A stretch of 64,000 bases of DNA from Lota lota (Eukaryota > Chordata > Actinopteri > Gadiformes > Lotidae). Below are positions 1 to 64,000 of the stretch, one piece after another. The notes beneath the pieces were generated by a model, which saw only the letters and a list, made by a program, of their open reading frames with translations, was not told the DNA's origin and made no database searches. Every line of letters starts with the position of its first letter. Position 1 is the first letter of the stretch. Made by a program: the position numbers and the translations under genes. The stretch is taken from assembly GCA_026745465.1 (NCBI GenBank), contig JACYXH010000017.1, forward strand, positions 2,396,954 to 2,460,953, written 5' to 3'.

Positions 1-2515
1 CCCCTTTTGAATGCAGTTTGAAAGCACAATGTGAGCTATCAACAGGAAGAGAACGACAGTGCCAAGGCTACAGGATATTCAAGGACGAAGCTGGGCAGAG
101 CTCAAAAACACACATGCACGCACGCATACACACACACTTTCAGTGGCAGTATACAGTCAACATGACTATACAGGTCCATTTAACACTGTGATATAAGCAT
201 GCACACAAACACGCACTACAGAACGCCATACTCGTAACTTCCCGGGTTCATAGCCCATAGTCACAACCAAGACAATATCATCTTTCAAACAGAGGCGCGT
301 TGGAGGAGAATCTGCTATTGCGTTGCTGCTATTCTACTGTTTTAAAAGGTTTTGTTTCGTAAGAATGAGCTTGGTTTTCAAATCCAATCCAATCCATATT
401 GGCGATATAACAACCACATATTTATTTCACGGGCGTTTTATTTGTGTATTTTCTGTTTATAAAGTTGGACACAGGTCTTGCTGTCTACTTGTGTGGAAAT
501 TGGAGAGCTCAGTCCCCTCTGAAAGTGGGGATGTGGGGATGGAAATAGAGGATGGAGAGAGAAATGGGTTATTTTTCAATAATTCAATAGTTAGAATCCA
601 GATAATGCGGCCACTGCGCGTTCTCCGACAGAAGAGAGACAACGGTGGATATAGCCCCCCGCACTAACAGTGTGCGAGGGCTTTTCATCCGTGTGAAATG
701 TCAGTTGAATCAAAGCTACAGCAATACCCAGGAAGTGATATTTTCAATGAATAAAACATGGCTTTCACGCACTCTCCATCTCTTCACCAAATCTCTGTAT
801 CTCTCCTTCGCTCTCTTCCCCTTTCGCTCTCACTTCCGATCTCTCTTTCAATCACTCGCTCTCTCCTTTCGTCAGCTCGGGAAACACAAATATCTCAAGT
901 GTTTTCATTCTTGTCATCTTCTTTTTGCAGTGTGCATTCTCTCGCTTTCCTCGCATCTTTATTCTAGTCCTTCGTGCGTGGCACCTTCAATGAATCAAAC
1001 CGTTAATCACCTCGTCGTTTATGCACAACTTTAAAACGACCTGGGCACAACAAAGGAACGCCTCACTCAAGACATCGCACACACTGACCAGTTGAAAGGT
1101 CATCACGTTTCCACACCCTTCTTGAAAGAGTGTGGGAAGTGGAATGTATTTCTGACATCCAAAACAAAGCCAAAGTTCCTTCTGAGGCGATTACCTCAAA
1201 AAGGTAAATATGCTGAAACTGATATTCACCATAGTCTCATTAAAGCCTGACAATTAAAGTTATAATTCAGATGCGAAGAAAAACGAATCTGAATAATTTG
1301 CTTATTGACTTGCAAATGTTGAAACTGATGTCAATAGGTCACGGCTAATTAAACTCCCTCCCCACTGATTATCTTTAAAATAAAAAAGAAACAGAACACG
1401 ATTGGAATTCATAACGGTCAATTTAGCTGCCTGTTTGGTGAATTCGTTTCCACAAGATGGAACAACAAGACGGTAATGGGCAATGCTTAAACCACAAACT
1501 GCGATGGAATAAATAATGCACTAAACTGCTCATTGCCATTTAGAGGTGAATGGACAGTATCACGTAAACACGCACTACGCGTTCACACAAGCCCGTTACC
1601 GTCTAAGGAAAACCCCAGAAAACAACTGGCATCGCACAAATATCGTTCGGCAGATTTCTCTTTACCAGAAATGACTTTCGAGAGAACAGAAAACGAGCAG
1701 TGAAATCAACTGTCCCAAGATGACCGCGCAACGTGTCCAAATGCGTTCAGTTAAAAACCCAGGCTAAATCAAGCTTAAGTTTTGCCACAAGGTCCGCACA
1801 TGCGATGTGAAAGATGAATCATAAAATACACATTTTGAATCACAGCAAGACACCCCACGTGTCCATAAAAGGCTCATATAAAGGCAGCAAACAGGGGGAA
1901 AGTAACGTTTTAAATGGGATGGAGAAAACGACATATCGGTGGACATTGGTTCAGAACCAAAGCGCGTTGCCTAAAACCATTGGCTCCGGATGGTTTGGTG
2001 CGTCATTTTTTTTTTTTGATGTATTTGTTCATTTCAATGAATTATTGAATTCAGGACTACACAAGGAAACACGTTTATACCACAAATAACGCTACAACTT
2101 GTAGGGTGTGTGCATGGTTTCGGCGCACCTTGCCCACACCACTAAACTTGTTCTCACTCTCCAACGATGGTTCATTATCCCAGTTGGACAAGTAAGGCTG
2201 TGGGTTAGAGCCACAGCCACGACGCGCATCCCTCTTCTGGTGAGTCTTTCCAAAACATATTTAACAATGCATACAACATTATAATGATCGGTATATAATA
2301 GGCCCCAATACGCTCAAACACACCCTGCAGGCTGCATAAAGTCAATATTTGAACATTTCGCCTACCCCTCGCCAAGGTAGCCGGGACTTGCGAGGCGAAC
2401 AGCACGAGGATGCCACAACTCAAGTAGCATCCTATGGAAATCCGTCCCATCATGGTCTCGCGTCCCATCGCATCTTGGGTGCCCGCTCATGGGGTCTCTG
2501 AAGAAGCATTGGGTT
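1..2515. other. No gene seen; non-coding stretch
   Basis: I see no exon with splice sites and no recognisable protein here. The visible structure is a short CA-rich patch near 110-140, a pyrimidine-rich CT patch at about 770-870, and scattered A/T runs. The few open frames of 60-130 codons have no recognisable domain, and several rely on the CT-rich patch. Confidence 0.6.
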
Positions 2516-2517
2516 TC

Positions 2518-2860
2518 AGGCGGCGGCGGCAGCGGCGGCTTCACCGTGGCAGCCTCCTCCTCACCCACCCCCTCCTCCTCCTCCTCCTCCGCGCTATGGA
2601 TCGGTGCCCGCGCCTCAGCCAAGGTAAAAGCACCGCAGCACCATCGCGGAGGATCGCAGTGCGGTCAGAACAAAATGAAAAGTCGCTTGATGCTCCTCGG
2701 CTCTCGAGCTCAGAGTGCACGAGTGAGAGCAAGAAAGAAAAAAAAAAGCACACGCACGCACGCACACACACACACACACACAGCACACACAGAGGCGGGT
2801 AGCCTTCAGCTTGAGGGCGGAGAGAGGGAGACAAGGGGGGAGAGAGAGATGCAACTCTAG
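2518..2860. repeat. Low-complexity block: CGG/CTC triplets, CA array, GA-rich tail
   Basis: A CGG/CAG-type triplet run (about 2518-2540) is followed by a CTC triplet run (about 2555-2592), a CA array (about 2752-2790) and a GA-rich tail (about 2815-2850). Overlapping frames are open on both strands because the triplet runs lack stops. The GC-rich triplet part could be the edge of a first exon or CpG-rich promoter, but nothing recognisable is encoded. Confidence 0.6.
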
Positions 2861-2939
2861 TCCATACCTTTGTTGACAGGATACTGTGCGTGCACGTGTG
2901 TTTGCGAGCGCGCGCGTGTGTGTACAGAGAGACAAGCAA

Positions 2940-3970
2940 TTACCAAGGTTTTTATTTTAATCTCAGCCAACGCAAAATAATGCTAAAGAAAAAATATCAA
3001 GCCTTTAATATTGGTTGGGTAACCCAGATAAAGCCAGAGAAGAAATGTCAATAAGGTGATGAGTTTATCAGGGAGATCCTGTTCAGTAGAATGAGCCATT
3101 TATATAAAATACAACATCTACACTTATATGATGTTGGACGGCATAGCCCTTCAGATGCTGGGCTATGCAGGTCAGACAATTAATTAGTTCTGATTTGACG
3201 TGACGGCGGAGAATGCACAAGCACCTCATCCAACTTGAGAAAGCAAAGGTAAATCCCTTCAGGTAAGGATGCAGAGTGTGAAATGTCACGTAATAACGCA
3301 ATAATGCCAATCTCCAAGCCATGGCACACATGAATGCAGCGGCATTAGTTTTCCTTGTAGAGCACTACGGTGCGACCTTCGGCGCCACAATTACCCCTGC
3401 TGACCAGAAATCCAATGGTTCATTTCCCTGGGATCTTGTGAGGGGTCGTTCGGTTAGAGGAGGTTAAGTATGCAATTATAATTCTAAAAGGGGCATAACT
3501 GTGCTTAAAATATTTAGGATTGCCATGAGTCTAATTGACAGAGTGTGGACATTGACATTACCTTGGAGAAGTCACGACCGATATAATGGCCCTTTGTTAA
3601 ATGCATAAGTGAACATGTGCTAGTTGACAGGGGGCATTCGCCATAAATTACCCTCTTACCCCTAACTGTTGACAAAACTGTTGCTTGAAAGTATTTGTTC
3701 CTGCACTGCCAGACTCGGCAGGTAATCTGTAGTAGTAAATTGAAACACATTATAATGGAATATATTTACAATTGGACACAGATGAAATACTGTATTTAAT
3801 CTTGTAGCTAATCAGTTCACAATTAGCTTTTCAAATTGCTCTTGTTTCTGTCAGACAAAGCAAATTGCAACAACAATCATGTCTTAACTTTACATAACCA
3901 AAAAATAGATTTGATGTCAAGGTAAAATGGAACATTTGTGGTGTTGCTTAGAGGAGATGCTTAAAGAAGG
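2940..3970. other. No gene or repeat recognised
   Basis: Ordinary AT-leaning sequence. No splice-supported exon, tandem repeat or transposon end was recognised. Confidence 0.5.
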
Positions 3971-4187
3971 CACTAGGAACATTCAGTCAGAAATAGTCAA
4001 CCAGGAACAGTCAGGTCAGAAACAGTCCGTCAGAAAAAGTAAACCAGGAATAGTCAGGACCAGTCAGCCAGGAACAGTCAGTCAGGAATAGTCATGTCAG
4101 GAACAGTCAGTCAGGAACAGTCAGTCAGGAATAGTCAGCCAGGAATAGCCAGGTCAGGAACAGTCAGCCAGGAACAATCAGCCATGG
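3971..4187. repeat. Diverged minisatellite, about 14-bp unit
   Basis: Some 13-15 imperfect copies of a unit near GTCAGTCAGGAACA, with variants such as GTCAGCCAGGAATA. Some units are lengthened by an extra AG or GTCAG. The array ends just before a T-rich run at about 4201-4220. The unit length varies, so this is a decayed tandem array and not coding. Confidence 0.8.
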
Positions 4188-4199
4188 GCAATCCAACAT

Positions 4200-5905
4200 T
4201 CTTTTTTTCTTTTTTTTTTTACTATATACCTTCCTTTATTGAACAAAAGCCTTCATAATCTGCACAGGAACCACCATTTTCTATGCACAGTGGCCAGGGC
4301 AGGAAAAGGGTTGGCCGTTGTACTAGCAGCCTGTTAATCAGTGACTTGCACATTAAGGCTGCCTTTAAAAGCAGGAGAGGGGTCATGCAGGAAACATTAC
4401 CAGAGCCCAGTACAGACAAGATGTTCACAGTTGTCTCAGACTGGTTCCCTGTAGAGCATCTGCTCGCTTCACAACAAGTGAGACCTGCATGCATGCAAAA
4501 AACAATTATTCCTGGCTGACTGCATAAAACCACAGATTGCATGTGACTCCAACTATTGAACCTCTGGCCAAAATTTCAAGCACTCTAATATGTCAGGTGT
4601 TGAAGGAGTTCGCTTATAGGCTAAATAACAGGGCACGGCTATGACAAGGCGTTTGATGCACGAGTGAGCTTCACCTTGCTCAGCAAAGTATTCATAATGC
4701 CAATGCTCATTGATGAAACTGAGAGCCTCAGATATATATGAGACTGTAGGCAAGGTCAGCCAAGTTGTGGAGAACAACTATTTGGGTAGAAAGAGTTTAG
4801 TATGATTTGTTAAAGGACTGTTATACTGCAAAAGGGAATATAACTGCACAAGGGAGTTTGAGAACTGCTAGCCTATTTATTATTATGATACTTATATTGA
4901 AACTGTGAAACTATAAAAGCGGTCTGTGTTTGCACCTTTCATATTAAGAGTTCTGGTTTCCAGTGCCAAAATGTAACTCTTTAATTAGGTATTATGATTT
5001 AAAAAAGGGCCAATTAATATGATTTCAAAGATGCAGCAGTGTGCAACCACTATACTATCATGGGTGATTTTATAGGACTTCAGTAGCTTCATCTCCAAGC
5101 CCAATATTAAAGCTACTTTATGTCCAAATACCTACGGGGGAGCTTTACTACATTTGCCACATGAAAAAGCATTTCAAGCAACACTTGTCAAAAAAAGCAG
5201 TCCCTGGCCCTCAGGAGCGAGGCAACAGCATATTTGTTGTGATCCAGCCCATGGAGTTTGAGGTTCACTGTAGGGTTTTAGAAGACACACTATGATGCAG
5301 ATCCTCTGGTGTATATTGTGAACAACTCCCTCTATGTCTGTACACTGGCTGCTAGCAGGAGGGCAACAGCTAATGTAGTTCATCTGGTTCAGGGGCTAAC
5401 GAAGCTGATGTTCCCACCTCTTTCGTCTCATTTGCGCCCTACACCAGCTATTACACAGACTTTAGGCAAGAGCATGTCGATGCATTCTACGCACATGTTC
5501 ATTGCAACCACTACGGATAACTTGCATGTTGATTTATTCAAGATTGCTTCCATAAGAGACAATAAATGCATGAACAAAGACTCACTGGGGCAAACTCCCT
5601 TTTTCGTCAAGTAATAGCCCCAGTGTGTTAATACTAGAGTGGGAGTGGTCTGTGATGTGTGCACTACGAGACTTATAGCAGGGGTCTCTCCACCCCAGCC
5701 TTTATTGGACTGTAAATTGCTATTTCAAACACATGTTGAAGTAAAGCTTGCTGTTGAAGGCTACACACCCAAAAGAAAAGATAGGCCTTGGGCCTTGTGT
5801 GTACACATTCACCTTGACAAGACAACACAACGTTTTTTCTGCTGATGATGGAGCTGGAGCGGTGTTAAGCCACAGGCACGATGCACTAATGTGACAAATC
5901 TGACC
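4200..5905. other. No gene recognised
   Basis: A T-run at about 4201-4220 is followed by unremarkable sequence. Open frames of 60-106 codons on both strands show no recognisable domain and no convincing pair of splice sites. Confidence 0.5.
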
Positions 5906-5910
5906 CTGGT

Positions 5911-6230
5911 AGGTAAGCCATATGAATGATATTCATATAGAAACTAGTTGGTTAGCCATATGAATCATATTCATATAGAAACTAGCATTTTAGCCATATG
6001 AATCATATTCATATAGAAACTAGGATTTTAGCCATATGAATCATATTCATATAGAAACTAAAAGGTTAGCCATATTAAGCATATTCATATATAAACCAGT
6101 ACCATATGAATGATATTCATATAGAAACTAGCAGGTTAGCCATATGAATCATATTCATATAGAAACTAAAAGGTTAGCCATATTAAGCATTTTCATATAG
6201 AAACAAAAAGATTAGCCATATGAATGATAT
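5911..6230. repeat. 38-bp tandem repeat with an inverted repeat in each unit
   Basis: About eight head-to-tail copies of a 38-bp unit that begins TTAGCCATATGAAT and ends near CATATAGAAACTAG. Most units contain the perfect 8-bp inverted repeat ATATGAAT / ATTCATAT around a 3-base spacer (CAT or GAT). Two units carry ATATTAAG in the left arm, and one unit has lost its first bases. The last unit decays at about 6225. No open frame runs through it. It is a small satellite-like array, not a CRISPR array: the units abut without unique spacers. Confidence 0.85.
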
Positions 6231-6464
6231 TTCTAAAACTGTATTTCTAAGACCCTATTTTGTTATTGTGTTTTTGCCTTTAAGACTATCAAAGTGAGCT
6301 ACTCACTTTGGCTTGTTAATGTTACCTTTGCTGTCCAATTCAACAGTACCACCAGAATTTGTAATGTTATACAATTAAAACTGTTATTCATTCGTCCATG
6401 TGCGCCGGCAAAGGCAAGTTCATTTTTCTCTAGGATGGCGACCTGGAGTTTAGCTGGTTAGATG

Positions 6465-6640
6465 GTTGTTTAGGTAATAGGATAGATATGGTTAAGTTAA
6501 GGTGTTCAGTTAGACATTTTTTAATGCAGGAATTAGGCTAGAGATGGTTAAGTTTAGGTTATAGGCTAGAGATGGGTGGTTTAGGTCTAAGGTTAGAGAT
6601 GGTTACGTTTAGGGTTTGGGTTAGGGTTTATGGAAGTGAC
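6465..6640. repeat. Degenerate GGTTAGA/GTTTAGG-rich tract
   Basis: Irregular reiteration of words such as GGTTAGAGATGG, GTTTAGG and GGGTTAGGG over about 170 bp. It resembles decayed tandem repeat. The fully telomeric hexamer is present only once or twice, so I do not call it an interstitial telomere. Confidence 0.5.
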
Positions 6641-7269
6641 TAACGTGTAGTTCCTCGAACGGCCTATAGATGGCTTCATGCAAAAAGACGCTCCACCATT
6701 CTAAGTCAACAGGAAAAATGTGATCTCATTCTCGTAAAAAAAAAGGAATACATATTTTCTTCTTTCGGTTAGGATCTTCATGGCCATATTTGGTATTTTG
6801 AGAGGTTCTGATTCAGTTTTGTTTATTAAAATTTTTATTCAGGGCTGAATATTAATGAGTTTCGGCCATAGACTACTGCGAGGCGACTATTCAGTTCCCG
6901 CCCTCAGTTTGCCAAATATGGGTCGTTTCTCCAGCAATGGCGGCGCCCATAAAGGGAAATCTAGGGCTTGATTATGGTCGTGTGTAAACCAATGGGATAC
7001 GTCCACAATTTTTAACAGCCCATGGTCAAGATATGTCATAGACATATCAAATGATCTCTAAGATTGGAGTGGTGGTCAATGTGAATGACGCCTTATGGAT
7101 CCTCCAATGGGCGTTAAGGTGGAGAATGCAAATGTTTTGTTGGAGAACAGTCTGTTAGAAGAAGACAAAGCGTGTAATTGGTTCACAAACAAAGACAAGG
7201 CATTCATTCTCTGAGTAAATGACTCTCCAATTAAATGACTATTCAATTTGTCCCTGTGTGGAACGCAAT

Positions 7270-7341
7270 GCACATACACACAGACACACACACACACACA
7301 CATAGGAGAGAGAGAACAGTAAAAATAAGAATAAAATAGAA

Positions 7342-7405
<64 letters not shown>

Positions 7406-7434
7406 CTAACAAACACACACACACACACACACAT
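7270..7434. repeat. CA/AC microsatellite cluster
   Basis: Three CA arrays are separated by a short unique piece (about 7303-7340). The longest pure run is about 7350-7400. Cys-Val open frames here are stop-free translations of the repeat. Confidence 0.95.
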
Positions 7435-7439
7435 CGGGG

Positions 7440-8765
7440 CTCAGATTGTCAGCTGGACAGTGAATGCTCTGGGTTTAACTAGGCATCTTTCTCCTTCCTC
7501 CAGCTCCACCTGGGAGGCCCCTCTAGGCATGGACCCTGGGGGCTCACACCCCGCTAGTTTGTTTGGATCTTCGGGTCCCGCTCCAACAGGCGAAGGGGAA
7601 TTAAGCGCTTGTTGCAATTCGTGCATCGAGGTGAGAATCCCAAATCAGGGAACGTGTGGGTGCCGTGCAGGCAGAGACCTTTCTATGGCCACCGACTAGC
7701 GCGCAGATCCAAAGTGTCAATTGGTTGACAAAACAGAAACCCCTCTGTAGAAGCAGTGTGTGTCAATGCCTGGGTTTGATATTGCAGAGATGTAGAGAGA
7801 GAATGGCCAGGAAGTATTGTCAACAGCTGCATTTTGTCAAAGGTGAAGCAGACATAACAACGTGGAGGATGCTTTTGACTGGCATAATAACAAAAACTTA
7901 TAATATTAATAATAATAATCCCTGCAGCAATCTTTCTTTTCAATTCCTGAGTTGACATCACAAACTGTAAACTGAAAAGACCTTCGGAATCGATGAAAAA
8001 AAAAGTATTGTCACTAATTAAAATCAAGAAATGGATAACATCTCTCGGGCAATAATTTTATTTTTGTATATGTTTTTAATTCAGGCAAATTCTGCTCCAC
8101 GGTTGGCATGACAATGATGGCGCAGCTATTTTACAGTTTGCCTCTGGATGAAATTATTAATTGCAAACTGGCAAATATGAGGAATGCCATGGAATGCTAC
8201 AAACAAGTAATTCCATACAGCAAATGTAACCCTGTTAAAGCAATATTCTTGAAACTCGATCCCAGCATCTTTCTAACTGGTTGCTCCCATCTCGCCACAC
8301 CATAAGTGAATTGAACTACTCTGTGTGAACTCTCATGAGCTTCGGTAAGGAGATGACGACGAGGCTACGGAATGAAACCATTGGCAGGTTGATGCAGCAA
8401 TCTATTAACGGGTGGATTGAGTGATCCATCATCTCACCCTGGACCACTCCAAAGAGATTGTTCTGCATGCGCTGTGTGTAGTGCAACGTCTCCTATGAGT
8501 CAATTGTACTGCTGCAGGTTATTAAAATACAGACTATAATCAAAACAAGGTGAATTATTGTGAATTTTCACAACCTGTCAGATGAAAAAAACGAATATAA
8601 ACTTTCCGACCAGTATTCTGTGCCAATGTGCCAATCTGCTGGTGTAATTCTTTAAATGGATGTAGCCTCCCAAAATAATCTGTCAACATTAATGTTAATG
8701 AATTATTGTATTACATTATCGCTAGAACATTAGATGAAGGTACTCCAAGTACATATAGAAAAACA
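7440..8765. other. No gene recognised
   Basis: A GC-richer patch at about 7490-7630 reads open on both strands. Its + frame (7460-7699) ends a Cys-rich stretch at a GTGAGA that could be a splice donor. I cannot match it to a family and do not call an exon. The rest is AT-rich and featureless. Confidence 0.45.
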
Positions 8766-8768
8766 TAA

Positions 8769-8832
8769 ACTCCCAGCAGAAAGGAACTGGATTTGATCCC
8801 CGATGTCCACAGTCTGTACCTGTAGGCTTGAT
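8769..8832 (+). repeat. SINE fragment (related to the copy at 12733-12900)
   Basis: The segment from TCCCAGCAGAAAGG through GATGTCCACAGTC to ACCTGTAGGC aligns base for base, with scattered differences, to 12777-12836. It covers the B-box and the start of the tail only. Presumably it is an old truncated insertion of the same tRNA-derived SINE. Confidence 0.45.
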
Positions 8833-8839
8833 GCATCCT

Positions 8840-9895
8840 ACCTGCTACTTAATGATATGTATCACATTCACCTCAAATTAGAGCAATTGCTAAATATCGA
8901 AATACAAAATATATACTGACCACTGTTTTAGTCCCACCATAGTATATTTAAAATAAATTAATTCAAAACCTTTCAAAGTAGTCAAACAAACCACTAATTG
9001 TGAACAAATAAGATAAGACTCCAACAGAAACTACAACACCATTATTCAAAGCATTGCCAAGGATCCATGTGTTTCATTAACACATCTGCAGGTTATGTGT
9101 TACTTATGATTTCAATGAGTAGTTTGGTGGCAACACAGAAAACTTTGTTGTTGTGAAGAGTATTATATTGAGTTATTAAATTTTTTCTTCTGCGATTATG
9201 TTTTTCATTTCCAAGCCATACAGGCAATAAATAATGGAAATGATATTCATTAGAAATTGTTTACTCTGAATCTCAGAAGCTGTAATGTTTATTGATGGCG
9301 TCAGGTGACAGCGTTAACATGTGCCAGATGCTATGTCAGATCCTTTTGGATGGTAGAACAGCAACAAGGAAAAAAGAAAGTGCGAAAATCAAACAAATAA
9401 CTTCATTGAATGAATTGGAAGCTCAGGAAGGCATTTGTGAGCTGAACCCACAAAGTTGAACTTCAGACAAACATTTCTATATGCTTTTTATAGGTCAAAA
9501 GCATCTTCTGATTCTTAACAGTTGAACAGTGGATGTGCAAACATAGACTAAACTGTTCTTACAATATTTCAGGTGCAAAGGTCCAATAAATAAGTCGTAC
9601 TAATTCACGCTACAGCACCTTCGTTGTTTTAGCTTACCATAACCAGTCTCCCTTAATAGGACAACACTGGCTAATTCAGAGGGTGCCTGCAAAGGGTTTG
9701 AAACCAAAAACAACAGCACTGTCACGACTGCTGTCTTCAGATACTACGATAATTTGCCCCAAAGCAACTACGCAGCCCTTGTGATCTTCCTGTTCCCCAC
9801 AGGAGTCCATACTCGTCTCTAGTCGCATCCATTTTGATCACCTTCAACATCTCCCTCACAGTTCCCCCCAAGTAGAGATTATTACAGGGGACCGT
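8840..9895. other. No gene recognised
   Basis: AT-rich sequence without a supported exon or repeat. Confidence 0.5.
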
Positions 9896-9897
9896 TG

Positions 9898-12730
<2,833 letters not shown>

Positions 12731-12732
12731 GT

Positions 12733-12900
12733 AGCGCCACAGAGGGTGGACAGCTCGGCGGTTAAGGGTGTTCAACTCCCAGGCAAAGGGTTCACGGTTC
12801 GCTCCCCCAATGTCCACACACAACCTACCTGTAGGCATCTTTTAGCAAGATAACTCCCCAACGACTTTGGATAAATGAGTCGGATGAATTGTTAAATGGT
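12733..12900 (+). repeat. tRNA-derived SINE
   Basis: The head carries an A-box-like word (CAGCTCGGCGGTTAAGG, about 12751-12767). About 45 bp later comes a B-box match (GGTTCGCTCCC, 12796-12806), the spacing expected of an internal RNA polymerase III promoter. A tRNA-unrelated body follows (CTACCTGTAGGC and ACGACTTTGGATAAATGAG). The same B-box to CCTGTAGGC segment recurs at 8769-8832, which shows dispersal. No poly-A tail or clear target duplication is seen. The SINE family is not named. Confidence 0.6.
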
Positions 12901-13169
12901 AATTAGTACCACAAAGAACACAACTCTTTAAATTAGATGATTTCATTTGGATCCAGTGTGATCCTTAGAGATGTACCCAAGGTGACCCCGGCCTGCATTA
13001 GCCGAGCCATGTGACGTAAAGTGGACCCTTCACGCAGGGAGTGGGCCCTTTACCTGGGGTCTGACAGGGAGAAGGAGGCACTTGAAATCTGAGGCCCATC
13101 TTATGACCCCTTGGAGCCTTCATTACTCTGTCTGGTTCCACACACACACACCTCGGAAGATTGACGGCC

Positions 13170-13301
<132 letters not shown>

Positions 13302-13786
13302 AACAGCACTAGAACAGTGATTTCCAGCCAGGTACTTCTTGGGCTAAGGTGTGTGTGGTTCCTAAGGGGAACACAGGCTGAGCATATAGAATATATGGTC
13401 AACATTAGCAGTTTCAGGTTTTAGCATTATTTTATTTTGGTGTGAAAATGTTCTTTTTAAAAGTGAAAAGCAATAAAATAATAATAACTAATTATGGGCT
13501 GCCTTTAAAGGCTGTCTGAACCTCAAACTATTTTAGCATTTACAGTATTAAAAAAAAAAGTTAGGCCCACTTACTGACTCATCGTTTCTTATTACCAGCC
13601 ATACAGAACATTTTGGATCTGTGTTTGTTTTCGTGTTTGCATGTTTGGAATCCTGATCACTTGTTATCTGTATTTCAAAAGCACCAATCTGCAGAGCTTC
13701 ATCTTCATGCAGACAGCAGGATGCATGTTAACATGAGTGTGACCACGGACCACCAATCCCTTGATATGAATAACCACATGAACGCA

Positions 13787-13797
13787 CACTCACACGC

Positions 13798-13850
<53 letters not shown>
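13787..13850. repeat. (CA)n microsatellite
   Basis: A CA array with CG interruptions at its left edge. Confidence 0.95.
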
Positions 13851-13851
<1 letters not shown>

Positions 13852-13984
13852 AGAGATCAGGTCTAAGTAAGAAGGGTCGGACAGGACTGTAAAGTTAAAC
13901 CAACATCACTTTGTATATTGGCAGCCACAAGTCCCACTGTGAGTTCAACCACTTCATTCAATAAACACAGAACCCTTACAAATG

Positions 13985-13987
<3 letters not shown>

Positions 13988-14019
<32 letters not shown>
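13988..14019. repeat. (CA)n microsatellite, short
   Basis: About 15 pure CA units. Confidence 0.95.
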
Positions 14020-14174
14020 AAGTTCGTAGCGGTGGCATTATTATGATGCTTGAGCCCACAGGCGGGGGAGAGTACAACTGAGGACTGAATTAGTTTGACG
14101 TTATTAAAGCAAAATAAAAAAAACGATTACAATGGTAACTAGCCGAGAGGTTGTAAAACTAAATCATTTTTTTA

Positions 14175-14345
14175 AGGGGCCCTATTTTACCACCAGGTGT
14201 GAGAGTGATTGGCCATTACAAGTCGTTTCAAAAGCTGCTGTGCCCTGTGACTTAGTGACATCACAAGTGGGCGTGTCAGAGGGCAGGGCAGATTTTGGAA
14301 GGACTTGTAATGGGAGCTCGTTAAAAGGAGGTAAAAACAGTGATT
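14175..14345. mobile_element. MITE-like palindromic element, GGGGCCCTATTTTACC family
   Basis: The left side reads GGGGCCCTATTTTACCACC, then CCATTACAAGTCGTTTCAAAA. The right side, read on the other strand, gives TTTTACCTCC and then CCATTACAAGTCCTTCCAAAA. The element is therefore an imperfect inverted repeat of about 160 bp. Its middle carries GTGACATCACAAGTGGGCGTGTC. Related pieces occur at about 32700-32750, 43500-43600 and 55921-56110. No transposase is encoded. Non-autonomous DNA transposon is the best reading; the superfamily is not determined. Confidence 0.55.
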
Positions 14346-15579
14346 GACTTGCTTGTGAAATCAGGAGGAGAACCAGGCTCATCAGCTCTACATGGCTCAC
14401 ATGAAAGCTGCTGTACGTAAGATTTGAGAGTTGTAAGGAGTTTGTAAAAGAGCAGAAGGGAGCAAGTTTCTGAAACTACAAAAAACAACAACACATTCCC
14501 TTCCTCTCTGCTTCCTCCCTCCCTACATTTCTCCACCATTGAGAAGTGTTGCATTTTATGCGCCTGTGAGTGACAGGTAAGATGGATACCACAAACCAAT
14601 CACAAGAGCAGCAATGGCAGCGAAGGGACCAGCCGACCATGTTTGAAGTCAGACTTTTACCAAAACAATGACAGACAAGGACATGTTAAGGATTGCTTTA
14701 CCTCAACTATAAAACAACTACCCTGGCCGGGCAACAAAAGGAAAAACATTCGGATCTGTATCATATTTTCAGAAGCCTGTTGCGACCCCAGAAAGTAGGT
14801 AGTATTAAAAAAGATGCTTACCTTCGACAGAAAGGTTTGCATTGGCTGGACTGTTTGACCCAAATGTTTGGGTCACACTGGGGTTAACCTAATCCTAAAC
14901 CACATCTTAAAGTGTACACACATTAGATGTCAAAGTAAATGTTAAGACCATTGCTCTATTCTTTCTACAGAGTGTGCAAGTGGTCTAAGCGTTCAACTGA
15001 ATGGACATGAGTGGCCTGTAGAACCACCAATGAAGTGCAGAAATTGCTTGATAATAGCTCTGCCATAACAACGTATTATTTGTTAGAATTAGACCAAGCA
15101 GGGGCAGTGAATGAGCTCTGAAGGTTGCCATTGTCTTTCTGTGATTTCAAATAGAACTGACTCACTGCTGCAGCCAATCAGCTAATAATCTAGAGAAACA
15201 CATATTAAGAGTGAATGTCTATCATAAATAATGATTTCTTACTGACACTCAAACATTGGCCATTATTACATATTCAAAATTTTGTCTTTGAAAGAATGAA
15301 TTGTATGCATGATTTTGAAATGTATATTAAGAAGCGTCAATCATTTGGACAGAGCATGGGGAGAATCGGCACATTTGATTTCGACACACGCTAATCCTAA
15401 CCCTTTTGCACACACATTATCACCTCTACTGCTGACTGCGGTTTTCCTTCCAATTAAAAAATTTTGGCACTCTGTGATGGTGTCATGTCGAGAGTGCAGG
15501 CCTATTTCCCTCTTCTCTGTGTTTATGTGCAACTTCTTTGTGTATTTTTTTATATTCCATTTTTGTATTACTTCTAAAT

Positions 15580-15720
15580 GGTAATACTTTACAATAAGGG
15601 TACATTAATTACCATTGCTTAATGCAGCTATAAGCATTAAAGGTCCAGTGTGTCAAATGTAGGTGGCCACTAGCAATGGGTTGCAGATTTAAACAAACTG
15701 AATGAGTATTGAGGTTCCTT
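15580..15720. mobile_element. Fragments of common fish interspersed repeats, including a piggyBac-type MITE end
   Basis: AATACTTTACAATAAGGGTAC (about 15583-15603) resembles the terminal region of a widespread fish repeat. TTAAAGGTCCAGTGTGT at 15637-15653 matches the end of the TTAA-targeting MITE family seen complete in structure at 58790-60356. Only this one end is visible; no matching second end was found downstream. The assignment uses remembered family ends and the in-window copy. Confidence 0.4.
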
Positions 15721-16899
15721 AATAGTTATTTAGTCTGTAAATGTAAAAATGTAGGTCATAGCTTATAAGTACAGTTGTTTTTACATTGAACATGATTGTT
15801 TGTTGCAATTTTTTACCACATCAATAAAATAACTACAAATCATGGGGGTGATTGGGACTGTACACATACGCCACGATTTCGGTTTTGCGAAAAAGCAGGT
15901 ATCTTTGTCATAGTCTCAATGGTCACTGTACATGTTGAAGGACATGGCGAACGGCCTATTTAAGATTCTCAACACAGTCCCCTTATTGCATCCATAGTGG
16001 TAAACGACATTCATAGACCTACAATTATCGCTATCTGTTATGTGTATTGATCATTCATATCGATAGCAGTCGGCGCTATAAGCCAATGTTGCTTTTTGAT
16101 AACATGACAGTGTGCAGTTGTAAAATTGATCTTTTTGGATATCAATTTCTCCAAAAGAGTGATATCCTACTTATAAATATTGAACAGGAAAATAACCTCA
16201 ATAACTAACGTCTCCAAAACATGGATGTATTAAAGAATGCACACCCACTTATCATAATCCCCCTCATTCGCGATCTGCTGATCTCTACACTTGGATTAAA
16301 AGTATGTGAAACTCAATTATAATTGAATCTTCTAAATCCATAGGATATTTTGCGGAAAGGACGGAGCATGGTCGTCTTCATAGGCTATATGAGGCGCATT
16401 CGAGACAGGGTTAAGCTTCTCCAACACAGAGTATAACGCCACAGTGTGTGGCACGCTTCATATACACCATCGCTCATTATAATGCTCCTATACAACAACG
16501 CTTCTAAATAAAGTGTCACAAATGGGCTGTAGCCTTGGGGATAACACGCCTCCCGCCTTCCTAGAACTCTTAACCCAAAACACATTTGTTTGATTGAATT
16601 AAAAACCCATTTTCTATGTGCTTGTGCTTCTGAGTATATAACCTTCTTCTCTGTGGGTATATGCACCAATATGTTCATTTCATTATTTAGAATTAAGTGT
16701 TAACCAATATAATTTTTTTACCATTTCCATTTTCTCCATTCATCTGCCTGACCGTCCGCGCTTCGCATGGTGGTTGTATGCATGTGTGTCGTGGCATGGG
16801 AGGGTTAACGGTGTGGCCCTCACCCTGATGGCCCCATGTCAGGGTTCATACTGGTAATAAGGCCCCAGGGGCCTGCTCTTGGGCTGCATGGCAACCTGT

Positions 16900-17183
<284 letters not shown>

Positions 17184-17189
17184 TTTACT

Positions 17190-18050
17190 TTTTTACGGCT
17201 ATAGAATATTGTATTATGAGCTCATACTAAATATAAAAAATGTAATGGAAGCAAATGCCCCAAGTATAATAGCACTATAATCTGTAATAGTGTATGGTGA
17301 GCAAAATAAAATGTACTATGGATTTCTCTGGGTGCTTTATATCCATGGCTTAAAACTATTCGGCAGTGCCAACAAAATTCTAAAGATAAACAAACAAACC
17401 AGCACACAAACATACATACACCACAGTCTTTCAAGAGATTATTTACTCTTCTAGGTCCTTTGTTGGAAATATGCTATATGGATGTGTTTTTACACGACAG
17501 GACAATTACTGTGGACAGGAATATTCTGTTTTGTGGACTGCAGAATAGAGATTCAAAATGCACATGTAACCAGGGCGAATGCATGCAGATGGATGACACT
17601 CATTACACACCCATCCCATGGACAATTATATCTCTCAGAAGCACGACTTCAACACTGTACAATACCAATTACAGAAATATAGCAAGTAATGAAAATTGGC
17701 CACGTTAAACTCTGTTTGGCATTACAAGAGTACAATTCAAGAAATGGAAAGATTTCAAGTGATTAACATACTTTTTCTTTTCACAAAACAGAATAGTAGA
17801 GCTGTGCCAATGCCATTAGGTTTCTACACATTACCCATGTTGATAATTATACTATAAAGAAAGCAAAAGGACAAAACAGAAATATGGCAATTATTAGGAG
17901 GATTTGTATTGAATAAATAATAGTAATGTCCTTTTTTAAAGTTGTATTCAACTTTCAATTATTACGGGTGATTCAGATGCCCTGGAATCATTACATTATA
18001 AAAATCCAATCCAACTCGGAACTAGATTGTTAGGACTCGGCCACGACCGC
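17190..18050. other. No gene recognised
   Basis: AT-rich, with no supported exon or transposon end. Confidence 0.5.
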
Positions 18051-18052
18051 AG

Positions 18053-18108
18053 TATGATGGATAGGGGGAAACTACGCAAGTATGATGGATAGGGGGAAAC
18101 TACGCAAG
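18053..18108. repeat. Perfect 28-bp tandem duplication
   Basis: Two identical adjacent copies (18053-18080 and 18081-18108) begin TATGATGGATAGGGGG and end AAACTACGCAAG. Confidence 0.95.
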
Positions 18109-18207
18109 CCCGTCTGCATCGTCTTGGGATCTGGAACAGCCTGACAAAACGTGGCCGGCTAACGGTTATCTTTTCGTTCTAGCGCCCTGGTACGGCCTCT
18201 CGTGTCT

Positions 18208-18236
18208 CGTGACGACGACGACGACGACGACGACAA
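18208..18236. repeat. (GAC)n triplet repeat
   Basis: About nine GAC units, followed by purine-rich G/A sequence to about 18310. Confidence 0.9.
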
Positions 18237-18309
18237 CTCATTGGGTTTGGGGAGGAGAGGGGGTGGGAAAGAGAGATGAAGGGGAAGAGAGGGGAGGGGG
18301 GAAGGGGGC

Positions 18310-20655
18310 CACGTCTGAACCACGGCACGGTGCAGAGGGTGTGCATGTGGCAGATGTGGTGGCGCCGGTGGCTGGCAGGTGGGTCACAGAGCTGATGGTG
18401 TCGGACGGGGCCAGGGTATCTGGGTGGTTTTGATGGTCTTGCACCAGAGTGTGCCAGGATGGGGGGGGTTTGGTCGTATGCCTGGGCTGCCCTAGGCTGA
18501 CCTGGTGTCCCTGTGTCCCATTTGAACCCAGGAGGGGTTGTTCTGGGTCCAAGGCAGCCTGTGGACGTAGCTTATTTATTTGAGTTGTTTGCTCAAATCA
18601 CTTTTTTATACTTTAGAACAACGTTTTTGCCTAGCTTTGTTTTTTTGTTCCTATGCTTCTTTCTGTTCTGTTATTTTCTCATCTTTTATGTCTGAGACAA
18701 AAAGCATTGCTTTTCAGCAAGTGTGCGTCTTTGAGATGGTAATAAAGGACTGGGATATGCAATGCATGCCTTTTTCTCGGTTTTGCTTCGGCAAAGAAAT
18801 AAGAAAAACGTCCATATTCGTCTTCCTCTATTTCGTACTCAGTACACACGTTTTTGTTATCATTTCACGATTAGAGTACATTAGTTTGAATTAGTTTAGA
18901 TTAGATGAGGTTAGATTAAATTGGATTACTTTAAATAAAATTACATTTTAATTTGATTGGCACCAAAACTGAATGAATTAAATTGAAACCCCATCATGCA
19001 AGATGGCATCCAGAAAACGTGGACTATTATCAACACCACGACGCAAAAGTAAGCACATGCACATTTAGACATGGTAAGAGGAAGGGCCGGTCCCTGGAGA
19101 CTGAGCCGGGCCGGCTGCCAACCCAGCCAGAGGCAATGTGTGCCGAAGACAAAAAGTTCACATGACTAACTTCACCTCCACCGAGACCAATTATCTGTTT
19201 CTTTCTTAACCACACAACTCTAAATTTCTCCTCATCTCAACCAGAAAGCAACACGCTTTGCATGGAAGCAAAGAGGTCCCCCATGTTTAACGGGTGTAGT
19301 AAAAACATGGGCCGCTTTTCAAATGTATCTTTTCAGTTCACTTTAAAGGCAAACATGAAAAAAGCATGTTTGATACTTTGCCATTGAACACGCTGTGTAT
19401 TTCACCAGACGAAGTGGCGCGTCTTTGAAGGCGGTTAGCTTGTGTTGTCTGCGCGCTAAACTTTAGCTTTTGAAGTCTGCGAGTTAAAGGTCTTCATAAG
19501 TCATCATAGAAAGAAGCAAAGAATTACGGAACTGATCTACTGAGCCCAAATGTATTTTAAGAGTCAGATCGTTTTTTCCTTCATTATTTTATGTGATTCA
19601 CAAACACTGAAATAACAACCAAAATGTAGACATAAACATGCACTTTATGAAGTCACATCATGAACATCATTCACATCATCACAAATTGATGATTTAGAAA
19701 CACAAATTCCATATTCACTTTTAAAATGTATCATAATACATTCTTAAAAATGTATATTAATCAGCCCAGTAATTGTAATATGTTTAACAGCTCATTACTA
19801 TAAGAAAGGGTTGTTTTTATGTTGGTGTTGATTTTCTATTAATAAATACTGCTGATTGGCTGGTATCGTATGCATTTTTTGATTGTATGTCAGTGTTGAG
19901 ACCAGGCCAACATGATTAATCAACAGAATCTGTGAATGCCATTCGTTTTTAACCTTGAGAGCTACAGATCTTTCATAAACGCGTCCATGCAGAGGAATTT
20001 TACTGCTACCACTTTGGCGCAAAGAATGCACAAACCAACTGAATTAAACCTCAACTTAATTAAAATTTCTTTATAAGTGTTGTCTTTGTTGCACTGAAGA
20101 AGATAACCTATATACACGACACAGAAAACTGAATGCATATTCATTCGGCTTTCATTAATTTGTCTGCATAAAAGGACAGCTTGTTATGCTTTTGTTTATG
20201 ATAGGTTGGATATTTATAAGTAAGAACACATTATATTCACCCATGGGGAATGTAGTCCTCTGCTTTTGACCTGTCCTAATTACTCAGGTGCAGTTAGTTT
20301 TCCCAGTGCAGTTCTCATTGGGACCAACTCTGTCCTTGCTTTGGTCAAGGATAGCTTTTATTTGGTGTGGCCCGAAACTGGAACATTGATGTGACTGTAT
20401 TTGCCCAATTTATCAGCAGATATAATGAGCTTTCATTTCCGAGCTTTAAATCCAGAAAAAAAATACAAAAAAATGACAGCTATACTACTAAGATGCTAGA
20501 AACAAGGACTGATATGATTTACGTGTAACCTTTAATCCATCGTATTTTAACAATCTTCTCTGCACGGACCTGAGCTCTGATTGGATCATATAGCACGTAT
20601 AGGATAGGACTTGAGAGAGCTGTGCCTGGGCACTTTGGTCGCCTGACTTATGAAT
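18310..20655. other. No gene recognised
   Basis: A G-rich patch to about 18545, then AT-rich sequence. No exon is supported. The segment at about 20247-20300 resembles a piece of a common fish repeat, but I could not delimit it. Confidence 0.45.
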
Positions 20656-20664
20656 TATGTTAGA

Positions 20665-20786
20665 AATAAACCACGACGGGGTGTCCCGTTTTTGGAACAC
20701 AGCGTACGCTGGGTGTGGTGATGCGGCTGAGGCGAAGCTGAGGTTGCATTACTTACCGATAACGGGACACCCGGCAGAGGTTTATT
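20665..20786. mobile_element. Fold-back (MITE-like) element, about 122 bp
   Basis: The left arm 20665-20695 and the right arm 20756-20786 are inverted copies over about 31 bp. Both start AATAAACC when read inward and share GGGTGTCCCGTT. The loop contains the perfect palindrome AGCGTACGCT (20701-20710). A further single GGTGTCCCGTTATTG stands at about 20999-21013, outside the element. No coding capacity; target duplication not identified. Confidence 0.6.
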
Positions 20787-20789
20787 GGG

Positions 20790-21097
20790 CTTGTACCAGC
20801 TACAAACAATTATTAGATATTAGGTACCTTCCTCTATAACGTAATTGGGTTACATCGACTTAATCTGATGAAATAGTATTCTGCGGCACTTTGAGCATAT
20901 CGTTTTTGCGTTGTCAAGGAAACATGTGGTCAGTTGTATTGGAGCGTTTCTTCAATGTTGTATTTGTAGGCATCGATTAGGGACTGCTTAAAGGCAGAGG
21001 TGTCCCGTTATTGAAAAAATGTAATTCAAATTAATTGGAATGTTTTTAGCCATTCAGGATCAAGTATTTAACAATGCAGTGTGTATATAAATATATA
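20790..21097. other. Spacer between fold-back element and Tc1 element
   Basis: No gene. It contains the lone GTGTCCCGTTATTG word near 21000 and ends in an AT-rich TATA run that supplied the TA target of the Tc1 insertion. Confidence 0.5.
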
Positions 21098-21099
21098 TA

Positions 21100-21138
21100 C
21101 ACTGCTCAAAAAAATAAAGGGAACACTTAAACAACACA
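21100..21138 (+). repeat. Left terminal inverted repeat of the Tc1 element
   Basis: Bases 2-28 are identical to the inverted right end; the remainder to about 39 matches with a few differences. It would be the transposase binding and cleavage site. Confidence 0.9.
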
Positions 21139-21396
21139 ATGTAACTCCAAGTCAATCACACTTCTGTGAAATCAAACTGTCCACTTAGGAAGCAACACTG
21201 ATTGACAATACATTTCACATGCTGTTGTGCAAATGGAATAGACAACAAGTGGAAATTATAGGCAATTAGCAAGACACCCCCAATAAAGGAGTGGTTCTGC
21301 AGGTGGTGACCACAGACCACTTCTCAGTTCCTATGCTTCCTGGCTGATGTTTTGGTCACTTTTGAATGCTGGCGGTGCTTTCACTCTAGTGGTAGC

Positions 21397-22440
21397 ATGA
21401 GACGGAGTCTACAACCCACACAAGTGGCTCAGGTAGTGCAGCTCATCCAGGATGGCACATCAATGCGAGCTGTGGCAAGAAGGTTTGCTGTGTCTGTCAG
21501 CGTAGTGTCCAGAGCATGGAGGCGCTACCAGGAGACAGGCCAGTACATCAGGAGACGTGGAGGAGGCCGTAGGAGGGCAACAACCCAGCAGCAGGACCGC
21601 TACCTCCGCCTTTGTGCAAGGAGGAGCAGGAGGAGCACTGCCAGAGCCCTGCAAAATGACCTCCAGCAGGCCACAAATGTGCATGTGTCTGCTCAAACGG
21701 TCAGAAACAGACTCCATGAGGGTGGTATGAGGGCCCGACGTCCACAGGTGGGGGTTGTGCTTACAGCCCAACACCGTGCAGGACGTTTGGCATTTGCCAG
21801 AGTACACCAAGATTGGCAAATTCGCCACTGGCGCCCTGTGCTCTTCACAGATGAAAGCAGGTTCACACTGAGCACATGTGACAGACGTGACAGAGTCTGG
21901 AGACGCCGTGGAGAACGTTCTGCTGCCTGCAACATCCTCCAGCATGACCGGTTTGGCGGTGGGTCAGTCATGGTGTGGGGTGGCATTTCTTTGGGGGGCC
22001 GCACAGCCCTCCATGTGCTCGCCAGAGTTAGCCTGACTGCCATTAGGTACCGAGATGAGATCCTCAGACCCCTTGTGAGACCATATGCTGGTGCGGTTGG
22101 CCCTGGGTTCCTCCTAATGCAAGACAATGCTAGACCTCATGTGGCTGGAGTGTGTCAGCAGTTCCTGCAAGAGGAAGGCATTGATGCTATGGACTGGCCC
22201 GCCCGTTCCCCAGACCTGAATCCAATTGAGCACATCTGGGACATCATGTCTCGCTCCATCCACCAACGCCACGTTGCACCACAGACTGTCCAGGAGTTGG
22301 CGGATGCTTTAGTCCAGGTCTGGGAGGAGATCCCTCAGGAGACCATCTGCCACCTCATCAGGGCATGCCCAGGCGTTGTAGGGAGGTCATACAGACACGT
22401 GGAGGTCACACACACTGAGCCTCATTTTGACTTGTTTTAA
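21397..22440 (+). CDS. Tc1-type transposase (DD34E), apparently intact
   Basis: Encodes a cut-and-paste DNA transposase that would bind the element's inverted repeats in the nucleus and insert into TA sites. The start at 21397 (MRRSLQPTQ) gives 347 residues, a normal length. The frame is also open from an in-frame ATG at 21352 (362 residues), so the start is a choice. Counting from 21352, residues 20-65 form a helix-turn-helix ([19 protein letters not shown] is its core). A basic linker with RRRGGGRRR follows at 68-75, then a second DNA-binding helix region to about 130. The catalytic domain holds D167 (FTDESRF), a Gly-rich box [12 protein letters not shown] (202-213), D258 (MQDNARPH) and E293 ([10 protein letters not shown]), with 34 residues between the last two. 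No stop, frameshift or missing catalytic residue is seen. The stop TAA lies 236 bp before the right end. A very similar protein is expected elsewhere in the same genome and in other fish. Confidence 0.95.
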
Positions 22441-22637
22441 GGACATTACATCAAAGTTGGATCAGCCTGTAGTGTGGTTTTCCACTTTAATTTTGAGTGT
22501 GACTCCAAATCCAGACCTCCATGGGTTGATAAATTTGATTTCCATTGATAATTCTTGTGTGATTTTGTTGTCAGCACATTCAACTATGTAAAGAAAAAAG
22601 TTTTTAATAAGATTATTTCATTCATTCAGATCTAGGA

Positions 22638-22676
22638 TGTGTTATTTTAGTGTTCCCTTTATTTTTTTGAGCAGTT
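22638..22676 (-). repeat. Right terminal inverted repeat of the Tc1 element
   Basis: The inverse of the left end. The outermost base differs from the left copy. Confidence 0.9.
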
Positions 22677-22693
22677 TATTATCATTCTGTTAT

Positions 22694-22980
<287 letters not shown>

Positions 22981-22984
22981 AGCA

Positions 22985-23477
<493 letters not shown>

Positions 23478-23479
23478 AG

Positions 23480-26400
23480 ACCATTGGCACCCACTAGCAG
23501 GTGGGACACGCTTGTGGAATGATGATGTGTTGGTGAAGCAGAGAAGGATGGTAACAGCCACTCTCTCACACCTCCCACTCCCTGGCTCTCCTTCGGCTGC
23601 GGCAAGGCCGCCTCCCTCAACTTTTGGAGAGGGTGGACATATATATTATTCAGCCCATTCCACCCCGTCAACATACTTGAGAAAAAGCAACGACAAACTT
23701 TCGTACTATCCGTGCGTGAAAAAAAATAAAAACAATATCAATTGATGCATTTACATATTTATTTATTTCTGCGTTTCCACCGTATTTATTTCCCCTAAGC
23801 CTCATTTAACTCCTCATTGATCGCCCACCGCCTTATTGTATCGACGGATGCTCAGCATACTAATGCCCCTTTTTCTTTTGAGTTATTGGCGGGATGGTAA
23901 TTCCACACCACTGCAATCACTTAGAAGAGTAATACTCTGCAATTAGCGGAAGATTTTCATCATGTGCCGCATTAGGGTAATATAACGCAGAGTTGACGCT
24001 CAGACGCTCCAGAAGCCATATAAAGTGATTCATCTGCTGGTGGTGTGTGTATATGTGTGTGTGGGTTAGGGTTGTTGTTGACGGTCCCAAATCCTTGCGC
24101 ATCTGTTTGATGTTAGTATTGCGAGAGGAGATTGTAAAACGGCGACACTTAACAGGACAAGCAAGCGTAACTCTTTGTTTTGTTGGTTTTTATTACCGAC
24201 CGTACCGAACAAAACAACACTCAGCGACCGTGTCCTGTCTGTTCTGCTGTAGGCCTCACCGAGCATTACCCTTCCAGGCACCTGCAAATAGCCGCTTACC
24301 TTTGGGCGTGATGCACTGCCGAAGCCACCCGGTAAACGGCGCCGCCGCAGACTTCCATTGCTGTCAAGAGTATAAGACAGATAGAAGACTTTTAAACGAG
24401 TCGCAGACCGCTCCTGTGGCAACGCTCAGCGGAATTCATCCGTACGATCAATTTGACGATCATGTCTGGCTCCTAAAACATCTGTGTTCGGCGATCACAG
24501 ATGTCGGCGTTGGGAAAGCAGGCCTGTTGTGCGCATGCAAGGGGTTTGCTGAGGAACACTGAGAAACCAACAGGAGTATTATCGGACCGTCGTGACTAAG
24601 GTCCACCATCAGGAACCCCCACATGCATTCTGTTGAAGTCCAGAGACAACAACGGTTGAGTTCTGATTGAATGTGTGTGTGTGTGTGTGTACGGTACGGT
24701 ACTGAGTTAGACATTTCACATCCAATCCAATGTTGTGGGAAGGCAGATTTGATAATAAAAAAAAAAATGCAGTTGATTGAAACAGGAACACGCGAGCCAC
24801 GCTCACGTTAACGAGCAGGGCTTATGGAAGCACAACGCCCAGCACACAATTGAGCAGCAGATCAACCACATTTCAATAGCCGGGGGCAGCTGCGGTTCCC
24901 TATCAGTCTGTAGACAGTAGAAATGTCTACGTGTTTTTATTGAGAGCAATTTATTTCCTATTGGTATTCATGTGTTAAAAACGCTAAACAATAAACGTAT
25001 AAGTTATTATGCAATATATTTATTTTAAACATTCCACTGCATCCAGTGAAAGATTTCAGTGGGCCACAATGTAAAAAGTAGAGAAGTCTACAGCACGCTT
25101 TAACGCAATACTAGAGGGAGTGGATGTATTTAGAGCTCTTCGAATCCCCCCCCCCCCCCCCCCCAAAATAGAAGGCTTTTATTTTGACAGTTAAAAAGAC
25201 ACCGATATGATGATCAAGGGGATTTTTGGTGTGTGTGTGTGTGGCCGCTCTTCTTAAATAGAAGGAATAAGTACATGTACAAGCCCCATGATACACTAAC
25301 CCCAATGACTAAAGGAGGACTTTACTCAAACACACACACGCACAACCACCCACACACACAGCTTGGCTTTGATTTTCTCTGCGTCCAGGTAGCAGTCAGA
25401 CGAAAAGCAATCAGTTTGCGATTTAGTAACGTTTCTATGCGGAGGAAACACAAGCCCACTATTCATAGCAGAGCAGGTGTTTTTTTTTCTCATTCCACTG
25501 ACTGGGATTGAAGCTTTAGAATGCCTTGGAAACTAATATATTTTGCCCCTTTTTACCCCTCATACTTGTATGTTATTGCAGCAGTTCCCAAGCAAATCAT
25601 GTATTTTTACAATCCAAAAAAAGGTAACAACTTTCTTTTCCACTTTTAGTAGACATAGTGCTTTTTGGATAGCTATGGATAGTTGGGGCCATGCACCTTT
25701 GAAAGTGGAAGACAGAAATGATCTCATGATTTTCATTTAAATCAGTTGAGTCACTATCACCAAATGAGGTAACCCAATGGCGATTGAGCCTATGGCCCAT
25801 TGACAGAGTAGAAAGCCCTTGCATTTGCACTATTGTGATCACTGTTCCCCCAAAGATGGTATGGCTGAGCTACCAAAACAGACCGCTCTTCAACTGAGTG
25901 TCGAAAAGCACACAAGACAAAAGTCCCCAAAACCCCCAAGGACACATTTGTGTTCAATGTGTTTTCAAATCATAAAAGATCATCATGATGTCATCAGAAT
26001 ATTTAGGGAAACGTCAATTAAAACTGCCAACCATACTGGAAGTATTGAAATATGATACGCAATGAGCAGTCATTTGAAAGTTGAATAACAGTAAATGGAG
26101 TAGAATATAGAATCCCTTGGAGGAGAAAAAAGAACAAGTAGCAGGCGTTGTGCAAAAAGAACAGAAGATGTTTGGAAGCGTTTACGAACCCCATGCTGTT
26201 ACTATCACAAAACATCACGCCCCAGGCAAACACACGGGGCTGTCGTCTTAGACTCAGATTTAAACTTTGTGGCCCTTATTAAAAAGCATTCTACCATCTG
26301 ATATTCCAGAAACTCCTATGCAGAAAAACTTAGAAATAGGGATCTGAGAGTTGTCAAATACATCCCTGTTTTTAAGGAGCTACTAAACTCAAAAGTCACT

Positions 26401-27558
26401 TTGAGTTTTGCTTTTACTTAGCGATAGTATTCCATCGTCATTATGGTGCATCTTTATATCTCAATTTGTCATTATTATGTTATCATCTGTTATATAATCT
26501 ATTTCTCGCTTCATCCTTTCAGTCTTTCATTATGTAGTTCACTTCTGTTTAAAAAATGATAGCTTAAAAAGGGAGAGACACAACATGGCAGCCATGTTGT
26601 GTCAGCTGAACGTCTTATGAATGTTGAACGTCGCTACGTTCTCTACCGTAGCAAAATGAAGGACAGATAAATGATAATATAAACTGCATCCATCAACTTC
26701 AAAGCAGTAGAATGAATGTGCCTTTATATATCGTTTGAAATAATTTTACAATTTGCTTTGTCTAGTATTTTTTTTCAGAAACTTTGGTATGTACTTGTAA
26801 AAGTGAAGCCTAATGGATGCATGCTCTTCAGCAGTAGAATTAAGAAGAAAGCAGCATTAACATGATCAAATATTAAGGAAAGAGAAAAACATGAAATGTT
26901 TCACAAAAAATGCATGCACTTGAAACAGCTGAAATTATGTTACTAACTGTACTACTACTAATAAAGATCTCAGTATGTAAAACAAATAAATGGGGTCGTT
27001 AATATGGATGTCATCATCCAATGATAAAAACGTACTGGTAAAACAAAAACACAGAAATGACAAAAAACTAACGCGTTGGTTGGCCAGTCTGGACCTTCCT
27101 CTGAACATTTCTGACAGAGCTGCTCTCTGGGCTATCCATTGATCAGCTCACCGTATTTTTAGAATACAAAACAGTAATCCATACTGGAAGAACCATCGTG
27201 TTGGATCCGGAGTGCTTTAGCAACAAGTGTCTCGTTGTACCTGGAATCAATACATGTGGATGGCAAACCCAAATGGACTAGAAGGCTGTAATTGAACGAC
27301 TTTGCATTGTAGACACACTTTAGGATAAACTTTTTCTTTTTCAATCTAGATATGTTTTATGATTTATGGTCAGGAAACCAGAGCATGGATATATTACAAG
27401 AGTCATTGGAAAATGATGTGTTCACAGATTGTGACACAGGTACAACCATTTTTAGGTGTGTCTGACTAGGTAATGAATGTCACCGGTGTCCTCTACTGCC
27501 AGCGCCCCGTTTCACTTTTTCAAATAAAAAATAAATTGACACAGAATCTCTTTCTTAC

Positions 27559-27560
<2 letters not shown>
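23480..27560. other. No gene recognised; short homopolymers and one palindrome
   Basis: Contains a C19 run (25146-25164) and a near-perfect palindrome at 26577-26603. The 171-codon frame at 24047-24562 has no recognisable domain, starts in a GT-rich tract and is judged spurious. Nothing else is supported. Confidence 0.5.
26577..26603. repeat. Palindrome with 13-bp perfect arms
   Basis: GACACAACATGGC, one central A, then GCCATGTTGTGTC. It could form a hairpin. No surrounding element was delimited. Confidence 0.9.

Positions 27561-27563
<3 letters not shown>

Positions 27564-27622
<59 letters not shown>
27564..27622. repeat. (GT)n microsatellite
   Basis: About 29 GT units. Confidence 0.97.
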
Positions 27623-27625
<3 letters not shown>

Positions 27626-27944
27626 ATTATATGTATAGAGGGTTCAAATACAGACAGGTTTGGCCATTATAATTCTTTATTTAGTCCCAGCCAGTCATTT
27701 TGTATTTCATTTGTCAATGACAGATTTGCCTCTCATGGGTCCAGTATTGAGGGGGAATGTATGGTTAAAGAAATACATATTTCAGGGAGATGTGTGGGGT
27801 ATGTCTATGTACCCATGATGGCTAAGCAAGTGCCATGTGTACCTCTCCAAAGATATCTGAGATACAGTTGGGGAATACCAGGAACGCATCAATGCACACA
27901 CACAGGGACAACCCACTCCCCAACAGCACACACTCATAAACCCC

Positions 27945-28073
<129 letters not shown>

Positions 28074-28079
28074 AACCTC

Positions 28080-30325
28080 AGCCCAGCCAAATGGGTTTTT
28101 ATCAGTGGTTCTGCAGCAGCACAGGTTGCCACGCAACTCAGAACCACCTCCATTTTGGCTCTTTCAGCCCTGGCACGGCATTAGCCAATCCGGCTCGCTC
28201 CCTTCGCCTGAATTGGTTTAATTCAATCTAGGGGCCCTAAACCTATCATGAATTTCAAAGAGTATGGTGCGGGCGGGGGGCTTCTACCTGCACCTGCTCG
28301 GTCTTGAGACGGCCACCCTTCCTGCCAACCCACCGCGCGTTTGATCTCTATTAGTTGATATTCATGCAGCAGGTATTCAACAGGCCAGTGCCTAAAAGTG
28401 GATTCCTCATTCTCTAATTATCCTACGTTCACTGGCATGCATATTTAAACCACTGGACCGGATTGTTTCTTTGATGGACTTCACAAAGCCTTTTTTCTTT
28501 TATCAGTTTCCTTTTCAGTTTTTTTTTTTTGCCGATACACTGAGGTGTCTAAGATGACGCGGCGTGACCGCCTGAATGACTTCAGGAAGAATAAAAGAGG
28601 GACAGTTGCAGTGAGTCAACGTGAAAGGCGTATCCAGATTAATTTAAGCTTTTTTCTTAATCGCCACGCGGCTGGCTGAGAATTAGATACCTTTAATAAT
28701 GAAACAGTTCATAAGCGCTAAGAGAGCGATAATGAATGACCGCGGGTGGATAATTCATTCTTTAAGACCAGTCTACAAAGCACAGGGGAGGGGAATATTT
28801 ATGCACCACTGTACCGAGAGATCCAAAGATAGGTTAACGCCAGGGAACAGGGAGCCTGTATATTTACTGGTTTAACCTTTGGATTCATTTCCTAGATCCT
28901 CAGGAAATTGCATGGCACCGTTTTGTTGTGAATACGGAAGGGATTGGGGAAAGGATGAGGAGAGAAAAGGAGTGAATTACTGCTCAGCTTATGCTTAGTG
29001 AGGCCGAACACTAATTACATTTGTGCTGCTGTTTTAATGGAGTTTACACAAGGTCCTGTAGCAATGGAGTGGAGAGAGGGGCTGACTTCTCTTTCTATTC
29101 GATTTAGATGAAGGTATCAGATGCACATCAAACCAGCCTCTGTATTGTGTGTTTAAGGAGCACTGTGTATGAAATACAATGCCAATGTGTTTGTTTGGTT
29201 CCTGAAATAAATTTGTTTAACGTTTAAAAAATAATAATAGAGAAATTGTGAAATGGGGATAGGCAGAAAATAATTTAGAATGTGATGGATGGGGTTTAAT
29301 GGAGGAAGGAACATGTATACTTTATCGCATACGATTGAAGAAGAGTATATTAAGCAGAAAATAATAAAAATGAGATATAGCAGATGAGGTTAGCAAGGAG
29401 AGCTAACGTGTGTCAGTATTCTATGAGTGTAGTATATTATCACTGTGTGTATATGTTCATTCATCCCCCGGGAGATGCAAAACACCCCAACATGTGCTCT
29501 AATAAAGTCTGTGATCAGCCCTTTTCCCTCACGTCCCATGTGATCTTGATTCAGCTTGGACCGACCCATATTGACTGGTGAAACCGCATATGGTACTACC
29601 ATGTGCTTTTCTGCTCGTCCAATGATGATGATGCTGCTGCTGCTACTATTGATTTAATAATGATATCATCATCATCATCATCATCATCAGAATAATCTTA
29701 ATAATAATCGTACTGTCGAGTTTTGGGGCAGCTGAACTGAAAGCAACCCTCTCCTGTATTTCTAGAAGTGCGGGCAGACTGTGGTGGAGCAGACCTGGCA
29801 GATGGCGGTTTGTCCAGTGATCAGCTTCCTTGACACAGTGCGGAGCGTGAGCGTGAATGCATTGCTGTGCGACGGAGCAGGAGGAGGGAGGACTTTATAG
29901 TCCACTCTGAGGGACACAGACTACCAATGCAATGCAGGGAGAGAATTAGACAGGGTCGTGTACCCCACTGTGCTCTCTTCTTCGCCGAGAGGGGGCCCCA
30001 GGGAGCCATTGTGGGGGGCCCCCCAGCAAAACACACTGCCCCCCCCCCCCCCCTACACACACACACACACACACACCCCGACCAGCCAAGCTGAACTCAT
30101 CCTTTGACTGCAGTTCATTCAGAAGAGTCACTGGTGGATTTGGCTTTTGGAAATTGAACAATGAGTGTGTGCAAAATAAGTTAGTATTTGCAGTATGAAA
30201 TGATATGTGTTTGTTGTGTTATTTGTAGTTATTGCAAAAGTGAAGGATGTTGAGATGTAATCACATCGTGTTCATCCTTGATGCATTTGTTGCAAATGTT
30301 TGAGTGTGTACGCTCAGAGCTATGC

Positions 30326-30330
<5 letters not shown>
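28080..30330. other. No gene recognised; ATC repeat and poly-C/CA patch
   Basis: Includes an (ATC)n run at about 29664-29690 and a C-run plus short CA array at about 30040-30077. No exon is supported. Confidence 0.5.
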
Positions 30331-30415
<85 letters not shown>

Positions 30416-30466
30416 CGTGCGCGTGTGCGTGTGTGTGTGTGTGTGCGCTTGCATGTGTGTGCATGG
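30331..30466. repeat. (GT)n microsatellite with GTGC-rich decayed right side
   Basis: Pure GT from 30331 to about 30411, then a GTGC/GTGT mixture to about 30466. Confidence 0.95.
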
Positions 30467-30822
30467 CGCGTACGTTACTGCACACGTGTTGTAACGACAA
30501 AAGCCTGTGTTTGTGTGCGTCTCCAAGTGAAAGTACAGAGCTTTTTTTCTTTGACGCGCGGCTGAACTCAATATAAACCAGCGCCCATGAGCCAAAGGGA
30601 CTTCATGTCGCTGTGTTTGTGTGTGTTGTTTTGTCGGGGATCCGTACATAATGTTCAAGCGACGCATAATGCTGATGTCGCTGTTCGTCATCCATAAGGC
30701 ATGACACCATCTGCTCCTGCTGTGCCCCCCCGCCAGGGTGACGGCAGTGGGGGGGCATCAACCATCCGTCCACCGCCGCTTATACTCTGAACATCGGCAG
30801 GTAGTCAATAAAACAGGGAGGG

Positions 30823-30982
<160 letters not shown>

Positions 30983-31105
30983 CCACTGCCATGGCACATC
31001 TGCCATACGGCGAGTGGTCTTTTCATATATATATCTGAGCCGCTCGCAATCAATACAAGCTTAAGGTATCAGGGAGTCACCACTGGGAAGAAGACAGCAA
31101 TAACC

Positions 31106-31327
<222 letters not shown>

Positions 31328-31329
31328 GG

Positions 31330-34300
31330 ACGAGTTTACAGTTGGGTCTCAATTCAGCGTCAAGACAACAGCTAATTGAGCTGTGTTAATGTTGTTGTTG
31401 TTATTGTTGTTGCTGATGTTGTTGTGAGTCAAGACAGCTATTGACACAATAGGTGGAAAATGTCGTGTATTTCTCAGAACCAGATTCAATGTGTGGTCTC
31501 ACAATCGTTTGCACAACGAATAGAATCCATGTGGATTGCTGGATTCAATAAATTCAAACATTTTCTGCTCCTTCGCGTAGATACGAGGAATGAGGCCCGG
31601 CTCTGAAGGAAGGCCGTGTCAGATACAAATGTTTGTGTGTGGGGTGGTCCATTTAGACATTCAATGAATGGTACAGAACAGATGTGTGAGTGATGTCTTG
31701 TCTGAAATGTGAAGAAGGGAGCAAAGGAATATTGATTTGTTCAAATGTTAACATGGCTATGGACTCAATAATGAATATAGTGTCTCATCATTTATTAAGA
31801 GTGTAAGTCTAGGATTAGAACTGTCAATGAAATAGGGAAACATATAAAAAGGTTCAAATGGAGCAACTCAACCAACCAAAAAAAAAACATTCAGTTTTAA
31901 AAACAAAACGATGTACATCATTTTTTAAACCTTCGATATTCACTGTGAACGTTGGAAAGAACCCAGAGAACAACAAACATATTGTTGAGCATATTGTCCT
32001 TTAAACAGTAAACCATCCCTCCAAACACAATGGTCACGTATGACATTCATCCTTGTTTTCTTTGGGAAACCAGTTGCCATTACAACGTGACCTGTGGTCA
32101 GCAGTAATGGTCGAATTGTATTGATTGTAGTGACCGAGAGAGCGGTACATAACAGAAAATACAGTGAATGACCTTCGACTAACCCTTCTCGTCCACACTT
32201 ACTCCTGAGTTCAATTATAGCCACAAATTACGGCTAAACAGAGGCCATTGTTATTTAGTTCGAGGCAGTTTGCTGATAATGACTGTTTTTTTTCTGGTTC
32301 CATGTTATGTTATGCAGCCATCTCAAGCTATAGGCTATTGCCTTGCTTGTCTCTATCCGATGATAAAATATTAATACGACAAGTTTGGTATTGCAGATTT
32401 TGTTGTTGGTAATTGTTCTGGGATCTAATTGTGGAAAATAAAATAGCCTCCCTGAATAACCGAATATGGAAACGAGATTCCAGATCGGTCCTGCAATATT
32501 TCATATAGTTTCACTCATTGTTCTCCGCTGTTTTGTGAATGTTAAGTGAGCGCCCGCTGGATGATTACACAACCTGTTTATTAATGTTTCCACTCCAAAT
32601 GCCAATTCCAATGAATCATCTGTCCTTGTAGTTAATCAGGGACTGTGTTCCATTACAATCCGAGAGTTGAAAGCTGAACTCGTTTTTACCAGCAGTGGCG
32701 AGGTTGAGGCAAAATCTCTCCACTTGTGACATCAAAAGTGGGAGAGTCCACCCAAAACAATAGTGGTAGAGTGTGTGGAGGGATTCCCACCAGTATATAA
32801 TATAGGGATTCTTTATGTGGAGTGGACATGGAATATCTGGAGGACACGGTTAGACTCTCACATCAACCCCCTCCCTCCGTCATGTTTCTGGCCATGGTTA
32901 GGTGGAGGTTAAGGTCAGGTCAGTTGAAAGTGGAGGTGGGGTTTGGAGCAGGGAGTAGGGTAGGAAGGGGTGTGCAGAGAGGATTATGCTAAGGATTAGC
33001 CTACCTGGGGGGTCAAGGGCATAGAGAGATAAAGCGAGAACCAATGATGAAAAAATCGCCACAAGACAAGGAAAACATTTGTAAAATGGCGTTTGGATTT
33101 TTGGCATGATTAGATGTATTACCAACAACGTCCAACACTGAAACATCTTACTTCTTGGTTAAACCTATAGTCCATGAGCGAAAGGCCTATAAGACCCAGC
33201 GTGGCCCCATCCACTGCCCCACACATTGGACATGTGACCTCACCCCTTCCCTACAGTGCTCCTCATTACACGGACGGCCAGTGGAACAGCAGCCTTACCG
33301 ATGCGGACGGGGAGTCCATCCCTATTCCAAATGGCGGACCGAAAACAGGAGGCCGTGGCTTGGACGCCTTTGCCATGCATAAGTTATACCATGTCCGGGA
33401 TTTTGAGCTAGGGCACGGGGTTGGTTTGGGAGTCCAGCAACCCCTAGCGCCTTAGTTTCTAATGAGACGAGATGTTTAATAAAACATCTGCAGGTGATGT
33501 ATAAATTATTACATGTGAGCAAGGTTTTCAATTAGGGGCGCTGCAGGTAAATTGTTAGTCGTCATTTGTGTATTAATGAGGTGGTCGAAGCAGTGTGGAC
33601 GAATGCTTGTTAGGCCACATTTAACATCCACATACTCCAGATATATTTTTCACTACTGCAGTATATGGGGCATACACACAGCTGCTGGGTCCTAGTCAAT
33701 AATGATAATGTAGTGCTGGCAGTGTATGTGAGATTTATGGATTGGAACAGACATTGACTCAACAGGACACATTATGAAAATTGAAATTTAAAAATGAATA
33801 AAAAGGGAGTTATATTAAAGCTTGACATGGGAAAGTGTAATCCTATTGGACTTGGATATTAAACCTGTTTTCCGATACGTTTCCGAATATTTCCTTTAGC
33901 CATGTCATGTGAATGGGAAAGAAGGAAATAACCTACCAAGACACGTGTGGTTAGCTAGTTACACAGCAGCACAAGTAATACAGTGTTAGCGGCGTCATGT
34001 ACCATAACAAATACTGACTCTGCGTTGCAGTGGGTGACTTCCCTCTTTTACATTCACACAACCCCCTGTGCCGACACGACATGAAACAGAGACAGCATGC
34101 CCACCCATTTAAAAGAATTGAGAAAAATGTCCGCGGAGACAAAACGAATGGGGAAAGAATTTTGTATTTTCTCTTCCTTCCTACCTTCCTCCCTCTCCCA
34201 CGGTCTTTATTTTAGGCTAATGGAAGATGGAGTGAAGGCACCATTAGGCTGCCTTGTGGACTATGGCAACACCTATTACCTATCGCCGTGGCGTCAGCCT

Positions 34301-34660
34301 CTCTCCGCCATGGGCCCTCCGCCACACTCTGACACCGCTTAGCCCGGGACCTCTGCAGAGGTCAGCCTTCTCCAATGGCTCGTGACGTCGAGTGATAAGC
34401 AGAGAAGGACTAAAGAAGGACGAGTGAGTGATCCGAATAGCCTCCAGCAGGAGAGATTGAGAAGAAGAAGAAGAAGAAGAAATGACAGAGCAAACTAGAA
34501 AATGAGAGGTTCAAATGAAGAGGCCGAGTGAAGGGTTGTCAGTAGAGGAGCAAGCGCTGCCCCTAGAGAGATCATAGTGGCGAAAGCGTGGAAGGGGGGA
34601 TTGTGGGTATCGAAGGTCATTTAGAGGTCACGCTTTCATCTCAAAGACACTTGGGGACGC
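31330..34660. other. No gene firmly recognised; one weak exon candidate and a MITE-like fragment
   Basis: About 32700-32750 (CTTGTGACATCAAAAGTGGG) resembles the middle of the palindromic MITE family at 14175. At 33258 a good splice acceptor (CCCTTCCCTACAG) precedes a GC-richer open frame to about 33453; see findings. A GAA repeat lies at about 34459-34481. Nothing else is supported. Confidence 0.45.
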
Positions 34661-34661
34661 G

Positions 34662-35008
<347 letters not shown>

Positions 35009-35170
35009 GGTTCATGCGCACACATGTCAGCACATACACAAACACACCCACTGTAACTTTTTAACATTGAACAATCGCTGTGATAACTCTATCAGGATGT
35101 TGGGCCCCACACTGCAATGAGACCGCATGAATAAAGGTACATTGGCAGAGTAGCAGTTGGAAAACTGGGT

Positions 35171-36060
35171 GGGACTCTCTGGGACTGTCCTGAAGTGGTT
35201 CATATCACACCTTCATGGTAGAAAGCCCTTTGTCTCCATCGGGAACTGTGTATCTCAGCAACTGGCCATGACCTGGGGGTCCATGTATTAGGGTGGGACT
35301 TCCCCCTTATTCAATCTACAAAATAATAAAGTAGCCAACCATAATTATGCAGATGACACAACCATTTACCCCAGGTGACTTACGGACCTGTTGCTCCGTG
35401 TCACTGCATCGGGCAAATCAACAACGTTTTCTCCAACTAAACAAAGAACGACAACATGTGTGTTATTACTTAAGAGTCAAGCCAGAAATGTCGCCATCAT
35501 CCTGGACCCGGTAACTTTGTCAGCCAGCTCCCGTTTGAAAAACATTGCAAGAGTCTGAAGAATAAAGTCCAAGAAAGAGCTTCATTTCCACAAGCCTAGA
35601 TTACTATAATGGTTTGTTCACAAGCCTCTCCAAAAAAGCTGTTCAGCAACTCCAATTTATTCAAAAGGCAGCCGCCAGACTCTTTCCAAAAACTAAGAAA
35701 AACAACTTCATAACACCAGCTCTAAATCCCTTGCACTGGCCACCAGTCTCTCTCTCTCCTTATAACCTTCAAGGCCCCTCAGGCCTTCCAGGGCAGGCCT
35801 CCTCGCTGTCCCAAGAGTTCGAACAGAACATGGTGAAGCAGGGTTTGGTTATCATGCAGCAGCCCTGGTATAACCTCCCAGAGGAGGTTTGACAAGGCCC
35901 CACTCAAACCTCTTTTAGAGCAAAGCTCAAAAGCGTTTCAGTTTCTCACTGCCTACTCTGCCCTGTAATGGAGTTTCACTGTTTTACTTTTACGTCCTTT
36001 ATCTTTGAAATTGTAATCATTCACCTTTTTATAAGGTGATATAATAAAACATTTATTATA
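35171..36060 (+). mobile_element. Degenerate LINE (non-LTR retrotransposon) reverse-transcriptase C-terminal fragment
   Basis: Conceptual translation in shifting frames gives LINE ORF2 reverse-transcriptase motifs in the right order: GTVLKWFISHLHGRKPF at about 35191, then the catalytic YADD box (NHNYADDTTIY, YADD codons 35346-35357). Next comes AVQQLQFIQKAAARLF at about 35641, then LHWPPVS near 35735 and YNLPEEV near 35871. Stops and frameshifts break it, so no product is possible. The only longer open piece is 35614-35892. It most resembles L2/Rex1-like fish elements, from memory of the motif pattern. The 5' part is missing. Confidence 0.75.
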
Positions 36061-36357
36061 TCTGACAAAGATAATCATATTTACAGTATACATTTAGTTA
36101 TGTTTCTATACTTAGTACCCAGTCTATCCTTAGTCAACCCAGTGCACATTTCTTAAGTAGCACTACCTACAAAATAGGACAGGTCAGTCTCCAAGCCAAG
36201 AGATATGTTCTCTCGAGGAGAAAATAGGTTTCGGGTTCAAAACAACACTGTGCACTAAGCACTATGATAGTACAAATGGATGGGAATCTCTCAACCACTT
36301 AATTGCTTTGGTTTGATACCACCTATATGATGCCAGGTTCAAGTGGTGTGATTATAA

Positions 36358-36560
36358 GTAGAAGTGCCGTCGTTTCAGTATCAGTAACAGGATTAGTGTT
36401 AGCATTTGTGTCAGTATTAGTATCAGTATCCATATTACTAATATGGATACTGATACTAATATTATATTAGTAGTATTAAGATTAGTATCAATTTTTGTAG
36501 TATTAATATCAGTAATGTTAATATCATCAGTATTAGCATTCAAATTAGTATTAAAATGTG
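36358..36560. repeat. Cryptically simple AGTATTAGTATC tract with a perfect 45-bp palindrome
   Basis: Reiterated AGT/ATT/ATC words. Within it, 36416-36437 (ATTAGTATCAGTATCCATAT + TA) and 36439-36460 are perfect inverted copies around a single C (36438). Similar words resume at about 36928-36960 on the far side of the next CT array. Confidence 0.85.
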
Positions 36561-36704
36561 CTGTAGGTAAGATTCAAGAGCTGTTGTTTGAGTGTAATTT
36601 GTTAGAAATGCCCTAGCCATCCGTCAGCTAATAGTGAATGAAATGCGCTGTGAGAATATCTGTTGCGTTGACTGCACATGCCTCCGTACAAGCCAATTCG
36701 ATTT

Positions 36705-36909
<205 letters not shown>

Positions 36910-37253
36910 GTACCCACACACGCTTTAATGTCAGTATTAGTATCCTCATTAGCATTAGCATGATCTATGATGAAACAGTTCCATGTTGTACTGGTGCAGA
37001 GTTCAACAGGGTGACCGCTGCCCATCTCCAGATGACTGAGTGTCTCTCTCTCTCTCCTAACACTAAGTACCAGGAGCTCACCCAGTGCTCTGTGGCACTG
37101 CATTAACAGCTCCAGAGGCAGAACTAGCCCTGTCCCAGCGAATAGCTGGCTCTGACAGAGAGTGAGAGTGTGTGATGAAGAGACTCTCTTCACGTCTTAC
37201 AAGAGCAAACAGGGAAACGAGACTGAGACTCAGATACAAGGCACGAGAACCAT

Positions 37254-37313
37254 GGGGGGGGGGGGGGGGGGGGGGGGGGTCCGAATGACGACAACAACAA
37301 CAACAACAACAGA
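37254..37313. repeat. G26 homopolymer followed by (ACA)n
   Basis: An uninterrupted run of 26 G at 37254-37279, then ACAACA units at about 37290-37312. Confidence 0.95.
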
Positions 37314-37563
37314 TGATGAATCCCAGGAGGAAGTAACCAAAGAGCATAGATGATGATCTACGCAGAGTGCTGCCCATGCACCTTACCTCACCTCCAACCG
37401 GGACAGAGGGGGCTCCCGGCTGTTGTGCGGCCCATCCATCTACAGGGCGAGGGTCCGGCCCCCAGGAGAGGGGAGGACATTCGCCATTGCCTCCGTCCTC
37501 TGGACCGGCTCTGAGAGCCACATTTTTTAAATCGGGAACCCACTGAGGTATTCAGACAACCCT

Positions 37564-37566
37564 GCC

Positions 37567-37634
<68 letters not shown>
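37564..37634. repeat. (TGTC)n tetranucleotide repeat
   Basis: About 16 TGTC units ending in a CGTCC variant. Confidence 0.97.
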
Positions 37635-37639
37635 CATTG

Positions 37640-38215
37640 TAGGCTTCATGTAGGCTACCTGCTCGCTGTCATGGGTGCATGACATGGGTGCACATATATA
37701 TTAGGATTCAGGTAAAACAAAGCGTTAACTGTGTACATACTGAAGTCAGGGTAAAATAAATAATAAAGTCAAATGATGCAGAATATTCTAATAACCTGTT
37801 GAAACAAAAAACACCTATCGGCCCTAGATATGTCTTTACACACAGCTATTAGGGACAGGAAACCATCCGTCCTGCTTCGGCGCTTTATCAGCTCTGAACG
37901 ACACGATGTGCATGCCTCGCTGAAGACAGGACTCATACAGCGTCTGCCCTGATAGCACGTCAGCACCACCGGCCGTCTTATGTCAGTTTTCATTATTTAT
38001 ATCACGGAGAACGATTATATTTTTGGGAGAAAAGTGACTGCAGACTGGCTGTGACATTCCAGACCGCTGATAAGGGGGCTTGCTGGGTGTAACGAGGATT
38101 CGAGGACGGAGGGAGATTTTGCTCCCTTTCAAGAGTTACCTGGCAATAGTTGTGCAGGTATTTGCAGGCCAAAATAAATAACAAAATCGTTCACACAGAA
38201 ATGTGTTTGTCTGTT
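37640..38215. other. No gene recognised
   Basis: No supported exon or repeat. Confidence 0.5.
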
Positions 38216-38217
38216 CT

Positions 38218-38345
38218 CATGTGTGTGTCTGTGTGCTTGCGCATGTGTCGTGTGTGTGTGCGTGAGTGCCTCTATGTGTGTGTGTGTGTGTGTGTGGGCG
38301 CGAGTGCCTCTATGTGTGTGTTTGTGTGTGTGGGCGTGCTTACGT
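38218..38345. repeat. GT-rich array with duplicated GAGTGCCTCTATG unit
   Basis: GT runs interrupted twice by GAGTGCCTCTATG (about 38264 and 38301), each followed by GT and GGGCG: a small local duplication. Confidence 0.85.
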
Positions 38346-38466
38346 GAAGCATGCACACGTGTGCACGTGAGGGTGTAGGAGGAGCCGAGCGGAGGTTATG
38401 GTGAGGTTGTGTATGCAAGAGCATTCCTCTTATTCTTGTCTGACCACCACCCACTGCTATTTGCTC

Positions 38467-39143
38467 TCTGTGAGGGGTGGAGGCCTGCTCTCTGCTCTCT
38501 AGCACGGGTAGAGGCCTGCTCTCTGCTCTCTGTGAGAGGTGGAGGCTTGCTCTCTGCTCTCTAGCACGGGTAAAGGCCTGCTCTCTGTGAGAGGTGGAGG
38601 CCTGCTCTCTGTGAGAGGTGGAGAACTGCTCTCTTTGACCGGTGGAGGCTTGCTCTGTGTAACGGGTGGAGGCTTGCTCTGTGTAATGGGTGGAGGCTTG
38701 CTCTGTGTAACGGGTGGAGGCTTGCTCTCTGCTCTCTGTGAGGGGTGGAGGCCTGCTCTCTGTGAGGGGTGGAGGCCTGCTCTCTGTGAGGGGTGGAGGC
38801 CTGCTCTCTGTGAGGGGTGGAGGCCTGCTCTCTGTGAGGGGTGGAGGCCTGCTCTCTGTGAGGGGTGGAGGCCTGCTCTCTGTGAGGGGTGGAGGCCTGC
38901 TCTCTGTGAGGGGTGGAGGCCTGCTCTCTGTGAGGGGTGGAGGCCTGCTCTCTGTGAGGGGTGGGGGCCTGCTCTCTGTGAGGGGTGGAGGCCTGCTCTC
39001 TGTGAGGGGTGGGGGCCTGCTCTCTGTGAGGGGTGGGGGCCTGCTCTCTGTGAGGGGTGGAGGCCTGCTCTCTGTGAGGGGTGGGGGCCTGCTCTCTGTG
39101 AGGGGTGGAGGCCTGCTCTCTGTGAGGGGTGGGGGCCTGCTGT
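38467..39143. repeat. 24-bp minisatellite
   Basis: The unit is CTCTCTGTGAGGGGTGGAGGCCTG. From about 38739 to 39143 there are about 17 nearly identical head-to-tail copies, varying mainly in GGAGG versus GGGGG. The left part (38467-38738) holds older copies with AGAGG, AACGGG, TTGACC and TAGCACGGG variants. Because 24 is a multiple of 3 and the unit has no stop, frames stay open on both strands (for example 241 codons on the minus strand with an eight-residue AGLHPSQR period). I find no start context, splice site or domain supporting translation. Confidence 0.92.
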
Positions 39144-39387
39144 GTCAGCAGTCAAGACAACACTAGCTGTGGGCGTCACTGGGAGGAACAACACAATGGG
39201 TGTGTGTTGGTTATAAAAAAACAACTGCTGCTATCCTCATGATAATAATAATTGGATTGCATTTGAATAATATGGATAATATGAAAAATAAAAATTACAC
39301 TTTGCATTGCACCTTTTTTACAAGCATCAGTTGGAACACACTTTGATCCAAAGTAATAATAGTTCATTGCAATTATATAATGCAAAT

Positions 39388-39500
39388 GTTTGTCTGTCTG
39401 TCTGTCTGTCTGTCTCTGTGCGTGCGTGCGTGCGTGCATGTGTGTGCGCGTGTGTGTGCATGCGTGTGTGTGTGTGTGCGTGTGTGTGCGTGTGTGTGTG
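39388..39500. repeat. (TGTC)n followed by GTGC/GT array
   Basis: About six TGTC units, then GTGC units, then GT-rich sequence to about 39500. Confidence 0.9.
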
Positions 39501-39883
39501 GAGGGATACGGGAGTCAATGTCCTTCCTTCTCCTTCAGGTCTAACAAGTCAAAGTAGCTTTAGGTGGTAACACGGCAGATCATTTACATCAATACTTTTA
39601 CATTTCCTTGTTTATTCTTCTCGAGGGACCGATAAATCCATATAGAACGACCTACTTTGAGACGAAATACGAGGATCAGAACAACGCGATTCCTTTACTG
39701 TGAATCCAGTCATTGACAAATCGTGTGACTCATAGTGGTTGAGGCATGAAAAAAGAGTGAGTGTGAAAATGATGGTGTTGCCTATTGATGAATCCAACAG
39801 GGATTCAGTAGCGATGTACGGGTGTGAACATGTGTCTTTTAAAAGGCTATGCAAAGGTGTTTTCTTTTTTTTCTCAGTGTTGC

Positions 39884-40276
39884 TTAAACCTGCACTATGT
39901 GACTTTTCTACTGGAGCTATTTACTCTATTAAAAGATATCTGAACTATCTGAACTATGTGGGAAAGTCTCGATGAAAGCTCTGTTGCATGGGATTTTGTG
40001 CCATAGCTGACGCGAGTTTCCCAGACTTCCGTAACAACATAAAACGGTATTTTGGGGGTTTAATAAGGTCACGTAAAAAGCCTTCCGGTGTTACCTGTCT
40101 GCAAAACATGCTCGCAGAATTCCGTTGCCTTGGTTTCTGAAGTAAATATCATGATTCTCGTTGTCATTCAGAAGTGAAAAAATGTAGACCGTCTGAAAAT
40201 GATAAGAGCTATAACCGTAGCTACAACTCAAGCCACTAGAGGCTGCTAATATAAAACGTGCATAGTGCAGGTTTAA
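39884..40276. mobile_element. Complete piggyBac-type MITE with TTAA target duplication
   Basis: TTAA at 39884-39887 and 40273-40276 brackets a 385-bp body. Its ends are perfect 12-bp inverted repeats (ACCTGCACTATG and CATAGTGCAGGT); with the TTAA the match is 16 bp. Weaker similarity continues inward. No transposase is encoded. TTAA duplication is the signature of piggyBac-type transposition. The interior matches no other part of this window. Confidence 0.8.
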
Positions 40277-40279
40277 CAT

Positions 40280-41210
40280 ACAAGGTATCGGAAAATATAC
40301 AGGAATGCCTGAATGTATGTAAAGTATGGATGCTTCTGAGCAAAACAACTGCCCAGGTTTGATTCTAACAAGCTTCTGGCCAACAACAGAATTTAGTGCT
40401 ACCAATTCAACCATCTATTTGACCATAAGGGATGTCACAAATAACTAAAATGGACTAACACCTTGAACGTTGTTTCAAAAGAAATAACAGAAATAAAACC
40501 TTCTTACCATCTCTGGCGTCGCTGACTTGAAGAGAGAGCGGGCCATACTGGCTGCATTTGCAGTCTAAATCAGCATGCTTTGATTTTCCCCAGTCAGAGT
40601 GCCTATTCACAGCACATTGTGTGCCCGTGAAGTATTGATTGAATTAGACAAAGAGCCTTCGCGAGGCTCAAAGAGTGAACACAATCATATTCCCATTAGC
40701 GGTGGGGTGGTTGGGAGAAGGGCTCGCTGGCCTTTTTGTCCTCCCACAACTTCCACATATTCAAACATTAACCACTGCCCATTTCACACATTCCCTTCAA
40801 TACATCCACTTCTCTGACAGTGCACTCTCCCCGTCTCCAATCCCCCTTTCAGAGATATTCGCCCACTGAAAAAGACCGGGGTTATATTTCATTCAACTGC
40901 TGAATAGGTGGCCGGACAATAGTAAAACCAAATAAAAAGGTCAGTAAATTGAATGTTTATCTTGTTTACTTATTGTATTTATTCAAAAAGGTACTATGTG
41001 TAAGAATCTCATTACTGGACCCTGTGGCCGGGAAGTGAACTGCAGCCTTAGGTCTCATTCTTAAGTTAAATTACAACCTGTTCATATATTGGCAATTTAA
41101 AGCAATTTATGCATGTCAAAATCCTACACGTAGTTGCAATCATTTTTGTCTTTGTCGTTTTTTTGTATTGTCGTTTTTGGAGTATTGTGACGTTATTTGA
41201 AACTTAACTG
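40280..41210. other. No gene recognised
   Basis: No supported exon or repeat. Confidence 0.5.
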
Positions 41211-41214
41211 TACA

Positions 41215-41312
41215 GATATTTGGGGTTTATTGTATGACTCCTTACTGTAAGGCACTTTTTAAGTTGTTTTTCAATGTGCTTTATAAATAAATATGACTTG
41301 ACTTGACATCTA
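41215..41312 (+). repeat. LINE 3' tail-like sequence with (TTGAC)n end
   Basis: ACTGTAAGGCACTTTTTAAG, then GTGCTTTATAAATAAATATG and a short TTGAC repeat. This resembles the 3' ends of L2-like fish LINEs, which end in a short tandem repeat. No coding part is seen upstream. Confidence 0.45.
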
Positions 41313-41314
41313 TC

Positions 41315-41670
41315 ATTTCAAGAAGTGTGACGTGGACCTTGAGGTTCATTTGACGTGTGCTTGACGGGAGCTTCAGCCGTACCGCAGACCTGGTGTGGCT
41401 GCAGAAGGAGAACTAGGAACGCACGCGGCAGGGGTTCCTCTGCTTCCTCTTTATGTTATAAGCTACAGATAAAGCCCGCTCTCCCGTCTCTCAGCAGCTG
41501 TCAAAACGTCTCTCCGTCAGCTTCCTATGCACATCCACCGCAACTGTCATCCATCGCGTGCCGCGCGCAACAAGACATGTGTACCCGCCGTGAAACACAC
41601 TGGGCTGGTCAAAGCCATCCCTGTTGGATCGTTATTTTCCCCGGCAAAGTGAGATAAACGTGTCACAAGG
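41315..41670. other. No gene recognised
   Basis: An open 100-codon frame (41355-41657) has no recognisable domain. Confidence 0.45.
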
Positions 41671-41672
41671 AC

Positions 41673-42030
<358 letters not shown>

Positions 42031-42034
42031 TATC

Positions 42035-43030
42035 GGGTAGCTCTCACTGCTGCTATGCTACCGTGATGCGAGTAGGCGAGTCTTTGTCTCAGTTACGCGT
42101 CTGGTTACGGAGAGAAAGTAGAAGAGTAAGTAGCAGAGAGACAGTAGGAAAAAGGTCAGCGCCTATCTTTCTCTTTCCCTTCCCTACAGGAAATGTCAAC
42201 AGCACAGTGATATGTAACTATGTACCACTAACACCCATAGGAAGCAATGGAAAGCCTGAGCTTTGGCAGATCTTCATTACAGATTTTGGAAGGGACAAAT
42301 GTTGGCCTATAAAATCGGTATATTACACCAACACAAATTTCACAGATTGCTTTCCTAGCTATGACCATAGCAGTGTTTTCCAAACCATATTCATGGAGTA
42401 TGTGTGAAAATAGGAGCTAGATACATAATCGATTTGGTCTTCACCGCAGCACTACAAAATGTGGAAAAGTCAACCGACATGTTCTGAATCCTTTTTAACG
42501 AACTGTATGTTTGGAGGTCTGTGTCTGTGACCGCGAGGGGTTGTTCGGTTTAATGTCACGGTTCTCTTTATTGTGGAGCAGACGTGTATCAGGTGGACAA
42601 CACGAACGCACACACAGTCGGCTGAGCTGAACACTTGAAATGACAATCCAACCATCGGCTTCGAATGAACGCACTTGTTAACCGTCACTTGTAATCGTCA
42701 AACCTCTTCATGTGATGACTAACGTTTGATGGTTGCTGATTGTTTATGATTATGTTGGTGAATTGGCCTCAAAAATTAATGTAATTGCGATGCGAAAACA
42801 ATTCACTTACTTTTACCATTATTTGAGTCGTAGCCAGGTCACTTTCTGTTATTATTATATCACAATCATTATCTGTTGAATCATGATCTACATGCCTAAT
42901 TTAGTGCTGTGTTATATCAGCGGGAACCTGAACATTTTAGATACAATATTAAGAATATAGTGTGAATACTGATCAGCTACAGCCATGAATGGGAGCTTGT
43001 CACAAATATTATGCTAATGCCCTGCACTGT
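42035..43030. other. No gene recognised
   Basis: No supported exon or repeat. Confidence 0.5.
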
Positions 43031-43032
43031 CT

Positions 43033-43165
<133 letters not shown>

Positions 43166-43489
43166 GCTGTGTGTTGGGTTTATTTATCTAAAGGTGTTAG
43201 GACACCAACCGTTATGACAGGTATGTAAATGGAAAGGTGTAGACTATAGCTGTGCATTTGTCTTTGGCTTTTGGCCTCTCTCTCGGTTATTTTGCTAATA
43301 ACCATCTATCAGCCCACTCGTAAAAGCCCTCTCATATTTTGTTTGACGAAAACGAAAAAAAAACACCTTTTACAACACACACACATTAGAACTCATTAGG
43401 TCTTTAAAAGGCAGCGTTGGTGTTTGTTGCACTGGTGTACTGCGTCACCTGGTAGGGTGTAGTAGTTCATCCATCCATCCATACATCTG

Positions 43490-43602
43490 AGTGGACACTC
43501 CACCTTGTTGTGATGGCACAAAGGGATCGGTTTTGAAGGGGCTTGTAATGGCTCGTCCCAAGGGCACCTGGTGATAAAAAAGGGTCCTTTAACATTGCAC
43601 TT
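43490..43602 (-). mobile_element. Fragment of the palindromic GGGGCCCTATTTTACC MITE family
   Basis: Read on the minus strand: GTTAAAGGACCCTTTTTTATC, then ACCAGGTGCCCTTGG, GAGCCATTACAAGCC, CCTTCAAAACCGATC and GTGCCATCACAAC, then GGAGTGTCCACTC. This follows the order of 14175-14290. One end only. Confidence 0.5.
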
Positions 43603-43648
43603 AGAACCATATCTAGCCAGATGTGACACCCACCCCTCTATGTCCACA

Positions 43649-43668
43649 CACGTATCCATGGATACGTG
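43649..43668. repeat. Perfect 20-bp palindrome
   Basis: CACGTATCCATGGATACGTG equals its own reverse complement. No associated feature. Confidence 0.95.
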
Positions 43669-43669
43669 C

Positions 43670-46003
<2,334 letters not shown>

Positions 46004-46009
46004 ATACAC

Positions 46010-47340
46010 TAGTATTCTTCATAATATGGTTTACACCAGTACAATCATGGAAAATGAAACCTATCTTGCTGTAGAATATTGTAGAACATTCAATCAATAA
46101 CAACTCACATGGCCTTTGTGAAAACAATATTTGGAGCACTTTTCTGTGTCTGTTGTGTATTGGGCTGTTCAGCTACAGTCCCACAAAAGGACCCTAATCA
46201 CTGTTTGGGCTTTTGCTCAATTCATAATATTCCTCTACTTTCACTGTGCTCGTTTATTTTCATTTGTAATTTTTCTTCATATTGTCTGTTCAAGGAATTG
46301 CATTTGTCTCTGTCCTTCACCTTCTCCTCGCATCAAGTTCAAGATCTCGGCCTCTGTGTGTCGGAGAATCATTGGGGGTTTCTACCAAGGGCTGCATATG
46401 CATTTATCATACCTTTGTACTATTCACAAATGTCAAAGACACATTTTCAATAGTGATCACAAACTTCCAGAGGCGATGGAAACGACTACACATACAGCTC
46501 GGGTTTGACAGCTTTCCAACGCTTGATTTTTGGCTCTGCGATTGTTTGGCTAGTGAAATATGTGTGTTTTGTTAGATAAAGTTATTTACTGCGAGAATGG
46601 ATCAATGTGTACATTCTTTTCAAAAAAGGATGATCGGAGGAATTGGAAGTCCTTTTTCGAGAACCTACTTTGTTGCCCATTTTTGGTGCCTTTCTATACC
46701 ATCTTCCTTCACTCTTCGTTCTACAAGAAGCAGTTAGAAAGTGCTCATGTCAAGGGCAGCTTTGGAGTTTTTATGGCCCATCACACGCTCAGTCTAGAGG
46801 AGAATATATATAAGTTATTATCATCTGAATTATCTAAGGTGTCAATCTTGTGTCCTTGTTCACAGCATAGACAAAAAAAAAAAGATAGCTTTTTATCCTA
46901 AAGTCTAGTGGGGCTTTTCTTTTTTGATGTCTGGCTTTGTCAGTTTCGCCATGGCGGCCGTAAAAGACCCACGGTCTCTGAAGCAGAGCGCCGCCACCAG
47001 CCCACAGAACTACAGGACTTCTCAAAAGTCCGCTGTCAACCAATTCTTTCCGAATGTGGTATTATGTAGACATTTAAATTAGCTATAATAGTTATGCTAA
47101 TTCGGCATTATGCTAATCACTTTCAGGAGTGTGGTGTGAATATGGCCTATTGTTTTACGCAAAGTGGTTTTCTTTGAAAACAATAAATTGGCTAAGAATT
47201 GCTCATAAGCCAACTCAACTAGTATATATACACATATATATTTTCTTATTTTTTGCTGGCTGGTTTGCCAGTAATAGCATAGAAACGAGGAAGAGATCAA
47301 GTTAAAAAATAAAGGAGTGTAGACCTTATTATCACAGTGC
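46010..47340. other. Upstream region of the aquaporin pseudogene; no other gene recognised
   Basis: An ATG in good context (GCCATGGCGG, ATG at 46951) opens a frame of only about 43 codons with no recognised family. The rest shows no supported feature. Confidence 0.45.
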
Positions 47341-47352
47341 CTGTAGAGAGGG

Positions 47353-47358
47353 TATAAA
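47353..47358 (+). promoter_or_regulatory. TATA box of the aqp3-like pseudogene
   Basis: TATAAA lies 115 bp before the first ATG, a normal distance for a short 5' leader. It is inferred as the core promoter from position alone; there is no transcript evidence in the sequence. Confidence 0.5.
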
Positions 47359-47467
47359 TGGGTGGAGACAGAGTCATACTTAAGTCTAACATTTCTTGAG
47401 CAAGAAAGACTCTCACCCCTCGAGTAGATCACAGCTCCTATCTAAAACTAATACTAGCCATTTCTCC

Positions 47468-47577
47468 ATGATGGAAAAACAGAAGGTAATTATTGAGAAG
47501 CTGGCCCAGATCTTCCACATCAGGCACCTGCTTCTTCAACAGGGCCTGGCAGAATGCCTTGGGACCCTGGTTCTGGT
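47468..47577 (+). pseudogene. aqp3: aqp3-like pseudogene exon 1
   Basis: Tandem ATG codons at 47468 and 47471; the second gives 36 codons (to GTG 47576-47578) that align without gaps to the AQP3 N-terminus, ending in LAECLGTLVLV. A donor is expected right after GTG 47576-47578, but the sequence continues TATATAAGG. The nearest GT is two bases early, inside the codon, or at 47576, one codon early. Loss of one G from an original GGTGGTATAT-like junction would explain this. Confidence 0.8.
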
Positions 47578-47622
47578 GTATATAAGGGCGGGCAGGGGTT
47601 TGTGTCAAATAGATCTCTATAG

Positions 47623-47672
47623 ATTTAGCAGAAGCTTTCATCCAAAGCAACTTACAAGTGAGGCTGGGAAGA
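47623..47672 (+). repeat. Common fish repeat motif (ATTTAGCAGA...CCAAAGC..CTTACAAGTGAGG)
   Basis: Starts about 45 bp after exon 1. The motif is recalled as one of the most frequent short dispersed repeats in fish genomes. I cannot assign its family. Confidence 0.4.
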
Positions 47673-48817
47673 ATCAGAAAGTACAATCAAAATGGGAGTA
47701 TGTGCTTTGTGCCAAAGCAAATAAAAAATGGACTGTCACTGATTAATGAACAAAAGTTGACAAGGCAAAACAACTGCAGATTGTATTGTGGTTTTATCAC
47801 ATATTTGAGTCCTCATTTGGGAAGGCCATGTAATTAAGCAGAAATGATCACCAGAATGTTATTGCATTGCATTATTAGTACCATGATTGTATGACAGTAA
47901 TATGTGTGGTATGAATGGGTCACTAACTGTGATGAGAACGATTTTTATTCACTAACGAGAAGATTAGAATATTAATTTATCTTATCCAAATATCGGCGAT
48001 GTCCTTTCCAAACCCTCATCGGTTGCCAGCACACAGCTTCTGACCTTTGGTGGTTTTGAATTTTCACTGCTTTGGATGCTACTGAGATAAGGACCTCTTC
48101 TGGTCTATATCCATTTCCCATTACCATTTATAAATTCATCATCAAATTATTTATTTATGGGTCAGCGTATTTACAAAACTTGTTTTGAATCCCCGAAATA
48201 CATAATCAATGTCAGACTTGTCCGGATCAATTTGAAACAGTTTGACTTTCAAGACATGTCGACGAGTAACTTTCAACATTTTCTCTCCTCTTGATACAGC
48301 ATATTCACGCATATCATACAATGAAGACAATAGGACTGTAAAGCATTACTTAATAACAACATTTATCAATTGAATTTGGGCCATGATATATGGTGCAAAT
48401 ATTCCACATTATTAAAATCTTAACGACAAATAAATTCAAGCTAAGGAAAGAGTAAATCGTCCGTGTAATAAGGCGTTCTTAGTTCCCCCAGACAACAACA
48501 CATCTCGAGAGGACACCAGCTCTGTGTGTTTCTGTGATGTCTATGCAGCAGGCGGCCGCCGTGCAAAACACAGAAAAAGAGAAGAGGGAAACCCCTCCTT
48601 GACATCAGGAAGACCCAAGCATGTTTTTCAAGTTAAAAGTCGTGTTTTCCAGGTTAAAAGTCCCCCCTCTCAAAAAGACTCAAATAATAAATCACACTCA
48701 AAACACCCTGGCTAAGAAGATAACCCAGACGCAGTAGGACACCATCACCAAGGTTGTGGCCCGGGTTTGAAAACGGTTTCAGCGGTCTTTCCCCTCAACA
48801 TGCGACCGTTCCTGCAG

Positions 48818-48945
48818 ACGTTTGGCTGCGGCTCGGCAGCCCAGGTGGCGCTAGGCGGAGGTTCCCATGACAATGTTCCTCACGGTCAACCTGGCCTTTG
48901 GATTCGCCGCAACGCTGGGAATCCTCGTCAGTGGACAGGTGTCAG
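48818..48945 (+). pseudogene. aqp3: aqp3-like pseudogene exon 2 (+1 frameshift)
   Basis: Acceptor CCGTTCCTGCAG at 48806-48817; donor GTCAG|GTAAG at 48945/48946. The length of 128 is one more than the 127 I recall for this exon in aquaglyceroporins. The frame reads [18 protein letters not shown] up to 48874, then shifts by one base to [17 protein letters not shown] and GQVSG. The extra base is 48875 or a neighbour. Confidence 0.85.
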
Positions 48946-48989
48946 GTAAGGGGGTGTGGCAATGGTATATGTGAACTTATAGGGGATTT

Positions 48990-49015
48990 CTTTTTTTTTG
49001 GGGGGGGGGGGGGGT
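48990..49015. repeat. T9 then G14 homopolymer junction in intron 2
   Basis: A run of T (about 48992-49000) abuts a run of G (about 49001-49014). Confidence 0.9.
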
Positions 49016-49963
49016 TTGAAAGTGGCTGGTGTACATTAATTCTTCGTTTGAGCGAATTCGATTATATCACAAAGCATACAATTGTTCAGTTGCTTGTGTC
49101 TGTATGATTTTGTAGAAAGAATCATATTTTCATCAGCGCATGTTTTGGTTTCATGTTCTAACAGCACACAGTAGCTCCTCATTATTATTGACTTTGTATT
49201 TCAATATAAAGTAAGCAGTGGCAAGTGCAGTATTTACCACTTTCAGGAGTAGCTCACCACTCCTGTTTGCCATTCAGAATGACAGCCAACCATCATCAGC
49301 ACTACAAACACTCTGCATGTCAGAAGAATACAAAGAGGATGGAGGAAGGAGCGCTTTCTTCCATGAACATAAAACAACGCGGTGCATCTCGATGTTGGAA
49401 GTGAAGACATAAAAAACAAAACACTCGAGTAATTTCATTAACTACGAGTGTTCTCCGTCAAAACAGACCCACCACATCTGCACTTCCCTCATCGAACCTT
49501 TTTGTTTACCGCCACACACTGCAGCTCAAAGGAAAGCGTAATTATAAACCTCCCACCCAGACAGGGCGAGGGTATGAATCCGAGCCCCAGGAGACAAGTG
49601 CCCGCGTGAATGAGCCATCGAAGCAGTTCACTTCCCTTCCAAAGTTTTTTTCTTTTTATTAAGAAAAACATTGACTTTGTGAAGTACTTTCTTTTTTTCT
49701 CCGCCTTTTCATCCTTCCAATTTAGTTTGTGTCACAGAGACCTCCCTCCCGTTTCAACAGGGTTTTACACGCAACCCACAATTACATGGAGATAGGCTCG
49801 GCGCTATGTTCGCTTTGAAAGTCAGGGGTGAGAATATTCTCTAAGAAGATAAGATGGCCTCTCTCTCATTGCACTATAAATCACTGATCATAGCTAAGAG
49901 GATATCTCCTTTACGAGTCCTATTTAGAAAGTCTCACGTTTCTGTCCTTCTTGCCGTCCTTAG

Positions 49964-50079
49964 GTGGTCATCTGAACCCGGCCGTGACCTTTGCCCTCTG
50001 CTTCCTGGGGAGGGAGCCATTCTCTTCCAAACGTTGGGCGCGTTCCCGGGCGCCGGGATCATATTTGGCATGGATTCTG
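49964..50079 (+). pseudogene. aqp3: aqp3-like pseudogene exon 3 (about 22-base deletion)
   Basis: Acceptor TTGCCGTCCTTAG at 49951-49963; donor TCTG|GTATGC at 50079/50080. The first NPA motif is intact (codons 49975-49983, in GHLNPAVTFALCF). After REP the expected ten residues of the loop are reduced to about 8 bases, and the frame changes before QTLGAF. The length of 116 against the 138 I recall fits a 22-base loss. A usual Tyr-Tyr before the junction is replaced by Asp-Ser. Confidence 0.85.
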
Positions 50080-50814
50080 GTATGCGTCCTTGAATTGTAA
50101 AATGGCTCCGCTCTCTGGGTTCCATCCCTGATGTCCTGCCTGCTTCCTACAGCAAGACGCCTCACCCCTACCTAACTGAGGGGCCAATCACACAGAGCCG
50201 CGTCGCAACAGGCGCGGACGATTCAAAAAGGCCTCGACAGAGTGCTTGTTCGAACCGCTCTGAGCACAATTCTGCCGTTGTAAACTAGTTTTACAGGGAA
50301 AATTGATTCAACAATACGCCGTGCCTTTACGTTTGATTTGAACTTTGAATAAATGATTATCCCTACACTGCCCAAATCAGCTTCTCGACGTTGTTTGAAA
50401 TTTGATCAAGTCCTTTTCTACCTTTCTTTGTGAAGCGGCGCTGTTCCGCGCCCAGCACTCAAAGTTGAACTTATTTCAACTGCTAAGCGTTAGAACTTAG
50501 AGGTGCATCGCCATAAGGGGAGCCCAGCACAGGGGCTCCGTACCACAAAAACAACGTAAAGCGGGCGCTGCGTCTTTAAAAACCCTGTTCTGTGTGATCG
50601 CCACCATATCAAACCCATTTGTTCCTCTTAATGTAATCTAATAATACGAGCACCGCCACGGCACCAACAAACATACAAGATCAATGGTTATTCAATATTT
50701 ACAGACGGGGCCTGCTGTCAGGCAGTGATGGGAGTCTTGGAAGCGGGTGCTTACAGTTAATAAAGCTGAAGGTATTATCAACACTGAACACAGTAATGTG
50801 CATGTTCCCACCAG

Positions 50815-50934
50815 ATGCACTGTGGGATTATGGCCAGGGGACGCTGTTTGTGGATGGGACGAACGCCACAGCAGGGATCTTGGCTACGTTTCCCTCCAAA
50901 ACATCTCACTCTGCTCAACGGATTCTTTGACCAG
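50815..50934 (+). pseudogene. aqp3: aqp3-like pseudogene exon 4 (+1 frameshift, donor lost)
   Basis: Acceptor GTTCCCACCAG ends at 50814. The frame reads DALWDYGQGTLFVDGTNATA, then GILATFPSK. An AAAA run (50898-50901) in place of AAA shifts it to HLTLLNGFFDQ. The length of 120 is one more than the 119 I recall. The donor is CAG|CTAACA where CAG|GTAACA is expected, so splicing to exon 5 would fail even if exon 5 existed. Confidence 0.85.
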
Positions 50935-50939
50935 CTAAC

Positions 50940-53900
50940 AAAAGTGTCCGACTTTTATTTTTTTGTCACATCTCTTAGTCCACAAAAAGGAAACGATTCA
51001 ATCGGTGTCACACCAATTGCTCCAGATCATATCGCAAGAACAACATACACATTTAAGAATTGCCAACTGTGACCCCGGTGCTAGATAGCTACAGGGCACA
51101 GATGGAGCTCCAAAACAACTCCATCAGTCCCAAGGCCCTCTCCCCCACTCCACTAATTGTTTTGTGAATCCTCCCAGTGGAATTGCTATCCAGCTATTAA
51201 AGGGCCCCTAAAATCAACACTTTGGGTGAAATTGATATGGAAAGCATGTGATACGTAACAATAGTTCTACTCACGTACGGTGACAGACAGGCAAAGAGGA
51301 CTGCCTTCATTGAATCTCTTTTTTATTGAGTTAGTCCTCTGAAGTGTGGTGGATGTGATTTTTGTTTTGGGAAATATAGATAGGGGGAGGCGCTGAGGGG
51401 TGGTTTAGCTGTCAAGTTGTTTCACAAGATCGTTTTTGGAACATACTCCCTTTGCCCTGTGGCGCTTGGAAATGGATTTATGCAGCTTTAACTTTAGATG
51501 TGAAAAAAAGGAAGCAAATTAAACTTAACATAATTGCATGCGTTAATGCCGAGCTAAAATTGTGGGGATGCCAGAAACATATTGAAAGAGAATGAATATC
51601 GTGAAATATCTGTGAATTAGGTTTGTCCGTCTGCAGCGTTACGGTATCAGGAAGTAAATACAAGCTCACTCCACAGGTCCCCATGTTATGTCTTAAGCAC
51701 CGTTGGCCTTTTCTGCACTTTTTGAAGGGAATGAGTTTTGCTTTTTTTTATACAAAGTTATACTCTTTGTTCAAGAAGAATATCTGCTGTGTTTTTCACC
51801 AAATAAATTGACCAATCTTTATCTTACTAATAAATAGGTCATTTTGGAGATGTTCATTTAGATCAGAAGCCACTGGCTTGTGAGTGGTTGGGAGCTGTTG
51901 GCGATTCCGTCTCCGTTATATTACTGGGAACAATATTCCCCGTTGGAATAAAAACGACAAACTAGAAGACATGGCCATTTAATTACGATTTTAGTCTTTA
52001 CATTAATTGCATTACAGCAATGGCAAAACCATTACAGCCTTCCTAAATACCTTATTAAAGACCTTACATAGGAAGGCCTTTAAATCAGTTTTAGTTAGTT
52101 TCTAGTTAGTGTTCATCCTTTTTGCCTCACTTGCATGTTCGGTTTCAGCCCTGTACAGTACTTTGAGATTTCTTAAATGAAAAGCGCTTTCAAATCAAAT
52201 GAATTATTATTAACTGACAACAAGTAAATGAATACAAAACTCAAAAAGAAAGGTGTGATGAGATTTAGAATATGCAATTAAACATAGAAAAATGGACAGC
52301 TGTTGAAAGCAACTGCTTTTTAATTTAAACATGTCGATCTTCTGATCTTGTTTTGTTTTACCTTGGTGATAGGGTGGACACTGCATGCCATCTCTTGTCC
52401 CCTCTCCTCCTCTCCTCTACTTGTCTCCACTCCTTTCCTTGACTCCTCTCCTAAGCAATTAAAATCCATATAGTTACATTGCCACAATAGCATAAAACAT
52501 TAAGACCATCCAGATGTTCACGTTTCAAAATGAACATCATAAGTTTCGTTGTTCAAAAACCTCCAGCCAATCAGAATGACACTGTTGCTCTCTTTGCTCT
52601 TGGCAAATCCAGTTGAAAGTAAAGAAAAAAAAACTTCTGCTTTGAGGAAAGCCTTCCGTGCAGATATCTGTTAATCTTTTAACATTGTCATCCCATTTAA
52701 AATTAATATTTTGGGTTTTTTAACCCAATTACCCCGCCCCCTTGCTACGCCACTTGCTACATATGTAGACATCTTCAAATTCCATCGTGCTGTTCAGATA
52801 TATAAATGCATTCAAATAAAAAATATGAAGTCTTAAATTCTTGCAAAACTACTTGAATTCCATGGGACTCCTTATTAGCGGCTTCTGGAACCTTCCATCA
52901 CGGAGATTTGAAGAACAAGTAGACTGAAGAATTCAGCCATCACTTTTTTTCCCTTCCGCAGACATAAAACTAGATAAAGGGCATGTGCATAAAAACGTCC
53001 GTTGAGGCTGTGGGATGCTTTACTCTTAATCTTTTACCTTATCTTGGACAGCGGTGATTTGTGAGACCGCAACGGTAGCCCCCATGTTTTACACCGGGAT
53101 ATATGAGCTATAGCGATGGCAGAGTGTGCTTCTCAGTGACCAGAAGACTTATTTATACACAACGTGTAGACGCAAACAATTATGATTGATGTAATTAATG
53201 AGATCTAACAAGGCACGCCCACTTGAGGCAACCTCACGCTGGAATGCACTTTATAAAGAAATGAAAAGGAAATGTGTGGAGAAGTACACCAGGTTTTATG
53301 ACTTTTCTGAGGTCACAGCCCTTTCACTTTTTCTGTGTGCATAGGTCAGCATTTGTACGTAGACTATTTCAATAAGCCATCTGGGCTTTAACATCCTCTT
53401 CTTTTAATTCCTGTTCTAGTCAACCACAACACCCACTATATTATCCTGCAACCGCTGCCAAACTTAACCCTGAGTGCTGAACCCAACCGTAACATTTTCC
53501 AACCTAATTTGTTTGGCTTTCGCACGATAGACGGAACCTTTCAACGGGGGAAGGCGGGAGCCAGTGCCTTGCCTTTGACCCTTCGTTCTAACGCAGTAAT
53601 GGTGGTCAATGCGGGGGGGGGATGGGGGGGTCCACATGGCCTTTATACAAAACTTTCAAGCCTAATTTGTTTGGGGTTTTCTTTATGTCCACATTTTCCT
53701 TATACTTTGGCCTCGTAAGAGGAACGGATAATAAATCCAAGACAATATCAGCCAAGGTTACCCCAAAGCTACCACTTTGAAAGCACTACTGAAACGTACA
53801 GGTAATTTAGGTTAAGGTATTCAGGTTAGGTATTTAGGTTAGGTTTTTGCTTACACATTGAGTTTGCTAAATACATCATTGAGATGGGGGTGTGGAGGGT

Positions 53901-54985
53901 CATACTACAATATTGCTCCGTAACAACTAGCATTTGCTTTACCCAGGAGGATTGACTGGCTGGCGAGCAGTGAGGTCAATCCATGTTGAGGTCAGTCCAT
54001 ATTGAGATGCTCTAATTCACATCCAGATTCAGGGAAGGGGGCTTTTTTTTGTTCATTCATCTAATCGATGGACAGACAGATAAATAATTGATTGTACTTT
54101 GAGAATGCGTGCAGTATGCCGACGAGAGCCTAATTTAGCTGGTCAGAAGCCCACCGTGGGTTTGAATTCCCCAGGGCTGTCGCTCATGTCAAGATGTCAT
54201 GTGGTCCCAGATCAGATGTCAAACTCATCTTCCTCCCATCTTCGTCTTCCTAGAGTGGTTGACCACATTTGTACGGTCGGCTAGAAAACTCCAGAAGCAT
54301 GCTGAAAAATTTATATTGTATTGTATGTGGAGTATTCTAATATTTCCATCTGTTAGAATGTAAATCTACGTGCTTTATCTAATTCTAAATTATTGTCAAG
54401 TCCTATCTCTTCCTATAAACTGCAGATTAAAGGGATATAGTTACAACTATATAAAACATCTAAATGTATAGATGAAAAGATCCACATGCAAGAATTCCCT
54501 GTACATTTCCCTAAACCAAATACCCTTTTTACAACTCTGATAAATTTTTCTTAATCATAAATTGTCTTTCATTAGGATAATCCAGAGATTTCTGAATACC
54601 CTGAAGGCCCTGACAGTTTGCAACTGGAAAAGAAAATCAATATCCTTACTTCACTGGAGAAATAACTCAGTAGTTTTTGTGTAGTCTGTGTGGTTGGCCA
54701 ATCTGTCTGAACTCTATAAAACTGACTCAGTGCAGGCTGAGGGTTTTATGCATACATTAGGAAAAAATGGACATCCACTAACAAGTAAGTGTAAGTGAAA
54801 CAACTTGTGAGGAACCCAAACGCAATGGCCATCCTATAGGGCTTATAAATCAGAATGCATCATGGGATTCGTTTTGGCAATACTGCGCCATATTGAGAGG
54901 ATTCAAGGGAGTTAAGTACTGTAAAATCCTAACTCAACGTAAATATACCGTAACCTAGGCTAATGGCAAGTTTGTTCTGTCATGT
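50940..54985. other. No gene recognised; no aqp3 exons 5-6
   Basis: I looked for the helix 5, second NPA (NPARDFGPR) and helix 6 coding sequence and saw none. About 51197-51245 (TTAAAGGGCCCCTAAAATC) may be a MITE end. About 52140-52215 (CTGTACAGTACTTTGAGA, AAAAGCGCTTTCAAATCAAAT) resembles an L2-like LINE 3' end. The rest is unassigned. Confidence 0.55.
52140..52215 (+). repeat. LINE 3' tail-like sequence
   Basis: GTACAGTACTTTGAGATTTC and AAGCGCTTTCAAATCAAATG follow the usual L2-like 3' end pattern. No coding part is seen. Confidence 0.4.
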
Positions 54986-54990
54986 CTCGC

Positions 54991-55170
54991 ATGAAAAACG
55001 CTGTGGCTGTTTCAAACACAATGTCTCTCTATAATGACAAATTATTTCACAAAACATTACTAAACCATGACAGAAAACCTTACTACAAACTTGATTACTA
55101 GGATGCCTATGCTCTTTTGCTTCCAAAATGGAAGTAGTCATTGCAATGTGATGTCCTGTTGCACAAGTCC
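54991..55170. repeat. Diverged dispersed repeat, copy 1 (pairs with 60511-60690)
   Basis: ATGAAAAACGCTGTGGCTGT, TAATGACA, ACAAAACATTAC, TTCCAAAATGGA and GCAATG.GAT..TGT...CACAAG occur in the same order and spacing as at 60511-60690. Divergence is substantial. Family unknown. Confidence 0.65.
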
Positions 55171-55174
55171 TGTA

Positions 55175-55915
55175 GGAGTAGCAAATGCACAAAATGATTC
55201 CAGGATAGTCAAAAGATAATCAAACGCATGCTGCACTACCTCATGTTTCCAAAAGAATCATGTTTGAAATAGATTAGTCAAAAAGACACCTATGCTCATT
55301 TTAATTTACATTTATCCAGAAAAGAGTATGATTTCCATTTAGGAAAGACTGGCTATTCTTTTTAACAGAGCATGCCCTCACCTTGAGTGCAGAGCAGTCA
55401 AGGTGAGAGTTCAAATCATGCAGTATGTGTTTGTAGGGAGGGTCAGCGTTAAGAACATTTCAGCGTTGCTTACTGCACCACTTAACCAGCAATATGTCCT
55501 TTTGGTGGGAACATTATGCAAATTGAGTTAATAGTTCTCCTATGCTTTCAAATTGTGCGAGGAGGCTAGGAGACGTGAAGGTGAAACTGAAGAATGCCTG
55601 GGGAACAGGGAAAATACATAATGCATGACAAAAGACCTGCAACCAAGGGTCGCTAGTCAATTATTGTTCATGTTGTAGGAATGGGCTTCATTTCCAGATG
55701 TGTTTATTACTTGGTTGACACTAAAGATTTTCCATCACTAGTCCAAATGAACTCCTAGTGGTTGAGTGTATTGAAGTGTTGATGGATGGGTTTTATACAC
55801 CTGGTTTTTATTGATATTGGAGGAATGTGTCAGGAGACGGTGTGCATTTAAAGTTAAAAAGGACAAAAACCGTCTTTGTAGACTACAGTGTTTGGCTCTC
55901 TAGTCTAAATTGCAA
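55175..55915. other. No gene recognised
   Basis: No supported exon or repeat. Confidence 0.5.
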
Positions 55916-55920
55916 AAGTT

Positions 55921-56115
55921 GAAGGGGCCCTAGTTCAAAATATATCCCTTTGTGACATCGCAAGTGTGAGTGTCCACGCAGATGTATAAGGGGAGATCTA
56001 CATCTACATCAGCCTACCAGTTGACGCAGTCAACCAATCAACTCATTCCAGCAGCTGGGCACGCCCACATTGTGGAATAGATAGAAGGGATACATTTTCG
56101 AAATGGTTGGTAATG
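55921..56115. mobile_element. Member of the palindromic GGGGCCCTA MITE family
   Basis: Starts GAAGGGGCCCTAGTTC, continues TTTGTGACATCGCAAGTGTG AGTGTCC, and ends with inverted-type words (GGGCACGCCCACATTGTGG, then TTGGTAATGGTTCTTC). This matches the order in the 14175 copy. Confidence 0.45.
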
Positions 56116-56119
56116 GTTC

Positions 56120-57560
56120 TTCAAAATGTATAATTGGGACACTTTTAGAAACCATCAAAGTAACAAATGCACAAATGCACTATTAGTATTGTCCAAAACA
56201 CAAATAACTCCATCTCTGCATAAATACAATCAATGCAATTCCCAATGGGAAATAAAAAAAACAAGTATCTATCAGGCAGGTCGGGCCGATGTGACATTCT
56301 GCTCAAACTTTAGAGAAGTGCTATTTTGACATTTGGAAGTCCTTGTTGGCATGACCTTTGCTGTGTAGTATTACCAAACAGGCGAAGAGTCAATCCCAAA
56401 TATTTTATTGTAAAATTATGCTATTTACCTATCCACTGGCTTCCATAATGGGCACAAAGTGAAGCATTTATGTTTGTGAATCGTTTTATTTACTCAGACA
56501 TGCCAATCAATCAATATCCTTAGGGACATCCCATGCCTCTGATCTACACATGGACCGTGGCCATACCAAATGTCACCATCAGAAGCCTACATCTGTAACC
56601 TACGAGTGTAGCTACAGGCTTACTTCAGTGTGTTAGTCATGGAAACCGTGTGTTACCCAACCACCTTGCAATTTACAAGTGTTTATACAACACAAAGACC
56701 ACACACACACACACACACAAATTGTGACCTTATGAAATCAAAATGGCATGACATTTTTCCCCAAAGGAGAGCTTTAGATATACCGTTGCAATAATTATCC
56801 TCCATAGATCATCATCAATCTATTAGTTGACGATAGATTTAACACTTATTTTACAACAATTTGTCATTCATTAAATTATATATGAATGGTTTATCAAGGA
56901 TGTATGAATGTATTGATTAAACAGTATCTGATTCAGATTGGGTGCAATCGTCAATAAATTATGTAAATAAATTATTCTGTTATCAAAATATTTTTTTATA
57001 AAAAGCTTTATAAATAATTTATGATTTACATTTATTATCCATTAATATATGGTGCAAACGTATCTTCATTGTCTACGCTTTGTGTTCTATTATTGCTATA
57101 AATGCATTTCAAAAGCATTACAAAAACACTCCGTCCAGTCCAAATAGAACAAATGAACATAACACATTATTAATGCCAGTGGCATAGCGCCACTGTGTGG
57201 TCAACTAATAAATTACATCCCACCATTAGGCCTATTGTTGACCATTCAAGCGTGAATGGGAAAGGATTACAAAGATTTGTATTGCCTTTTGTGTTGTCTC
57301 TGGGTGCACTTAACTCACGTTTAGCCTAATTGCTTGCAGCTATTCACGAGGACCAGTTGGATTGAAAACCGACAGGGAATCAGGCCAACAACAATTCTTA
57401 GAATCTCTGCCAAGTTTTTCGAACTGATGGCATGCAAAGTATATTTACCTTACATAATTATCTGTTATGATAACGTCTTCAATGCACAAGAAAGAAAATC
57501 TGGCGAGTCTAATTTGTACCTGCGGTGTAACATATAACTGTTAAGTTACCTACCCGGTTC
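56120..57560. other. No gene recognised
   Basis: AT-rich. A short CA array lies at 56700-56720. No exon is supported. Confidence 0.5.
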
Positions 57561-57639
57561 TCCGCATGTTACGTTAATTGGCGACCTGACTTCCCCCACA
57601 GGTGTGACTAATCCACCCTCGGTCGACTTGGGCTGAGAG

Positions 57640-57740
57640 AGGGTCATGAATTGTAGGGTTATTCCGGTTTACCGCAACGCAGTTTCCGGTCTCTTACTTC
57701 CTATGAGCTGTGTACGCCAGTCGCCATCTAACAGTCCCCG
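57640..57740 (+). promoter_or_regulatory. Possible promoter-like patch with ETS-type sites
   Basis: TTCCGG occurs twice (about 57663 and 57686), with ACTTCCTATG close by, in a GC- and CpG-richer patch amid AT-rich DNA. ETS-type sites cluster in TATA-less housekeeping promoters. No first exon could be recognised downstream, so this is weak. Confidence 0.2.
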
Positions 57741-57965
57741 GAGCGAAAAGAACATGACTAGAATATCGTTAGCGAGTTTTTATTTTAGTTTTTAGTTTTC
57801 TTTGACAAAGCAGTACCCAAAACGTGTAACGGAAACGCACATCCATTTATCAGAAGTCCCTCCCTCCCTCCCGCCAGTAACACAGATTTGGAGCATCCCG
57901 TTCCAGGCGTTTGCTCAAGGAGTGAGCAAAGAAAAATAGTAACACAGAAAAAAAGTGAACTTCAT

Positions 57966-58066
57966 AAAACACATAGCAACATTAAGCTCTTGGTAGTGGT
58001 TAAGTGTTTCCAGGACTATTGTTATTATTTTTGTTTGAAATAATGTGTTATGGTTTTGCACGCCCT
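57966..58066. repeat. 101-bp direct duplication, copy 1
   Basis: Starts AAAACACATAGCAACATTAA and ends TTATGGTTTTGCACGCCCT. It matches 58261-58361 without gaps and with few substitutions. The copies are 295 bp apart (start to start). Confidence 0.9.
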
Positions 58067-58260
58067 AAACCACTATTATATTATACAATATATCAACTAC
58101 TGGGGTTATCTAGTGGTCAAGCCCATCTACTACCTTTAGAGTAGACCTAATAAGATAAACGCAATCACTTGCTCTACGATGTGAGTCTGGACCACCCTGT
58201 GTCATTCATTTAACACAAATACAAATAGTCCAACGCAGGAACCCAAATAGATCAGCAACT

Positions 58261-58361
58261 AAAACATATAGCAACATTAAGCAATTGGTAGTGGTTAAGT
58301 GTTTCTAGGACCATTGTTATTATTTTTGTTTGAAATAATGTGTTATGGTTTTGTACGCCCT
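58261..58361. repeat. 101-bp direct duplication, copy 2
   Basis: Partner of 57966-58066. The sequence between the copies is not duplicated. Confidence 0.9.
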
Positions 58362-58789
58362 ACATGGAACTGTGACCATTTTCCCAGCAACCTTTGTTTA
58401 GCTTTCTATTAACGGTCTAACGTTACTCATCAACCCGGCATTTCAATAAAAACAATAGACCCAATATTAAAAACAATATATATTTAAGAAAATATTTTGT
58501 TTTTTCTTTGTTCTTTTATCTCACTCGTTCTCCGCATTTGTCTGTTTGCCACCACACCCACAGACGTGCATCCAGGAAGCAGCTCAAGTCAGAGTACATG
58601 CATAGCTCACCAGTTGTTTGTGTATTAACTCAATTATAGCCCCACACCTTGAGATTCAGCGCTGATAGAAGTATGCAGAATGTTTGCTTTGCTTCCTTGC
58701 CAGAATCAACAGCGGGTGTCGCTACTGTTTTGTTATTATATGTCAAATAAAAGTTGAATCATACAAAAAGTTTATTCTCATTTGGTCCC

Positions 58790-58897
58790 TTAACTAAAGG
58801 TGAAATGTGTAGAGTTTAGTAGCATCTAGCAGAACGGACTTGGCAGAAATGGAATATAATATTCATAAACGTGTTTTAATTACTGTTTGATACAAAT
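58790..58897 (+). mobile_element. piggyBac-type MITE, left part (interrupted)
   Basis: TTAA at 58790-58793, then AAAGGTGAAATGTGTAGAG, TTTAGTAGCATCTAGCAG and AACGGACTTGGCAGAAATGG. These are the hallmark words of one end of a very common fish TTAA MITE (recalled). The element stops abruptly at 58897, where gypsy-type sequence begins, and resumes at 60231. Confidence 0.7.
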
Positions 58898-59007
58898 GTT
58901 TATTCGGAACATGACTACAAGCATCATGGTCACCTCCAGACTACCCGCCGACCCTATCTGAAGATGTCATCATACCGTGCCTTAATGTATCATAACCTGA
59001 TCATAAC
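58898..59007 (-). repeat. 110-bp terminal direct repeat (3' LTR-like, minus orientation)
   Basis: On the minus strand it starts GTTATGATCAGG and ends CCGAATAAAC. Gapless match to 60121-60230 with about 8 differences. It is short for an LTR, so it may be an LTR remnant. Confidence 0.75.
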
Positions 59008-59136
59008 TAATTATGCTGCATCGCAAAGATGAATTTCAGGTGGACAATGACATCAGTCAACCTGGAGGGAGGGAGTGAGCTGTGCTCACTCGGTTCCCTG
59101 TTGCTGTGCTGTGCCTGCCTTCCTCACACAGCTGCG

Positions 59137-59770
59137 TCACGCTTGCACACACACACTGTGCCTCTTCAGCTTCTCTCTCAGCTCATCCAGGTAAGCAGTG
59201 CTTGCAGGTAAGCTGTCTGTAATGGTGTCTGCATAGATGTTTGTATCCTCCAGTAAACCCTTTTCCTCTGGTGTTGCACCCCTCTGTAATGGAGCCTGTG
59301 ACAGCTGTCCACTTCCCAGGCACATGAGCAACGCATCAGCCGCATACGGAACCGCTGAATCCGTGGGGAGAGGGCATACAAGGGCTTGTGGTCAGTCTCC
59401 AGCTGGAAGTGTTTACCGATGAGAAAGTTGCGGAATCTCTCACAGGCCCAGGTCATTCCCAAGGCCTCCTTTTCCACCTGCGTGTTTCTCTGCTCTCTCT
59501 CTGTGAGAGAGACCGTGACATATGGGCTACTGGCTTCACTGATCCTCCCACTTCTGGAGAAGAACCCCTCCCAGGCTGCAGGAAGAGGCATCCGCTGACA
59601 CTTTGACCTCCCTGTTAGGGTCATACATAGCTAACACAGGTGGGTTGTCAGCACGTCCTTCCGATTCGGGAAAGCTCTGGCCTGCTCGACACCCCACACC
59701 CAGCAGTTCTTCTTTGAGGGGAGGTCTCGCAGAGGTTTAACTTTCTCAGCCAACTGCGGGATGAACCACC
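59137..59770 (-). pseudogene. Broken pol fragment: reverse-transcriptase connection and RNase H of a Ty3/gypsy element
   Basis: On the minus strand, in order: LRDLPSKKNCWVWG (connection) in one frame, then VSADASS (first RNase H aspartate) in a second frame. Then QVEKEALGMTWACERFRNFL (active-site glutamate) and LETDHKPL (aspartate) lie in the 148-codon frame 59178-59624. IQRFRMRLMR follows after an apparent deletion of about a dozen residues, and the stretch leading to the usual spacer is degenerate. A shifted frame (59137-59331) continues with LLEDTNIYADTI. Several frame changes and stops make it non-functional. RNase H would degrade the RNA of RNA-DNA hybrids during reverse transcription. 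Family assignment rests on the motif pattern. Confidence 0.8.
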
Positions 59771-59854
59771 TGGTTTAAATATGCAGAGAAAACTCCTCAG
59801 CTCACTCACATGGTTGGCTCACCCATCTTCATTATAGCCTCTGTGTCCATCTAA

Positions 59855-60031
59855 ATGCACACAGAGTCGCACACTGTCCGTGCAAGTTCATAGTTGCAGT
59901 GTTCGGCTAGCACATACAGGGCAGTGACAAAATAGTCCACAGTCTCATTTTCCCCCTGTGGGAGCATATTGAAGTTCGCACGCTCATATATGACATTTCT
60001 CTTCACTATGAAAAACTCTTGGAAGGAGTTG
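59855..60031 (-). pseudogene. gag-like remnant of the same Ty3/gypsy element
   Basis: An open stretch of about 58 codons on the minus strand contains RNVIYERANFNMLPQGENET and FVTALYVLAEHCNY. This is the pattern of gag proteins of Ty3/gypsy elements (a ...F..R.Q...E.v..f...L..la..C.y motif). It ends in a stop close to where pol sequence starts, so the usual zinc knuckle, protease and polymerase are deleted. Confidence 0.65.
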
Positions 60032-60120
60032 TGAACGCCCCTTTGTTTCCCCAGTCAAGGTCAGCCCACGCAAAACATTATCCGCCTCATCTAATGAGTC
60101 CAACTGTATATTTACGTGGA

Positions 60121-60230
60121 GTTTATTCAGAACCTGACTACAAGCATGACGGTCACCTCCAGACTGCCCCCTGACCCTATCTGATGATGTCATCATACCG
60201 TGCCTTAATGTATCATAACCTGATCATAAC
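60121..60230 (-). repeat. 110-bp terminal direct repeat (5' LTR-like, minus orientation)
   Basis: Partner of 58898-59007. On the minus strand it starts GTTATGATCAGG (preceded by T) and ends CTGAATAAAC. Confidence 0.75.
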
Positions 60231-60356
60231 ATTACGCCACAGGAACGTCATAAATTGACACATGGCTAATCGATGCTGGGGGTGGGGGGTATTTAGTCAG
60301 TTGAAATCAGCAACCTCACCACTGGATGCCACTAAATCCTAAATACTGCACCATTA
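60231..60356 (-). mobile_element. piggyBac-type MITE, right part (interrupted)
   Basis: Read on the minus strand from the outer edge: GGTGCAGTATTTAGGATTTAG, then TGGCATCCAGTGGTGAGG and TTGCTGATTTCAACTGAC, the other end of the TTAA MITE family. The outer TTAA is decayed to ATTA. With 58790-58897 it frames the gypsy insertion. Confidence 0.7.
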
Positions 60357-60510
60357 GCACAACTCCTGTCATTATATACTACTGTCAGGTGCATATTTCC
60401 ATAGTCCCGCTGCTGAATTCTAGAGTCGCACACTGTCCGTGCGGAAACTATATACAATACTGTTGTTCCAACTATGTAGTGTAACAGGGCTCTTGCATCA
60501 TGGGATATAC

Positions 60511-60690
60511 ATGAGAAACGCTGTGGCAGTTTTGAACCCAGCAATGTTTCCCTAAAATGACACATATTTTAACAATAAATTACAAAACAATGAACACATT
60601 TGTTTTACTACTAACATAAAAAAAAACATTCTAATGCCCCAATGGTTCCAAAATGGAGTCATAGCAATGAGATATTGTGATGTACAAGCC
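60511..60690. repeat. Diverged dispersed repeat, copy 2 (pairs with 54991-55170)
   Basis: Begins ATGAGAAACGCTGTGGCAGT; the order of matching words is as in copy 1. It lies about 155 bp outside the nested MITE. Confidence 0.65.
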
Positions 60691-60835
60691 CATAAATCTC
60701 TAAAATACAATAGCCAATATCGATATTTATATATTAAGCCCATACGTTGTATAACTCTCTCACACACACATATGCGTGTGTTTTGTTCACAACTAAACGT
60801 GGAGAAAAAGTTTAAGTGTATAATACTTCAAGAAA

Positions 60836-60868
60836 ATTATATATATTTATATATATATATATGTAATA
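60836..60868. repeat. (TA)n-rich tract
   Basis: Alternating TA with a few T interruptions. Confidence 0.9.
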
Positions 60869-60899
60869 TACTATTTGAAGATGCATGTTCTGTGTAAGA

Positions 60900-62085
60900 T
60901 TAGGGTTGGATTTGTTTATTGAAATAAGAGGCCTAATATATATTAACTGCTTCCTTATCACTAAGAGAGCATGCTTGTTTTCAGCTATTATAAATGGCAA
61001 GAGCTCAAGTTGTCAAGAGCAAAGGTGTAGTGAAACATTGCGTGACACGCTGTGTTTCTTGGTCATCTTGGTCATGAAGACTTCTTTCTTCGTAGATATT
61101 CCCTCAAAATGTCAATGTTATGATATTGCAATCGACACAGAGTATGACGCATTGTCACAAACATTTCTATAGAAATCCTTCAGCCACGCTGAGTATATTT
61201 AACATTCAGACCTTTTGTCAGCAAGTGTTGTGCTGACAAACGCTTTTAAAAACACCCCTGTGAGACAAATAATGGAATTTGTTACTATTGATATCGTCTG
61301 CTGAAGTACATTAAGCATACAACTCAACACTGACTCGTAAAAATCAAAAAGAAGTTGGGTAGAAGCAGGCTAGTTATATATTGACCTGTCTCGATCTGGT
61401 CTTGATGCATTGACATTATGTGTCAATGCATCACCCCAGTAACACCCTAGACATTATGTCAATATTTGAATAACTATTACACTATTTAAAATGTTGTTAA
61501 ATCTTATCCTTAACACATCTTTCCTGTTTGTGGCAACCGGTAATTCCTCGTACAAAAATAGCTATGTATTCCACGATTCAAACAAAAGAGCATTGTTGTT
61601 TCACCCACAGGTGCCAGTTACATTTCCCCATGCCACATCAATCTGAATTCCCAGAACCTTACATAGTGTTATCAACTGAATCATGCCGCTTACACTGGTC
61701 AAATTACTGCTGCCCTTGTTGTCAAGAGACATTGACGCGAAGAGGTGTTTATAATTTAAAATAAAATTGGATGAGGCCTGAATGAAAGTGGTTAACCCCA
61801 TTTTGGACAGAAACAATTACTGGAAATTGGTCAAGGGGGCTGAGATTAGATACTCAAAGGGTCTAGAATTGCCCCTGATATCAACACGGACAAAATTCCT
61901 TCAAAATAATGTGAGCATCAGATTAAGAAGGGCTTGGCTAGAGAAGTGTACCCGTCGCCTGTGTGTTTCCCCAGCGGAGCAGAACCTCCATCAGCACAAC
62001 GTTCCTCCTCACGCAGCACAAAACACAAAGACGTCACAGTGGATTTCAGGTTGGTGATAAGATGTCCTTGTGCTCTTTTTGCAAA
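60900..62085. other. No gene recognised
   Basis: Open frames of 60-95 codons without a recognisable domain. Nothing is supported. Confidence 0.5.
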
Positions 62086-62089
62086 CCTT

Positions 62090-62178
62090 GTGCCACTATC
62101 TTTGGCACAGAGTTCTTGATTTGTATCTCAATGTACCTTCCTGGTTAAGTAAAGGTAATACAAATAAAATAATATACA
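62090..62178 (+). repeat. LINE 3' tail-like sequence ending in AATAAAATAAT
   Basis: TTGTATCTCAATGTACCTTC, CTGGTTAAGTAAAGG and TACAAATAAAATAATA follow the pattern of a very common 3' end of fish non-LTR elements (recalled). No coding part is visible upstream. Confidence 0.5.
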
Positions 62179-62179
62179 G

Positions 62180-64000
62180 TAGATACTGGCCAAAATATAA
62201 AGTTATAGAGAAGGAAATATACACATAGCCCGACCTGTGTTTGTCAGCCTACTTTATAATTGTTTTCCTGTCAAATGGTGTGACACTTGGACTTCTTTTA
62301 AATAGATGACATGCTAAACTTGGAATTTAGTTTTGCGACATTACATTCTGTGTTTTACGATCCACACCACCAGGTCCAGACTGCTGCAATGGCTGGAATC
62401 TCACTGTAGCTCTATTGTCGCAATGTGGTGGCTTTGCTATATGCCAAAAGGCCTCCACGATCCAGTCAATCATCATGGACCACTAAAAACAAAACACAAG
62501 ACACATTGTTAAAGGTGTCATGCATACAGCCGCACAATGAAATGTTAAGAGACGAACGGACTGATTTGTAATCAGCGTTGACGGTCATGTATTTTCACTT
62601 ATTCGCCATTTCACTGACTACCTGCGCAAATGTTCACCATCATAATCATAACACAATAATCCCAAGAACCACCTGGCAATTGAATAATTGTAGGTCTATA
62701 TGTCACACACGCAACAAGTCAGGGCAGTCCCTCAATCAAATCTATTCTAATGCCTTCAGTATTTCTTAATAAAGTCTCTCATGAAAAGGTGAACCCGGTT
62801 CTAATCTAAAAGCTGTAATTAAAGCATCCTAACTTCCACAGCCCCTCCCTGCTAATTTAGGGCCATACCATTGCCATTGCATTAAACCATTAATAATCCT
62901 GCTCGTATTCACAGCTATCTCACGACAGAGACAATTTGTCACAGTTTAAAACCATTAATCGGCAATATTATTAGTACTGAATATAAATATACATAAATAC
63001 AAATATAATTTGTATTTATTCAAATTATAAAACACACTACATACGTCAGATAAAAGAAAAGAACACTCATATTTGTGTTTTATTCATTTCGTATTATTAT
63101 TCCAAACAATGAATACAGTTTTCTACATGAGGATCCCTATATTACGTTTGTTATTTAGTATTATGTGATACCAAGAAGCCGTTGCGTGTATTTCCAAACA
63201 GGTTAAACTGGTCCGGCATTGTTAAGGAAGAGGTTGGAGTATACACCCTCATCTCAGTTGCCGTTCTGTCATTCAAAACACCTCTGTTGTTTTCACAAAC
63301 TTTATTCTTTGCAGAACACTGGAGGTAACACTAACATACTGCTACCAGTAGTCTTTGTATTGTTACCCTGAATTGGCTGATTTGTAAGGGTCTATGAAAT
63401 TGCAACCATCAGTAGAAACAGGTAAGAAACATTTAGATGGAGATGATTGAGAAGTAATTGATCAATATTTAAATTTAGAGACATTTTGAGAGATAGTTTG
63501 TGAGTTTTTTTAACGCGTGGAATTAAGAATGCAGCTGGTGTTAAATAGGAAGACAAATCAATACATAAATACATCTCTAGTTTGTTTTGTAATTAGTTGG
63601 GTTTTCTCTAGTAAAACCCTCAGGCTATTATTTTCCATGTGGTTATTTTAGCAGAAAGAAAGATTTTGGGCATGACTTCAGGTGAAGGGTCCAAAGTCCT
63701 TGGCAATGGATTTTGTTGGCATAAGAACATGATTGTTCAGTCAATCAAAGAACATTCATGGTGACATTCATTCTAATTCTTTCAGAACAAACCTCAGGAA
63801 CAATTTGTTGGACTAGCAACTGAGTTTTTACATAAGTCTTAATATAAATAATAAATAGAATGCAAATCAGTCAAAAGTAATTTGGAAATGTGCAACATTG
63901 ACTGATATAACAAAATTGCATACCAACTTTGTAAACATCGGCGTGGTGTGAGTTCAGGTTGTGTTCAGCATTCAGCATTGAAGTTTTGGACTGTATCAAA
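62180..64000. other. No gene or repeat recognised; AT-rich
   Basis: AT-rich to the window edge. No supported exon or element. Confidence 0.5.

Follow-up and report, generated by a model that had tools for sequence, protein, structure and literature searches.

An unprocessed aqp3 pseudogene, probably an aqp3b copy that was inactivated recently, in the genome of a possibly cod-like fish

Does the aqp3-like locus at 47468..50934 still encode a channel, or is it the remnant of one, and in that case from which gene copy does it descend and when did it die? We addressed this question in a window of 64,000 nt, the whole stretch of DNA analysed, which corresponds to C17:2396954-2460953 of the assembly and to which all coordinates without a contig name refer. 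The initial annotation had described four aqp3 exons in order, and we recovered all four on the plus strand, with AG acceptors preceding exons 2, 3 and 4. Exon 1 (47471..47578) measures 108 nt, or 36 codons, from the second of two ATG codons, the one that aligns with the start of the intact paralogue, and 111 nt from the first (47468); the GT of its donor is absent, GTG being followed by TATATA. Exon 2 (48818..48945, 128 nt) and exon 3 (49964..50079, 116 nt) retain intact donors, GTAAGG and GTATGC, respectively, and exon 4 (50815..50934, 120 nt) again lacks the donor GT (CAG followed by CTAACA). The introns between them are 1239, 1018 and 735 nt long. Apart from the two absent donors, the exon borders agree with those of the intact copy, and borders and phases are those of aqp3. 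A TATAAA site (47353..47358, plus strand) was found 118 nt upstream of the start codon in the region searched (47201-47470), and an alignment of the upstream regions of the two copies gave no clear promoter conservation.

The family assignment is well supported. A tblastn search of the window with human AQP3 detected the four exons with E-values of 2.2e-10 to 2.5e-8 (those for exons 2 to 4 each combine two pieces). The best pieces of exons 1 to 4 scored 46.6, 45.4, 40.4 and 39.7 bits, all above 25.8 bits, the most that any of 60 dinucleotide shuffles of the window reached. When the translation, with X at the lesions, was searched against the PDB, AQP3 came out on top at 1.8e-64, followed at a distance by AQP7 (1.8e-29). 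Judged from its predicted protein, the locus is by descent a member of the AQP3 subfamily, its closest family among the aquaglyceroporins. Human AQP3 (PDB 9qsx) aligns to exons 1-4 with 94 of the 137 compared residues identical; unlike the copy studied here, it is a complete channel of 292 residues.

Exons 2, 3 and 4 of the family are 127, 138 and 119 nt long. Here they measure 128, 116 and 120 nt, and the +1, -22 and +1 indels initially reported are indeed present. In the intact paralogue the corresponding lengths are 127, 138 and 116 nt, exon 4 being one codon under the family length, so that the +1 of exon 4 rests on the frame change seen in tblastn. The frame shifts between 48868 and 48876 in exon 2, after the GSH segment, and near 50900 in exon 4, after FPSK; the 22-nt deletion of exon 3 lies near 50019-50022, before LFQTL. 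The missing GT donors 3' of exons 1 and 4, where the paralogue has GTAAGT and GTATAC, constitute two further lesions. Each indel had been thought to break the frame. All three are present in the sequence, but the +1 of exon 2 and the -22 of exon 3 cancel modulo 3. If the exons are joined in their present state, the reading frame that begins in exon 1 therefore stays open into exon 4, where its first stop lies near the end of the exon. We do not take this open frame as a sign of function, because the first NPA sits in the out-of-frame part between the indels of exons 2 and 3 and because such a cancelling has a one-in-three chance. A working aquaglyceroporin, with two NPA half-helices in one open frame and six helices, is not predicted from this locus. 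The earlier view of a decayed gene copy, as opposed to a retrocopy, is borne out by the kept introns, the multiple disabling lesions and the live-looking relative elsewhere in the genome; on these sequence features the locus is classified as an unprocessed pseudogene.

The intact relative emerged from a tblastn search of the whole genome (575,287,041 bases, 867 contigs) with human AQP3, a search for a surviving paralogue that had been proposed at the outset. Its 34 matches comprise two in the pseudogene, where just exons 1 and 2 were hit, 27 spread over seven aquaglyceroporin loci (six stretches), and five, on C91, C94, C175, C671 and C812, that we take for other aquaporins. By identity and tree, the sole aqp3 among the seven loci is on contig C479, at ~14.50 Mb. 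This gene is intact, with exons of 108, 127, 138, 116 and 218 nt plus exon 6, GT/AG borders at all introns and 302 codons before the stop. No second intact aqp3 was found in the 575-Mb search; since this search picked up neither exon 3 nor exon 4 of the pseudogene, other broken aqp3 fragments could have escaped it.

Nrap-domain exons, which we take for nol6, occur at C479:14483432-14484126, some 16 kb upstream of this intact gene. According to excerpts of PMC7408487, aqp3a sits downstream of nol6 in cichlids, and with nol6 beside it the C479 copy is accordingly taken for aqp3a. An arrestin-domain gene is a candidate neighbour, from one match (8e-4, 28% identity) to an ARRDC3 query, and Pfam gave no support for this reading in the two adjoining frames tried. 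Elsewhere in the genome, C473:3561500-3571400 holds a tandem pair of aquaglyceroporin genes that share one strand, and the first of them groups with a gene on C813. By resemblance, this pair may correspond to aqp10ba and aqp10bb; in the portions of PMC7408487 consulted, aqp10ba is located upstream of aqp10bb and is intact in seven gadiform families, as well as in greeneye, electric eel and some salmonids.

How old is the split between the two aqp3 copies? Their comparable in-frame pieces amount to 137 codons, over which 100 of 137 residues are identical, dN is 0.158 and dS is 1.62 (NG86; dS near saturation), giving a dN/dS of ~0.10 across the whole divergence between them. Of 58 fourfold sites, 64% differ, and third positions agree at 46%. 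In a tree of 10 proteins, in which human AQP3 is the only AQP3 besides these two, the pseudogene and the intact copy pair at 97% ultrafast bootstrap and human AQP3 joins them at 93%. The pseudogene has the shorter protein branch (0.175, against 0.231 for the intact copy), and the intact copy is identical to human AQP3 at 96/137 residues, close to the figure for the pseudogene. Unique replacements number 14/96 in the pseudogene and 12/94 in the intact copy. Taking the rate of the intact copy as the constrained rate, the excess of replacements in the pseudogene is 1.7, with an upper bound of ~11 that corresponds to ~0.05 neutral substitutions per site since death. Together, these values indicate a very old split under strong constraint, with no clear excess of amino-acid change in the pseudogene. 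At positions where human and intact aqp3 agree, it carries some harsh changes, and these fit a short time without selection: exon 2 begins with T in place of M, and in exon 3 P replaces L and DS replaces YY.

A genome search with the DNA of the locus gave no near copy among the 40 scored of 175 candidates, the hits being the locus itself and two dispersed repeats; the pseudogene is thus not a recent duplicate. The repeats are a small element in intron 1 (47623..47700, plus strand), with 33 of the 40 scored matches, and one in intron 3 (50176..50600, plus strand), with six of the 40 at 68-81% identity.

We consider it probable that the locus is an unprocessed pseudogene of aqp3b (an ohnolog), constrained for most of its life and inactivated recently. 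In this scenario strong purifying selection would have maintained aqp3b, the second aqp3 copy from the teleost whole-genome duplication, through most of its existence. Small indels in three exons (2, 3 and 4), together with the loss of two splice donors and of exons 5-6, would then have inactivated it recently in this lineage. The gene would no longer make a channel, and the intact aqp3a on C479 would be the only aqp3 left. The whole-genome origin of the duplication, the order in which the lesions arose, the timing of death and a possible physiological cause are inferred. The old split, the separate contig and the presence of nol6 by the intact copy fit the teleost duplication. The initial annotation had already suggested the ohnolog of a live aqp3, and this is still the best reading given the age of the pair, their sister position and the nol6 neighbourhood of the intact copy, but the dead locus gave no sign of conserved synteny in the short stretches compared.

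The comparison of flanking genes, also suggested at the start, yielded no neighbours common to the dead and intact loci: outside the aqp3 exons, no open frame around the intact copy (20 kb downstream and 9 kb around it, ~29 kb) matched the flanks of the dead one. On the side of the pseudogene, what looks like an ARID5-type gene starts ~13.5 kb downstream on the plus strand. A large exon next to the ARID domain is taken for part of this gene, and it has no paralogue in the genome among the 62 of 62 candidates scored. A gene that looks like DAB2 also lies downstream, where one frame out of 140 gave a Pfam hit (DAB2_SBM, 3.9e-13); its position was assigned by eye. Beyond the window, 150 of 358 filtered open frames, each 60 codons or longer, were scanned with Pfam. 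A region separating the ARID gene from DAB2 may be BDP1-like, and its search against the PDB gave no match.

This lack of conserved synteny in the stretches compared is also compatible with an aqp3a duplicate that arose long ago, in tandem or segmentally, moved later and then died, in which case the locus would not be the ohnolog aqp3b. Excerpts of PMC7408487 report tandem aqp3a copies in pike and cichlids, and in salmonids they describe aqp3a pseudogenes of tandem origin, which gives such a history precedent. The locus is nevertheless on a different contig from aqp3a, and the dS of 1.6 points to a very old split; we regard a displaced aqp3a copy as unlikely, if still the most credible alternative to a dead aqp3b.

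The missing 3' part raises a second alternative. Exons 5-6 would be expected on the plus strand within 50935..64000, and they were found neither there nor in the next 50 kb. At an E-value of 0.05, nothing resembling them appeared in the rest of the window or on the contig 50 kb downstream and 40 kb upstream. The stretch covered (C17:2356954-2510953) is 154 kb long and includes 2500 bases of N, leaving 151.5 kb of known bases, and exons 1-4, which the same window search detected, serve as a control. Exons 5-6 downstream on the same scaffold had been named in the initial annotation as part of what would speak against a pseudogene; the 63 kb searched in that direction yielded neither. One exon 6-like match, on the minus strand in intron 2 (49273-49311, 22.7 bits), was rejected because one of 60 shuffles reached its score for one query, several queries had been tried and the preceding residues mismatch. 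That recognisable sequence stops at the border of exon 4, which has no donor, would fit a duplication that took in only the 5' half of aqp3, up to that exon, and gave a copy that never worked. A dN/dS of ~0.10 with no clear replacement excess instead argues that the sequence was selected as protein long after the split, and no near-identical source copy was found among the 40 candidates scored out of 175; we find a truncated duplicate improbable.

Errors of assembly or sequencing in a live gene are less probable still. Two of the three indels are single-base changes, one of which adjoins an AAAA run, and these two +1 indels could be read errors. Such errors would hardly account for the 22-base deletion, the two absent donors and the missing exons: the known bases of the contig stretch contain no exon 5 or 6, and all seven exon-5 matches found genome-wide with human AQP3 belong to loci with their own earlier exons. 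Least credible of all would be a shortened product still made from the frame that the two cancelling indels leave open between the start codon and exon 4, a TATA-like site upstream notwithstanding. The exon 1 border has no GT, although there is one 3 bases before it. The open frame does not read the first NPA, the channel lacks its second half, and the -22 could cancel the +1 by chance as noted above.

The remainder of the window appears to contain few genes. Of its 558 open frames of 48 codons or more, 435 were scanned with Pfam, the others being filtered out as low complexity. The scan returned MIP (0.0015), Tc1 transposase and reverse-transcriptase RNase H domains; the remaining hits were weak and single (0.0014 to 0.018). 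As Pfam is weak for single exons, this apparent scarcity of genes is suggestive but not proof. Rfam and tRNA scans of the window gave no matches, nor did one of the six frames of the right flank (51000-63998) searched against the PDB. A stop-to-stop frame of 376 codons (21310-22437, plus strand) is taken for a Tc1-like transposase (HTH_Tnp_Tc3_2 3.4e-21, DDE_3 3.5e-16) and is flanked by inverted repeats of ~50 nt that are 90% alike (21090-21138 and 22638-22686). Frames on the minus strand at 59181-59736 are taken for reverse-transcriptase RNase H matches (RT_RNaseH 1.3e-11), bracketed by 110-nt direct repeats at 93% (58898-59007 and 60121-60230). A minisatellite at 38523-39141 has a 24-nt unit in ~25 copies.

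Tandem repeats occupy 11.0% of this one window, dinucleotide repeats 4.0%, with 4.8-20.6% per 8-kb bin (TRF, low score threshold). Parts of PMC5241972 give 10.9% and 5.7% for Atlantic cod, obtained with another program (Phobos), and less than 2.5% for most species compared. A genome-wide search for MHC class II beta (PF00969) gave 0 matches and 0 candidates, a result that does not prove absence, 14 control genomes being silent as well; MHC II is described as lost in Gadiformes in excerpts of PMC5894186. Taken with the tandem aqp10-type pair, and allowing for the occurrence of aqp10ba outside gadiforms, these observations suggest a gadiform host, which we hold to be more likely than not.

Many fish have lost duplicates of channel genes, and the remains are often barely readable. 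Here the dead copy is fresh enough to bound its time of death, and its partner gene and the genome are at hand. In the sections of PMC7408487 consulted, gadiforms keep aqp3a and aqp3b, the Gadidae have an additional aqp3b, and aqp3b is lost in many percomorph orders. We recognised no report of aqp3b loss in a gadiform in the literature searched, supplements not included. A genome with no intact aqp3b would be an exception among gadiforms, unless the assembly lacks the gene. It is conceivable, though we hold it doubtful, that a cod-like, possibly freshwater fish was deprived of its only aqp3b no more than ~0.05 substitutions per neutral site ago, and that it belongs to an order reported to keep or even duplicate this gene. 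If true, the loss may mark a recent change in water and glycerol handling, with aqp3a left to work alone, and the date of death of such an exception to the published pattern could be set against a change of habitat.

Pseudogenes of this kind are well known, and the points of interest are the recency of this one and the possible cod exception. Three known systems bear on it, all from excerpts of PMC7408487. The aqp3a/aqp3b ohnologs of teleosts likewise consist of two aqp3 copies, the intact one here lying near nol6; what sets the present case apart is a dead copy in which four exons can still be read and which seems to have died recently. Atlantic cod likewise has aqp3-type pseudogenes, six fragmentary ones on LG 4 together with aqp3b1 and aqp3b2, whereas we found one lone pseudogene, no intact aqp3b and no cluster. 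In salmonids, aqp3b2 and aqp3a-type pseudogenes also stand beside intact paralogues and are fragmented, one of them frameshifted; these follow the salmonid or tandem duplications, whereas the split that gave rise to the pseudogene described here looks older, judging from dS.
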